64,000 nt of DNA, from positions 434,001 to 498,000 of the forward strand of contig NHNW01000025.1 of the NCBI GenBank assembly GCA_002786025.1, given 5' to 3'. Position numbers and translations under genes: made by a program. Position 1 is the first letter of the stretch. Each line of letters starts with the position of its first letter. Below the pieces are notes generated by a model that ran no database searches, was not told the origin of the DNA, and saw only the letters and a program-made list of their open reading frames with translations. This DNA comes from Zasmidium citrigriseum. Its lineage: Eukaryota; Ascomycota; Dothideomycetes; Mycosphaerellales; Mycosphaerellaceae. This document shows, one piece after another, positions 1 through 64,000 of this stretch.

Positions 1-1079
1 TGCTTCGAGCAAGACAGAATCTGGCAGACTGCCTTCTACATTCATGTCCTTTGCTCGAAGCAAACCTTGTCATTGGCTGCATAGATGAAGACACGGTGCC
101 TTCAAGGGCTGAATTTTTGATACGGCATTGGGTCTAATGCGATGTCTCCAATGAGGAGCCATATGATCCACTGCCATGCGGTATGCAAAGGTGACGTCTT
201 GAATATGGCAAAATGTTCTACTCACCATCCTGTTGTCGTTCGTAGCCCGCGGCCACGAGACTTTCGGGGCTTGCGAATGGCACCCGAACCCGAAGAGGCG
301 GACTGGGTGGACGACGGCGGCGGCTGCTGCTGGTGATGTTGCACGTCCGGCTCCATGGCGTCGTCTCAGCACGTCTCCATCGTCGTCCGTGGCGAGTCCA
401 GGTCGCACAGAGGTGTGCTCGAGGCGAGGGAGGCCAGAGATGAGACGACGTCGCGCGCTCGCGTGGTGCCCCAGATTTGCTGGTCACGAGGAGCGCCTGC
501 CCTTCCTTGTCTTCTTCCTCCCGCCCGCCTGTTCCCTCCGCTCCCCTCATCCCGGCCCTCCACTGCTTGGCAACGGCTCGGCTGAGAGCTTGACCTCGTG
601 TCTCCGCGTGGTCGGTCGCGCGCGTGCCTCGACACGAGGTTGCCATGCAACTCTCCGGCGGCGACTGAACTTCGGCAGCTCCATCTCGCCTGACTCGTCT
701 GGGCCGAAGAACGGATCTGTTCGCGAAGAACCTGCGCTGCTGGCGGCACGGCATCCACCCTGACTGGCTCAATGTGGATTCCCCATGCCTGTTCCATGGG
801 GCAGGCATTGCACGCGGAGACGCCTCAATTCTCCACGCTGGTGGCACCAGGTAGCCTGATGCATGCCGGTGTTCCATGACCGCATCCAGCCCAGCGTACA
901 CTGGCCTGTATATCATGGTTGTCGTCGAACCGTACAACGTGTCGTTGTGAGAACCCATCCCCTACCCAGCAGCTTCTTTCTTGGGACCCCTTGCATCACC
1001 TCGTCCAACAACCCATCCTCTATTCGTTGGGTGTAAGAGTTTTCACCTATCAACATTGTCGACGCCAACACCACCCACC
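1..1079. other. Intergenic, upstream of MFS transporter
   Basis: No gene supported. GC-rich from about 230 to 770, where long open frames on both strands overlap each other; their translations are Arg/Ser/Pro-rich with no recognisable domain, as expected of chance frames in GC-rich DNA. The last few hundred bases presumably hold the promoter of the transporter starting at 1080, but I see no definite TATA element or operator. Confidence 0.6.
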
Positions 1080-2713
1080 ATGTCTTCCTTGGACGAGGTC
1101 AAGCAGAAAGATGTCGAGCTCGTCGAGGAGAGCACCAGCCACGATGAGGAGAGAGCAAGAGAAGAAAAGGCGCTTGTGCGCAAGATCGACCTATACCTGC
1201 TGCCGACCATGTGGGTGATGTATCTACTGTCCTACATGGATGTGAGTACTCTCAACGCAACGAGTAGGGGATCAATGTCTAACGAAATTCTAGAGAACCA
1301 ACATCGGTAACGCGAAAGTTGCCGGTATGACGGACGACCTCGACATGGATTCGAACGAGTACTCCATCAGTTTGGTCGTCTTCTTCATCACATACGTTCT
1401 GTTTGAGGTGCCCTCCAACCTCATCCTGGCCAAGACCCGACCGTCCATCTTCCTGGCCACTATCATGGCGCTTTGGGGCGTTGTCACATGCTGCATGGCC
1501 AAGGTGGAGACATACGGACAGCTCGTTGCGTTGCGTGTCATTGTCGGCATCCTGGAGGTAATGCCCACAATAGAAGCTACCTCATGCTTTGCGATATACG
1601 TGCTGACTGGTGGCTTCGCAGGCTGGTTTTGCGCCCGGCATTTTGCTGATTTTGTCCAGCTGGTACAAAAAGCATGAGCAATCGAAGCGATTCGCCGTCT
1701 ACATCGTGAGTTTCAACACTCTGTGTGCGAGACGCAATACGGCTGACCATTTTCCTCCCTGTAGTCCGCTGCTGTTCTATCGGGAGCTTTCGGCGGTATC
1801 ATTGCCGGAGGAATCACAGGAAGTCTCGAAGGACGATACGGAATCCGAGGATGGGTAAGTCTAAAGGGCAGAAGCCATACCCTCGCATGTCTGAGACATA
1901 TACTGACCTTCTGCCCTTTACTTTAAATAGAGATGGCTCTTTATCGTCGAAGGCGCTGCGACCGTGGGATGGGCTATCTTCTCCGCGTTCATCTTGCCAG
2001 ACTTCCCGGCCAACACCAAGAAGTTCACTGCCCGGGAGAAAGAGCTGGCAATCTCTCGTCTGGAGGCGGACGACGTTACAAACCGGACGGAGGACCGACC
2101 CAGGTTGACCTCACTGCAAGCCATGAAAGACTCAATCACTTCCTGGCGTGTGTGGATTCTTATCCTGGGTTACATGGTCATCGTCGGCTCGTCCACGCTG
2201 TCTTACTTCTATCCCACTCTGGTTGAAGGACTTGGATACACTTCGCACATGGCCCAGTACATGGTGGTGCCAATTTACGCCGTGGCTTTTGTCTGCGTTC
2301 TGGTCACGGGATACTTTTCAGACAAATTTCCCCTCCAGAGAGGCATCATCATCGCGGCATGGCTCACCGTATCGCTGATCTGCTCGATCGTCATCTGCGT
2401 CGTGTACGATTTCACCGCACGATACGCATTGCTGGTCATCATGGCAGCTGGTCTCTGGAGTACCAATGGTCTCTCGCTGTCATACGCATCGAGTACATTC
2501 GCAAGCATGCCACAAGAGACAAGAGCTGTGTCCCTTGCGCTGGTCAACGCACTCGGCAACCTTGCACAGATCTACGGCGCCTACCTCTTTCCATCGAAGG
2601 ATGCCCCCAAATACTTGCTGGGCTTTGGCGTCATCAGTGGAATGTGCGCTTTTGGTGTCATTGTCTATGCTTTGGCGCATGTGCTTCTGCGAAAGTATAT
2701 CCCAAAGAACTAG
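1080..2713 (+). CDS. MFS transporter, Dal5/allantoate permease family
   Basis: Predicted plasma-membrane H+ symporter of the anion:cation symporter branch of the major facilitator superfamily, a group that carries allantoate, vitamins or other small organic anions. Five exons join in frame: 1080-1241, 1294-1557, 1622-1705, 1765-1854 and 1931-2713, giving 460 aa. Introns have GT..AG ends. The N-terminus is charged and cytosolic. Helix 1 ends LLSYMDRTNIGNAKVAGM across the first junction, the hallmark of this family. A second block, ILE-AGFAPG...LSSWYKKHEQSKR, spans intron 2 and matches the conserved loop after helix 4. The last exon carries the central loop and helices 7-12. The protein is slightly short for the family (usually 480-540 aa) but ends well after helix 12. 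The substrate cannot be told from sequence. It stands alone, with no obvious co-directed partner. Confidence 0.88.
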
Positions 2714-3649
2714 GATAGGAGGACAGAACTTGAATTGCAAATCTGAATCCTTCAACGCTCATTGAACATCTTCACGTTTTCGTTTGGATCGTCTTGAAAC
2801 CATGACACGATTCACTGCCAAGACTTTGCTCTACTCAGTTAATACAAATAGTTGTTGTAAACACGGACGAAGCCGCAAGAGTGATCGAAGAACCTCCAAA
2901 GAAGTTGTGTACAGTTGGTTCTGTAACGAGAAAGGAGAGCATTGCGGCAACGAAACATACAAGATCTAGACTTCTTAGCAGGCTTGACTTGGGAAAATTT
3001 CGCGAGCTTTCAAAGGAGGAGAGACAGTGCTAGCATGTGAAACGGTCTGAGGGATGAGTGAGACAGCCTCGAGCACATGCTAGAAGAGATTGGTCTTGAA
3101 AGCGAAGAGGCATTGCGGTACGTTCAAAGAGCTCATCAGATGCAGACAAGTGGCAATCAGATACAGTTGAAGGAACAAGTGAAAGGAAAGGTGAAGGAGC
3201 ATGTGAAGGGACAAGTAAAGAGCAAGTGAAAGACAATCTAGTGAAAAGTGGAGGGACAAGCAAAGGAGCATGTGAAAGGACATGTGACCTTCATTAAAGC
3301 TCTTTAGACTAAGGCAACAAGCCCCTCGCTGGAGTGTCCGTACTTCTAGAGAAGCTCATCCCTGACTACAGTCCCTGTCAGAGAGCAGCAGATGATCAAG
3401 CGACATATTCAAAATACAATGATCTTGCTCTGCAGAATGTAGTTGTATAGAGCTCTTGCCGCGACTCTGCGCAGAAGTGATGTTTACTCGAAATAGAGTT
3501 TCGGCAGCGCGACAGGGATTGCATGCATTAGCGCCACGCTAGCGCGGGCACGTTTCACGACTTTAAAGCTGGAGCAACTTCCTCGACTTCTCGACTTCAC
3601 ATCAACCACCAAAACATCAACCTCAACACCCACCGCCAACGACAACATC
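2714..3649. other. Intergenic with degenerate short repeats
   Basis: No gene supported; a 61-aa frame at 2784-2969 lacks any domain. It holds the 3' flank of the transporter, the degenerate repeat patch at about 3170-3295 (listed separately), and the promoter and leader of the RRM protein that starts at 3650. The leader just before that start is rich in CAACA and CACCA, as in many fungal 5' UTRs. Confidence 0.5.
3170..3295. repeat. Degenerate about 12/24-bp direct repeats
   Basis: Purine-rich tract in which variants of GGACAAGTGAAAGGAG and CATGTGAAAGGA recur about five times (for example near 3173, 3195, 3212, 3252 and 3268). Copies differ by several bases and spacing is irregular, so this is an old or slippage-derived array rather than a tidy minisatellite. 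No function can be assigned. Confidence 0.5.
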
Positions 3650-5098
3650 ATGGCGACCGAACGCGCACCCTTCCCATACGAGCCAGAGGAGTTCGCCGGT
3701 GACCCCCGCGTCTCCTACAGCAAGGTCGCCCGCACCTACCTGCTCGAGGACGAGAACGGCATCGAGTGGGAGTGGCTGCCGGCTGTCAAGAAGTGGACTC
3801 AGACGGTATGACACTCGGTGACTCCTGTCTGATATGAACAGGCTTTGCCTGCGTGTTGACGTCTTTGCTACGCAAAAGCCGCAGCAGACCACTAACATGC
3901 CCGCCACCCTAGATCTCTGAGGAGGAAGCCAAGCAGCAAGCTGAGGCCTACAAAGTGGCCGGCGTTGACGAGGACGCTCCAGCTTTCAACCCAGCCAAGA
4001 AGCGCAAGGAGGTCGAGCTTGAGGATGTAAGTGCACTACCCGCTAGCAACATCACCTTACTGACCACATCACAGCCGGACACCAACCGAAAGGGATCGAA
4101 GACTGGACCAGGAGCCGCCGCCGCCGATGCCAAAGAAGCCAAAGATGCCACCGATGCCAAAGACGAGCCAGCCGCCAAGCCCAACAGCGCTATCTACGTC
4201 ACCGGACTTCCCCTGGATGCTGACCTGAAAGAAGTTAGGACTTTCTTCAAGAGATTCGGCCTCATTGCGCGGTCGCCCGACACCGACGAGTGGCGTATCA
4301 AGATGTACGTCGACGACGACGGCCAATTCAAGGGAGAAGCCCTCATCAGTACGTTCCGTTCCAAAGGGCCGCACATGAATGCACTAACAAGAATGACACA
4401 GTCTTCTTCAGCCATTTGTCGGTGCCGCAAGCTAAGATGTACCACGGCCAACCTTTCCGCCTTGGCGACAGTGTGAACATGTCCATCGAGGAAGCGGACA
4501 CCAGCTACAAGAAGCACACGGCCGAGTCGGCCAAGGCCGATGCCAAAGGCGCAAAGTCCAAGGCCTCTCGAGCCAAGGCCAAGGCCTTGAACGAGGACAT
4601 GAAGCGGTAAGCCTTGCACCAGGTATGAAATGGTATGGATCTTCTCACTAATCTCACTTCTACAGCCGCACGGCCATTTGGGATTCTGACGAAGAAGAGG
4701 TCGAGGACGACAACATCAAGGCCGCGGAGAAGTTCTACAAGGTGGTCATCATCAAGAAGGCGTTCTCCTTGAACGACTTGGATGAGGACTCTACCCTGTA
4801 CGATGACATTCGCGAGGATATGAAGGAGGCGGCCGAGGAGTTCGGCAAAGTCAAGAACGTCACTGTCTTCGACAACGAGCCTGCCGGTGTTGTGACCATT
4901 CGCTTCGCCGAAGCCGCTGCCGCGCGGGAGTGTGCAGAGAAGCTCGACGGTAGGGCCTACAACGGCCGCAGCCTCGTCACCTCTCTCGATTCCGGCAAGA
5001 CTCGTTTCCGCAAGAAGGTCAAGACGGAGGAGCAGAAGGAGGCCGAAGAGAAGAAGCGAATCGAGGAGTACTCCAAGTACATCGAGCAGGAGAACTAG
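3650..5098 (+). CDS. HTATSF1/Cus2-like U2 snRNP splicing factor
   Basis: Two-RRM protein of the Tat-SF1/Cus2 family, which binds U2 snRNP and SF3b and aids U2 folding during prespliceosome assembly; nuclear. Five exons: 3650-3805, 3913-4026, 4075-4348, 4402-4606 and 4666-5098, giving 393 aa. The N-terminus carries the family's DENGIEWEWLPAVKKW block. RRM1 starts at NSAIYVTGLPLDADLKEV and crosses intron 3; the linker is Lys/Ala-rich; RRM2 starts at KVVIIKKAFSLNDL and is the UHM-like domain, followed by an acidic/basic coiled tail ending EYSKYIEQEN. Intron 2 (4027-4074) is only 48 bp, a multiple of three, and has no stop, so a retained form would add 16 residues; its CTGAC branch and CAG acceptor argue that it is real. 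Upstream and downstream neighbours are unrelated. Confidence 0.88.
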
Positions 5099-5499
5099 AG
5101 GTCTCCGCTTGATGTCTGTGCACTTGACGACACTTTCAACCTCGTTTCACGGCGTTTGGGCTAGGCTGCAAGCTTAGCAAAGGGAGGCGATTGCATCACC
5201 GAGATACCCATTGAATTGGCTGAGGGAAAAGCTGGATCGTCTGAGTGCTTTGCAGCGGCAATACTCTTTAGCATGGCGTCAATGGGTAGTCAATCACACA
5301 ATACTTGCGCAAGAGGCGCATCAACAAAATTTCTCACATGAGTTTCCATTTCATTGGAAAGTTCTTGCCCTTGTTCACTGTCTCGTATGTGTCTGTTGCC
5401 TATACGCCGAACTCCACGCTTCATCACGAAAGAAGGCCAAAATGACTGTCCCATCGACAAAGTCTTGCGATTGATATACTACAGTTTTCGGGCGGCCAT
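5099..5499. other. Intergenic between convergent genes
   Basis: Holds the 3' flanks of the RRM protein (plus strand) and the ammonium transporter (minus strand). An 87-aa frame at 5211-5474 has no recognisable domain and is not called. No terminator motif stands out. Confidence 0.5.
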
Positions 5500-7032
5500 T
5501 CAAGCAGCAGTCCCGACCGGCGACATGGTATCCCTCGTAAAGGTCCTCAAAGGATAATCATTCTTCTCGATCCTCACCGGCGTCTGGCCCCTCGTCAAAC
5601 TCCTCACGCTCTGTCCATCATCAAAGTCCTCATGATCCCTCATACCCTCGGGCTTGACGTCCCTCACCAACTCCACATAATCGTACGCAAACTCGCCAAT
5701 CTCGGCGTCGTCGATACCCATCTCCTCCTCTTCCAAGGTGGCTCGGAGTTTGAGCGCGGGGATGAAGCGCGAGGTGAAAGAGATCAAAAGGAGAATGCCG
5801 CAGGTCATGATGAAGGAGTAGAGCAACCCGCTGGCGGAGTCGGCGAGTTGGATGGCGAGTTGGATCCAGTGATGGTTGAGCCAGCCGCCGGAGATGACGG
5901 TGTAGCCGTCTAGGGCGGCGATGTAGTCTGCTGCGAAGAGACCTGTGCAGAGGTTGCCGATGATGCCGCCGATGGCGTGCACGGCGAAGATGTCGAGGGC
6001 ATCGTCGGCGCCGATCCAGTATTTGAGTTGTGTGGCGAAGTTACAGCCTATGCCTGCGCAGACGCCGTAGACGACGGCGGCCCAGGCGGGGACGTAGCCT
6101 GAGCCGGGCGTGATTGCTACTAGGCCGGAGATGACGCCTGAGCAGAAGCCTACGGTCGACCATTTCTTTTCGAGGCGGTAGTCGACCAGGCACCAGGTGA
6201 TTCCTCCGACGCAGGCGGCGAGGTTGGTTACGACGGCGGCCATTACGGCGCGGAGGTTGGCGCTGAGGGCGGAACCTGCGTTGAAGCCGAACCAGCCTAC
6301 CCAGAGGAAGACGGTGCCGATGACGATGTGGGTGACGTTGTGGGGGCGGTAGTTGAGGGCGTGGGTGCCGTGGCCTGATCGCTTGCCTAGGATGTAGGAG
6401 TATGCCAGAGCTGCTGTTCCTGACGAGATATGCACTGGGGTCCCTCCTGCGAAGTCCAGTCCCCCGAGTCTGTAGACCCAACCACTGGGGTTCCAGGTCC
6501 AGCAGGCAATGGGATCGTAGACCACGGTTGTCCAGAGGAACATGAAGACGACGCAGGGCAGCATGCGACCGCGCTCTGACACTGCACCCACTGCAAGAGC
6601 GACAGTGATGGCGGCAAACATTCCTTGGTAGACGCAGAACATCAGGTCAGGGATCCTGTCACTGCCCACACTAGGATGACCGAGGACGCCCATGAGACCA
6701 AAGTTGTCAAGTCGCCCAATGAAAGGACCAGCATTGTGTGAGAAAGCCAGTGAGTATCCCCAGAAGAACCACTGGAAGCTGACGACTGCCACGGCCATGA
6801 TTGACAGCCATATCAGAGATAGGGCGGATTTTCGTCGTGCAAGACCCGAGTAAAAGAAGCCCACGCCAGGTATCATCAGCAAAACGAGGGCAGTGGCTGT
6901 GATCATCCATCCTATGTCGCCAGATTCGTAGTATACATTCAAGTTTTGTGAAAGTGAATCGCCGCCTGTCTTTGGTCCATTGTCGGGGAAAGATTCGAGA
7001 GGGATATACGGTAGTGATGATTCTTGGGCCAT
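5500..7032 (-). CDS. Ammonium transporter, MEP/AMT family
   Basis: Plasma-membrane ammonium permease (Mep/Amt/Rh superfamily) that takes up NH4+/NH3 when nitrogen is scarce. Single exon, 510 aa, close to fungal Mep proteins (about 480-500 aa). After a 36-residue outside N-terminus, eleven hydrophobic segments follow. Signatures seen: the GVGFFYSGLARRKSAL block after helix 1, the AMT signature beginning DFAGGTPVHISSG with Asp193, and the twin pore histidines His201 (in PVHISSG) and His352 (in DIFAVHAIGG). The C-terminal tail of about 90 residues contains the conserved GIDDAEIGEFAYDY stretch that couples subunits in the trimer, so the protein looks intact. Start chosen because it is the first ATG and gives the usual N-terminus. 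TGATAA sites upstream fit control by a GATA-type nitrogen regulator. Confidence 0.95.
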   Translation of the reverse strand: MAQESSLPYIPLESFPDNGPKTGGDSLSQNLNVYYESGDIGWMITATALVLLMIPGVGFFYSGLARRKSALSLIWLSIMAVAVVSFQWFFWGYSLAFSHNAGPFIGRLDNFGLMGVLGHPSVGSDRIPDLMFCVYQGMFAAITVALAVGAVSERGRMLPCVVFMFLWTTVVYDPIACWTWNPSGWVYRLGGLDFAGGTPVHISSGTAALAYSYILGKRSGHGTHALNYRPHNVTHIVIGTVFLWVGWFGFNAGSALSANLRAVMAAVVTNLAACVGGITWCLVDYRLEKKWSTVGFCSGVISGLVAITPGSGYVPAWAAVVYGVCAGIGCNFATQLKYWIGADDALDIFAVHAIGGIIGNLCTGLFAADYIAALDGYTVISGGWLNHHWIQLAIQLADSASGLLYSFIMTCGILLLISFTSRFIPALKLRATLEEEEMGIDDAEIGEFAYDYVELVRDVKPEGMRDHEDFDDGQSVRSLTRGQTPVRIEKNDYPLRTFTRDTMSPVGTAA

Positions 7033-7175
7033 GTTTATGTCGTTGATGCCTCGTGAGGCTGTCGTGAGATTCTAAGTGCGCGACCAGGAGTCGGAGAGAT
7101 GGAGGTCTAGCAGTATATCGACATGCGTGGCTCGCGATTAAATGCAGGAAAGTCGTAAATGATCGTTCGTCCCCT

Positions 7176-7181
7176 TGATAA
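7176..7181 (+). promoter_or_regulatory. GATA-factor site upstream of ammonium transporter
   Basis: TGATAA matches the HGATAR site bound by AreA/Nit2-type nitrogen regulators. It lies about 145 bp upstream of the ammonium transporter ATG, and a second TGATAA lies at 7503-7508. Ammonium permeases are classic targets of this regulator in fungi; binding here is inferred. Six-base matches occur by chance, so this is only suggestive. Confidence 0.4.
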
Positions 7182-9480
7182 CGAGTGTTCGGTAGTCGTT
7201 GAAGAAGTCCTAGGTCCAAGTGACACGGAATGAAAGTGAAAGGGCGAGCGTTTGGTGCTTATGGGCGTTCAATTCCTCATATGGATGTTCTCGTCAGGGT
7301 CCTGGGTTGGCAATCACGGAGGGCCGTTGGTGGATGGATTCAGAGCCAGATGCCGAGAGCCTTGATCGAGTAGGACAGTTGGGGACGGTGAAGTATAACA
7401 ACAACACCCAGCGCTGCTGCACAGTGGGATGGATTGGGGGTTAGCAAGCTATTTGTGGCGCGTGTGGAACGGCAAAATGACGAACGAAGGCAGCGGGCAG
7501 CATGATAAAGGGGAGCACAAGCACATCGAGCTTGTGCGCGCCTACGCCCACTGCCGTCTCCATCGCAGCCAAGGCGCACTCCATCAGCGCTCGCCTCGCG
7601 TAGGAGTGGACAAATGAAGAGCTTCACTGCAGGATTCACGCCCGTCAGCACGCTGGTCGACATGCGAGATGCGAGATGGGGGAGAGAGGACGTCGCCGCA
7701 GGACGCTGCCGCTCCAAACTTCGACAGGGCCACTAGGGCCCGGGATCGCGCTGCTTATCTGCGCCCAATCAGCGCTCTGTACCTTGCGGAAGTGCATCCA
7801 TGGGGAAAGGTGTCCGCTGCGGCTAGCAAAGCCAATTCACTCCCTCTTCTCCCCACCCGCGTGATGAAGGCCATCGCGCTTCTCATCCGCGCCGTCCAGA
7901 CTGCGCGTATTGATGAAGACACCTCACCACCCACTCCTTCCGCCCTATCGCGCTGCACGAGCTATAGCATCTTCATGCACGAACAATCAAACAAAAGCAA
8001 AAGATATTCATCAAGCCTCGCCTGCGTGATAGAGCCCGAGGCCGCGGACCTGTCAGCTGCAGCCTTCGACAAGGTCCACGCCATCGGGATGCGCCACGAG
8101 TTCCACCCTGGATTTCCTCGGCCTGCGATGTTTCCCTGCCATTGGAGCGAAGACGCCCTGCTCGTCACCAACAAGATCGATCACAAAGCTCGTCTTGAAG
8201 ATACCAATCTTATCAACATTGCTTTTCCTCCGCCGCAGGCATCCTGATACCAACAGCATCTTCCAGCGCGAAACGAGACATCATGAAACGGCCTACACGG
8301 ACGATGTGGTGTGATTCAAGTTAGTCTAACGCGTGCGGCGTGACTTTGCCGCATGTGAAATAAATGAAATACGCAAGCTCCTTCTCAACGGCGTTGGGCA
8401 CTTCTTCGAAGGCTTGGCTGGGCCAGAACAACGTCTTCTCTCCGACCTGCCTCGGACTGGAGACTGGAGTGGAAGTGTCTGCGAACTGCTCCAGGGTCGA
8501 CGTCCATATCCTGGCATTTTCATCGAGGCACTCCGATCTTAACCAATTCGTGGAGTGCAGTGGAGCTGTCTTCTCGAGCACTCCCGAAGACCTTTGATGT
8601 TCTTCTTCTTGTTCTTGCACCCGGCATTCTGCGGAACCAGAGATCGAAGAACCAGCTTACGACCTCCTCAAAGATCGACATGGCTGCGACGACTACTTGA
8701 GCAGAAAGCTGACTCATGAGTAGATGCGAGCGCAAGTCTGTGAGAAAGTAAGCCATGCCTCAGACTATCGTTTCGGATCATTGGAACAAAACTTCCACCT
8801 ATGAAAGATCATCCATTTCAGAGGCCGGAAGACACTTCCAGCAGGTGAGCACACGAGCAAGCCTAAAAGCTCTCCAAAGATTGGGACCGGCGCAAATCCT
8901 AGTCATGATAGCGTTCTTCACGGCATCTTCGGCTCGAAGTCTGAACCCTGGTGGAGTTCCTGCAACTCGGTAGGAGAGATACGAACTTTGCCTGCCTGAT
9001 CAAGTTCTTTCTCCTTGGGCGCATTCTCGTGGATTCCGAATGAAACATCAGATGCAATTCTGATCCGCCATCACATGCGCCAGCCGACGTTGCCTTGCAA
9101 GAAAAGCTACAGGGACATTGAACCAATTCATTGTCCAAAGGACTTCATGTTCAATAATGTTCAATGAACATGAACAGTGACTTCAAGCACATGCACAACG
9201 CCGCATTACACAAATTAGAAGCTGCGACTGAAGCTTGATCACCAATTGACAAAGGAAGTTGAAGGTCACTGCCATTGGAAAGAGCAAAGCAATGATGTTG
9301 AAGCAGTTGCATTGAACAAGAGCAAGTACTGTCTTCTCGCGCCTCTAGGCAACACTGTCCTCTGTCGTATTGTCTTCTGTATGCTGTACACTATTTGCAT
9401 CTATCGTCCCGTATTCATACAAGACTGATCGAACTCTTCGTCTGCACTATTCACCAACCTCCCCTCGCCAAGACTTCAAG
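7182..9480. other. Long intergenic stretch (about 2.3 kb)
   Basis: No gene I can support. Open frames at 7669-8247 (+, 192 aa), 8321-8620 (-, 99 aa) and 8520-8756 (-, 78 aa) show no family match, no consistent splice structure and no clear start context. Base composition resembles host DNA with normal CpA/TpG content, so this is not a RIP-mutated transposon. The first part should contain the promoter of the ammonium transporter; the last 100 bases are the CT-rich leader of the DUF2293 gene. Confidence 0.5.
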
Positions 9481-10137
9481 ATGCCGCCCCGACGCGCTCT
9501 GGCGGACCTCGCGCCGAACACATCCCACCCACGAAACGGCCTCGCCGCCTCCATCCACGCACCCGCAAACTTCAAATCCCCATTCCACCGGCCCAAGTCG
9601 ATGGACGCCGATGCAAGACACCGTCCCGATCTCTCAAATCTCACACCAGAAGAAACACGTCTCCGCCGCCGCGAATGGAACCGCGGTCCACTAACCGACC
9701 TCTTCCCACGAATCCCCGCCAATGCCCTAGACCGCATCCTAGACATCTGCATCGACGTCAAAGACTTCACGTACAACCTCTCCGAATCCAAAATCTGGAA
9801 TTGGCGCCGTCTGACGAGTATCGTCGTCGCGCACGTTCGGCATGCTCATAGCGATTACGACAGACTCCTGCGGGAGGAGAGATTGGAGCGGTATGAAGCG
9901 CGGAGGTTGTCGGGAGACAGTGTGTGGAAGAAGCTGAGGGAGTGGTGTCCTTGGGATGAGTCGAATCCAGTGCTGGAGCAGGCGTTTCAGGCAACGCTTT
10001 TGCCGCCGGAGTTGAGGGATCCGACGTGGGATCCTATGGATATTGATGAGGATTTGGAGGATCTGGAGGTTGGGTCGGTGAATGTTGCTGGTGCTGGGAG
10101 TGGGGATTTGGCGGATGATCCGATGGATTTGGATTGA
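9481..10137 (+). CDS. DUF2293 domain protein
   Basis: Fungal protein of unknown function with a DUF2293 domain, 218 aa, single exon. The start is the ATG at 9481 (context AAGATGCCG); the open frame runs further upstream but that part reads like leader. The N-terminal 60 residues are basic and Pro-rich. The domain covers about residues 75-165: it begins PLTDLFPRIPANALDRIL, then the helical block TSIVVAHVRHAHSDYDRLL, then EARRLSGDSVWKKLREW, the usual order for this family. The C-terminus is acidic, with two DPMD-type motifs (DPMDIDEDLEDLE and DDPMDLD). No enzymatic role is known. It converges on the PAF-acetylhydrolase gene with only 53 bp between the stop codons. Confidence 0.8.
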   Translation: MPPRRALADLAPNTSHPRNGLAASIHAPANFKSPFHRPKSMDADARHRPDLSNLTPEETRLRRREWNRGPLTDLFPRIPANALDRILDICIDVKDFTYNLSESKIWNWRRLTSIVVAHVRHAHSDYDRLLREERLERYEARRLSGDSVWKKLREWCPWDESNPVLEQAFQATLLPPELRDPTWDPMDIDEDLEDLEVGSVNVAGAGSGDLADDPMDLD

Positions 10138-10190
10138 GATGTCCTCTCTCCGAACTTCAGGACATGAGTCGAGTAACGTTTACGGCTCGT

Positions 10191-12143
10191 TCACGAAAGA
10201 TGAATCCTCGGCTGCGGTTGCGCAAACGCATGCTCACCACCAGGCGGATTCTTTGCCTCAACCGGCGGCCCCTCAGCGCTCATTTCATGGGTAATCGGGA
10301 TCGAGCCGTCGAACTCCTCCTTCTTATGGGGATCACGACCAGGCGTTCGCTCCAGATACTCCTCAATACTGCGCATGGTCGGCTTCGTATGCAGCCAGAT
10401 TTCCTCGCTCGCGCCCGGGACAGGATGGCCTTTGCGCTTCATATCCCAGCGCTTGAACTGCCGAAACATCTTTGGCGAGAGACGGTACATCCACTCGTGC
10501 TTGATCTGCAATCGCATCGCCAGGTACTTCTCTTTGGGCTTATGCATCGCGGCGGAGGGAATGCGTTCAAGGGGGCTGAGTTGGGCCTCGAGGAGGTTCT
10601 CGTTCTTGTACGCTCTGTTGACTTGGGCGAGTTCGGCGGGGAGGGTATGGCTGAGGAATTCGAGACTGGCGTTGATATTCAGATCAAGTGCTCGCCGCGG
10701 GTTGGCGACCATTTTTAAGAAGAGCGAACAGACGTTTGGGTACAGCAGCGAGAAGTCGGATTGCGAGACGTGTACAGTACCACGCAATGTCAGCAGCCAT
10801 GAGGGACATGGTTTCGGTTCGCTTTGCGCTTCTTCTACCAGTGATGCCACCAAGTCGAAGTTGCTCGGCCAGTATGTGAATGCTTCGCTATTGATCGCGA
10901 TGATCGGCGCATCGATTCTGTGTTCCTGGTCTTCCTTTGGCCGGGTCCCGGCGCCCCAGATATCGTAGATGATCCCCTGGTTGATGTAGTTGAAGCGGTC
11001 GGTATGTCGGAGCATTTCCACTGCTGTTGCGGCCCCGAAGCTGTGGCCACAGATTGTCACGAAATTGGTGTGAATTGCGCCTTTCCAGCGCGACCAGTCT
11101 ACGCCATCTAGCCCTTGCGTGCTTGAGCCTTTGTACCCTTTCTTTCGAAGATTCCGATCTGCGATTCGTTCGCCATTTCCGTTGTTTAGTTCGCACATGA
11201 CCTTGTACGCCTCCTCAAGTTCCGCCATTCGAAGATCGATCTGTGCCTTTCTCAACTCGGCGTCCACACCCTTGTCGTTGTGCGGCGAGGTATCCTTGGG
11301 ATTGCCCTCGGGAAAGATGTAGTCGATGATATCAAACCCTCGATCATGTTCGTGCTTGTGATGATCGATGTGACCTCGCTTTTCCAAATCCTCTGCTGAC
11401 CCCTCTCCAGATTTCGAATGGTTGATATACGTCCTCGGACCAGACCCATCGCGATGCTCCACCGCACACACCACAAACCCATAACTCGCAAACTCTCCGC
11501 AGACAGACGAATACATCGTCCTCGTCCCTCCAAGCCCATGACTAAACAAAATCATCGGAAACACCGGTTCCTCACTCGCGCCTTCTGGTTTCGTCCCCCG
11601 TTCGACTTTAACTTGATTCCCCCTCGTCTTGGTGTCAACTTCCGGCGCCCAGTATCTCGCAACAGGCGAATTTCTCCAAGCCGGTAATTTCGTATACATC
11701 GTCGGCAGAAACAGCGGAATCGCCAAAGGCCCCACGCCCGCAAACCGTCCATACCCCTCCGCAATACTCATCCTCGGTCGCCCGAGCCACAACTCCCTCG
11801 AACGCGCGGAACGACGCTTAGGCGTTTCGACTTTGGGGGATGCTTGTTGGTCGGTGTAGCCGAAGACACTCGCGGGGTAGTAGACCGTCATGAGGACCGT
11901 TTCGAGTTGGAGTAAATGTCGATGGTTTCGTTTGATGTGTGAGATTGGATGCGGGTTTTCTGCTGGGACTTCGATTTCCATCGTGCCGACTGGGTATGGT
12001 CCGGTGTATGTTGGTAGTGAACGGCCTGGGAAGAGGAAGTAGTCGCGCAGACCGCGCGGTTCTCGGGGCTTGGGTTTCTTTGCATGGGGGATGTCGCCTG
12101 TCTTTTCGCTGCCCAGTTTGGGATGATCTGTCGGAAGCCTCAT
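10191..12143 (-). CDS. PAF-acetylhydrolase-like serine esterase
   Basis: Alpha/beta hydrolase of the platelet-activating-factor acetylhydrolase, isoform II family, which releases short or oxidised acyl chains from the sn-2 position of phospholipids. Single exon, 650 aa, longer than animal forms because of insertions. The oxyanion region is FPMILFSHGLGGTRTMYSS (about residues 195-213). The nucleophile elbow is GHSFG with Ser368; the probable catalytic Asp is Asp394 in IIYDIWGAG and the His is His458 in RGTVHVSQSDF. No signal peptide is evident, so it is probably cytosolic or membrane-associated. The start is the first ATG and gives a plausible basic N-terminus. The Ty3/Gypsy element begins 263 bp upstream of this ATG, so the promoter is short or partly displaced. 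Confidence 0.85.
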   Translation of the reverse strand: MRLPTDHPKLGSEKTGDIPHAKKPKPREPRGLRDYFLFPGRSLPTYTGPYPVGTMEIEVPAENPHPISHIKRNHRHLLQLETVLMTVYYPASVFGYTDQQASPKVETPKRRSARSRELWLGRPRMSIAEGYGRFAGVGPLAIPLFLPTMYTKLPAWRNSPVARYWAPEVDTKTRGNQVKVERGTKPEGASEEPVFPMILFSHGLGGTRTMYSSVCGEFASYGFVVCAVEHRDGSGPRTYINHSKSGEGSAEDLEKRGHIDHHKHEHDRGFDIIDYIFPEGNPKDTSPHNDKGVDAELRKAQIDLRMAELEEAYKVMCELNNGNGERIADRNLRKKGYKGSSTQGLDGVDWSRWKGAIHTNFVTICGHSFGAATAVEMLRHTDRFNYINQGIIYDIWGAGTRPKEDQEHRIDAPIIAINSEAFTYWPSNFDLVASLVEEAQSEPKPCPSWLLTLRGTVHVSQSDFSLLYPNVCSLFLKMVANPRRALDLNINASLEFLSHTLPAELAQVNRAYKNENLLEAQLSPLERIPSAAMHKPKEKYLAMRLQIKHEWMYRLSPKMFRQFKRWDMKRKGHPVPGASEEIWLHTKPTMRSIEEYLERTPGRDPHKKEEFDGSIPITHEMSAEGPPVEAKNPPGGEHAFAQPQPRIHLS

Positions 12144-12406
12144 TGTTGCGAATGTGTTCGTTTACTGAAGAAGCCAAGAGAATCAAAGCATCGACAAGAT
12201 AGAAGTCAAGAATCCAAGAATCGAAGCAACGCCACGGTCGCGGTCTTGGTGGCGCGTGTTAGCAAACTGACGAGGAAGACATTGCTCCTAGCTATAACGT
12301 CCTCACGTTACGAGAACAGTGTATGGCATTCGCTCGCTGTGGGGAATTGCTTTCGTTGGAACGGATGCGCTGGAAAGGTGAGGAGGCCGCGGAGGTGACG
12401 TTGGAG

Positions 12407-12517
12407 TGTTTCAAAAATCACCTGATCTAGGTCACCTGATTTCCTCAATCAAGGTTATATAACCGAGGCACCCACATAGATCTAAAATCAAGTACCTTCT
12501 GATCTTTTTTCTTAACA
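12407..12517 (+). repeat. 5' LTR (111 bp)
   Basis: Starts TGTTTCAAAAATCACC and ends CTTAACA. It matches the 3' LTR at all but two positions: CACCTGATC here versus CACCTAATC there, and CTTAACA here versus CTCAACA there. Both differences are RIP-type transitions. The LTR is very short for a Gypsy element and holds a direct repeat of TCACCTGAT. Confidence 0.95.
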
Positions 12518-13013
12518 TCTAGTAGCTAAGAATACTTACTCCGAGTAAGGAGGCTCGCTACCTCCTTAAGACGGATATACGGAATCGAGATAATACCTCG
12601 CTAGCGAGGGTAGTCTACTTAATTCGGCAATCCGGCTTTAAGCGAGGTTGCATAGCTTTATTGTTTCTTAAGTTAATACATTACTTTAATCGAACCGAAC
12701 GTTATATACCTCTACTACTAAACTTAGATTAGAATACTCCTATCTCTTAACGTAAGTACTAAAACCTCGAAGCGCCGAATCCCCTTAAATATACCTTAAC
12801 GAAACGCTCGGCTAAGCGATTTCGCTAGTACTATTCTACCCCGATTAAGTTCTCTATATATATAAAAGAAGACTCGCGACCTTCCTTTTAAGTATAGTAG
12901 AAAGAATTATCTTAAACCTTTAAACTTAGTACCTATATTCCCCTATACCCCTTCTTATTCTATTAAGTCTCCGTACATCCGATTACCCTTAATCTACTTA
13001 ACCTTCGACGATA
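12518..13013 (+). other. Element 5' leader with primer-binding site
   Basis: Untranslated leader between the 5' LTR and the gag start. TAGTAGC at 12520-12526, two bases after the LTR, would be TGGTAGC before RIP, the usual TGG start of a tRNA primer-binding site (inference). Heavy RIP mutation begins abruptly here. Confidence 0.55.
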
Positions 13014-16000
13014 ATGTCTACCCTAGGAAATAATAACAACTAGACCCCCGAGGACACTCGTCCCCGCGACCCTTAGCTTTAAGAGGAGTAAGTCGACATG
13101 CCCCTTAAAGGAGCTAAGGAGCCGCCTAATAGTAATAAGATTACCTTAACTAATACTAGTACTAGTCGTCTAGCCTCCGTCTATTAAGCTACCGTCGAGG
13201 ACGACGACGATATACCTTAAGAAGAATTCTATCGTATAGAAGCCGCCTCTACTACTCCCGGTAAGAACTCTCTTAATAATAGAACTATTTAAGTTCCATC
13301 CTTATTTAACAACCCCGTTACCTAGGCAACCTAGCCCCTAACTTAAGGAGCTATAGCTACTACCGATTAAGAAGAAATTCTTCGATAACTATAAACTCGC
13401 ATCTTTTAGCTTAAGAAAGAACGCGATACCTACGCCTAACCGGTCCCTCCTATTAACGTTAACGACCTAGCTTAAGTCTACTAAGGCCCGAACCCTCTCG
13501 CTACTCCGACTTCTACGAATCCCCCTTAAGTCCCTATCGACCGAGCTACTATTCCCTAACCTAACGGTACTAGAGTTGTTTAAGTTAGCACGCTACTAAA
13601 CTCTAATTAGCTTAAATATATGCGTATCTAGACCCTTAGCCGAACTCGAATCCCCGTCCCTATTAAGTATTCTAGAGACACGAAAGATAACGTAGCTTAC
13701 TACTAGTACCGCTCTATAAAGAGATACTTAAAGCTAGAGTAAGGATTTATCTAGGGAGGTTCTCTTCCGAAGGACTCTAACTTAATTACGTACGTCGGAG
13801 GATTTATAGAAGGCGATACCCTTAAATAGTAGGAACGTAAGGAGCGTAAGATATAAGCTAGTAAAGAATTCGCTCCTTATACTATTATCGAATTCCTTAA
13901 CGATCTCGCCTTACGCTTTAAAGACTACCTAGCCGATTAAGAACGCTAGAACAAATTCCGCTTAATGCGCTAAACTACCTCTATTAGCGAGTATAAGGAA
14001 GCCTTACTTAGCGTAGCATATCGATACGAACCTAAGCCTACGGACTATAAAATCTCGCGATAGTTCTTCGAGAACTTAAAGCTAGCTATAAAGGTTACCC
14101 TCTAAGAGTATAGTAATACGCTAGACAAGGTCTCGCTCGAGGAAGTTATAGAAGCTACCTTAAGAGCTAATGTAGTATAAATAATAGTTGTTCGTTAACG
14201 TAACTATAATTTATATAGCCTAAGCCTTAAGGACCGCCGACCTCCTCGACCCTTAAAGGGTACTCTTCCTACGCCTATTAACGATCCCCTAAGTCGCTAG
14301 ATTAACGTTACTCGTAATCCGACTATTACTACTACTCGGCTAGTATAGTAAGAACGCTTAAGACGTGTTATTAACTAAGCTGCCGATAGGCGCTACGGAT
14401 TCCGTACCCTTAAATAGTAAGTACCTCGCGAAGAACGCTACTACTATAACTATAATAAGGTCGGACATCTTACCGCTACCTACACACGCCTACTACGATA
14501 TTTAACTACAACCCGTAGCCGTAGCGGTCGCTCTTAAGCTAGAGCTAGACGAGGTAGACGTTATACTTAAAGTATAAGCGACGAGGAAGAAGATTACCTA
14601 CTAGAAGAAGAGTTAGATTAAGTTAAGGAAGAAGAAGAAGATCTCTTCCTACTTAACGAACTAATACGCTATATCCTTTCGCGACAGGCTAAGGAGTTTT
14701 AGAAATAAAACTTCCTCGGCGCCCTTAGACTATCGCTACTTCGCTACTATAGCGCCTTAGGCGAGGTAAAATCTAGGAAGGAGACAACCTTTATACTTAA
14801 TACCGGAGTAACTACTATATACATCTCTAAGGAAATTGTATACTAGTTCCCCTAGTTCTAAGTAAAGATGCCTCCTATTAAGGTTCGTGTTACGAATAGT
14901 AATATTATCTCCTCTTCTCTAGGCTTAAAGATTCCTTATCGCATTAATAAGTTTATAGACGTACTTAAAGCACGAGTTCTTAACATCCTATAATATAAGG
15001 TTGTACTCGGAATGTCTTGGTTTCGAAAGTAGAACCTACGCATTAATTTCTAGACTAGACGACTATATATTAATCGTACTAGCCGTATAGGACAAGTTGT
15101 ATAGCATTAAGTTCGATACGATGCCTATACTTATTCCCTTAATAGTATCGCCCTAGATAATCGGCTCTATACCGCCGAACAACTTAAAGAGGAGTTATAG
15201 CGTAATCCTAACTTGCCGCTAAGTCTACTTACGATTAAGCTAGTCGAACCCGACCCTAACGATAAATTTAATCCCCTTCTAGACTACCCTTAGCTAGTAT
15301 TATAGCGCCTACTTAAGAATAATCGAGATCTCTTCCGCTTAAGCTTGCCTAGCCGCCTACCTAAGGATCGAGGGATTATATATAATATCGATACTAGAAA
15401 TACTAAACTAGTTAATACTTCGCTATACTAACTTTCGGCTTTATAGAATAAAGAATAGTAACGTTAAGTCGAAGGACTACTATCTCGCGGCTTAATCGAG
15501 CTATCTACGTCTCTATAGGGAAGCTTAGTGCTTCTAGTCCCTAAGCTAAATAGTAAATAGAGAATATGTATCGACTACCGCGCCTTAAACAATAAGACTA
15601 TTAAGAATCGTTTCCCTCTCCCTCGCATTTAGGAATGCCTTAACGCCTTTAGAGGAGCTAAATACTTTACTAAGCTAGACTTGACTTCTAGCTTCTAGTA
15701 GATCCTCGTACGACCTAAGGATAGGCTAAAGACTACGTTTAATACTCGCTAAGGCAAATATTAATTTAATGTAATGCCTTTCGGCTTAACTAACGCTCTA
15801 GCGACCTTCTAGACCTTAATAAATTCGATTCTTAGACGCTTCCTATACAAGTCTGTAGTCGTATACTTAGACGACATTGTTATCTTCTCTAAGACTAAGG
15901 AGGAGTACGAATAGCACCTTAAGGAAGTACTTAACGTCTTACGCGAGAATAAGCTATTCGTATACGGTTCTAAGTACGCCGTTACGTAAGAATTAATTAC

Positions 16001-19000
16001 CTTCTACGGGTATTAAGTTTCGTATAATGCTACCCGGCTGCTAGAAGACAAGGTTAAGGCCGTCCGCGAATAGCTAATACCGTAGAATACGTAGCAAGTT
16101 CGATAGTTCCTTAGCCTCGCATCTTTCTATCGTAGATATATTAAGGACTTCGCTCGTATTACTACTCCGCTATTAGATTTGCTTAAGGAGACAGATACGG
16201 TCTTACGAACTAAGAAGCGACGCCCTATTAAGTGGAACTTGTAGTATACACGCGTATTCGAAGATCTTAAGGATACCCTTAGCTTAGGACCTATACTAAT
16301 TCTACCCGATTAAGCTAAGCTATTTATTATCGAGACCGATGTAAGTAAATAGGCAATTAGCGCTATACTATACTAAGCTACCGAAGATAGACGACTTTAC
16401 CTAATTGTATACGATAGACGTAAGCTTTAAGGTGCTAAACTAAATTACCCTATACACGAGAAGGAACTTCTCGCTATTAAGGAAGCTCTTCGTACCTAGA
16501 CTTATTACATCGAAAATAGCTAAGTTACGAAGGTTATTACCGATTATTATAGCTTATAGTATCTTAAGTTATCTACTACTCCTACGAAGCGTCTTACCCG
16601 CTAGATCGAAGAATTCTAAGGTTATAAGCTTAACATTCGATACTATAAGGGCTCCGAGGCTATAGTCCCTAATACCCTATCTCGTAGGCTAGACTTAATA
16701 GGAGAAGGTCTAGCTAACGTTGCGTACTTAAACTCTATACGGGAAGTTAGAATTCGCCGCTAGAGTAAGTATAAAGTCGTTAAAGCTCTAATCTACTACC
16801 TTAAAGACGGAACCTTACCTAAGGACTAGCAACTAAGTCGTCTAATCCTTAGTAAATCCGAACATCTCTCCCTTAAAGATAGTTAACTATTCTATACTAC
16901 GAACAATAGAGCTAAGGTTCTATATATTAACTAGCCCTTTCGATAGGACTTTATAGAGAAAATGCACCGTAATTACGGGCATTTTAAGGGCGAAGGAGTT
17001 AAGGGGATTATCCTTTAACGAGGCTAGTAGTAGAATCTCGATTAGGACCTTAAGGACTATACTAGCTATTACTAATAGTGTTAAGTAGTTCGCCCTCCCC
17101 CTCGAGCTCCTATTTAAGAACCTCGCTTCCACTAATCTAGTACTAAGCTTAGGCCTTTCGAACGTTAGGCTATTAATATTATCGGTCCCCTACCTATAAC
17201 ACTTAATAGGAACCGATTTATTGTTACCGCAATTAACTATGCTACTAGATAGCTACTTACGAGAGCTATCCCCGATTAAGAAGCCGAGACTATTACTTAA
17301 TTCATTTAAGAAGAAATCTACGCTACCTTTAGTCCCCTAAGGGAAGTCTTATTAGACAATAGCCCGAACTTCTTAAGCAAGGTCTTTTATATCTTAATGG
17401 ACACTCTATAGGCGAATTATCGCTTAACGACGCCGTATTACCCTTAAACTAATAGTAAGGTTAAGGCCTTAAATAGCATCCTTAGTAAGATCCTTACTAA
17501 GATATACTAGGGAAAGAGTATCTATACCTAGGATCTATACTTACCTAAAGCACTATATACTTCTCGAATTAGAGCGTAATTAAGTATAGGCTAGAGCCCC
17601 TACTTTATAGTTTTCGGATAGTACCCCCGAATCCTTAGCGATTATCCCCTCCTACGACCCGTAGAACTTAATAAAGATAAAGCTACTCTACGCTATTAAG
17701 CTATAAGAAATGTACGTAGTAAGGCTGCTAAAAAGCTTATCGAACAAGCCTTAAGGATAGGAGCGCTAAGCAAATTAAAGTTCGTAGATATAGACGGCCG
17801 CTTTAAGGAAGGCGAGTTCGTACTAGTCCGCAATAAATAGCGAACTAAGTTAAAGGCCAACTACGTCGGACCGTTTAAAGTTATTAAGCGAAGCTAGCTT
17901 AGAACTTACGTGCTTAAAACGGCCGATAGACGAATTCTAAAGTATTAGCTATATAGAAATCGTCTTGTCCCTACGAGAATTATATCCTTTAAGTAGTAGG
18001 CAACCCGGACTAGACTTAACGGAGCTATTACTCCTCTACTAGCCGATAATTAAGATAGAGATTTGCTTAAAGAAAGTAAGGATCTAAGGATTATATTCCC
18101 CTCTCTAGCTACGATCTTAAAAGAATAATAGCGTAGAGCCGCACTTTAAGGACTAATAGATCGTTCTAAGGCGGTTCGATTCTTAGTAGGGGAGGGAAAT
18201 TCGGAGGAGCCTAACTTAAATTAGAATCGACCCTTACGATCCTAACTTAGCCGCAATTTCGATTAAGTAGTAAATAACTCGATTAAACGGTAAAGGTAAG
18301 TTACTAAGGAAGCGACTTTAAATACGAAGCAAAGGAAAAAGCTCGCTAACGAACTATTAAGGAGATTCGACAGAAACGAAGCACTAGCTTAAAGAGAGTA
18401 GCCCGGACAGGCTCGGCTACCTTAAGTTCGGCCGCCTTTACGGTAGAAGGAAGTATCTATAGAACCTAATGTTTAGCGTTCTAATTAAGGAGTACACCTT
18501 AGAGATTTAGGATCTAGAAGTAGCGACAGGAATGAAATTCCGGTACTTTAAGGACCGAGTCTACCTCCCTAAGGTAGTTAGATACTCTATAAGAATCCTT
18601 TAATTAACGCTAAAGCGTAATCTAGACCGCTAGCAATTACGCTAGCTCTACGAGATATAGAGGATTAAGGTCCTCTTCTAGCTATAATACCTCTACCGTA
18701 AGGAGATGTCTTACAGCCCTTAGAACTAACTATAGAAGAGCCCCTTAAGCTAGCATCTTACGCCGAGGATCCTATAGACCCCCCGACGAAACTAAGGAAG
18801 CGTAGTAGACCTCCGAAGAAGAAGACTACCGTAGATTAAGCTTCGAAGTCTCGAAATCCTCCGCTAAAGCGATAGCTATTACGTAAAAAGGCCGCCTCTT
18901 TAAGTGCTAAAGACCGCTAAAATAAGCGTATATAAGAACGTTAGCTAACTATAAAAGCATATAGCTTAAGGACGAGACGAAAGATTATAGAAGCTACTAC

Positions 19001-19340
19001 TAGACTAAGTTAAGAGTAGCTAGACTAACTTTTTATTTATTATAACTAAGGAAAGGGGTATCTTATCGCTAATCTTAAGCAAACCCGTACGCTAAAAGTA
19101 GTAAATTATCGTAATCTCTAGCTATCCTAAGGCCGGAAAGCACTAAATTAAGGCCTATTAGAGCCTCCTAAAGCAAGAAATCGTCTAATCTAGAGCTATA
19201 CGAGGACTCCCGCTACTCTTAAGTTCGAAATTACTAGCCTAGCTAGCCTCCTATAGCCGCAAAATTAAGAATTAAGGAGAAGTTTAAGTGTCCTACTAGC
19301 CTCTAATACTAAATCTTACCTATCTCTACCGCTAACTTAA
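13014..19340 (+). pseudogene. RIP-destroyed gag-pol polyprotein of Ty3/Gypsy
   Basis: A single reading frame can be followed from ATG at 13014 to about 19340, broken only by TAG/TAA that RIP would make from CAG, CAA or TGG. Landmarks in the same frame: zinc knuckle at about 14440-14485 (the CX2CX4HX4C pattern with cysteines now Tyr); protease D-T-G-A at 14799-14810, now N-T-G-V; reverse transcriptase from about 15530, with FTKLDL, FNVMPFGLTNA and YLDDIVIFSK at about 15864-15893; RNase H with FIIETD at 16323 and LNYPIHEKELLAIKEAL; a DALSR-like motif near 16668; integrase from about 16900, with its HHCC finger, a D in IIGPLP and DNSPNF, and a GPF module at about 17840-17880. No chromodomain is recognisable. 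About 1.3 kb of Lys-rich frame continues beyond the integrase. Gag and Pol appear fused without a frameshift. Confidence 0.85.
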
Positions 19341-20302
19341 GCTCTATCCTCCGAATTACTACTATCCTTTCTAGTAAAGAAGTCCTTCTAGCTCCGCTTC
19401 TTCTTAGGAGTCGGCGTAACTACTTCGACGATAGCGCCGATTAAGCCCTAAATACTAGAGTAGCGTAGAACGACCGAAGCTAGCGCGTCTTCTTAATCCG
19501 AAGGCGTACTCTTACGGCTTAAATCGATAGCTAACTACTACTAGCGTATCGCCTCTACCCTCTTAGCTCGACCTTACTAAATTAGGCTAAGCTAACCTAG
19601 TAGACGATACGACGCACTTAAGGTACAGCCGTAATACTAGTTGTTTAGTAAGTAGTTACCGTAAGCGCCTCTTCTAAGTCCTCTAACTATCCGATACTTA
19701 GCAAACTAGCCTAATCTACGCCTATTACGAGTCGTCGTATAATAAGTACAAGCTCGATTTCCGCGCTACACGACACCGAAAGCTTAAACAATAAGGGTAT
19801 ATAGAGCCTACTAGTTAAGGTTACTTAAGCTACGAACGCTATTATTCCGGAAGATTAAGTTCGAGTACCGCGGGCGATTCCTATCTTAAAGGAAGCGAAT
19901 AACCGGCTTCTTATCGTATATGTCGCGGGTACGAATCGACTCGACGGCGTCGGCTTCGGAGAGGCGAGTAATTAAGTTAACTAGCTCCTAGAGGGTCGTA
20001 TCGGCGACATCGAATCTACGGTTTTAAGGGATGTTAGCTTAATTCTATAGTTAGTAACATTATTAAGGCTAGCTCGATTAAGTTAACTTACTTAGCTCGC
20101 GAACACGATTTATCCGCTTAATACGAAGCTAACGAGTAGCTTTAAGCTTACGCTTACGCTCCGAGACGCTAGCGTCGCCTTTCTTAAGCTACTTCTAATT
20201 ACGACGTAGTAGATTACTATCGCTACGACTAGCAACTAAGGGCGTCTTCGACAAGCGGGCGGAGCGACGACGCTAAACGCCTAGGTTCTAAACGTCGGCT
20301 AT
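19316..20302 (-). pseudogene. Antisense ORF with DUF3716-like Cys cluster, RIP-destroyed
   Basis: On the minus strand of the 3' part of the element one frame of 328 codons runs from 20302 to a TAA at 19316-19318, interrupted only by RIP-type TAG/TAA. Its first codon is now ATA, which RIP would make from ATG. The N-terminal half is Arg/Lys-rich, followed by amphipathic stretches such as LVNLITRLSEADAVESI and KKPVIRFL. At about 19755 down to 19625 a cysteine cluster is visible, with some Cys codons changed to Tyr: RGNRACT, then FAK[C], GA[C]GN[C] and GCTLS. This order (CX2C...C...GACXNC...C) resembles DUF3716, a domain common in uncharacterised Pezizomycotina proteins. The ORF ends tail to tail with gag-pol. 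Function unknown; a nucleic-acid-binding accessory or captured host gene is possible. Confidence 0.6.
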
Positions 20303-20681
20303 AATAAGGACGACTTAAAGGTGTTGTTATTAAAGTGTTTAATAAAGGTTTTTAAGGTAAGGAAGGGAAAGAGGGGAAGGTAGGGTATAGAGTAGTATAG
20401 ACGAGGGGAAGTAGTTTAAGGAAGAAAACTAGTCCTTTATACCTACGCCGCCGCTCTACGTCGATTCCTTATTACGTAGCTTAACGCTATCGTCGCTACC
20501 GTATTAGGAAGGAAAGGAGTTACTTAACGCTTAAGTCGTTACGTTAGGCGCCGAGAACTCCTAAAACACCTGTAATAGCTTCTAACAGCCTAAAGGCAAG
20601 TAAGCTAAGAATATAGCTACTTAAGAACTACTTAATTTCGTCTAAACTAGCTTAAGGTTAAGTAGTCTTAGTAGGGGAGGA
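20303..20681. other. Element 3' non-coding part and polypurine tract
   Basis: Between the antisense ORF start and the 3' LTR. GGGGAGGA at 20674-20681 directly precedes the LTR and fits the polypurine tract that primes plus-strand DNA synthesis. The remainder is RIP-mutated and shows no coding frame. The promoter of the antisense ORF, if any, would lie here. Confidence 0.6.
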
Positions 20682-20792
20682 TGTTTCAAAAATCACCTAA
20701 TCTAGGTCACCTGATTTCCTCAATCAAGGTTATATAACCGAGGCACCCACATAGATCTAAAATCAAGTACCTTCTGATCTTTTTTCTCAACA
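20682..20792 (+). repeat. 3' LTR (111 bp)
   Basis: Starts TGTTTCAAAAATCACC and ends CTCAACA, equal in length to the 5' LTR with two transition differences. It keeps many CpA and TpG dinucleotides, unlike the adjacent interior, so it largely escaped RIP. Confidence 0.95.
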
Positions 20793-21243
20793 GGAGACAA
20801 GCCACAAAATCACATGCTGCCGATTGGGCCGGACGGCATCCCGCTCGAAAAGGCTTGGCTGACGTCGACGAACTCAAGTGAACGAGTTCAAACATCGTGC
20901 TACGTTCTGTCTTCACACTGGTTCATTTGTGAGCCATGGCTACTGAGGCTACGGTCCCTCATCTCAAATATTCGAGCAGCTGTAATTATTACAGCATCGA
21001 GGGCCGGAAGGCATCTCACTGGATCGAAGCAACGATCCTTCGAGTAGCTAATTTGGACTGGTGAGCATAATGTGACATTTTTGATTCAACTGACTGCTTC
21101 AACTCACCTCATGGGCACTGACATGTCGCTTTTGAAGCCGGATGGCAGTGGTAGCTCATCCACGCGCAATTGCGGGAGGCTTCAGACGAGATCTCTCCAA
21201 GGAGTGTGATCAAACTCCCAATCTTCCAATCCTCTTGCTTACT
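20793..21243. other. Intergenic, 3' flank of PRP31
   Basis: Host DNA with normal dinucleotide content. A 77-aa frame at 20814-21047 has no recognisable domain. Holds the 3' end of the PRP31 transcript; nothing else seen. Confidence 0.5.
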
Positions 21244-23184
21244 TCAACCTCCCGTCTTCTGCTTCTTGTTGGGCAATGCTGGAACGGCGAATCCCTGACT
21301 GTCGACCTTGCCGGGACCATTCGAACTCGCGGCACCAGAGTTGCCAACCTGCGTGAATGTTCCACCCTTGAACCAACGGTCCTCCTCGGCCTTGCGCTTG
21401 CGGTTCATCTCCTCCCGCACTCTCGGGTCAACAAGCTCCAATCCTTGGACTGGAGTGAATGCGACAGTCGAGACGGTACCACCCGTGTTGCCGACGTTGG
21501 TCTTCAAGCCCGAACCGACGCCGCTCACTCGCAGACCTTGAGCTTTGAGAGCTCCGGGAGTCGTCGGACCTCCTCCAAAGCTGCGGAGGGACGTAGACGT
21601 TCCACTGGCGGGCGTCGCAGCACCCCATCCCGCATTCTTCTTCGAAAGCTTTGCCTTGGTCCGGTTGTCGATCTGCTGGGCTCGCACACGACCATCGTCT
21701 TGCGCACCAATCATTCCCAATCCCTTGGTGCCGTCACCAAAGCCGACTTCAGCTTCCTCTTTACCAAACGCCATCCGGTTCTGAGCCTTGCGCAGATCAG
21801 TCATGGCAGTAGCCTCCTTCATCTTCCTCACTCTGCGACCACCACGCTTGCGTGAAGGCTTGTCATCTGGAGCTGGTAGGGCTTTGACGCCGCTGTTTGG
21901 TGGCGCTTCTGAGAGCTTGTTGATGGCCTTCTCGACCTCGTCAGCGAAGGCCAATCCTTGATCGCCGGAGGGAGACTCGTGGGCAGCATCTATGCGGGCG
22001 GCGAGGACGACCTTTCCAGAAAGCCTACGCATGGCTTGTCTCTTCAGGTCCTGTGGAACGGCTCGGATGATCTCATTGTTATAGAGAACACCTTGGTTCC
22101 GCACGCCAACGTTGGTAGCAAGACCGGCTGCTCGAGCACTCTTCTTGTTGCCCAAAGGTGGGATGTTGGCCGCGGGAGTTTTGGCCAGGCCTGAAATTCC
22201 TCCGGCGTAGTTGATGAGCTGTGCTGCAGTTGCAGATCCGATGAGAGCGGTCAAGTTAGGTGCAAACATGGACATGCGAGACTGCACGTAGTCTGTAAGA
22301 ATCTTCTTGGCGCTGTCAAGCTTCAGAGTCATCTGGCATGCTCTCTTGACGGTGGCCAGCTCGGACTCAGAAAGCGGTTGACCCGTCGTGGTGGTGGCTT
22401 CGACCGTGACGACCATGAGAGAAGGGCCATCGAGGACTTGCTTCAGTGTTTGACCAACGATATTGTCGTTGCTCTCGCTGATTTTGCGAATGTCTTCCAT
22501 AGGTCCATTGCCGATGATAGCGACTGTCTTGGCGTAGTCGAGCGGGTTCTGAATGAGCGTCTCCAGCTCTGGAAAGCGCACGGAATAGTGGTCGCGAATG
22601 AACTTGTGCACCAGGATGATTTCGCTGTCGATGCCGGTCGAGAGGGTGTTGGACTGCGTGAGCAGCTGGTACTCGGGGTTGTCTTCGATTCTGCCAATGT
22701 TCTGGGTCTCCTGGCCCGGGGGCAGGCTCTTGTAGTGTTGGATTTTCTGCAGCAGGACGGGATGGTTAGGGCTGTGTTCACAAGCATTTAACGACAACAG
22801 GTTGGATACAAGTTGGGGGAAGGGCTGGCTTACCTCGAGCAGTGGCTCCAGTTGCTTCATCAGACCTGCCACGCTGCGCACGTCGCTCACGTTCTGCAGC
22901 TCCATCTTCTCGACGCGTGCCTTGGTCTCTTCCTCCGTTTCTTCCTCCTCTATTTTCAGGTGACTGGGCACGTTGGTTCCATCCATGTCGTCGTCTGGGG
23001 CCTCCTCGTCGCCGTCCAAGTCCATCGCTCCATTCTGCTCGCCGTCCGCCTCATTCTTGATGCCGCCCGCCGCTTTGGAGGTATCTCCAGACTCACCGAA
23101 ATACTTGTCATCCATCTGCTCCTCCTCATTTTCGTCGCCTGAATCCTCGAAGTCGTTGAACAACTCGTCCGCCGCGGTCGCCAT
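21244..23184 (-). CDS. PRP31: U4/U6 snRNP factor Prp31
   Basis: Pre-mRNA processing factor 31, which bridges 15.5K/Snu13 and U4 snRNA in the U4/U6.U5 tri-snRNP; nuclear. Two exons, 22834-23184 and 21244-22746, joined over an 87-bp intron (22747-22833), give 617 aa. An acidic N-terminus precedes the NOSIC region (INNPLDYAKT-like, HKFIRDHYSVRFPELETLI), then the Nop domain with MSMFAPNLTALIGSATAAQLINYAGGI, and the C-terminal KRGGRRVRKMKEATAMTDLRKAQNRMAFG and STVAFTPVQGLELVDP blocks, all in family order. The intron is a multiple of three and stop-free, so the open frame reads straight through, but homology (QLEPLLE then KIQHYKS) and the CTAAC branch followed by CTGCAG show it is spliced. It is divergent from CLF1 with a 272-bp gap. 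Confidence 0.95.
   Translation of the reverse strand: MATAADELFNDFEDSGDENEEEQMDDKYFGESGDTSKAAGGIKNEADGEQNGAMDLDGDEEAPDDDMDGTNVPSHLKIEEEETEEETKARVEKMELQNVSDVRSVAGLMKQLEPLLEVSQPFPQLVSNLLSLNACEHSPNHPVLLQKIQHYKSLPPGQETQNIGRIEDNPEYQLLTQSNTLSTGIDSEIILVHKFIRDHYSVRFPELETLIQNPLDYAKTVAIIGNGPMEDIRKISESNDNIVGQTLKQVLDGPSLMVVTVEATTTTGQPLSESELATVKRACQMTLKLDSAKKILTDYVQSRMSMFAPNLTALIGSATAAQLINYAGGISGLAKTPAANIPPLGNKKSARAAGLATNVGVRNQGVLYNNEIIRAVPQDLKRQAMRRLSGKVVLAARIDAAHESPSGDQGLAFADEVEKAINKLSEAPPNSGVKALPAPDDKPSRKRGGRRVRKMKEATAMTDLRKAQNRMAFGKEEAEVGFGDGTKGLGMIGAQDDGRVRAQQIDNRTKAKLSKKNAGWGAATPASGTSTSLRSFGGGPTTPGALKAQGLRVSGVGSGLKTNVGNTGGTVSTVAFTPVQGLELVDPRVREEMNRKRKAEEDRWFKGGTFTQVGNSGAASSNGPGKVDSQGFAVPALPNKKQKTGG
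22747..22833 (-). other. PRP31 intron, 87 bp, in frame and stop-free
   Basis: Donor GTAAGC, branch CCCTAACC, acceptor CTGCTGCAG. It would encode 29 extra residues if retained. Those residues break the conserved region between MKQLEPLLE and KIQHYKSLPPG, so the spliced form is the canonical protein. Confidence 0.8.
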
Positions 23185-23456
23185 GTTGGGTGGTGTCTGC
23201 GCTTAAGCGCAAAGATCGAGAGTGTTACTCAGTCGTTCGAGAGTGTTCGAATAGCGATCGTGGTTCGATCTCGAGTGTGGCGAAGGTGTTGAAGTGAGGT
23301 TGTGTGGTTGTGGTGCGGAAGTCGCGACTGGAGGGCGGGCAGCTCATGAAAGTCAAAGCCAAGCAAGCTTTGCGGCAACATTTCTCGCGCATGTGACATC
23401 GACATCACCTCTTCCACGACTACACCTCCACCAACAAACTTCATACCACAGTCGCC
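23185..23456. promoter_or_regulatory. Shared divergent promoter PRP31/CLF1
   Basis: Only 272 bp separate the ATG codons of two spliceosome genes transcribed apart, so both promoters must lie here. It contains a perfect 14-bp palindrome, TGCGCTTAAGCGCA, at 23198-23211, 14 bp upstream of the PRP31 ATG, and two copies of TCGAGAGTGTT near 23217 and 23237. The CLF1 side has a CACCTCCACCAACAAAC-type leader. Co-regulation is inferred from the arrangement. Confidence 0.65.
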
Positions 23457-25496
23457 ATGGAGTCGTCGCGCGGCCCTCCGCGGGTCAAGAACAAGGCCGC
23501 CGCGCCTCAGCAGATCTCCGCCGAACAGCTGCTGCGCGAAGCAGTCGACCGCCAGGAACCCTCCCTCACTGCGCCGACCCAGCGATTCGCCGATCTCGAA
23601 GAACTCCATGAATACCAAGGGCGCAAGCGAAAGGAGTTCGAGGACTATGTGCGCCGCAACAGGCTTAACATGGGCAACTGGTTTCGGTATGCCGCCTGGG
23701 AACTGGAACAGAAGGAATACCGTCGCGCCCGGAGTGTCTTCGAGCGTGCCCTAGATGTCGAGAGTACGAACGTCCAGCTATGGGTGCGGTACATCGAATC
23801 TGAAATGAAGGAGAGGAACATCAACCATGCGCGAAATCTGTTGGACCGTGCTGTGACGATACTACCTCGAGTGGACAAGCTTTGGTACAAGTATGTCTAC
23901 ATGGAGGAGATGCTGGGAAACATTCCTGGGACCAGGCAGGTGTTTGAGCGGTGGATGTCGTGGGAGCCAGATGAGGCAGCGTGGAGTGCATACATCAAGC
24001 TGGAGAAGAGGTATAGCGAGTTCGAAAGAGCGAGGAATATCTTTGAGCGGTTCACGATCGTGCATCCAGAGCCAAAGAATTGGATCAAGTGGGCCAAATT
24101 CGAAGAAGAAAATGGCACGAGTGATCTGGTCCGAGAGGTCTTCGGTATGGCTATTGAAACTCTGGGCGATGAGTTCATGGACGAGAAGTTGTTCATTGCG
24201 TACGCTCGCTTTGAAGCAAAGCTGAAGGAGTATGAGCGCGCGAGAGCCATCTACAAGTACGCTCTGGACCGTATGCCCCGTTCGAAATCAGCGATCCTTC
24301 ACAAGATGTACACACAGTTCGAGAAGCAGTTTGGCGATCGAGAGGGCGTGGAGGATGTGGTGTTGTCGAAACGAAGGGTGCTGTACGAAGAGCAAGTCAA
24401 GGAGAATCCCAAAAACTACGATGCCTGGTTCGACTACGCCCGACTGGAAGAGACTGGCCAAGATCCCGAGCGAGTACGAGATGTGTACGAGCGAGCAATC
24501 GCACAAATGCCTCCGAGCCAGGAGAAACGACATTGGAGACGCTACATATATCTATGGATCTTCTACGCTATGTACGAGGAGCTCGAGACCAAGGATTTGG
24601 CCCGAGCAGCACAGGTGTACGAGGAAGCCATCAAAATCATCCCACACAAAAAGTTCACATTCGCCAAAGTCTGGATACTCAAAGCCCAGTTCCATCTACG
24701 GCAACAGGAGCTCGATCGCGCGCGAAAGACCATGGGAATGGCCATCGGAATGTGCCCCAAGAACAAGCTCTTCCGAGAATACATCGACATGGAGCTCAAA
24801 CTCTTCGAATTCGTCCGCTGCCGCACTCTCTACGAGAAATGGATCGAATTCGACCCCTCCAACTCCCAAGCCTGGATAAAATTCGCCGAACTCGAACAAG
24901 GCCTCGAAGATCTCGAACGCACCCGCGCCATCTTCGAACTCGCCATCCAGCAAGAAGTCCTCGACATGCCCGAGCTCGTCTGGAAAGCCTACATCGACTT
25001 CGAAGAAGGCGAAGGCGAATACGACAAAACCCGCTCCCTCTACGAACGCCTCCTCTCCAAGACCGACCACGTCAAAGTCTGGACCAGCTACGCCCACTTC
25101 GAAATCAACGTCCCCGACTCCGCCGACCAAATCCCCGACGACAGCGAAGAGACTGCGGCCGTCAGCGAAGCGGCGAAAGCCCGCGCGAGGAAAGTCTTCG
25201 AACGCGCGCACAAGATCTACAAGGAGCGGTCGCTGGTCGAGGAGAGAGTATCGCTGCTCAACGCGTGGAAGGCATTTGAGGATACGCATGGCAGTGAAGA
25301 GGATAAGGAGAAGGTGGCGAAGCAGATGCCGAGGAAGGTCAAGAAGAGGAGAAAGTTGGATGATGATTCGTTTGAGGAGTACATGGATTATGTGTTCCCG
25401 GCGGATGATGAGAGCAGTGCTAAGATGAGCAAGTTGATGATGATGGCGCAGAAGTGGAAGAGGGAAAAAGAAGCGGGTGGTGCGGCGGAGGCGTGA
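23457..25496 (+). CDS. CLF1: Pre-mRNA splicing factor Clf1 (Syf3/Crooked neck)
   Basis: HAT-repeat scaffold of the Prp19-associated (NTC) complex, needed for spliceosome activation and for tri-snRNP binding; nuclear. Single exon, 679 aa, equal to the family's usual 670-700. From about residue 60 onward, HAT motifs recur every 34-36 residues: [84 protein letters not shown] and so on to the C-terminus. The N-terminus [20 protein letters not shown] is the diagnostic Clf1 leader. The tail has a basic [24 protein letters not shown] block, also typical. The codon use shifts to C-ending codons from about 24780 to 25150 without any break in the protein. Confidence 0.96.
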
Positions 25497-25778
25497 AGGG
25501 GTGTATAGCAAGCTAAGAATGGAAGAGTGTGAGTTCTGATGTGCAAAATTACGAACTCTTTTCTTTTTATTCTTACGCAGGTGACATTGCTTCCTGCCAT
25601 CATTAGTCTTGTACTTGTTCTAATCCGTGACTGTCGTCAGTCTTTCTTCATCGTGTATCATCCATCCCAATGCCCCGATAACCCTGGTGGTGATGATGAT
25701 GACACAAAGTCCTATGATACAACAATAATACAAAATAGCGCTTTCCTGATCGTCTCATCACCCTTTTCTTGTTTCTCC

Positions 25779-27430
25779 TCATATCACACTCGCCCGGCTT
25801 CCTCTCCCAGTCAAGGGGCCATCATCGCCACTGGGCCGCCGCTTCTTCCTCAGCTTTCGACGACTGTCTGCACTACTAGACCGGGGTCGTGAGCTGTTGT
25901 GAAGGCTTATGGGCGGGCCGTCGAGTGCCTGCTCGCCGGGAAGGGAGACATTCAGTGTGCCGGGTTTCAGGATCTCGAAGCCGGTGCCTAGACCGCGGAT
26001 TACAGAGGATGCTCGCTTTTCGAAGGAGGGTCGCTTTGGTTCGCTCGTCTTGAGAGATTCTGATTCGTGTGGTGTCGATGCTGGGAGCTCGATGGGTGTT
26101 GATGGTGCTGATACGAATGTGTCCTGGGAGTCTGTTCGAGGTCGGATGGTTGAGTTACTGTCGGCGCTCATTGGGCGGTAGCCTTCTGGGAGGGGTGATG
26201 ATGGGGCGGTCTGGCAGAATTGCATGAAGGGCGTGACGTTCGGCATGCTGGATCGACGGACTGCGGGCGGTAGGGACTCGATCTTTGGGCTCGTGGGGGA
26301 AGTGTTCGAGGAGACTTTCATCAGACTTGTGCCTTCACCGGGAGATGGAGAGCGGGTTCGTTGTCGACTGAAGTAGTCTGCTGGCTCCGAGTTGGCAACG
26401 GGCAGACCGCTGGTAGCGATGCTTGCCCATTCCCCGCTGAAGCCAGGTCGCCGAATGCGAGGTTGCAGCTGGCCCGTTTCTGCGGCTTGAGAGATGCGAT
26501 GGTGATGCATGAGGTCGAGCTCAGAAGACTGGTGCCGGGGTCGCGATTGATGGTTCAGCAGTCTGGGTGCCGCGGCAGAGATTGGCTCAGTATCGCTGTA
26601 GCCATTGCTGGATTGGTTCGAGGAAGTGTTGCTGCCGTAGCTATCATCGCCATTGCCCATCTCGCTCGGGTCACGAATCGGTCCGGAGGCCTGGTATAGC
26701 GCATCGAGAGCATGAAGCGTGCTGGTGGCCGAGTCCTGTCGAAGTAGATATGGCTGACCGCTGAACTTGTTCAGTGAAGACGGTGGATGGCGGGTGCGCG
26801 CAGGTTTGGCAATCGGAGTATCTGGCGAAGGATCACGGCTGGCATGGCTGCTTGGGAGGTGTTCCGCGGAGACTGCTCTATCAAAGCCCGAGCTTGGAGG
26901 TCGTGCTGTACCTGTGGTGGAGTTCGAGCCAGATCTGTCGTGCAGCTGGATCATGTCGGCCTGCTTCTCGAGATCGACCCTGTAGTCTTTGCGCGGCACG
27001 TGGTCCCAGACAGATGAGGCTCGTGAGCTGTTGCGACTGCCGGGCTCAGGAGTGTTGTTGCGTGACGAGTTCCAGACGCCCTCGACTTCGATACCGCTCT
27101 CAATGGCTCTGATGCCGAAAGGTACCTCTGCAGCTCGTTGTGCGGAGTCTCGCTGGCGCTGGCTCATGGATCGCTGCAATGCCTGCTCCCTCTTTTCCTT
27201 CTCGGCCAGGGCTACATATTTGCGCAGCTTCCAATGGGTGTAGCCCAGCTTGGCGGCTCCAGCAGCGACAGTGACAACAATAGCACATGCAAGAATCTGC
27301 GTTCCGATTAGCGAGGCTGGTCGCGCATGCGCATGCGCATGCGCATGCCAGCGCTTGCCACATGGAGCAAATTGCTACTTACGAACACCAGTTTCTGCCA
27401 AGTCGCCCAATCAATAAAAAACTGCGCCAT
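25779..27430 (-). CDS. Single-pass membrane protein with long disordered tail
   Basis: Unrecognised fungal protein, 521 aa, from two exons: 27383-27430 (16 codons, MAQFFIDWATWQKLVF) and 25779-27296. The joined N-terminus gives one hydrophobic segment, VFILACAIVVTVAAGAAKL (about residues 15-33), followed by a basic helix KLRKYVALAEKEKREQALQRS, so it is probably an anchored protein with a cytosolic tail. The rest is Ser/Pro/Arg-rich and low in hydrophobics, with many SPSP, SSP and TPxE-like sites that could be phosphorylated; a short ordered-looking block is VIRGLGTGFEILKPGTLNVSLPG (about residues 455-477), and the C-terminus is basic (RRKLRKKRRPS). The first ATG in the long frame (27179) would miss the membrane segment; the upstream exon, with a GTAAGT donor, is the better model. 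No function inferred. Confidence 0.7.
27297..27382 (-). other. Intron with GCATGC-type hexamer repeats
   Basis: The 86-bp intron of the membrane-protein gene contains about five tandem copies of CGCATG (27326-27352). The unit is nearly self-complementary, so the tract can form hairpins or Z-prone DNA. Donor GTAAGT, acceptor ACGCAG. Confidence 0.7.
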
Positions 27431-28044
27431 GCTGGGTGGTCGGACTGGTCGGCAGGTCCAAGTAGATGGTGCCGACAGAATGCGTATTTATGAGAGGTCG
27501 GCGGCGGGCGAGTGGTCAGTCACGGGCGGGATAGGTCATCTGAGGAGCACGTCAGTGAAGGCGCTTCGCTATTGTCGAGGTCGCATTGTCGCGTGAAGAA
27601 GAATTGGGGGAGATGGAGGGACGGCGGTCGGCGAGTGCGAGTAGGCGAGGGGTTCGACGTACACACTGTCTGTGAATGTGGCACGTCCCCGTGAATGGGC
27701 CTCGAGGTGACGTTGGAGGCAGCTTTGGCAACCACGCCCGCCAAAACTGGGAACGCCAGGATGCTCGCCCACCATCAACTTTTGCCAATAATTCAACCGG
27801 AAAGAAGGAATTGATTGATTGCTCGAGCGTCTGATTGCGATTTCGATTTTCTCATTCCATCGTGCGCTGTTTGTCGTCGTCAAAAGTCCGTGGAAAGCTG
27901 GATGTCTGTCTATCGGTCGTTGCTCGCGTCGGCGTCGTCTCTGTCACCACCAATTAAACGAATGTGTGCCACCTGCGCCGAGCGGTGAGCGCCTTGGATC
28001 CGCAAGACGCAAGAGAATGGACGGCGTTGTCTGCCCGATTACTA
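27431..28044. other. Intergenic, promoter side of membrane-protein gene
   Basis: Host-like DNA with no supported gene; several 60-100-aa frames on both strands overlap and lack domains. Ends in TA at 28043-28044, the target-site copy of the Tc1/mariner-type element. Confidence 0.5.
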
Positions 28045-28093
28045 TACCATGCAGAATGGCGCGCCAACCCGCGGCACTACCCGCACACACCTC
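28045..28093 (+). repeat. Left terminal inverted repeat
   Basis: Begins TACCATGCAGAATGGCGCGC; pairs with the right end (TTCCATGCAAAATGGCGCGC on the minus strand). Just inside it, AATCCCAAAATTT (28094-28106) and AAATTTGGGATT (28126-28137) form a small hairpin. Confidence 0.9.
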
Positions 28094-28211
28094 AATCCCA
28101 AAATTTGTTAGCGATCACCACCAAAAATTTGGGATTATAGCCACCCATTGTACCTTCTGTATATATTTTTGCCCAAGGTGTCGTTTATGGTTAAGAAGCA
28201 GTCCAATATTA

Positions 28212-29888
28212 ATGCCGGCCGACCCCTCCTCGCCTTAGAAGCGCACCCGTAGGGCGGCTAGCCGCCTTAACGACGAGATAGCCGCTACTAACGCCCTTAC
28301 TGCCCTTACTACCGCCGCCGCCGGTCCGTCTAATAAGCGTTAGAAGAGGAGTAATAAGGGCAAGTCGAAGGAGCTACCGAAGGAGCCGCCGAAGGAGTAA
28401 GAGCGTAGCTAGTTAAAGGCTAAGAAGAGGAAGAAGAAGAAGGCACCTACGCCGGCCGTTAATAATAAGGATAGAGACTTAGATGACGAGCTTCTTAATC
28501 AATCGATAGGTCGTCGTTAACGCTCTATGCCTCGTAAGCTACCTCGTAAGGAGCCTAAGGAGTCCGATAAGGAGCTAGTCTTATACTAGCGTATATAGTA
28601 GAAGGTTTTGTATAGTAGCAAGAAGCTAGATCTGTCGGCCTAGCCTATCGTTAACGAGAATAATAGTACGAAGCCGTTTATAGACTTTAAACACTAGTAC
28701 TAGGCGTAGAAGTTAAAGGGCGATAATAGCGAGTAATATAAGAAGGATTATATCCGAGTTATTGCTACTTATAAGCGTTAGCCGCTATAGTCTTAGTATA
28801 AGGACACTATTAAGGATAAGGACGGATATAAGCTTGCTATTAGTGCCCTCCGGGGGTATAGTAAGGCCGGTAAGAAGGAGTTATAGATAGAGCTAAAGGT
28901 GCTTATTAAGAAGGTTGTACCGCCGTCTATACCGGCTCTAACTTAAAGGAATAGTGCCGGTAATAGTACTAGTGCTCGCTTAGGTACTAGGCTAAGAAAC
29001 ACTATAACTAAGCAATAGCTCCGTAAGTTAAGGCAGTCGTAGGTATTGTTATAGGCTCGTAACGACGGCTTTACGAACCTTAACGACTTAGACGACGAAG
29101 GAGCGCCTATCGACGACACTAGCGACTATCGTACCTAGCTTGTAGCTAAGTAGAAGTGTAAGAATAAGTACTACACTAACTACTAAGGTCTATACTTCTA
29201 TGCCGGCTATAATTACGCCGAGAAGTATTACCCTATCTATCTAGATGCTATCCGTCGATAGGTAATAGGTATACGTACAACGGAGCGTAGTAAGCGAGAG
29301 GGTCGTGCCCCTATTACGATAATAGATCTAGGCACCGCTATTGTAAGCTCTATATAGATGTAGAAGGAGCGGAACAAATTAAGGACTATTACGAAGAATA
29401 ACAATACTTATATTACTACGACTAGCGGCTCTTACGGCGTACCGCTCTTACTAAAGATTATTAACAACCCTAAGGGTAATATACCCTCGTTAAGTCTACG
29501 TAAACTACCGCTAGTAGACACCCTACTAAGCTCGCCGCCGTTAGTAGTGTTTCGCTTCGGTTCTAACACCTTTATTAAAGACTTCTTCGATAGACTATCG
29601 AAGAGCCGTTACTAGTAGTCTAGACTAGTAGATATCGAAAGGATAAAGTAGGTATTAATTAAAGAGAGGGACTTCGAGCTAAGGTAGGTTTATAACCTTA
29701 AACTAGAGTAGTAGATATAGTATAGGTTAAAGGAAGGGCAATATAGCCGCTTAAAGAAGGAAATTGTAAGATATTATAGGGATAATAAGGAGCTAGCTAA
29801 GGTAGTTAGGTCGGATAATTAAAGCTTCCTAAAGCTTCGACTTTACGTCCCTATTTAGCTACCTACACATAGTAAAATATTTTTCTAA
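28212..29888 (+). pseudogene. Transposon passenger ORF with Cys/His motif, RIP-destroyed
   Basis: From ATG at 28212 (MPADPSSP) one frame of 558 codons runs to TAA at 29886-29888, broken only by TAG/TAA expected from RIP. The N-terminal third is Lys/Pro-rich and low in complexity. The middle holds a probable zinc-binding block beginning KCKNK at 29154, with Cys/His codons partly changed to Tyr, then GYN[H]AEK[H]YPI and DAIRR. A conserved-looking stretch follows (GRAPITIIDLGTAIVSS). The C-terminus is charged and helical (RLKKEIVRYYRDNKELAKVV). I recall similar CxNxxCxN...HYP proteins as common uncharacterised ORFs in ascomycete genomes, but cannot verify a family. It is not the transposase and may be an accessory DNA-binding protein. 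Confidence 0.6.
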
Positions 29889-30829
29889 TACTTAGCGGAG
29901 TCTTACCTATATATAGGCTTTTATATAAATTAATTTTAAACATATTTAACTATATAGTAGTGTCGTGCTAGGGGCCATTCGATTATAGGCTAGGTAAGAT
30001 TAGGCTGCTTCCTAGATTAGGGGTTCGGCCGAGCGCGGCCGAGCTCCTCCGAGCGGCTAGTAGCTTAATACACCTAGAAATCCAATACCTACGATTACGT
30101 AACGTCTACTTATTCGTTTTCTACGCTTGTTTTTTTATATAACTCGGTGTACTTTGTACTTTTTATGCATCTACTTATCTTACTAAAAGGTAGTGTTGTT
30201 ATTACGCAATTAGTGTTAAAGCTATTACCGGCGTATACCGAAGGCAAGTCTTAGCGAAATTTATAGAGATTATAATAGCTTCGTAAACGCTTCTACTCTA
30301 TTAAATCGCTACCTATATACAAAATTAGGCCTAATCTAGGCTCGGAATCGATCCTAGCGTTAAATTTGCTAGTGTCTACTACCGAATATATACGCGAGTA
30401 ACGATGCCTACCCCTAGAGCGACCTAGAAGAAGCGACTCGGAAGAGACGAAGAGATTCTAGACAGCGATGCATTAGAAGCGACAACTATATCGATCTATA
30501 CGTATTATACAGACGATTTAGACTATAGATGTAGTCCCTAATGCCGCCGCCCGTCTTTAAAGACACCCTTACCGCCGCCGCCGCCCTCCTTACCTCCGCC
30601 GTACTCTCCGCCGTTATCCCCCTTTCCCCTACCCCCCTCGTCGTATCTCGGTAGTAGCCTATTAGAGCGGCGCTTAGACGCTATCGAAGGAGTAGTAGTT
30701 GTCTAAAAGGAGTAGCTAGAGGCACTATAGGCATATATAAAGCAGCTAGAGTAGAAGGTGTCTAAGATAGAGGTAGTCTTAAAGAAGGCTACCTATCGTC
30801 TAGTTAAGATATACGATCGTAATCTACGC
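29889..30829. other. Transposon spacer between its two ORFs
   Basis: RIP-mutated DNA between the 3' ends of the passenger ORF and the transposase. At 30541-30640 there is a C-rich tract of CCGCCGCCG and CCCCTACCCCC runs. No coding frame is convincing. Confidence 0.4.
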
Positions 30830-31806
30830 TTTCGTTATATTAATTAATAATAGCCGGCTTTCTTAAACTACCCTCGAGCGCCTACTTAGCTAAAGTTGTT
30901 AACGGTAGAGCGAAGGAAGTTACCGAAGGTTTCGAAGTAGTCGGCATCCTTAATATTAGTCTTAATCTACTACTTTAAGACGTTAAAGGACAGCTCGATT
31001 AGATTAAAGTTAGGTAAATAAGGAGGCAAGTACCGTAGGTATATACTAGCCTTATAGTATAGATCTTTAACGGCCTAAGAGCGGTAGATCGAGTAGTTAT
31101 CTATTATAAGGAAGGTGCCTCTTTAGAGCTAAGGAATTACTATATAACGGAGCTACTCCTCGAATATCTCGCTATTAATTGCTCCTTAATAGATAAGGGT
31201 GCCTTTAAGATAGCCGTTTATCGATATCGCTAGTAGAATCGACTACCTCTTTTCTCTCTTCGTAGAGGCATTATAATAGTAAGGCCGGCTAAGCGGTAAG
31301 TACCCTCTCTTTCTATAACTAGTCCGCTAGTTAGAAGCGCTCTCGTCGACGTAGACAACTCGCTCCTTCGGCATATCTATTTACTATACCCGTTAGTAAT
31401 TACGGAGCTCTTAATTACGCTCTTAAGCCTATCTTATCGCCACCTTCTTAACCTAGCTATAACGTTTAATAGTCCGTAACACCGTTAACATACTAATAAT
31501 TACTCCGAAGTCGTCGAAGAGGTACTAAACTACCTCGTTATAATAAGAGGTAGGCCTATCGTTAAGAAACTTAATAATCCTTTCCTTATAGATTAGTAAT
31601 AGGTGCCTCTTACGGCCTAACTTCTTTAGATCCTTAATATAGGGCACACTAAATAACTAGAAGTTAGTATGTAGTTTGTCGATAGTCCTTCGACTTATAT
31701 TTATACGCTCTATAATTATGTTGTTGCTAAGGCTTAATTTATCGAATAGGCGCTTAATTTCATCCACCTGCTATATAGGAAGGCGAGCTATAGCGGCGGT
31801 AAGGTG
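30830..31806 (-). pseudogene. RIP-destroyed DD34E transposase (Tc1/IS630 type)
   Basis: A minus-strand frame of about 320 codons with RIP-type stops. The N-terminal part has a helix-turn-helix (RLFDKLSLSNNIIIERI, SRRTIDKLH), then a second basic block (LKKLGRKRHLLLIYKERIIKFL). The catalytic triad is visible: Asp in YVDES (codon at 31345-31347), Asp in FLIIDNYSIY (31099-31101) and Glu in YLPPYLPNFNLIELS (30994-30996). Thirty-four residues separate the last two, as in Tc1-type DD34E enzymes. The C-terminus reads YFETFGNFLRS...NNF. The exact start is unclear and an intron near it is possible. Not functional as it stands. Confidence 0.75.
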
Positions 31807-31988
31807 TCTAAAGGGGGGTAAGGTACGGCGGCGAGGGCGTCGAGGGCGGTAACGGCAAGCAGGCTTGTAATAGGGGTAGTAGTAGCGGCGGTAGGCTTAA
31901 TATAATATAACGACGACGATATAGGACCTTTAGGTTTACGTGTGTGCTCATAGTCCCGGATTTACATAGAAAATTAGGTGGTGAAGTG

Positions 31989-32041
31989 GGAGCTTGTGTA
32001 TGCGGGTAGTTCCGTGGGTTGGCGCGCCATTTTGCATGGAA
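31989..32041 (-). repeat. Right terminal inverted repeat
   Basis: Minus-strand sequence begins TTCCATGCAAAATGGCGCGC, matching the left end at most positions with a short indel near its inner edge. TA follows at 32042-32043. Confidence 0.9.
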
Positions 32042-33052
32042 TAATAGTCCGCACGGCTGGCGAAAGAATGCAACGAGAGAGCGAACGACTGGAGGCTCAG
32101 GACGAAGCATCATGGCGAACGTGGAGTGAGCCCACCACTATGGTCGCGACAACAGCAAGCATGGCCAACCTGGCGAGGCGTGCGACACTCGCGCCGTCAG
32201 GTTACCGTTCCGTCCTTTTCGTCTATATGCGAGTCCCCGTTTTGGTGAAACGAGAGGCGTGCGTCTTGCGCGAGCTGCGATTCACCCTCAACCACCCGTC
32301 CTGCTTTCTTGAACCTGTGCCCGGCGATACCGACACCACTGCAGATGCTGTGCCATCGTTCAGCTTGTTCGCGAAGGCCTCGTGGAAGTCGAGCAGTTCC
32401 AAGGTCTTGGTGTGTCCCGGCGAAACACGATGGATGTCGTCCCAAAACAAGGGGTCGGCGAAGGCACCTCTAGCCTGTTTGGGCTGAAGAGGACCCAGGT
32501 CATGCTCTGTTCCTTGCGCAGATGCACGACTCGATGCAAGATCGGGCGTCTATCCAGTTTGCCTATATCCTTGCGGGACGTTCGGTTTCTTCAGGCAGTC
32601 TTTCCGGCGCTTCTCACAGTTATTTGTCTTCGAATAGGGAATGATCGACGAGAGACTCGAGCACTCGGACGCGGCAAGACCTTTCTGTGCCATGACGTGT
32701 CCAGCGGAATGGTACACCCGCTGTCGAGTGTCTGGTAAAGTGACTCGTCACACCAGAGGCATGCAGCAGTGCAAAAAGGAGGAAAGAATTGAGAGAGACC
32801 CAAGAGAACCCTGATCCAACGCTGTGCTTGCCGCCAGAACCGAATGTCAACGCCAAGGCTTCAAAATCCATTGTAGGTGTATGGATTGAATCCACGTCCG
32901 AAGCAACACAACACACTGGAAACATTACAAAAGAAAATGGAGGTTGTTTTGATAGCAGGCTGTCCATTTGGGTCCGGTCATGTCACCGCCGTCGCCGACT
33001 AACGCACATAAAAACACATTCGACCTCGACCAAAAATCGCGTACATGGGATC
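32042..33052. other. Intergenic between transposon and tRNA gene
   Basis: About 1 kb of host-like DNA. Frames of 75-118 aa (for example 32382-32738 plus, 32620-32967 minus) show no domain. I see no gene. Its end carries the T-runs that terminate the minus-strand tRNA gene. Confidence 0.5.
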
Positions 33053-33067
33053 AAAAAAAGACAAAAA
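33053..33067 (-). terminator. RNA polymerase III terminator of the tRNA gene
   Basis: On the minus strand TTTTT (33063-33067) starts five nucleotides after the tRNA 3' end and TTTTTTT (33053-33059) follows. T-runs at this distance are standard Pol III stop signals. Confidence 0.8.
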
Positions 33068-33126
33068 GAGATAGCTGAGAACGGTTTCGATCCGTTGCCC
33101 TCCGGGTTATGAGCCCGGCGCGCTTC

Positions 33127-33195
33127 CTGAAAGGTTGTTAGACTGGTATTCATGTCGTCGACCCCTGAGGGACGATCGAAAATTGGTTCACTGAC
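33127..33195 (-). other. tRNA intron 2 (D loop), GT-AG type
   Basis: 69 nt; donor GTCAGT, branch GTCTAAC (CTAAC at 33137-33141), acceptor CCTTTCAG. It separates nucleotides 17 and 18 of the tRNA, in the D loop. GTCAGT is a less common but acceptable fungal donor. Confidence 0.8.
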
Positions 33196-33206
33196 CGCTG
33201 CGCCAC

Positions 33207-33258
33207 CTAAGCGATTGTTAGAACATGTTTTGCGGTGAGATAGACCACTGGAACTTAC
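33207..33258 (-). other. tRNA intron 1 (acceptor stem), GT-AG type
   Basis: 52 nt; donor GTAAGT, branch TTCTAAC (CTAAC at 33217-33221), acceptor CGCTTAG. Length and signals equal those of protein-gene introns in this window. It separates nucleotides 6 and 7 of the tRNA. Because exon 2 starts with G, the cut could slide by one base, but only this placement gives GT..AG. Confidence 0.82.
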
Positions 33259-33264
33259 TCAGCT

Positions 33265-34671
33265 GCTTGCACAAGCCAGTACGTGATTGGTTGGGCATTG
33301 GTCGGCCTTCAATACATATATACCTATGACCGGCTGTTTCCGCTCTCGGCCGAACAGGAAGTCCCGACAGGAAACCCTGGCCAACCTGGCGTCCTAGAGA
33401 CTGCAAGACTTTCATCCGCCCTTTGATATCTCAAAAGCAAACTCATATCGACATGAGTGTGCCTTTGACGGCTGAGGAAGTGATATCGCAGCCTTGTCAC
33501 GATGCAGCCTTGCCCTCGGCATTTTCAAACGATCGCAGCAAACCAACCTGCATGGCTCCAGAACCCGGAAAGCGCCTGACTGCATGATTTCCTTCGAGTA
33601 TGCATCAAAATCTCACTGCCCGGCATGGGCATAATCACGGCCTCCCTTCTTCGTCAACAGCTCCGCTGACCCCGTCAAACACCCCATCCAGTACCGGTAT
33701 TTCCCTTTCTTGACCCTGGTGCCTTCTCGCCACGCGCAGCCTGCGGAGCGCCATGGAACGACGTCTTCCTGCGCCGCTTACGACTGTTCACAGCAACAGC
33801 TTCCCTTCGACTTTCTTCCAACGCAAGCGGCGCTGCAAGTGCAACACCAGCCAGAAATCGGAGAATATTATCTTTGGTTGCTCCACACACGATGTGAAGA
33901 TCGACATAGGAGCCGAGTCCGCTCCCGTGAGCCCAAAATTGGAAACGACCTCTCAACTGACGACAAACCGCAACAACGTTCTACCTTTTCTGTACCAGGG
34001 AACTATCAAGAACGCCAACATGCACGTCACAACGACCATCAGCTATATCTCGGACTATACAACAAGTTGCATTTCGATGCCCTCGTATCGCAACTTCCAA
34101 CAGAGAAACCGAGGCTCAAAGTCCCCCATCCTTAGCCTCTCCTGAAGACACTCTTTTCGGACACCATCTTTCCGAGCTCCACAGAAACCATCGCCCTCCA
34201 AATCTCCCATCCCCGTCCGGCGTGCTATCTTGGTCTGACCTCACGCTATAGGATTCTTTCCTTCCCAAAGTGGCAGTTTCATCGATGGCATTCCGTCATG
34301 TCCATCTCAGCGGCGCTCAATCGCAACGACACCCGATCTCACGACGCGTCGGCTAAAGACCTAACTTCACGCCAGACCCATCCTACAACGCTCGGAATGG
34401 ACAACGGATTTGCCACGAGTCGTGATGTTTGGGAGAAGTAGCGTGCTCGTGTTGTCCGAGTTCGATCATCGAGGCGCTTACGAAGGACGATAGGACACTA
34501 CTCGTTGACGGCGTCGAGTATGTGAGGTGGTAGGTATATATTCCTGTTGTCTCCTTCACCTGAACGCAGCCGCTTCTCCTACCCGACTACTTCAACCGTC
34601 AATCGTTCGACTTTGCTTCGTATCAAGCCTTTACTTGGACCCTTCCAGACCAATCGTCTTTATTTACGACA
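33265..34671. other. Intergenic, about 1.4 kb
   Basis: No gene supported. Two overlapping plus-strand frames at 33710-34145 (130-141 aa) compete and neither has a recognisable domain. The first tens of bases would hold upstream elements of the minus-strand tRNA gene; the last 150 bases hold the promoter and CT-rich leader of the secreted Gly/Asn-rich gene. Confidence 0.5.
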
Positions 34672-35324
34672 ATGCGTGCCTCTACCATCTTCGCCCTCAT
34701 CGGCTCGGCGCTGTGCGTCTCTGCTGCCGCCATTCCAGCACCCCAGAACGGAAACGATATTGGCTCCGCCCTCGGCAGCACTCTGGGCTCGGTCACCGGC
34801 ACTCTCAACGGTTCAGGCAATGGCAATGGTGACGGAGCAGGATCTGGCAACGGTAGGAATAGGAGATAAGAATCCTAGTTGAGCAGGAGCTGACAAGGGC
34901 TTCAGGCAATGGATCAGGCTCAGGCAACTCGGCAGGCAATGGGTCCGGCTCGGGCAATGAGGCAGGAGTGAGTCAGAATCAATTGAACATGTTTTTGAAA
35001 CAAGCTGACCAAGATACAGAACGGCAACTCTGCTGGCGTAAGGACTATACTTCTCAACTCACTATGGACTCGATCACTGACACTCGAAACAGGACGGTAA
35101 CTCTGCCGGCAATGACAACGGCAACGGAAACAGTGCAGGAAACGGTAGCGGAGTGAGCACACCCACAAGACATTTGACGTTCCAACGAGACTAACATATA
35201 CCTCTCCAGAACGGCAACAACCTTGGCTCAATTGGCAGCATCAACGTAAGTCCTACGATAGATCCTACGATAAACATCCTGTGATGTGAGTTGGGGTACG
35301 GGTCGTTGACAAAAGGGACAGTGA
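34672..35324 (+). CDS. Secreted Gly/Asn/Ser-rich repeat protein, multi-exon
   Basis: Small secreted protein of unknown function. Proposed exons: 34672-34852, 34906-34967, 35020-35037, 35093-35152, 35210-35245 and a terminal 35322-35324 that is only the stop codon, giving 119 aa. A clear signal peptide (MRASTIFALIGSALCVSAAAIPAP) is followed by Gly/Asn/Ser repeats such as GNGSGSGNSAGNGSGSGN. All inner exons encode only this repeat; introns are 53-76 bp with CTGAC or CTAAC branch sites, and most exons start AACGGCAAC or GACGGTAAC and end GG(C/A) before the donor. Exon 3 is 18 bp. If intron 5 is not spliced the frame ends at a TGA near 35284, adding a few residues. It has no cysteines, unlike most effectors; a cell-wall or matrix role is possible. 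Confidence 0.6.
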
Positions 35325-36388
35325 GTCTAATACTCAATAGTTCTAGATGGCGAGGACATCTGCTTGAGCAGGACGGTAATACTTTGGACATCATGGACAA
35401 AAAAGGGGCGTTTCCTTTGTAGAAATAGAATGGTGTTGGACACAGATACCCTCGATGCAACAACCTTGGAGGCATACATGACGGCCGCTGGTAATTGAAT
35501 GAAAGACGCACTGGTTGCAAGATATTCCTCCAGCGTATTCTTCTATACTATACCTTTCATTCAGCGAGTATCGAGTAGGACTCGAAAATATCGGCCCTAT
35601 TTTGCTGCCTGAGCACAAGCATCCACGCGCCCTCCTGTGCCTCCATCTCCGCAAAGCCCCGAAGCCACCGAGTCGCACAGAATCTCACAGCTCCAGCTCG
35701 GCAACCCTCCACAAGCCTGCCAGCATGACCCTCTCGCGACACACACCTCCTCCCATCTTCCCACGCACGCGCTGCATTTCGACGAAGTGCGGCCGTCATC
35801 AGCGTGGGGAGTCGGACGGCTGACCAGCCCGTCGTCAATCGCTGACACTGCTCGAGAGCAAAACGTGCTCCCTCTGCCTCGCGCTCATTGGTGCATTTCG
35901 CATCAGATCTTTGATCCTGCCCAGCCCCGGGAATGGACGCCTTTGCTTTGCCAACACCAACGCGGAGCGTGTCGACGTGGGCGACGGGGAGTAGGAGAAG
36001 TGGGTGTCGCGTGCTTCCATCAAGGTGGTTGCCTTCTTCTTTTATTATCCTCCTCTGCCTGCTCTCTTTCTTCAAAATCAACATCTCGCGTTCTCCTGCC
36101 TCTTACCGCCTCCCCAGCCCTGAGAGATCCGATCCGACCGCCCGGGGAACGGATCAGCCGCTTGCCCAGTACCTGCATCGGTGACGTACCCTTTCAACAT
36201 TTTCCACGCAAGGGGACTGGACGTTGGTCGGCAGTTTTGCTGTCTTGGAGGTTGCGTGGAGGTTTTTGAGGCTGGGATCTCTTTTAGGAGACCGGCGGTG
36301 GACATTCGCTCTTTCCAGAATATGCGATTTTGAGGAGTTGCGGACGGTCGTCACGATATAACGCACGGAACGAACGCCGAGAACGCGC
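35325..36388. other. Intergenic, about 1.1 kb
   Basis: No gene supported. Frames at 35557-36084 (minus, 175 aa) and 35637-36269 (plus, 210 aa) overlap on opposite strands and lack domains. The 3' part should contain the endopolyphosphatase promoter. Confidence 0.5.
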
Positions 36389-38434
36389 ATGAAGATGCGT
36401 TTCGAGGGTGTCTTCGCTGCGGCGCTGCTTGTGCAGGCATACGCAGCGCCGCCAGCTCAAATACCGCTGAAAAGTGAGGAAGGGCAATTGCATGAAAATG
36501 GTCAGCATGACCAAATTCAGAAGCGACGGCCTTTGCATGGGCGTTTCCTGCAAATTACAGGTAGGCGGTGAAAGCAATTCAGTCTGACAACTTTAGGCTC
36601 ACATGTGCCAGACTTCCATCCCGATCGATTCTACGAAGTCTACTCGTCGACCTCAGAAGATGCAGCATGTCATCGCGGGAAAGGCCCTGCAGGAATCTAT
36701 GGAGCCGAAACCAGCGAATGCGACAGTCCGATCTCGTTGGTCAACAAGACCATGGCCTGGGTTGACAAGAACTTGAAGGACAAAGTGGACTTTGTGATAT
36801 GGACGGGCGATTCTGCGCGACATGACAACGACGACGAGTTGCCACGAAGTAAGGAGCAAGTCATTGGTCTGAACAAGCTCATGGTGCAAAAGATGGCAGA
36901 GGTGTTTGGAAAGCACAATGGAGATGAGGAGGACGATGACCCGAATAACGACTATATCATCCCAATTGTGCCGAACTTGGGGAACAACGACATCCTCCCA
37001 CACAACATCATGGCCAAAGGACCGAACGAGTGGACAAGGACATATGCCGGGATCTGGAAGCAATTCATTCCTGAAGCGCAGAAACACTCATTCGAGCAGG
37101 GAGGGTGGTTCTATTCGGAAGTCATTCCCAATAAGCTTGCGGTGTTCAGCATGAACACGATGTACTTCTTCGGCAGCAATTCCCTGGCTGACGGCTGTGC
37201 TGAGCGTGGCGAACCTGGATACCAACACATGGAGTGGCTCCGAATTCAGCTGCAATTCATGCGCGACCGAAACATGAAGGCTATTTTGATTGGACATGTG
37301 CCTCCAGTCAGGCAAGATGCAAAGACTGCCTGGGATGAGACGTGCTGGCAGAAATACACGCTCTGGCTGCGACAGTACCGGGATGTGATTATTAGCAGTC
37401 ATTACGGCCATTTCAACTACGATCACTTCATGTTCCAGGACTTCAAAGATCTTGACAAGGACACGAAGAAGGGCCGCATGAAGTATCTGCACACGAACGC
37501 GGACGAGGATGAGGACGATGAGATCTCCACACAAGTCAAGACGGACTACTTCATTCAGCTGCGAGACGAATGGTCGGACCTGCCTCAGCCTCCAAAAGAG
37601 AAGTCGAAGAGTTGGCTTGATTTCGTGCTGAAAAAGAAGAAGGACAAGAAGGAGTACAAGAAGAAGCAAAAGAAGTATCTCAAGAAGATGGGAGGAGAGT
37701 ACGCCGAACGCTTTGCTGCAACTTTCGTAAGTGCGAGCGTTGTTCCCAACCTGTTCCCAACAATGCGAGTATTCGAGTACAACACGACAGGTCTCGAGCA
37801 CGCACTTGACGAACAAGTCGAGATTCCGGCCCCAGCACCATTCGATTATGACGACAGCGATGTGGACGCAGAAAAGAAGAAAAAGAAGAAGCACAAGTTC
37901 ACTGTTCCAGATGGTCCCTCCAAATCGGCACCGCCTGGTCCTGCGTATTCGCCGCAAGCACTCTCGCTGCTGAAGTACACGCAATACTTCGCCAACCTGA
38001 CGTACATCAACAACGACTTCACTCGCTCATCTGACGAAGAGAACGAAATAGACACCGAGAAATGGAATGAGGGCAAGCACAAAGGCAAAAAGCCTCACAA
38101 CAAGGACGATACCCCGAAACCACACAAGTTCAAGTATGAGGTCTTGTACGACACTCAAAAGGACAAGGTCTACAACCTCGAAGACCTAACAATGCCGAAC
38201 ATGATCGAGCTCGCCCGACGAATTGGCGACTTCGTAGCCGAAGACGACAGTGAAGAACTCGCCCAAGAAGATGGCGAGATTGACGTTGACAAGAAAAAGA
38301 AGAAAAAGAAGAAGAAGCATAAAAAGGGGCATCACGGACATCGCAAGGAGAACGAGGCTTGGTTCACGTTCATCCGGCGAGCGTATGTCGAGACGATGAA
38401 CCCAGAAGACATAGACGATGAGTTTGGGCGATGA
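36389..38434 (+). CDS. PPN1: Vacuolar endopolyphosphatase (Ppn1-like)
   Basis: Metallophosphoesterase that cuts long inorganic polyphosphate chains internally; a type II membrane protein of the vacuole in yeast. Exons 36389-36560 and 36612-38434 give 664 aa. The N-terminus has one hydrophobic segment (FEGVFAAALLVQAYAAPPA) serving as signal anchor. The acceptor at 36611 rather than 36596 was chosen because it restores LQITDFHPDRFY, the family's metal-binding D-x-H block. Further metal ligands: WTGDSARHDND, PNLGNNDILPHN, AILIGHVPP and SSHYGHFNYDHF. Family Cys motifs (ACHRGKGPAGIYGAETSECDSP) are present. Lys-rich tracts (KKKKDKKEYKKKQKKYLKK; KKKKKKKKKHKKGHHGHRK) could bind polyphosphate. The C-terminus NEAWFTFIRRAYVETM is conserved. 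The first ATG is used; a second is two codons later. Confidence 0.92.
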
Positions 38435-39222
38435 TGAAAAAAGGCATGAAGCGTGATGAGCATTTGTGAATTTGAGCGTTTATGAAAATTGAGATACCTA
38501 TCTGACGAAACATTTCATTTGACCTTGACCTATCTATCGACTATCTCATCGGCCTCGCCGCAGATACTATATTCAGTCTTTCACGTGTCAATCGTGTCGT
38601 CGGCGCCAGCTTTTTAGCCACGCTCCGGCGCCAAGTCGGAACAGCGTCAGAGTCGCCGCCGACCGAGAAAAGCTTTCCGTCCAAACACCATCCAGCCTGC
38701 TTTCTCTTTCGGCCGCAAACAACATCGTCTTGCTCTCCCACCTCGGCATCGCCGCTATGGCCTTGACACAATCCTTGCATAAGTCCGCAACCACTCTTCA
38801 CATGCCGTCGTCACGGATCGGAGCAGGCCTTCAACGGAGCCTCCACGCCGAGTCCACGGATGCTACTAGGCAATATCCTGGTCAAACACCTTGTCAGGAG
38901 CCACACTGAGGCGAAGTTACTGTCGTCAGCCAATCGCGGCTTGGGCTTTGTGTGTTTCATCTGTGCTTTTCGTGCGGTAGGGCTATACGGTGTACGGGTG
39001 ACGACGTCGTCTCCTGTATAACTTCTTGGTAGTCTTTTTCTTTCTGGGAGTATTAAAGGCTTTGGGATCCTGTCGTCCAGAGGGCTTGAATACTCATCAT
39101 TGACGATCTCGCTTTCGTATATTTTTGAAAACCCAGACTTGCCTCCCTACAGCTAGACCTTTGATCCTACCTAATTCACTTTGGCAGCATACCAGAAAGC
39201 CCTTCGAGGCGAGGATATCACA
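38435..39222. other. Intergenic upstream of CYP505
   Basis: No gene supported; a minus-strand 86-aa frame at 38541-38801 lacks a domain. Contains the endopolyphosphatase 3' flank and the CYP505 promoter. A frame in phase with the P450 runs upstream to 39181 but starts without ATG. Confidence 0.5.
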
Positions 39223-42200
39223 ATGGCGGTGGATAGAAGAGATACAGAGCCGATCCCTCACCCACGGACACTACCTTTGCTCGGAAACTTGCTGGACCTT
39301 AACGCAGAGATACCACTTTTAAAGCTGCACGACTTTGGAAAGCAATATGGTATGCCCCCCGAAACCCGAAGACCGCACCGCACAAATCCTGACAAGTCGT
39401 AGGAGAGATCTTCAGTCTGTACATGGGCTCGAGACGGAGGATATTCGTCTGCTCACAAGCGATGACAAACGAAGTCTGCGATGAGAGGCGATTCCACAAG
39501 ACTGTGGCAGAGGCCCTTCACCAGCTACGAAATGGTGTCCACGATGGACTCTTCACAGCTTTCGACGGCGAGGACAACTGGATGACGGCACACCGAACGC
39601 TAGTACCGGCATTCGGCCCTCTCAATATCTCGAGCATGTTCGACTCCATGAAGGACATTGCCTCCCAGCTCGTGATGAAGTTCGCACGATACGGTACATC
39701 ATATCAAATTCCCGTCGCCGAGGACTTCACACGTTTGACCCTGGATACTCTGGCACTGTGCGCCATGGACTTCAGATTCAACTCTTTCTACACCGAAGAG
39801 ATGCACCCATTCGTCACGGCTATGGTCAACTTCCTCAAATACGCCGAAGGCCGGGCGAAGCGTCCAGCTCTCTTGACGCCTTTCTACAGTGCCGAAGAGG
39901 CGAAGTGGCAGGCTGACATCGATTACATGCGCAATCTCGCCAAAGAGCTCGTTCAAGAACGGAGAGACAACCCACGAGAGGTCAAGGACCTTCTTAATGC
40001 AATGGTCAACGGCAAAGACCCCAAGACTGGAAAGCACCTACCAGAGTCCTCGATCATCGACAACATGATCACCTTCCTCATTGCAGGCCATGAGACTACT
40101 TCAGGAATGCTGTCTTTCACTTTTTACTACCTACTCAAGAACCCAGATGCTTACCGAAAAGCACAAGAAGAGGTCGATCGGGTGGTTGGAAAGGAGAGCA
40201 TTCGTTTGGAGCACTTGAGCAAGCTTCCATACATCACTGCCGTGCTTCGAGAAGCATCGAGACTGCAACCCACTGCGCCTGGTTTCAGCGTAACGCCGCG
40301 AAGCGAGACTGGCGATACAGTCGGCGGCAAGTACTTCGTCGAGCCTGGAGAGTCGATCCTTGTGCTGCTTCACAACGTACACCGAGACCCAGCAGTCTAT
40401 GGCGATGATGCAGAGGAGTTCAAACCTGAGCGCATGCTGGATGAGAACTTCAACAAGCTGCCCCCGAACTCTTGGAAGCCTTTTGGAAACGGAGCAAGAG
40501 GCTGCATTGGTATGTACCGCGACTATGATATCTTAACTTCTGACAGTGACTAATTGGTTCCTAGGCCGCCCATTTGCATGGCAAGAAATGATGCTGGTAG
40601 TGGCGATGCTACTCCAATACTTCGACTTCACGCCAGATGATCCTCAGTACAGCTTACATCTAGCTTCGACCTTGACTATCAAGCCCAAGGACTTCCACAT
40701 GCGCGCTAAGCTAAGGGAGGGCTGGACTGCTAGGACAATCGAGCAGAGTCTTACTGGCCAGCAGCCAGTGACCGCAACAGTACGTTCTTCTTGTCTCTCA
40801 AGTATGTCCACATCGCTGACACTTCGACAGCCATCGAGAGCGCCAAGCATCTCCGGCGCAGACGACCACAGCGGAAAGCCATTGACAATTCTTTACGGTA
40901 GCAACAGCGGCACCTGTGAAGCTCTCGCTCAGACGATTGCAGCGGACGCTCATTCGCACGGCTTTTCAGCGAGCAGTGTAACAACTCTAGATTCGGCCAA
41001 GCAGCACCTGCCTTCCGATGAGCCAGTAATCATCATTACTGCAAGTTACGAAGGCCAGCCTTGCGACAATGCAGCCCACTTCTACAATTGGCTTCAGAAT
41101 CTGCAACCTGATGATAAGCTAAATGTCAACTACACCGTCTTTGGGTGTGGCCACTCGGACTGGAAGCAGACGTTTCACCGTATCCCAACAACCATCGATA
41201 GCATGTTGGAGAAGGCTGGTGGCAAGAGAATCTGCGACATTGGCCTCGCAGATGCTGCGAAAGGCGACATGATGTCTGACTTCCAGACTTGGGAAGATCA
41301 AACGCTGTGGCCAGCATTGAAGAGACACTTCGGTGGAGATGAAGAGACTTCTGCCATTGCCGCTCCTTCAATCAGCCAAAGCGTTTCGATCGAGGTCTTC
41401 AACAGGAGAGCATCTCACCTGAGATCAGACGTCTCGGAAGCCAAGGTACTGGCAGCAAAGACGCTGACTGCGCCCGGCATTGCAGAGAAGAAGCACATCG
41501 AACTCCAGCTGCCGTCCGACATGACCTACAGAGCTGGCGACTACTGCGCTGTCCTACCCCTGAACCCACCAGAGACAGTCCACCGCGTGATGACCCGCTT
41601 CAGCCTCCCCTGGGACGCCATGCTCAAGATCTCCTCCCGCACCGGAACCCAACTCCCCACCGAACACCCCGTCTCCGCTCAGAACCTCTTCGGCGCCTAC
41701 CTCGAACTCTCCCAACCCGCCACAAAACGCAACATCTCCATGCTAATCGAAGCCAGCCGCGATACCAGAACCAAAGAAGACCTCACCGCACTCCTCGAAG
41801 GCGATTTCCAAGCCCAAATCACCGACAAACGCATCTCTCTGCTCGACCTCCTCGAGCGCCATCCTTCGATCCAACTCCCCCTGAGCGCCTTCGTCGCCTC
41901 CCTGATCTCTATGCGCGTCCGGCAGTACTCTATCTCCTCCTCGCCCCTCTCGGACCCGACAAAAGCCTCCCTGACCTTCGCCATCCTCGACGAACCATCT
42001 TTCAGCGGGCAAGGTCGCCACGTCGGCGTAGCCTCACACTACCTCTCCAGCCTCTCCCCCGGCGACATCGTCCACGTCGCCGTCCGCCAAAGTCACAAAT
42101 CCTTCCACCTCCCCACAGACCCAGAAAACGTCCCCATCATAATGATCGCCGCAGGAGCAGGTCTCGCTCCCTTCCGCGGCTTCGTCCAAGAGCGCGCCGC

Positions 42201-42603
42201 ACAAATCGCCTCAGGTCGGAAACTCGCTCCAGCCCATCTCTACTTCGGCTGTCGCCATCCAGCAAAGGACGACTTGTACCACGAAGAATTCGATTTCTGG
42301 GAGAAGATGGGCGCCGTCACGATCCATCGATCTTTCAGCCAGGCGCCGGAGCAGAGCAATGGGCATAAGCATATTGATGAGGTTCTGCTTGCTGATCGAG
42401 AGAAGATTGCCGAGCTTTGGTATAAGGGAGCCAAGGTCTATGTTTGTGGGAGTCGAGGGCTTGGGGAGAGTGTTAAGAATGCTTGTATTGAGATTGCGAA
42501 GGAGTCGGCGAAGGAGAGGGGGATGACGGGCTCTGATGAGGCTGTTAACAAGTGGTTCGAGTCGATCAGGAACGAGAGGTATAGTACGGACGTTTTCGCC
42601 TAG
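39223..42603 (+). CDS. Self-sufficient cytochrome P450-reductase fusion, CYP505
   Basis: P450 fused to its NADPH reductase; CYP505 (P450foxy) enzymes hydroxylate fatty acids and alkanes at sub-terminal positions. Four exons: 39223-39349, 39403-40509, 40565-40779 and 40831-42603, giving 1,073 aa, the usual size. P450 part: PHPRTLPLLGNLLDL at the start, I-helix AGHETTSG (about residues 270-277), K-helix EASR, heme loop FGNGARGCIG with Cys410 spanning intron 2. Linker about 455-495. Reductase part: flavodoxin ILYGSNSGTCEALAQ (from about residue 500), FAD block RQYSISSSPL, NADPH block, ending ERYSTDVFA as in the family. The third intron (51 bp) is a multiple of three and stop-free and falls in the linker, so retention would be tolerated. 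No transmembrane anchor, as expected. The region 41570-42290 uses strongly C-ending codons. Confidence 0.95.
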
Positions 42604-42790
42604 AAAAAGGTGGCTTGCTGGCGTTAAGACTTTTGATTTGAGGTATTTCAAAGGGAAGGAAGCGAGGCGTTGGTTTGGTAGAGGCGGGTAGTGAGCCTTG
42701 TCGGCTCTACTTTGAAATGGTATTCTCTCTTCATGCATCTGGGCTGTTCAGTTGTCGAACGTGAAATCGTAGATCGATCCCCGTTGGGTT

Positions 42791-43882
42791 TCAGCCAGTG
42801 GCTGCCGACTTCGACTCCTCAGTCACCTCATCAACAGCATCCATCAATTGCTGTCTCGAATCCACCCTCTCACTCTTCGGCGTCCTAGCCTCCTGAACCA
42901 ACTTCCTCAAACCCCTCGCCAAACTCTCCCTCTCCCCATCCTCCGCCTCAGCACTCCCCGCCCATCGAATCCTACACTCCGTATCCACCAAATAAACATA
43001 CCCAACCTTATCATTCAACATCCCAATCGCCTCCTTCATGACATCGTGGACACCCCTCCTCACCATAAAATACCTCGCCTGCTGCTCCAAACTCTTCTCT
43101 TTCCGCAGATTATACCGAAACATCTGCAACAACCACCACTTCAACAGATTATTCTCATGGTTGATCCAGACCTGCTGCGCCACATCCCGACTCTCGTTCA
43201 ACACACGATGGAGCTCCGGATTCCGCTCTTTCGAAATGAACGTCTCGACCTGTCCATTCGCCCACATACTCGACACAATGCTCACCACCGAGACCTTCCC
43301 ATACATCGCCTCGCACGTATCCCTCCCCAGCCCTTTATACCCATCCCCTCTATCCAAATCCTTCGCCAGCGCATCCTTCCGCAACGTCTTGCCATAGAAA
43401 TTCGGAAACCACAAACTCACATCCCCGCGAAATAATCTCTCATTACTCTTGAAGATCTTTCCCTTATGAAACCTTAGATTACTCCAATCCCGAAAATACG
43501 GTTTCGAAATCTGTTTCGTCATTCGCGCCCGTTTCTCGAGGTGTTTGTCGTAGTTAACAAAGTCATCGCGTCGTTGGCTGAGGGAGCGGGTGTCGAGGCC
43601 CATGTTCTCGCCGGGTTGGGGTGGATTGGGCATGCCGATAGGGCGGCTGAGGGGTTGAGGAATGAAGTCTTCATCGTCGTCTTTCTTGGCGCGTTTTTGG
43701 AAGCCGGGTTGCGAGGCGGCTTGGTGTCGGAAGGGTTGTTGCGGCGGAGGAGTGTTTCGTGGTTTTGGGGGAGGTGGTGGACGGTCGGGGATTGCGGCGT
43801 AGCATCGTCTTGATGGAAGAGATGTCGATGGGTAGAGAATGGAATGGAGAGCCCGTAGGCAGGACGTGGACGGCGCTTTCAT
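42791..43882 (-). CDS. ATP10: Mitochondrial ATP synthase assembly factor Atp10
   Basis: Assembly factor of the inner mitochondrial membrane that helps insert subunit 6 into the F0 ring. Single exon, 363 aa from the ATG at 43882. An in-frame ATG at 43954 exists, but starting at MKAPSTSCLRALHSILYPSTSLPSRRCYA gives a typical Arg/Ser mitochondrial presequence. A Pro-rich stretch follows. The conserved Atp10 region covers about residues 165-330, with LWFPNFYGKTLRKDALAKDL, the middle block VSVVSIVSSMWANGQVETF, and GYVYLVDTECRIRWAGSAEA close to the end, the family's most conserved segment. The gene converges on CYP505 with 187 bp between stops. Confidence 0.9.
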   Translation of the reverse strand: MKAPSTSCLRALHSILYPSTSLPSRRCYAAIPDRPPPPPKPRNTPPPQQPFRHQAASQPGFQKRAKKDDDEDFIPQPLSRPIGMPNPPQPGENMGLDTRSLSQRRDDFVNYDKHLEKRARMTKQISKPYFRDWSNLRFHKGKIFKSNERLFRGDVSLWFPNFYGKTLRKDALAKDLDRGDGYKGLGRDTCEAMYGKVSVVSIVSSMWANGQVETFISKERNPELHRVLNESRDVAQQVWINHENNLLKWWLLQMFRYNLRKEKSLEQQARYFMVRRGVHDVMKEAIGMLNDKVGYVYLVDTECRIRWAGSAEAEDGERESLARGLRKLVQEARTPKSERVDSRQQLMDAVDEVTEESKSAATG

Positions 43883-44197
43883 GGTCTTCGTGGTTGAAGA
43901 ACGAAAGTGAACGATGGGATTGAGATGTTGGAAGTTCTGCGGAGGTCGTTTCAAGCTCCGCAGATTGAGTTCGAGCTAATGAATTGCCGGGCATTCTAAT
44001 CAGAACTTGATTGACACTGCCTATTCTCATCAAGTTTTAATTAAGGCAGCTTAACCCCTTTTCGAACCATGCTCTCCCTTGCTCTTACTCGCCACAACAC
44101 TCTTCAATATCGTCAACAGAAGCCTTCCATGCTCTTTCCTTTCCAACAAAGTCCACAACCTAAAAATGAAACTTGCAATTCACGACTTCGCTTCGCG
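43883..44197. other. Intergenic, ATP10 promoter and neighbour's 3' end
   Basis: A 315-bp gap between two minus-strand genes. It contains the ATP10 promoter and leader (or the first 24 codons if the upstream ATG is used) and the 3' flank of the 884-aa gene. Nothing else seen. Confidence 0.5.
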
Positions 44198-46852
44198 TCA
44201 CTCCTTCTCAACAAACCGATCCGCATCCCAACCAAAGTGCTTGTTCAATCGCTTCCCAAAGATCCGCAGGATAATGGGATCAATGATGTCGTGGTGTGGT
44301 CGATGCAGCACGAGAGTCTTCTGCTGATATCGAAACATGACGCCTGAGCCGGCAGACTGACCACCCTCTGCACCTGCATCCAACACTGCGGAGACAAAAT
44401 GATCCCATCGCACTTTGCCGCGGTTGACTTTGCCGTACGAGTGGAAAAGGCGAGACAGGACCTCGAGACTCTGGCCGCTTACAGCGATGGGCTCTTCGTC
44501 ATTGTCGGATTCTTCTTGTGCTTGGGCGTTGTTGTCGATCTCGTCCGTTGCCTTGGGTTCTTCGAGCACGCTGTCGCGGGCGTTCTTCTCGTTCTTGGAG
44601 CGAGCCCGCAAAAAGGTCGGCGTATTGTCTTCGGTGCCCCATACACGCTGGATCGGAGCTGCAGCGGCTGGTGCGGCGGCCTTCTGTTTCAACGCAGCAA
44701 CTCGATTATTACGGGCCTCTGCTTCCGCTTCTGTATCGCTGTCAATATGTCCGACACAACGACGGATGTTCCAATAGTTACCTCTCTCTTCAATTTCTTT
44801 CAGAAGCTTTGCCCGCTCTGCTTCGCGCTCCGCATGGTACTCCTTCGTCTGCGAAACTGAGACCTCATCCATGACCGTAGGCCTCACGTCTGGATCAGTG
44901 TTGCAATCTTCCAATATACTGATGCGAACGTTGAACACCTCTTTCCAGAATGCCTGTAGAGCATTGTGACTGGCATCAAAGTCTTGCAGAGACTTGCGGG
45001 TGGGCTTGTCGCTCGGTAGAGGAGTCTTGATGAACGTCTCTAGCTTCGGCCACAGTTCACTGAGGTAAGTGTCCCATTGATCAGAGATCCTGGTCCTGTA
45101 GGGAAAGTCGAGCCAGTACTGCAGATTCCGTGTGGCACAGGTGAATTCCTCAGGACTGAACATTGAAGCGGTGCTTGGACGGCTGTGTTTGAGGGCCATG
45201 ACAGCTTCATCCATCGTGAGTAGGTCGGATACGCAATCCGTGCTGAGTTCGGAGAGCTGACCTCCAGCAGGCGTCCGTAAGCTATAATCGAGTACCTCGA
45301 CAGTATGACCGGGATTTCGGAAGTCTCTCAGCTGATGTCCTCGCATTCGATCTAGACACCAAAAGAATGGATCTTTGTCGGCGTCCTTGGTCCTCGCAAT
45401 CACGCTTGTCGGATCACAGAAAGTGAACTGCTTGTCAAGCTGACCAAGCTGCATGGCCAGTTTCCGAGCCTTGTCCTTTAGACGGGGAAACTCGAAGACG
45501 AGGGCATACTCCAAAGCACGAAGGGCGTTGGAGCATTCCAGAGGCGCCTTCTTCCCCATTTTGAAGTCGTAATTGTGATGTTCGACTTGTTCAGCGGCGT
45601 ATGTGGCGTGATTGCAAAGGACCTCCCAAGAGGCCGCACCGCCAATGCAAGAGAAGACGAGATCCAGGAGCTTGATCGGCCGGGCCTCTTTACTTCCATG
45701 CACATAGGAGTTAGAGAGCATTGCAGTTTTCAGGAGTTGTTTGAGGAAGACTGGATCCGTCTGCACCATCCAAGCTTCGTCTTTCGCGGCGATGAATCTC
45801 TGCTGAAACGATTCTGCGATGGCTTGGAGATCGAGGCGAGGTGCAGCTCGAAAGGAGACCGTGCGGGATTGCGAGACTCGTTGAGAAATGTCTCCCTCCT
45901 TGAAGTCGGCTGCTACCAGTGCATCCCATTTTTCGCAGCCTTCGGGAGGTGTCACTGCTTGTCCATCGCCTTTGAGGAGGTCTTGGAGAATCTTGACCAG
46001 GAAGCGTGCGAGTGTATTTTGAGCCTCCAGGATGAGCTTTGCCATTGGGAAGCCAATGATCTCCCATCGGTGCGCTGCATCTTCTTGCCAGAATACCAGA
46101 CTGCCGAAGGTGTTGTAGTCGCCGTACATCTTCACGCAGCCGGGATGGTAGTCGGCTTGCAGAGTGCCTTGTGTGAATGATGCCTTGATGTGCTCGAACT
46201 CGTGCATAACCCACTCTGCTGGGTGGGACGAGGAACGATGATGGAGCAGAGCGAGCAAGTTCATGGGATCCTCGCTGAGCTTTTCGACGTTCAGCCAGGG
46301 GAGAAGAATTGCCGCTCTGTAGTTGGCCAGGGGCTCGTAGCAGAGCTTTTCATAGTCCGTCACGTTCCTGCGTGAACGGAACATGTTGGGCATAGCGCTC
46401 AGGAGTAGGGCCGATCTCTTGGGAATGGTGCGCTTCAGCCAGCGCTTGGAGACGGCATTGCCGTGATTTTGCAGCTGATGGCTGATAGTCGCCATGTGTT
46501 CTCGAGTCTCCGAGATGAGCTGTGTGATTACAGCAGCCGCTTCGTTGTCACGGTACTTGTTGATGTAGCGGAGAACGTCGAACTTCTCCTGCCACACCAA
46601 GGGACGGTATTGAGCCGAACACACTCGGCATGCCCTTGAGCACTGCGAGGGCGAGGCAATGCTCACAAACGGGTAGTGCTGGCACTCGAAGCCAGGCTGG
46701 TCGAATTCGTGCGCTTGAGGCACCCACTTGAACTCGCGGAGCTTCTGGCTCCTGAGGTATGCAAATTTGTCGAGATAGGCCTTCACCTCCGCTCCCTTGC
46801 TCTCTTTCTCCCGTCGTCGCTTGCCCGCCATGCCGCCCGCTGTCGAAAGCAA
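44198..46852 (-). CDS. Uncharacterised fungal protein with HicA-like C-terminal domain
   Basis: Single exon, 884 aa. I do not recognise the whole protein. Visible parts: a basic N-terminus (GKRRREKESK); a Cys group C57, C71, C75, C78 near CQHYPFVS...CSRACRVC that may bind metal; a long mostly helical middle with few disordered parts (residues 90-660), including a His-rich EWVMHEFEHIKASF stretch; a coiled, Glu/Arg-rich section around residues 670-700 (EYHAEREAERAKLLKEIEERG); an acidic linker; and a final 71 residues starting VRWDHFVSAVLDAG. That tail, with its GSGVMF and LVLHRPH blocks, resembles the small double-stranded-RNA-binding-like fold of HicA mRNA interferases, a module I recall at the ends of other ascomycete proteins. 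Whether it keeps RNase activity is unknown. An alternative start is the in-frame ATG seven codons later. Confidence 0.7.
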   Translation of the reverse strand: MLSTAGGMAGKRRREKESKGAEVKAYLDKFAYLRSQKLREFKWVPQAHEFDQPGFECQHYPFVSIASPSQCSRACRVCSAQYRPLVWQEKFDVLRYINKYRDNEAAAVITQLISETREHMATISHQLQNHGNAVSKRWLKRTIPKRSALLLSAMPNMFRSRRNVTDYEKLCYEPLANYRAAILLPWLNVEKLSEDPMNLLALLHHRSSSHPAEWVMHEFEHIKASFTQGTLQADYHPGCVKMYGDYNTFGSLVFWQEDAAHRWEIIGFPMAKLILEAQNTLARFLVKILQDLLKGDGQAVTPPEGCEKWDALVAADFKEGDISQRVSQSRTVSFRAAPRLDLQAIAESFQQRFIAAKDEAWMVQTDPVFLKQLLKTAMLSNSYVHGSKEARPIKLLDLVFSCIGGAASWEVLCNHATYAAEQVEHHNYDFKMGKKAPLECSNALRALEYALVFEFPRLKDKARKLAMQLGQLDKQFTFCDPTSVIARTKDADKDPFFWCLDRMRGHQLRDFRNPGHTVEVLDYSLRTPAGGQLSELSTDCVSDLLTMDEAVMALKHSRPSTASMFSPEEFTCATRNLQYWLDFPYRTRISDQWDTYLSELWPKLETFIKTPLPSDKPTRKSLQDFDASHNALQAFWKEVFNVRISILEDCNTDPDVRPTVMDEVSVSQTKEYHAEREAERAKLLKEIEERGNYWNIRRCVGHIDSDTEAEAEARNNRVAALKQKAAAPAAAAPIQRVWGTEDNTPTFLRARSKNEKNARDSVLEEPKATDEIDNNAQAQEESDNDEEPIAVSGQSLEVLSRLFHSYGKVNRGKVRWDHFVSAVLDAGAEGGQSAGSGVMFRYQQKTLVLHRPHHDIIDPIILRIFGKRLNKHFGWDADRFVEKE

Positions 46853-47151
46853 ATATAACTTACTGTGATCGTTTATAGTTGGTCGTATCCCCGAGGAGTC
46901 ATCGAACGACTATGCTGCTCAAGAGGATGTTGGTATGTTGGTGGGAAGGAGAAAGGTCGGGGATGGAGGCGGCGAAATTTGGGTCACACTCCCGCCTGGT
47001 CGCCCGGGAGACGGGCATGTTGATGGTCAACACGCGGGCAAACGCTGAGGTGGCTGAGGGCGCAAGCCGCTCTCTCTCTGTGGCTCTGTTAACGACTGAG
47101 ACGTCCAATCAGCTCTTGGTCGATTGCATTAACGCCTCTCGGGCGGGGATC
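46853..47151. other. Intergenic, promoter of the 884-aa gene
   Basis: About 300 bp upstream of the HicA-like gene. A 121-aa frame (46879-47244) runs into the repeat array and has no domain. No specific regulatory motif identified. Confidence 0.4.
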
Positions 47152-47820
47152 GAGGCCACAACTCACCACTTGGTCTTCCATGCGCTTCCTTCCACCAGGC
47201 CGTGTAGAAGTCTCCATGTTGGAGAGCTCATGAGCATATACTGAGGCTCTCTTGAGCGCAAAAGGTGTTCTCCGTTACTCTGCTGTCGACTGTGCTATAC
47301 AGTCAGCAGATGGAATGTTTGCTTAAACCCTTCTAGAACGGAGATGTGAACCGCAACTGATCATCTGGTATTCTATGCGCTTCTATTCACCAAGCCGTGC
47401 CGTGCAAAAGCGTACTGCATATGATCGATTAATATGTCTTCAAGAGCGCGCAAAGTCGTTCAATGTTAGTATTCACATAACGCTACATTCAGCCGATGAA
47501 TGTTTGCTACCATGGCCCCACGACGGATGATTAGACCGCAACAAGCCGTCTAATAGACCATGTGCTTTTATTCAATGAGCCATGTGGAAGCTTATGGTAT
47601 GCGATCGATCGTGTTGTCTTTGAGGGCGAAAAAGGCCTTCTAATAAGGTAGACATTCACAATGTCCTCGGACGAGCAATTAAACCGTGACTGGCAGCCTA
47701 ACAGGCCATGTGCTTTTATGTCCTAGGTGAGGTGGAAGCTGGTGGTATTTTGTCCATTGTGTTGTCGTCGATGGCGAAGGGGGCCCTCTGCAGTCGACAT
47801 TCACATAACGTGAAGTCAAG
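47152..47820. repeat. Decayed tandem array, four units of about 140-195 bp
   Basis: Four head-to-tail units start near 47152, 47346, 47531 and 47680. Each opens with a form of GACCGCAACTGA..., followed after about 25 bases by CATGTGCTTTTATTC or CATGCGCTTCCTTCC, then CCATGTGGAAGCTTATGG, a segment with GTCTTTGAGGGCGAAAAAGG, and GACATTCACATAACG-like text. Units are about 60-75% alike by eye and shorten toward the 3' side. They code for nothing recognisable. The array lies between the divergent-facing 5' end of the 884-aa gene and the 3' end of the esterase gene. Confidence 0.65.
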
Positions 47821-47851
47821 AGGTGGATCCACTAGTCCGCTTTGGGACGCA

Positions 47852-49210
47852 TTACAGCTTCGGTGCAGGTCTGGCTCCCTCTTTCGCTTCTTTCACCCAA
47901 TCGCTCTTCATAGTCCTGACATACTCATCACTCAATTGCCTCTTCTTCTCTTTTGGCACCTGACTCCATTCCCGCTTCTGTGCTTCTTCCAAAGCCTTCC
48001 ACCGTGCGAGCTCAGGCTCAAGCCAGCCCGTGACAGCATCTGCTGTCTGGCCCACGATCTCCATTGGTATCAGATGACCAACGCCTTTGAATGTCACCTC
48101 GGCGACTCGTCCTTTCTTTAGGCCACCAGACCCTCCAACACCGATACCAGTTTGCGACAGCTTATCGGCCTTGAGCACAGGTACAGAGAGGTCCGATTGA
48201 TCGCCGAATACGTAGAACACGCTCGGTCGAAGGAAGGGCAGCTTTTGAAACGTAGCTAGTGGCTCCGGCCTGTAGAAGGGAGAGGTAGGAGCGGTGGCTG
48301 GATCAACATCCGGATGGGTGACTGGATTAGGCTCTCTTGAAGGATCTGGGAATTCTGGAGTCTTGAAGTTTGGCCGTAGGAATGTCATGACTTCTTGATG
48401 CTTGGTCGTCTTGAGGGTAAGTTCTCTTTCGGTGTCTTTGTCAGGCCGCACAGAAGCTGTACTTGGTTCTGCAGATACAGTAGGCAAGGTCGTCGTTGAT
48501 GTGTTCACTTCGGGGTATAGAGCAGTAGGTAGCTCGCGCAAGCCATGCTCAACCCATTTATCTAACACTCGTGGATCCCAGGTCTGATAGAACTTCGATT
48601 TCTTGAACTTGGCTTCCGCTTCTTTTCTGCTTGGCCAACGGTCTCGTCGCACTGTAGATGCCTTGGCAGGTCCAAAATTTCCTTCCACTGATGGCAATCG
48701 CTGGATAACTGGATCGATAAGTATTAAGCTTGTGAAAAGCCTCGGATGCATCAATGACAGATTGACAAGATTGTTCCCGCCCATACTGTGTCCAATGCCC
48801 ACGATCGGTCGTTTCATGTGCTTCCGGAAATGATTGACCATCAGCAGTAAATCTCGAGGGTGGTCCATCCATGAAGGGTCATCGCCCAGCTTGTTCTCAT
48901 TTAGAACACCAGAATCGCCTTGATGGGAGACATCTGCAATCCAGATACTTCGAATGCGGATGTTCTTCGCCTTAAGCCGCTCGTAGAGATCATCCCAAAG
49001 TGGTTCGTAAAGCTCCTTTGGGAATCCATTGGCGTGCGCGCCGATGATAGTCACATCTCCTTCGTCCGCCTTGGCTTGGTCCTTCGGTGTATACTGCTTG
49101 ATGGCGAGCTGCAGGACATCCTCCTGGTCGTCTGCGGTGGCTCGTGGATACTCCCTGATGTGGCACGTTGGCAGGGTATGCTTCGTTATCCGGAAGTGAC
49201 TTGTCGACAT
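47852..49210 (-). CDS. Peroxisomal alpha/beta hydrolase (Lpx1/Akt2-like)
   Basis: Alpha/beta-hydrolase fold esterase or lipase. From the ATG at 49210 it has 452 aa, starting MSTSHFRITKHTLPTCHIREYPRATA, the common start of this family; an upstream in-frame ATG at 49435 would add 75 residues of unlikely leader. Blocks seen: VTIIGAHANGFPKELYEPLWDDL (oxyanion region), nucleophile elbow GIGHSMGGNN (Ser at about residue 143), a lid with VERRDRWPSRKEAEA-like text, an acid in VFGDQSDLSVP, and the catalytic His in KGVGHLIPME. The C-terminus ends Pro-Lys-Leu, a PTS1-type peroxisomal signal. Relatives include yeast Lpx1 and Akt2, an enzyme of host-selective toxin pathways in Alternaria; here there is no such cluster. 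It is divergent from a Baeyer-Villiger monooxygenase. Confidence 0.83.
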   Translation of the reverse strand: MSTSHFRITKHTLPTCHIREYPRATADDQEDVLQLAIKQYTPKDQAKADEGDVTIIGAHANGFPKELYEPLWDDLYERLKAKNIRIRSIWIADVSHQGDSGVLNENKLGDDPSWMDHPRDLLLMVNHFRKHMKRPIVGIGHSMGGNNLVNLSLMHPRLFTSLILIDPVIQRLPSVEGNFGPAKASTVRRDRWPSRKEAEAKFKKSKFYQTWDPRVLDKWVEHGLRELPTALYPEVNTSTTTLPTVSAEPSTASVRPDKDTERELTLKTTKHQEVMTFLRPNFKTPEFPDPSREPNPVTHPDVDPATAPTSPFYRPEPLATFQKLPFLRPSVFYVFGDQSDLSVPVLKADKLSQTGIGVGGSGGLKKGRVAEVTFKGVGHLIPMEIVGQTADAVTGWLEPELARWKALEEAQKREWSQVPKEKKRQLSDEYVRTMKSDWVKEAKEGARPAPKL

Positions 49211-49739
49211 GGCTCTGGCTTTAGTATTCGCTGTAGTCCTTCTCCAGCGAGTGTCGAGACTTGGAATGTATCGATGAGAAGCGCCGGTGATGTGAAAGTG
49301 TTGAAAGACAGGTCGCTGCCAAACGCCAACGCCTTTCCACGCGACACGGCCGGGACGAGTTTGGCCGAGGTTACCGACTGCCGACAACCTCACATGTTCG
49401 GCAATGGTGTTCATTACTATTGATAGGAGGGACACATCTCATCTGATGATAGAAGATGGATTATGCAGCAATGCATTGATCTGAATTCAAGATACTCGTG
49501 CCAATAGGGCAGAATTGGTTTGCAAGGGCAGGATGATGCATCTCATCTCATCCACACTTTCCCCAGCCTCCGCAAATGTACCCCACGCTGGACTTCACCT
49601 CGAGCCGATGTCGTTCAAACAGCTATGCTCATCACTCGGATGACGGCAAGGTAGGTGTATTACTTATAGAGTCTCTGCATTGCCTTGTGACATTTCTTCC
49701 ATTTTGTTTACCTCCAACATTGCTGCAAGATAATTCTCA
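49211..49739. promoter_or_regulatory. Divergent intergenic region, esterase/monooxygenase
   Basis: 529 bp between the esterase ATG (minus strand) and the monooxygenase ATG (plus strand), so it must hold both promoters. A TATAGAGTC-type sequence lies about 70 bp before the monooxygenase start. No clear palindromic operator seen. Confidence 0.5.
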
Positions 49740-51500
49740 ATGATGGCAGATACCAATGGCACACACAACGTCAAGGGAACGTCCAACGGATTCCACAATC
49801 GAGTGGCGAACGATCAATCTCACCAAGACTACATCGACCGCATCAGCATTCCGCTCAACGATGTGCCAGCCTTCACGCCGACGAAGAAGCTTAGGATAGC
49901 CATCATTGGCGCAGGGTATTCTGGGATGATGATGGCTCACAAACTTCAGTACACCCATAAGGAGAAAATGTCACAACTTCTCTCCGACTTCGTCATCTAC
50001 GAAGCGAGATCCACGGTTGGAGGCACCTGGGAGGTCAATACATACCCTGGAGTACGTTGTGACGTGCCGAGTCACATCTATTGCTTCCCATTCGAGCCAA
50101 ACCCGGAATGGTCGCATTACTTTTCCACAGGAGATGAGATTCAGAGGTATTTCCAATCCACGGTCAGAAAGTGGGATCTAGACAAGCATGTCAAATTCGA
50201 ACACAGGGTTGAGGAGGCCAGATGGATCGAGGAAGCTGCACAGTGGAGATTAGTTGTCCGGCACGGCGATGAGGTCTTCGAGGACTCTGTTGATATTCTC
50301 ATATCCGCAAGAGGTTTCTTATCGACCTGGAGATGGCCTGAAATCGAGGGAATCCACAATTTCGCCGGCAAGAAGGTCCATTCCGCGGCTTGGGACCATG
50401 ATTACGACTATTCCCACAAGCGAATAGCAGTCATCGGCAATGGGTCGTCCGGCATACAGATACTCCCCGAAATGGCCAAGCTTGAGGATAGTCAGGTCAC
50501 TAGTTTCCAGAGAGGTCCAACGTGGGTCGTAGCAAGGCATCAACCTGCCAAGCTAATGGGCAGAAACGATCCTGATCCCAACCCTCCTTATTTGGAGGAG
50601 GACAAGGAACGATTTCGAAATCCGAAGGAGCTTAGGAAGTACCGCAAGTTGATCCAAGGGACGACTAACAAAAACTTCAAGCTGTTCGTCAAAGGCTCGC
50701 CGTACAATGCCGAGATGACCGAATTCGCAAGGAATCAGATGGCAACCGCGCTGGGAAACGATCCAGAGCTGTGCGACAAATTGATCCCCAAGTACGAGCT
50801 GGGCTGCAGGAGAGTCACCCCAGGAAATGGGTACCTGGAGGCTTTCACACAGCCCAATGTCCGCCTCACCAACAGCGCTATAACGCACATGAGTGAACAA
50901 GGAATCCACACCGAAGACGGCGCATTTCATCCTTTTGATGTCATAGTGTGCGCCACGGGGTTCGACATATCCCAGGTGCCATCATTTCCACTGATTGGGA
51001 GAGACCATGTATCCTTGGCCGAGAAGTGGAAGGAAGAACCAGAGAGCTACATGTCCCTGGCTGCCGCAGAGATGCCCAATCTTTTCTTCTTCACCGGTCC
51101 CAACGCGACAGTAGGACACGGAAGCCTGATATTCAGCCTTGACTGGAGTGCCGAGTGGATGATCAAATGGATCGAGAAGATGGCGCAGGAGGACATTGCT
51201 TCAATCGCTCCCAAACAGGAGGTCGTTGATGAGTTCGTGCGATACGGAGACCGGATCCATGAAACTCTGACTTGGACTGGCGGGTGTCGAAGCTGGTACA
51301 AGGCGAACCGTGTGGACGGCAGAGTGACAGCGACTTTCGCCGGGAGTGCCATTTTGTACGAGAAGCTCGTCAATGGTCGACTTCGGCCTGAAGACTTCGA
51401 CATTCGATATCGAAGTTCCAATAGATTCCGCTTTCTCGGCAATGGCTTCACAGAATATGAATTGACTGAGGGCAACGACCTCAGCTATTATATTCCGTGA
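49740..51500 (+). CDS. FAD-dependent Baeyer-Villiger monooxygenase
   Basis: Class B flavin monooxygenase that inserts oxygen next to a ketone to make an ester or lactone, using NADPH. Single exon, 586 aa. The FAD Rossmann motif is IAIIGAGYSGMMMAHKL (about residues 53-69), preceded by a flexible 50-residue N-terminus. GGTWEVNTYPGVRCDVPSHIY is the conserved FAD/substrate block. The class fingerprint FxGxxxHxxxW appears as FAGKKVHSAAWD (about residues 208-219). The NADPH Rossmann motif is IAVIGNGSSGIQILPEM. The ATGFD block (VIVCATGFDIS) is also present. The C-terminal part has TGGCRSWYK. The start has a second Met at residue 2. Its ester product would suit the divergently transcribed esterase; the real substrate is unknown. 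Confidence 0.9.
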   Translation: MMADTNGTHNVKGTSNGFHNRVANDQSHQDYIDRISIPLNDVPAFTPTKKLRIAIIGAGYSGMMMAHKLQYTHKEKMSQLLSDFVIYEARSTVGGTWEVNTYPGVRCDVPSHIYCFPFEPNPEWSHYFSTGDEIQRYFQSTVRKWDLDKHVKFEHRVEEARWIEEAAQWRLVVRHGDEVFEDSVDILISARGFLSTWRWPEIEGIHNFAGKKVHSAAWDHDYDYSHKRIAVIGNGSSGIQILPEMAKLEDSQVTSFQRGPTWVVARHQPAKLMGRNDPDPNPPYLEEDKERFRNPKELRKYRKLIQGTTNKNFKLFVKGSPYNAEMTEFARNQMATALGNDPELCDKLIPKYELGCRRVTPGNGYLEAFTQPNVRLTNSAITHMSEQGIHTEDGAFHPFDVIVCATGFDISQVPSFPLIGRDHVSLAEKWKEEPESYMSLAAAEMPNLFFFTGPNATVGHGSLIFSLDWSAEWMIKWIEKMAQEDIASIAPKQEVVDEFVRYGDRIHETLTWTGGCRSWYKANRVDGRVTATFAGSAILYEKLVNGRLRPEDFDIRYRSSNRFRFLGNGFTEYELTEGNDLSYYIP

Positions 51501-52102
51501 TGTCAGGGCATTGCCATCGGCGGGGAAGGTTACGAAGGCAGCGGCATTGGCGTATGTTCCGTAGCAGCGTCCTCAATTGGATTTCGCTGGTCTAACATTG
51601 ATGTTCTCGCGGCTCGTTGATAACGTGTCTTTCTGCCCTCTTCCTCAAGCTTATCACACGTTGCCCTGTCGGTGGACTTGAGTTCACGGAGGCACCGAGC
51701 GACGCGTGTTTTCAGTTCTTCTGAGATCTGTAGAGAAGCCGTCTGGTCCTGACGTTCCACACGGGGAGCTGGCGACGAAGCGAGTCAACGCAAATGAAGA
51801 CATGTCCTTCTGCTCCTCGAGGCCATTCCGAATTTGGTGATGAGGAATGCCGCCGGCGAGTCGTTCGAGCACCCAGTCCTTGTGCTGTTCAAGAGCTTTC
51901 CGCTGCCGATGATCCGGTATCGATGCGGTGTGGCCGGGAGTGCAATCCAGTGTTGGTGTCAGGAGAAGAGACGTAGTGTAGTCAAGCGTGAAGTCGAAGT
52001 TGATGGGAGCCGCCCCGCATTTGATGGAGACTTTGATTAGCCACCTCAAGAGCAGACCAAGTCTCACCTCAAACCTCCATCTCTACCTTCGCATTCACCA
52101 AC
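51501..52102. other. Intergenic with a possible broken small gene
   Basis: Contains the frame-broken minus-strand ORF pair described separately, and the promoter of VPS25. The 80 bases before the VPS25 ATG are a C-rich leader. Nothing else seen. Confidence 0.4.
51530..52067 (-). pseudogene. Possible small gene with broken frame
   Basis: On the minus strand one frame reads from 52067 to 51684 and a second from about 51760 to 51530. Both read like protein near their overlap: first RQRKALEQHKDWVLERLAGG and EEQKDMSSFALTRFVASS, then RQDQTASLQISEELKTRVA and RCLRELKSTDRATCDKLEEE. No plausible intron bridges the overlap at about 51750-51770, so a frameshift (decay or sequencing error) would be needed. 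No family recognised. It could also be chance. Confidence 0.25.
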
Positions 52103-52744
52103 ATGGCAACAGCAGAAGCAGAATCCTCCCTCGACGCCCTCTCCCTCTCCGGCACAACCGCCTACGCCCCCTCAACCTCGACGCACACCTCCGACCCCAC
52201 CAAATTCGCCTTCCCAGCCTACACAACCTTCCCACCCTTCTACACCCTGCAACCAAACCTCACCACCCGCGCCCGCCAACTCGAGCTCTGGTCCAGCCTT
52301 ATAACCTCCTACTGCGCGCACCACAAACTCTTCAAGCTCTCGCTCTCATCCCCTCCCACGGACCTCTTCAACAACACCGCCATAAAACGCTCCCTCAAAC
52401 CGAATGATATCCGGACGGTGCTGGAGCACATGAGCCAGCCCTCAACAGGACCTCTGATTGAATGGATTGCATCGGTGTCGCGTGGAGAGCAGAGTAATAC
52501 GTGCTGGGTCTACTGGCGTAGTCTGAGCGAGTGGGCGGATACGATCTACAACTGGGTCGACGAGACGGGGCAGAAAGGCGCGGTTTTGACAGTTTATGAG
52601 TTGAGAGAGGGCGACGCGGTGAAAGGGAGAGAGTGGCAGGATATCGACGAAGCTCTTTTAAGGAAGATTCTTGGGATTCTGGTGAAGAGGGGCAAGTGCC
52701 AGATTTTTGGACAGGAGGAGAACGCTGGTGTCAAGTTCTTCTGA
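52103..52744 (+). CDS. VPS25: ESCRT-II subunit Vps25
   Basis: Subunit of ESCRT-II, which acts on endosomes in sorting ubiquitinated membrane proteins into multivesicular bodies; Vps25 recruits Vps20 of ESCRT-III. Single exon, 213 aa (yeast 202). The first 35 residues are Ser/Thr/Ala-rich. The family core begins FAFPAYTTFPPFYTLQPNLTTRARQLELWSSLI, with the PPFY-type motif that contacts Vps22/Vps36. Two winged-helix domains follow; the second holds EWADTIYNWVDETGQKGAVLTVYEL and the C-terminal ILVKRGKCQIFGQEENAGVKFF, ending exactly as in the family. The next gene starts 22 bp after this stop on the same strand. Confidence 0.93.
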   Translation: MATAEAESSLDALSLSGTTAYAPSTSTHTSDPTKFAFPAYTTFPPFYTLQPNLTTRARQLELWSSLITSYCAHHKLFKLSLSSPPTDLFNNTAIKRSLKPNDIRTVLEHMSQPSTGPLIEWIASVSRGEQSNTCWVYWRSLSEWADTIYNWVDETGQKGAVLTVYELREGDAVKGREWQDIDEALLRKILGILVKRGKCQIFGQEENAGVKFF

Positions 52745-52766
52745 GCAACAAAAGAGCGGTTAGGAT

Positions 52767-53306
52767 ATGAGTGCAAAGGCCACGGCCGGGGGAAAGAGTC
52801 CCTCAAAACGACAACGACGCTCGAGTTCCACACAGCCAGCTCAACGTGAACCCAGCACAAAGGCAGACGACGACTTCGACTCCGCATCTGAACCCGACAA
52901 GTCCCAAGCAACGCTCTACGATGCCGTAGCCGGCCGCGTGAACAGGGACGGCTTCATCCTCTCCAGCACGCAAAAGCCCTCGGCACCAGACGAAGTCCTC
53001 TTCAGTCGAGCAAACGCCCCAATCCGCTATGAAGAAACCGATCCTTACTTTGCTCATCGCCGTCTTCCACCTGGCGTCCGGCTACCAGACTCCGACCTCT
53101 TGAAAGCTATACATGCATATGTATCAGACTTCTACGGGAGCAGTGCACTGAAGGACTGCGAACTCGACTGGGGGAGCATGGATGAGACTGCATTGATGGC
53201 CATAGGAATCCTCCTGGAGGAAGCTGCTGTTGCCCGCCTGGGAAAGACAGGAGATTTGGCGTTCGTGGAAGGCGAGAGGAAGAAGCAGTCAACTCCACAT
53301 GAATAA
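52767..53306 (+). CDS. Rrn10-like protein (putative UAF subunit)
   Basis: Single exon, 179 aa. The N-terminal 50 residues are basic, Ser-rich and disordered (SPSKRQRRSSSTQPAQ). The C-terminal half carries LPDSDLLKAIHAYVSDFYGSS, then DETALMAIGILLEEAAVARLG, which resembles yeast Rrn10 (PDIDL...; DETSLITLGLLIE), a subunit of the upstream activation factor for RNA polymerase I at rDNA. The similarity is short and judged by eye, so the assignment is tentative. The start is the first ATG, only 22 bp after the VPS25 stop, so its promoter must overlap VPS25 coding sequence unless the two share a transcript. Confidence 0.5.
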   Translation: MSAKATAGGKSPSKRQRRSSSTQPAQREPSTKADDDFDSASEPDKSQATLYDAVAGRVNRDGFILSSTQKPSAPDEVLFSRANAPIRYEETDPYFAHRRLPPGVRLPDSDLLKAIHAYVSDFYGSSALKDCELDWGSMDETALMAIGILLEEAAVARLGKTGDLAFVEGERKKQSTPHE

Positions 53307-53568
53307 ATTCTGAGACGGAATCATGAACATCAAATCAATCCCAATGCATTGTGTGAGTATCAACATGAACAATTCGCCGTAAGCACCGCGCTAAAATCAT
53401 GTGAGTATCAAACTACCGCCCCTGAGCATGAAAATCGTTTTTGCCGAACCATCGCCCCCTGAAAACAGGTCTGAGCGACCACGGAAAGCCTGCACCTCGT
53501 CAACACCAAAGTCTTTGCGAATAGCTGATGCATGAAACTCAACCATTGCGCTGACTTATTGCCTCCTC

Positions 53569-56184
53569 CTACGACAGCAACCACTTCTCTTGCATGCTCA
53601 CTTCCTGGCTCATAGCAGCATTGAGAACCCAGTCTGAAGTCACCACTCGTGCCTGCAAGCCTTGAGACTCGACGTCGGCTTGAAACTTCTTCCAGAGAGC
53701 GGCCTCGGCCTTGCTGTTCCCAGACACAAGGTAGACGTAGTCAAAATCATCACTGGCACCATCTCCTGGAGGCTTGGAGAACCTGAGGTGCGGTCGACCC
53801 GTGTATGCCATGGCCTCGCCTCCGTTGAGGGCGATGATGTCTCTGTACGTCTCGAATCCTCCATTTACTTCCTTGGTCACGCAGATGGCCCAGTTCTTGA
53901 ACAGCTTGCGCTTGTTCTTCTTCGCCCGCTCGATGGCGTCTGCAAGAGTGAAGCCGAGCCGCTCTTCCGCATCTTTATCCTTGAGCATGGGAGGGTCCTC
54001 GATGAGCTTCTTCTTGCTTAGCGCAGTGTCCAAGAACGAAATGTCTACCACCAAGGGTGCGTTCGCCAAAGCTGAAACGAACTTCTTTGTCCGCAGAATC
54101 TTGGGAGCGACCAGGATGTCGACATCTTTGGGATCCTGGGTCAAGAGCACGCCTAGACCGCGCAACGTGTTCTTGTCAGTAGACTCCTTCTTTGGATTAT
54201 CGGCCCATCGGCTGTCGCCAGTTATCATCATCCTGTGCTCAATGGGCGGCAACGTAGGGGATGGGCCATGTTTTGCCTTCTTGTTTTGCTTGGCTTCTTT
54301 CGCGGCCCGAGGATCTTGTGTCTCGCCATCGCTGAGGTCACTACCCTCAGCAGTGACATCGTACTCGTCGCTCGGCCGCTTCTTAGAACTCCGTGCTGGG
54401 GCCGGTGACGATACATCCTCTGCGCGACTCCCTCGTCTTCCACCATGAATTACGCCACCCTTGCGCTTGGACTCTTTCTGGAACATCGCAATATCTGCTG
54501 CCTGCGTGTGCAGGGTATCCAGAGCTTTGTTCTTGGCCGCACGACCAGTGCTGACAGGTGCAGGCGATTCGTTCTCTTTCTCCTCGTCTGCAACTGCACG
54601 CGGAGTGGCCAAAGATGTGCGAGAGGGTCTTCCCCGACGCTTCTTGACTGTCTGTGGCGCGGGATTCTCGTCGACATCCATCTCATCGGCTTCGTCAATA
54701 GTGATGGGTACGTCGGGTTCCTCATCTGCAGGCGCAGCACCATTGGCAACGACACTCGAAACTGGTACGGTCTTCTGAGGCGATTGCTTTGCCTTGACGG
54801 GCGACCGTGGCTTGGGGTAGTACACACGCTCCATCGCCTTCATGTCGAGAGGTGTCTGACCGGCCACCTCGCCCAGGTTGGTTCTTGTGGGAAAGTGATG
54901 GTATTTCGGATTCGCCAGAGCTTGCATACCAGACTTTGCGTAACTCTCCTCGAGCCAAAGATGATTGACAAGGTTAATGTTCCATTCTTGTGCAGCTTCA
55001 CACTTCTCCCCAGTCTTATGAGCACTGATCAGATGTGTATTGTCCTGCTTCATGGTCTTGGTGTAATTGGCGCCGCAAGCCCGAATAAGGTTCTCGACGT
55101 AAGTCCTGGCATCACCGCCGTAGTTGGAGAGACTGATCTTGCAGGTCTCGAAGCCTGGGATACCATTCCTGGGCAATGGGTAGTGGAACAGCTTGCTGTA
55201 CGGGTCGCTGTACTTGTTGCGGTTGATGACGTGGTAGAGCCAGGACAGGTTGGCAACTATCTTTCCAGAGCGGGCTGCGTTCAGATAATCCTCGCCGTCC
55301 CGATAAGCACCAATGTAAATTTCGGCCTTGTCCAGATCCTCGTTGATAATGCCGCCTCCATAGTTGATCAGCTTGGTGATCGTCTGAAGCAGCCGGTCTG
55401 AGAGCTCGAGGTCCTTGGAAAGAAACAGACGTTTCGACATGAACGCATTCAGGTTCTTCCGGGAGTTGGACGGGCTGGTGGGAGGTGTTGGATCCGGAAC
55501 AGTCGACGGTGTCGCGGTCACTGCACCTTCGAGGTGGGGTGACGAGGCGGGTTTGACGTGGGCAGTATGACTCTTGCGCAAGATTTCTGGATCCGGAAAT
55601 TGGTATGGCTTCTCACTGATCTTCTTGCCCAGCCGAAGGCAATCGTCGAACCAGTGCGGAAGCACAATTTTGGTGTTCAGGCCCTTCTCTTCCACAATCT
55701 GGCATTTTGCATGCTCCAAGTCCGTTGTGACAATATGGGTGACCAACTTGGTCATTGGGTACGAATGCTGTCCTCCCAGGGCAACCACACCGGCTATGAT
55801 GGCTTCGGCATCTCCTTCTGGAATCTCGGCGCACGAGAGGACGACTTCGCCGAAGTATTGGCTGGGATCCGGACTGTGTTGTCGCGTGGCGGCCAGCTTC
55901 CTCTTGCGGACACTCGTGGATACCCATGAGGGCTTCACAACGTGTGCGCCGAGCTCGACCGCTTTGCTGTATTGTGGAAAGTCGATGTGAGTGGATATAA
56001 TGTGCGTGATGTTCTCGATCTCGTCGATTTGTTGGTCGCTGGCGCGTAGAGGCACGTATCGCCCGCCGCTCAATTCCAGGACATTGCGTATTTCTTGGAC
56101 ATGGTCGTCCTCGAAGTCGTCGCTCGGAATTATTGTGAAGACGACATGCTCAAACAGAGCGCCGCCGGTCGCCTCGTCGTCCAT
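53569..56184 (-). CDS. Multi-BRCT DNA-damage protein (Brc1/Rtt107-like)
   Basis: Scaffold of the Brc1/Rtt107 family, which binds gamma-H2A through its C-terminal BRCT pair and supports replication-fork repair; nuclear. Single exon. From the ATG at 56184 (MDDEATGGALFEHVVFTIIPSD) it has 871 aa; an upstream ATG at 56277 adds 31 residues rich in Arg/Thr. BRCT repeats recognisable: residues about 10-100 (GGRYVPL, HIISTHIDFPQY, HVVKPSWVSTSV), 110-205 (VTHIVTTDLEHAKC, KIVLPHWFDDCLRLGKKI), 255-345 (INYGGGIINEDLDKAEIYIG, VANLSWLYHVI), 350-440 (CGANYTKTMKQDNTHLIS, LVNHLWLEES), and a C-terminal pair (RGLGVLLTQDPKDVDILVA, DISFLDTAL; FDYVYLVSGN, VTSDWVLNAAMSQEV). A long acidic/basic linker with RRGRPSRTSLATPR, an AT-hook-like motif, separates them. 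Six BRCTs in a 4+2 layout fit Brc1. Confidence 0.85.
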   Translation of the reverse strand: MDDEATGGALFEHVVFTIIPSDDFEDDHVQEIRNVLELSGGRYVPLRASDQQIDEIENITHIISTHIDFPQYSKAVELGAHVVKPSWVSTSVRKRKLAATRQHSPDPSQYFGEVVLSCAEIPEGDAEAIIAGVVALGGQHSYPMTKLVTHIVTTDLEHAKCQIVEEKGLNTKIVLPHWFDDCLRLGKKISEKPYQFPDPEILRKSHTAHVKPASSPHLEGAVTATPSTVPDPTPPTSPSNSRKNLNAFMSKRLFLSKDLELSDRLLQTITKLINYGGGIINEDLDKAEIYIGAYRDGEDYLNAARSGKIVANLSWLYHVINRNKYSDPYSKLFHYPLPRNGIPGFETCKISLSNYGGDARTYVENLIRACGANYTKTMKQDNTHLISAHKTGEKCEAAQEWNINLVNHLWLEESYAKSGMQALANPKYHHFPTRTNLGEVAGQTPLDMKAMERVYYPKPRSPVKAKQSPQKTVPVSSVVANGAAPADEEPDVPITIDEADEMDVDENPAPQTVKKRRGRPSRTSLATPRAVADEEKENESPAPVSTGRAAKNKALDTLHTQAADIAMFQKESKRKGGVIHGGRRGSRAEDVSSPAPARSSKKRPSDEYDVTAEGSDLSDGETQDPRAAKEAKQNKKAKHGPSPTLPPIEHRMMITGDSRWADNPKKESTDKNTLRGLGVLLTQDPKDVDILVAPKILRTKKFVSALANAPLVVDISFLDTALSKKKLIEDPPMLKDKDAEERLGFTLADAIERAKKNKRKLFKNWAICVTKEVNGGFETYRDIIALNGGEAMAYTGRPHLRFSKPPGDGASDDFDYVYLVSGNSKAEAALWKKFQADVESQGLQARVVTSDWVLNAAMSQEVSMQEKWLLS

Positions 56185-56615
56185 CTCTGCAGTGGTGGTG
56201 GTGGTGTTTGGAATTGGGCGAGGGAAGCTGCGGAGGCGAGAGATGGGACGACGCGAAGTCAAACGCGAGGCAACCACGCGCTAGCGACAGGTCACGTGGA
56301 TAACGTCAACAATGAAATAGAAGAAAGTGACTTGCGTAGACTTCATTGATCTCCGGCATACATTCGTTGTGGTTCTAACGTCTACAATGATCGGGATTGA
56401 TCTCGATCTCTGTTTTACAGGCCTTTGGTTTGAACCGCACCTGCTGGCAGGAACAGCTGGCTGTGATTCTTCGCAGCAAGGCGGACCAGCTAATGTTGAT
56501 GCTGTCGACCTGTAGAGCTGCCATGGCACATGTCTGAAGGAGCATGAGCATGGGCTGATGGTGCCGGAGAGTGCTACCAAGTTGGAGTTGGTCGTAAAAG
56601 CGTCATCGTTCACGT
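56185..56615. other. Intergenic, BRCT gene promoter and GIR2 3' flank
   Basis: About 430 bp. Frames here (for example 56281-56613 minus) carry no domain. Contains the promoter of the Brc1-like gene. Nothing else seen. Confidence 0.5.
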
Positions 56616-57314
56616 TCAGCCCTCCACTGCCAGCTTTCTCATGCTCTCAACTGCATCCTCACCTTCCTCTTCTTCGTCTGCACCCTTGCCGGCGAGACCT
56701 TGCTCCCAAAGCTGCTTGCCCGTCAGCTTCTTCTCCTCTGCTTTGCCTCCACGCTTTTTCTTGTCTTCAGCTTCCTGCTCCGCTTGCCGTCTCGCTGCCT
56801 CTTCCTCCATCTCCTTCCTGAATGTCTCTCGCCACGCCAAAAATGTCTCTCGGGTCACTTTCTCGCCCTCAAACTTCCTGTTCTCCTCTTCTTCTGCTTT
56901 CTGGGCCTGAGCATCCTTCTCGGCCTGCACCGCCTGCTTGCGTTCGCTTATGAGCTGCTCAGCGGCATCTTTCAGCGCGCTGACCAATGTGAATACCATT
57001 GCCATGCCCATGCTCTCCTCTATTGATGGCTGAAGCGCCTCCAACAGCTGTGCCTTGTCTTCTTGAATGTCCAAGTGCTCATGTTTCGGGGCATTGGGTG
57101 GCTGCGTGATGTCCAGGAACGGAGCTTCGTCGGGATATGCCTCTGGATACCGTACATTGAGAATGATTACAGGATCTTCGGCTTCCTCGCCAAAATCCTT
57201 GGGAGCGTCGACGACGATCGTTATTCGATATTCGGTATCGGAGATGTCTTGTATTTCGTCTGGAAAGATGGAGTCCAGCACCTCACGCTCCTCCTTCTGT
57301 TCATCTCGGCCCAT
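56616..57314 (-). CDS. GIR2: RWD-domain protein Gir2/RWDD1
   Basis: Gir2 binds Gcn1 through its RWD domain and partners with the GTPase Rbg2 in translation control; cytosolic, ribosome-linked. Single exon, 232 aa, within the usual 240-265 range. The RWD domain is residues about 4-125: EQKEEREVLDSIFPDEIQDI, then ILNVRYPEAYPDEAPFLDI with the YPxxxP signature, then MGMAMVFTLVSALKDAAEQL. A charged coiled coil follows (EKDAQAQKAEEEENRKFEGEKVT), then the conserved TRETFLAWRETFRKEM block, and near the end LTGKQLWEQGLAGKG, typical of the family. Divergent from ACL4 with 254 bp between ATGs. Confidence 0.92.
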   Translation of the reverse strand: MGRDEQKEEREVLDSIFPDEIQDISDTEYRITIVVDAPKDFGEEAEDPVIILNVRYPEAYPDEAPFLDITQPPNAPKHEHLDIQEDKAQLLEALQPSIEESMGMAMVFTLVSALKDAAEQLISERKQAVQAEKDAQAQKAEEEENRKFEGEKVTRETFLAWRETFRKEMEEEAARRQAEQEAEDKKKRGGKAEEKKLTGKQLWEQGLAGKGADEEEEGEDAVESMRKLAVEG

Positions 57315-57568
57315 GGTCGCCGACTGTACCTCGCGGGCACAGTATAATCTTGTCGCGACGAGAAGGAAGAGTCACAAATGACGTGAGCATTGCCTTCGAA
57401 GTTCAGACAGCGACCTCCGCAGCTTCGGTTGCGCCTTCTGTACCAGGACTTTTGCCAATCGATAAGCTTTGGAAGCAGGCGCAACCGAGCAAAATCTCAA
57501 AATCCACTCGAAGACTTCAAAGTTCTACCAATCCACGCGAACACGCACTCCGACCAGCACGCCCTGTC
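57315..57568. promoter_or_regulatory. Shared divergent promoter GIR2/ACL4
   Basis: 254 bp between the start codons of two genes of the translation machinery. An open frame in phase with ACL4 continues upstream through this gap but has no ATG. No specific motif (for example RRPE or PAC) recognised. Confidence 0.5.
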
Positions 57569-58804
57569 ATGGCCAAGACGAAGAAGACATCGGGACACAA
57601 ACAGAAGCAATCCAAGCAGAAAATGGCTAACGGACAATCCAACCTCTCACCGGAACAGCTTTACGCGTCGGCTCTGGAACTGGTCGAGCAGTCTCAGCCG
57701 GAGGAAGCACTCAAGGTCGCAAAACAGCTGTGGTCTCAGGTGCAAGGCCGATCGGCCACCGAAGCCCTTCCCGCCGTCAATTTGCTTGGAGAGATTAGCA
57801 TCGAGCTGGGTGCGGTAGACTCGGCCCGTGGTTACTTTGAGCAGGCCGTGCAACTTGACCCTGAAGGCAAGGTGCCGGAGGCACTCGGTGGCGGCGCCGA
57901 AAAGTTCCTATGGCTTGCACAACTCTGCGAAGAGGGTGGTAAGCAGAGTGTCGGATGGTTCGAGAAGGGTGCCAAGGCCTTGCAGCATGAGATTGAGGCA
58001 ATCGAAAACCGCCAGGTCACAGGCCTGACCGACGAGCAACTGCTCATGATGCGGGTCGACAAGAAGCGCAAACTCGCGAATGCGCTGTGCGGTATCGTCG
58101 AAGTCTACATGACGGACTTGTCGTGGGAGGATGATGCCGAGACCCGGTGTGAGAACCTGATTACAGAAGCCATGGCCGTGGAGGACGAGACTAGCCCTGA
58201 AGTGCTGCAGACGTTGGCGTCTGTGCGATTGTCACAAGAGCGAAAAGAAGACGCGCGATCCGCGCTCAAGCGCTCACTCGCCACTTGGATTGACCTTGAA
58301 CCGGAGGATCCAGCAGTGCCCGACTTCGCCACCAAGATCTCGCTGTCACGCCTGCTCATGGAGGCAGAACTGGAGCCCGAGGCCATGGAGGTTCTGCATC
58401 GGCTGATTCAGGAAGACGACCAGAGTGTTGAAGCGTGGTACTTGGGTGGCTGGTGCCAACACCTGATCGCTGAGCACAACAAAGCCAACATGGACTCGAA
58501 GGACGATTCAGCTATGGACACCGGCGCTGACGGTCAGACGCCAGCGAATCAAGAGCAACTGCAACGTGCGTTGAAGGGCAGCCGTCGGTGGCTCAACACA
58601 GCTCTGAAGCTGTACAAACAGCTGGAGTACGAAGATGAGAGGCTTTTCGAGCATGCCAAGGAGCTCGTCGCTGAGTTGGACACGGTACTGGGCCCGGAAG
58701 ACGCGCAGGCCGAAGGTGGAGACGAAGAAGAGTGGGAAGAGTGGGATGGCATCGCAGATGAAGACGAGGAAGACGATGAGGATCAGAAAATGCAGGACTC
58801 TTAA
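57569..58804 (+). CDS. ACL4: Ribosomal protein L4 assembly chaperone Acl4
   Basis: TPR protein that captures newly made ribosomal protein uL4 (Rpl4) and escorts it to pre-60S particles in the nucleus. The ATG at 57569 gives 411 aa (yeast Acl4 387): MAKTKKTSGHKQKQSKQKM, a basic start expected for this family. TPR-type helices run from about residue 30 to 360: SPEQLYASALELVEQSQPEEALKVAKQLW, VNLLGEISIELGAVDSARGYFEQAVQLDPEG, KRKLANALCGIVEVYMTDLSWEDDAETRCENLI, KISLSRLLMEAELEPEAMEVLHRLIQEDDQSVEAWYLGGWC, RRWLNTALKLYKQLEYEDERLFEHAKELVAELD. The C-terminus is strongly acidic (EEEWEEWDGIADEDEEDDEDQ), the region that in yeast helps shield the basic client. No intron. Confidence 0.9.
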   Translation: MAKTKKTSGHKQKQSKQKMANGQSNLSPEQLYASALELVEQSQPEEALKVAKQLWSQVQGRSATEALPAVNLLGEISIELGAVDSARGYFEQAVQLDPEGKVPEALGGGAEKFLWLAQLCEEGGKQSVGWFEKGAKALQHEIEAIENRQVTGLTDEQLLMMRVDKKRKLANALCGIVEVYMTDLSWEDDAETRCENLITEAMAVEDETSPEVLQTLASVRLSQERKEDARSALKRSLATWIDLEPEDPAVPDFATKISLSRLLMEAELEPEAMEVLHRLIQEDDQSVEAWYLGGWCQHLIAEHNKANMDSKDDSAMDTGADGQTPANQEQLQRALKGSRRWLNTALKLYKQLEYEDERLFEHAKELVAELDTVLGPEDAQAEGGDEEEWEEWDGIADEDEEDDEDQKMQDS

Positions 58805-61138
58805 TGGGCGTCTTCGACTCATGCTGAAGTCGATATTCGAGACCATGGCGAGCTCATCCCTGTGGCAAAGCATCTGCGACAGCGCCCAACGTACACCTCG
58901 TCGCCTCACCCGCCATAATGACGCTCGATGCCTCCACATCGTCAGGCGCCTGTACACCATGATGCACACGACATCGAGAGTTCTCCACAGCCGCAGACTT
59001 TCGGCGCGTCCGCCACACGCGGCCGTCGTATGCGCATGTGCAAGGCCCTAGTGAACCTTATGTTATGCAGCTCCTCCGGAAGTTTATCCAAACTTGAGAC
59101 GGCCAAGACGACGAATGAAATTGGAGAGTGGTAAGCTGGACGGCGTCGCCTGTGGAGACGTGATTTAGACGACATCAAAGGTCAGTATGGAGACCAAAGT
59201 TCGAGGCTACCAGACATTGAGTCTGTGGGGTCAGCCTTTCGTTGTACAACTTGGACGTTGGAAGAGGCGTGTGTCAGTGCAGCTGCCCGTGAGGACGAAA
59301 GCAGATCGCTGCTGCCGTGGCTGCATTCGACGACTCCGATTAATATCCGATATGGTGTACAAAAAATGGATGGAATTCGATGCTTGGTACCCAATCATTT
59401 CCCCCTCTCGCAGCAGAATCTTGCGTGCAGTAACTGCAGCCGGCACCCGAAGCCATATCCGTCGCCGCTGAAGCGACGTGCTACCTGTTGGAACGAGCGC
59501 CAACCTCTACAGAACATGAGACGTGGTGTGGTCGCACAGGCTGTGATGCATGCAGGCTAGCGTGGATTCTTGCTACCACGCAATGCGTCCGCTCGGTAGC
59601 AACCGAACTCCCCTGCCTGCGGGTTGGGTGTTGGTTGGGGCTTAGGTCTGCGGCGCGGTCGGCCGGACTGGACGAGGAGAGCCTCACGGTCCTTAATGGA
59701 TGCACGCAGGGCCGTGCCAGCTGCATAGTGCTGCTGTGAGATTAACGTTTAGGCTGGCCTGCAGGTACAGCTCACGACGCTAGAGCACGCCCGTCTTCAT
59801 TGCTTGCGTGCACGATCACAGTCGGCCCTGAGACCGCGAGCAGGTCGGCCTGGCGGGCATCTGCGATCGGGATGGGCATGTGCAAGCTCAAACGCCAGAA
59901 GCGCCCGAGCGCCTAGCCGTTGGGTCGAACATGCAGGCATCCGGACGGGTGTGCTCAGGTCACGCTGCGTTCGCAGATGGTGCGCAGGTACTTGCAATCA
60001 TGGTACCGCATTCGGCTGGCGTGTGAAGGGCGAGATGAGCTCTGCAAGGCTGGGGATTGGACGGCTGGCCGTTCGGTTTCAGCGAGCAGAGCTAGCGCGA
60101 GGAATGCATCTATCGAGCTGCTGGTGTAACAAACAAATGCGCGCACGCAAGAGGTCGACAGCAATCCAGGAATCACGCTGGGATCCCTGCCCATCAAGCT
60201 CCGCCGTTCATATGACTACTGCACGTCAACGGCGCCGCGAGCTAGCGGGACCTTGGATCGCCAGGCACATGCGACAAACTGCCCGCCGACGTGCAGAGGT
60301 TTGGCAGAGAGCAGAGGGCGTGCATGCCAGCATCGGGCCTAGTGTGTCCCACACGGAGGGAGTGGCGCGGTGCGTGGTGCTTCCAAGCTGATGACCGTTT
60401 GGGAAATGATGGATCTGTAGAGGCGCCGGCTTCTATCACCACGAGCGCTGCGCGCGAGAGGAAGAACGTCTATATCTCGCAGCGTCAACTTCGCTATGCT
60501 CCCAGCACCGTCGTGCAAGTGGTCGGCTTCCGGAAACGGCCATCTGAGACTTCTTCCGGGCCTGGGCTCGCTCAAGACAACCTACGGATGCGGCGGTGAA
60601 CTGTGTCGGCCGTCTTCAGCAGCGAGCAATCTTGCCTGCATTCTCCCATCAGCATCGCAGTATTGCTACAAGTATTTTACCCGTCTGCTTACACAAAGGA
60701 TCTTGTGTGACTTCTTCCTGACTTCCTTTCTGTCTCTGCTTGCTTAACAACTTCTTTGGCCTCCCGAGACAAAGCCGCCACCTGACAACGACTATACCAA
60801 AGGACCGTCCTGAGCAGTGCATCCATTGCAAAGGCCAACAAGGCACCATTGAACGGGCGCGCACAGCAAAGAACGGCGGTACGCTGGTCGGCGTGAACAA
60901 AGTGCATCTGCAGTAGACAGATCAAACGAGGTATGGGACCCCTTTCCATCCTGCGCAGGTTCATGCACGCACGCGTGCTGGGCAAACCACGGGATGCCGC
61001 CAAAACAATGGAAACCAGTGCTTACAAGACATGCAGACGACCGTCCACGGTCTCCTTCAGAGCTTTTAATCTCCTTGTCACTCGGCAGCCATCCAGTCTT
61101 AGGTTTCACGATCCGACTGCTTCCCGTCCGAGCCGACA
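58805..61138. other. Long intergenic stretch (about 2.3 kb) before the HMG-box gene
   Basis: No gene supported. Many short frames on both strands (for example 59804-60391 plus, 195 aa; 60792-61394 minus, 200 aa) overlap each other, are rich in Arg/Ser/Cys and lack domains. Dinucleotide content looks like host DNA. Length and position suit an extended promoter and long 5' leader for a developmental transcription factor, with small upstream ORFs (for example ATGs at 60933 and 60994), but no transcript evidence is available. Confidence 0.5.
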
Positions 61139-62740
61139 ATGACTTCCACTGCCATTGTCCAACAAGGGCCGTCTCCTGAAGAGGACTACGGCCTAGATGC
61201 CATTGCGAAGCACAATGCAGCGACCTCCACGGAGCAGTTCCCGTCCTACCAGGAGGATGCCAAAGGGCTGGGCATCTACGTGAGTCAACTTCGTCCCCTT
61301 GCCGCTTGATGTGTACTGACCTCCTTTCAGCAAGATGAGTACGCCCCTGTGTACCAGGACGAACAGTCCTACATCCACAACCCACCCACGCCAAGATCCA
61401 ACACCGCCAGCGATGGCATCCGCACGCGCAGCGGTCGCTCCACCCGCCGGACCGACTCTCCTTTCAGCACCAGCAAGTCCAGAATCTCCAAGTCGCCAGC
61501 TCCCAGATCCAAGCGCGAGAAGAAAAGCAAGGTCGACAAGTCCAAGATGCCCAAGCTCACTGCGCCCTTGTCCGTCTTGACCAAGGACATGAGCATCCCC
61601 GTTAAGGACATCGAAGCATACGTCAACCGTCCTGTCGAAGACCGCATGAAGGAGAAAGAGAAGAACAATGGATACATCACTCGTCCAATGAACTCCTTCA
61701 TGCTGTACCGATCTGCGTACTCTGAGCGCACCAAGGCCTGGTGTGCCCAGAACAACCATCAGATCGTGTCATCCGTCTCTGGAGAGAGCTGGCCGATGGA
61801 GCCTGATGAGATCCGCAACCAGTACGATGAATGGGCCAAGATTGAGCGCCAGCACCATCAAGAAGCTCATCCCAACTACAAGTTCTCGCCCAGCAAGTCG
61901 ACCAACAAGCGTCGCAAGGACGAGATGTCGGATGACGGAGAGCCCAGCGATCTCGACGGCGATCCAGATGGCGAATATCGTGGCGGCAGAAATGTGCGCC
62001 AAAGAAGACATGACCGAGCGGCCGATGCCTATCTTCCCAGCACCGTCGGCTTCGACTCTCATCCATACTATGGTCACCAAGTCACCGGTTACGAGCAGTC
62101 TCATTACCAATATGCTAACCCAGGTCGTCCTCTGCCGTCCAACGTCGCCTTCGACCACAACGGTATGCCATACAACCCGCAAACCAACACGTACCTCCAG
62201 GGCGGCATGCGCCAGCAGCAGCAGTACCCATACATGCATGAGATGCCGACTGCTCGCGCCCCCACGCCTGGATCTCTCAATGGCCAGCAGTCTCTGGGCG
62301 GATTCGGCTTGCCAGGCGGTCAGATGCCAGGAGAAGACATCTTCTCCAGTTCGCGCACCAGCACACCCATGCAGCACTACCAGCAGTATGGTCAGCCCAT
62401 GTATCCTCAATATCATGGTCAATACCCACAGTCGTACCAGTCGATTCAGATGGCCCCAACGCCGCAGCCAGGCACCCAGCAGTACGAGCATCAGCAGTAC
62501 CTCCAGCAGCAATCCCAGCCACAAGCCGCCATCGACCCGTCCTTGGAGGCAGCCATGGAAGCTGCTGCGGCGGCGTCAGTGGCCAGCGGTCAAGTAGGCG
62601 GGCTTCCAGATAGCCATTTCGATGAGGCGCTTGGTGATCTTTCGAGCATGCGAGAGTTCTATGACCATCCCAGCACCAGTCCTGTTGATGTCAACGCGAC
62701 TCTTGCTCCAACCTGGTCGCCGACGGAGGAGTTGGGTTGA
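61139..62740 (+). CDS. HMG-box transcription factor (MAT-HMG class)
   Basis: Sequence-specific DNA-binding protein with one HMG box of the mating-type/SOX class. Two exons, 61139-61279 and 61331-62740, split by a 51-bp intron (GTGAGT, ACTGAC, TTTCAG), give 516 aa. The N-terminal 130 residues are charged, with RSGRSTRRTDSP and KSKVDKSKMPKL basic blocks. The HMG box covers about residues 164-235: YITRPMNSFMLYRSAYSERTKAWCAQNNHQIVSSVSGESWPMEPDEIRNQYDEWAKIERQHH in pieces, matching the RPMNxFMLYR and W...E...Y pattern of MATA-type boxes. The C-terminal half is Gln/Pro/Tyr-rich, a probable activation region. It is not a mating-type locus by context (no APN2 or SLA2 nearby); similar factors act in sexual development or stress in ascomycetes. 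Confidence 0.88.
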
Positions 62741-63959
62741 AGAAGATGAAGACGGAGATGAAGAAGGATAAAGAAATACAAAAAAGGAGAAGAGTCTTGT
62801 AATGGGTATGTTTCGAGTTTTGCCGACATTTCGTGTTGATAGTTTTTGCGTAACGTCTGTCGCTTGTCAATGAGATTCTTCGCCTGTTGATACACTACTC
62901 ACACAGCAGATCATCATGGCTAGTCGTTGCCAGCGAAGACAAGACACTGGCCATGATTTCCAGAAATTTCAGAGCAGGAAACGACCTCCTCAACCCTTCA
63001 AATACCCAGCAAACAATCGCCTTGTTGAGAGGTTACACATCGGCTTCCATCATTCCCGTGTGCGACCATATCGGGTCATCTGTGCAGGCTTGACGCGCCA
63101 CGAGGACTCAACTTCAGAAGCATGTACTTCTTTCAGCATTTTAATGACGGAATGAGATGATCTTGGATGACAAGGTGATGGAGGACTCGAGAAAGGAGCG
63201 AGTCGACGTCGGCAGCATCCGATCCTTCCGAAAGTCTATTTTCTTGCACTTCACCTCTGCCGCCATCTCCTTTTCGTCCCTTTCATCAACTATTCATCGA
63301 AGTATCGGCATTCGTTCATCTTTTCATACTGCCAAGGTCACAGTTCGAGGATCCTGTGATAGGGTGATGATCATGAATTCGCGTTACCTATGACCCTATC
63401 CTCACCATGGGCATCAGTTCTACACGTCTTCCATGACAAGTCTCGAGCCGGAGAAGATCTCTCGGACCATCCGCCGGCGTTCCTCCAGGCATGAGCCAGA
63501 AGACCGCAAGGCGACTCTGAGAGGTCGACCAAGGTCGGCCGGTGTACTGCCGTTTTGGCCAGTACGCTCGAATATTTAGATGCCGAGCATTCCTACATGG
63601 ACCGATGCCGAGAGCCTCAGATCCCAGAACCGAAGGCCCATCGATAGGCGCGAGCTTCTGGGCCAATGCCGCACTCGATCTCAACCCTCCGTGCTTCTCC
63701 GTGACATGGCGTAGCGGCATAGATGAGCTCAACACCATTTGTCGGCCCCGCCAGCTTCCTTCGCCTCGATCTCGCCACAAAGATCTACCTCCCAGCAGGT
63801 ATCAGTGACGGCCCAGATACCGTCTTCAATGCCTTATTCTGGATGTTGAAAGTATGCCCTCCAAGTTACAGTCCTTGTGTCACACATGCCTGTGCTTTTC
63901 TTCTACATCCACTTCCTACTCTTTTGCCTCCTTCCAGACTCTCTCGCACGTCAAGAACA
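62741..63959. other. Intergenic, 3' flank of HMG-box gene
   Basis: About 1.2 kb with no supported gene; frames of 68-130 aa (for example 63388-63780 minus) lack domains. The last 100 bases (CTTTTGCCTCCTTCC, then CAAGAACA before an ATG) look like the leader of the gene at the window edge. Confidence 0.5.
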
Positions 63960-64000
63960 ATGTCTCTCTTCCTAATCCTCCTCACCCTCCTCCCCTTAGC
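63960..64000 (+). CDS. Start of a secreted or membrane protein, truncated by window end
   Basis: ATG at 63960 in context AACAATGTC, after a CT-rich leader, opens MSLFLILLTLLPL, a strongly hydrophobic run like a signal peptide or first membrane helix. Only 13 complete codons are inside the window, so family and even reality are uncertain. Confidence 0.4.
   Translation, partial: MSLFLILLTLLPL

Follow-up and report, generated by a model that had tools for sequence, protein, structure and literature searches.

An initiator tRNA-Met gene on the minus strand of the window (the whole 64-kb stretch of DNA analyzed here; gene at 33264-33072) yields its 72-nt product only after the excision of two segments of 52 and 69 nt, both of which carry the signals of mRNA introns. 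An earlier note on this DNA had interpreted the two segments as spliceosomal introns within an initiator tRNA gene. The sequence comparisons described below support this interpretation and carry it further, to many other tRNA genes and to U6, where we found introns of the same kind. On these grounds we consider it very likely that Pol III tRNA precursors, those of both initiators and of several other tRNAs, are spliced by the spliceosome in this fungus. Protein comparison places the organism among the Mycosphaerellaceae ascomycetes, in the neighborhood of Zasmidium cellare, which supplies the best named match to two window proteins, at 88% for one (an unnamed protein stands at 90%) and at 83% for the other.

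Two initiator tRNA genes in pieces

The window gene consists of three exons, all read on the minus strand. Exon 1 (AGCTGA, tRNA nt 1-6; 33259..33264) forms pairs with the last part of exon 3 (nt 71-66) and is followed by the 52-nt intron 1 (33207..33258), which reads GTAAGT..TTCTAACAATCGCTTAG, with an internal CTAAC and the 3' end TTAG (CTTAG). Exon 2 (GTGGCGCAGCG, 11 nt, tRNA nt 7-17; 33196..33206) precedes the 69-nt intron 2 (33127..33195), reading GTCAGT..GTCTAACAACCTTTCAG, again with CTAAC and ending in TTTCAG. Exon 3 (55 nt, tRNA nt 18-72; 33072..33126) contains the anticodon CAT (33111-33109) and the B box GGATCGAAACC (33093-33083). The coordinates agree with those first given, and the blocks of 6, 11 and 55 nt form a flawless 72-nt initiator; the joined exons were recognized by ARAGORN as tRNA-Met(CAT). 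The GT starts and AG ends are likewise as first described, and CTAAC is present in both introns, lying 10 nt before the 3' end in each rather than at the 8-10 nt previously given. On the unspliced locus ARAGORN found no tRNA, and it reported none across the whole 64-kb window. Rfam returned no match in the window at the gathering threshold, group I and group II intron families included; segments of 52-69 nt are too short for either type of intron. The fold of the unspliced precursor was not unusually stable (z -0.57). The interruptions fall at positions 6/7 and 17/18, not at the canonical 37/38.

Features of a Pol III gene are all present at this locus. The A box TGGCGCAGCGG (33195..33205, minus strand), read from the sequence against the A-box consensus, is unbroken in the DNA because intron 2 begins with a G. 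Together with the B box it is accompanied by two T-runs 3' of exon 3, TTTTT (33067-33063) and TTTTTTT (33059-33053), which resemble Pol III terminators (33053..33067 on the minus strand) and correspond to those noticed earlier. Upstream, a CCAATC element lies about 25 nt 5' of exon 1 (33285..33290, minus strand) and a TATA-like TATATAT 58 nt 5' of it (33316..33322, minus strand).

When the joined 72 nt were compared with the fungus's own genome, a single other initiator locus was found, on contig C72, and it too is interrupted twice. Its exons are AGCTTTGTGGCGCAG, CGGAAGCGCGCCGG and GCTCATAACC..CAAAGCTA. Intron 1 is a 51-nt GC-AG intron (GCGAGT..TTCTAACATCCATCCAG), and intron 2 has 53 nt (GTAAGT..AATAACCATATCAG) and contains AATAAC but no YTRAC. 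The introns of this copy follow nt 15 and 29 (15/16 and 29/30), those of the window copy nt 6 and 17, and the different positions suggest that at least some of them were gained separately. The C72 copy has its A box interrupted by an intron, and 131 nt separate it from the closest TATA-like element. An intact A-box-like sequence, TAGCTGAGTGG, lies about 76 nt upstream (L012:2272-2290) and is perhaps a substitute promoter element.

How far the exon boundaries depend on assuming splice signals was addressed by a blind search over excision pairs of 38-90 nt. No splice rule was imposed; a light filter asked for T8-G9 or a D-loop GG, and the score combined the match to the human and yeast initiator tRNAs with acceptor pairing. 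At the window locus two excisions reached 53 (next score 51.3), one excision 39.9-41 and zero excisions 23.3-25.3. Every solution tied at 53 had lengths of 52 and 69 nt, differing by slides of 2-3 nt, and the tie set contained GT-AG for both introns. With a general tRNA score, GT-AG reached 57.5 and led all 256 dinucleotide rules, the runner-up standing at 53.3; boundary slides of this kind produce many ties in such rankings. For the second copy the optimum was 51/53 nt (score 53; next 51; one excision 41). Each initiator tie set thus includes a GT-AG or GC-AG solution, and such ends, with a 5' site like GTRAGT, occur in 4/4 initiator introns.

The two copies also document that the distant exons belong together. 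Their acceptor stems are AGCTGAG/CTCAGCT and AGCTTTG/CAAAGCT, and pairs 5 and 6 change on both sides, which links exons 1 and 3 over the two introns between them and bears out the proposal that the acceptor stem pairs only with the distant 6-nt exon. Across four sequences, the two copies and the two reference initiators, 84/84 stem cells pair and seven pairs change on both sides. Initiator tRNAs are marked by A1-U72, three G-C pairs beside the anticodon loop, CAU, A54 and A60, and both joined copies have every one of these features. As judged from sequence, the window locus is one of two probably functional initiator tRNA-Met genes.

Introns of the same kind in other tRNA genes and in U6

To see how common such genes are, we rebuilt tRNAs around T-arm anchors in a sample, not a census, of the genome. 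It comprised regions around 18 of 35 RF00005 matches (the other 17 sit on C51 and C41, small contigs with dense tRNA clusters), 80 B-box regions drawn from the first 100 of 185 B-box places, and 20 further regions representing part of two longer match lists. Once segments with splice signals could be removed, 31 of 78 anchors scored at least 50, among them L023, perhaps not a nuclear tRNA gene, whose contig is small and AT-rich; 12 of the 31 use at least one splice-signal intron. These are Ser-CGA, Gly-CCC, elongator Met, Val-AAC, Glu-TTC, Lys-CTT, Val-CAC, Gln-CTG twice, Pro-CGG and Asp-GTC with two introns each, and Leu-CAG, which is a probable case only.

GT-AG ends were part of the selection of the non-initiator genes, and their weight therefore comes from a decoy control and from rule rankings. 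On the same 78 anchors, GT-AG plus the branch motif rebuilt these same 12 to a score of at least 50; nine decoy sets of dinucleotides plus motif rebuilt 0, 0, 0, 0, 1, 1, 0, 0 and 1, with 185-545 candidate segments per decoy set versus 421 for the real signals. When a single excision was allowed under each of 256 rules, GT-AG was the commonest at every threshold tried, with 9, 8, 6 and 5 loci at the four thresholds. At the loosest, the next-best rule, GT-AA, reached 6 versus 9; at a score of 48 and a gain of 8, GT-AG gave six loci (counting L151, rejected below) versus two for the next rule. Locus by locus, GT-AG ranked first, with ties (in brackets), for Ser-CGA (2), the two Gln-CTG genes (2 and 3), elongator Met (4), Glu-TTC (5), Lys-CTT (18) and Val-CAC (18), second for Gly-CCC and third for Val-AAC. 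For Asp it only ties for first, being listed 4th of 241 rules, and in the case of Pro CG-AG does equally well. In Leu-CAG the gain was 1 and GT-AG ranked 18, and the splice-signal reconstruction had settled on another boundary; a 54-nt GT-AG reading restores a variable-arm hairpin by eye. L151 passed the GT-AG threshold, yet GT-AG ranks 38 of 256 there, and we rejected it.

Two more genes lie outside the anchor set. Trp-CCA has two introns, with GT-AG first of 256 rules by a wide margin (52.1; next rule 41.8), and Arg-CCT needs three, its score rising from 17.5 to 52.0; one of the three is sure and the other two only probable, and the acceptor has four G-U pairs. Beyond the initiators, the sampled part of the genome therefore holds 14 further tRNA genes of this type, one only probable, and the sampled total including the two initiators amounts to 16 genes and 23 introns, 20 of them counted firm.

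We also noticed some dozen tRNA-like genes that form a family (L147, at C78:193950-196250, and L048, L092, L093, L109, L150 and L151). In most the acceptor resembles GCTGATC/GGTCAGC; the D and T arms are conserved, whereas the anticodon arm is hypervariable, and several lack T33 as best read. They are partly clustered, with five T arms within about 1.4 kb.

The introns resemble one another in their signals. A YTRAC whose branch A sits 10-15 nt ahead of the 3' end occurs in 17/18 tRNA introns compared to 447/8360 background AGs, a comparison that is not blind, as some introns were picked with the signals in view; the blind or decoy-controlled tests are the initiator excision search and the 78-anchor decoy run. 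The sole exception is intron 2 of the second initiator. Five further tRNA introns contain CTAAC or CTGAC by eye. Intron lengths of 50-78 nt compare with 51-55 nt for three mRNA introns, those of a P450 gene in the window, and 56-58 nt for U6. The earlier note had described the initiator introns as sharing the signals of local mRNA introns; this holds in kind, the P450 introns being GT-AG with CTGAC, CTAAT and CTGAC. Ordinary introns at 37/38 look different: among 14 of them (8-44 nt), taken from genes without spliceosomal-type introns and with L023, L026 and L028 left out beforehand, GT-AG occurs in 0/14 and YTRAC in 1/14. In the Asp, Pro, Gln and elongator Met genes, a spliceosomal-type intron and an ordinary 37/38 intron are present together.

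U6 provides a precedent within the same genome. All three U6 snRNA matches (L144, C117:112082; L145, C72:164981; L146, C59:490950), each scoring under the family cut-off, are interrupted at one and the same site by an mRNA-type intron, the sequence of which differs among them. The introns have 56-58 nt and are preceded by GCATGGCC (in one case GCTTGGCC) and followed by CCTGCAC; they begin with GTAAGT, and the branch is CTAAC in two and CTAAT in one. In other organisms, U6 is a Pol III gene.

Proposed transcription and removal of the introns

In the mechanism that we propose, Pol III would start upstream of exon 1, transcribe both introns and terminate in the T-runs. Excision of the two short introns by the major (U2-type) spliceosome would then join the 6-, 11- and 55-nt exons, and the initiator tRNA would be completed by RNase P and 3' processing. 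The same would apply to the second initiator gene, whose introns are placed elsewhere. Several other tRNAs would likewise lose spliceosomal-type introns, some of them alongside a 37/38 intron left to the tRNA endonuclease. Pol III transcription, removal by the spliceosome and the resulting dependence of initiation on the spliceosome are what we infer from the arrangement of these genes.

The elements flanking the tRNA genes fit a transcription start upstream of exon 1 in the window gene. A TATA-like element lies 37-79 nt upstream in 22/30 tRNA genes, the window gene included, and at 94-99 nt in two more, with the second initiator at its 131 nt and no such element by the pattern used in 5/30. 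In 17/30 a CAATC-like element occurs no more than 75 nt away; both patterns are loose, and these counts are raw, uncorrected for background. Inspection by eye indicated that intron ends often restore box bases in the DNA, as in the A box of the window gene, and that an intron AG precedes TTCGA in Arg and TTCAA in Trp. Where an intron contributes bases to the A or B box through its AG or GT end, insertion seems to have been tolerated.

These observations bear on the reading that the spliced product comes from a capped Pol II transcript covering the tRNA and not from a Pol III precursor. The usual substrates of the spliceosome are Pol II transcripts, and a TATA-like element is present; yet TATA- and CAATC-like elements are common to tRNA genes without such introns, the A box, B box and T-runs are in place, and in several genes the intron ends appear to keep the boxes whole. 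In addition, U6 carries the same introns, and there is no ORF of at least 250 aa between 27179 and 36605, although shorter ORFs overlap the region. We therefore consider a Pol II origin quite unlikely.

Alternatively, both initiator loci could be decayed or interrupted pseudogenes, with the working gene in an unassembled part of the genome. The assembly (44.4 Mb) is in 148 contigs, so that copy counts from it are lower bounds, and the DNA search is insensitive, having missed a known exact Asp exon of 27 nt; as it found no Asp locus at all, it carries no information on Asp copy number. Within that assembly, searches with the joined tRNA and with two patterns revealed no intron-free initiator gene, the finding on which the earlier note had let its interpretation turn; the one other copy has two mRNA-type introns of its own. 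A 32-nt pattern from the anticodon loop to the T loop, with up to three mismatches, matched the two initiator loci alone. A 5'-half pattern with up to two mismatches matched two places genome-wide, neither an initiator: one is the tRNA-Trp with its two introns, and the other matches no particular tRNA and is not followed by CTCATAA. Moreover, both joined tRNAs are flawless and the copies show compensated pairs, all four segments carry splice ends, and other tRNA genes are built alike beyond what decoys yield. Loss of function at both loci is accordingly a very unlikely account. Of the remaining matches, two in IMG/VR to exon 3 are contiguous tRNA genes in bacterial- or phage-like tRNA clusters and are unrelated. 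At L171:1493-1850, a tRNA-like 5' half (GTGTCGCAGTGGTAGCGCGC) is followed by a T-arm-like sequence about 250 nt later, and the two did not yield a tRNA.

Least probable of all is that the tRNA splicing endonuclease and ligase act here at non-canonical sites, as in Cyanidioschyzon or nucleomorphs: introns of that sort are described for a few eukaryotes in the accessible part of a review (PMC4090602) and the fungus has ordinary 37/38 introns, but in a simple bulge-helix-bulge check a full 4-bp junction helix was present in 0/18 spliceosomal-type introns, in which the branch motif is nearly universal, and none of the canonical introns is GT-AG.

Taking spliceosomal removal from Pol III precursors as the preferred reading, a broader picture emerges that we regard as likely, if somewhat less assured than splicing itself. 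Spliceosomal introns would have entered Pol III tRNA genes repeatedly and at many positions in this lineage, and both initiators, together with the single loci that turned up for elongator Met and for Trp, would need the spliceosome. For these two elongator tRNAs one locus each is a lower bound, given the insensitive DNA search, and that of Trp came from the initiator 5'-half pattern. Translation, initiation included, would then depend on the splicing machinery, and two splicing systems would mature tRNA, sometimes the same molecule (Asp, Pro, Gln and elongator Met).

Relation to known introns and implications

Textbook nuclear tRNA splicing uses a dedicated endonuclease and ligase and acts mostly at one position. 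Like these canonical 37/38 introns, the ones described here reside in nuclear tRNA genes, several of which contain both kinds; unlike them, they sit at other positions, have GT-AG ends and a branch site, and lack a full bulge-helix-bulge helix. They are also akin to the mRNA-type introns of fungal U6, which are likewise short, GT-AG, equipped with a branch site and housed in a gene that Pol III transcribes into a small structured RNA. Here, in contrast to U6, the host is a tRNA with exons down to 4-6 nt and internal promoter boxes to preserve, and a gene may have up to two or three introns. PMC5832005 names U3 and U6 as the sole small structured RNAs in which frequent interruption by an intron was known. 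According to the accessible part of PMC4090602, the bulge-helix-bulge introns of nucleomorphs and of Cyanidioschyzon merolae likewise interrupt eukaryotic tRNA genes in the D, T and anticodon arms; the Guillardia nucleomorph insertions have 3-24 nt and are credited to the splicing endonuclease, whereas those found here have 50-78 nt and spliceosomal signals. The same portion of that review describes 37/38 and bulge-helix-bulge introns and contains no word beginning "spliceosom". Nor is there mention of spliceosomal tRNA introns in the available portions of PMC8393795, PMC3978253 and PMC11782384. In open-licence literature, judged by titles and the starts of abstracts, we found no report of spliceosomal introns in nuclear tRNA genes, a negative that covers subscription papers and bioRxiv little or not at all.

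As to the source of the introns, introner-like elements have driven recent parallel gain of spliceosomal introns in related fungi of the Dothideomycetes, as stated in PMC4457414. Unlike these, the 69-nt intron 2 of the window gene, the one intron compared with the genome, occurs at no second place and forms no multi-copy family, and a tie between the tRNA introns and introners is only a guess.

If the reconstructions hold, the spliceosome would also mature tRNAs, that is, Pol III transcripts with exons down to 4-6 nt, and splicing capacity would be coupled to translation initiation. This would explain why tRNA finders miss such genes, offer a natural test of the spliceosome on micro-exons and structured RNA, and bring Pol III genes into the study of recent intron gain.

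Two features of the surroundings of the window gene may be added. At 21244-25496, two splicing-factor-like genes, one for Prp31 and one for a HAT-repeat protein like Syf/Clf1, stand side by side, probably by coincidence. At 28037-32049, ending roughly 1 kb short of the initiator gene, is a 4-kb DNA-transposon-like element. Its terminal inverted repeats measure 54 nt and are 87% complementary, and by eye its interior is TA-rich and RIP-like.
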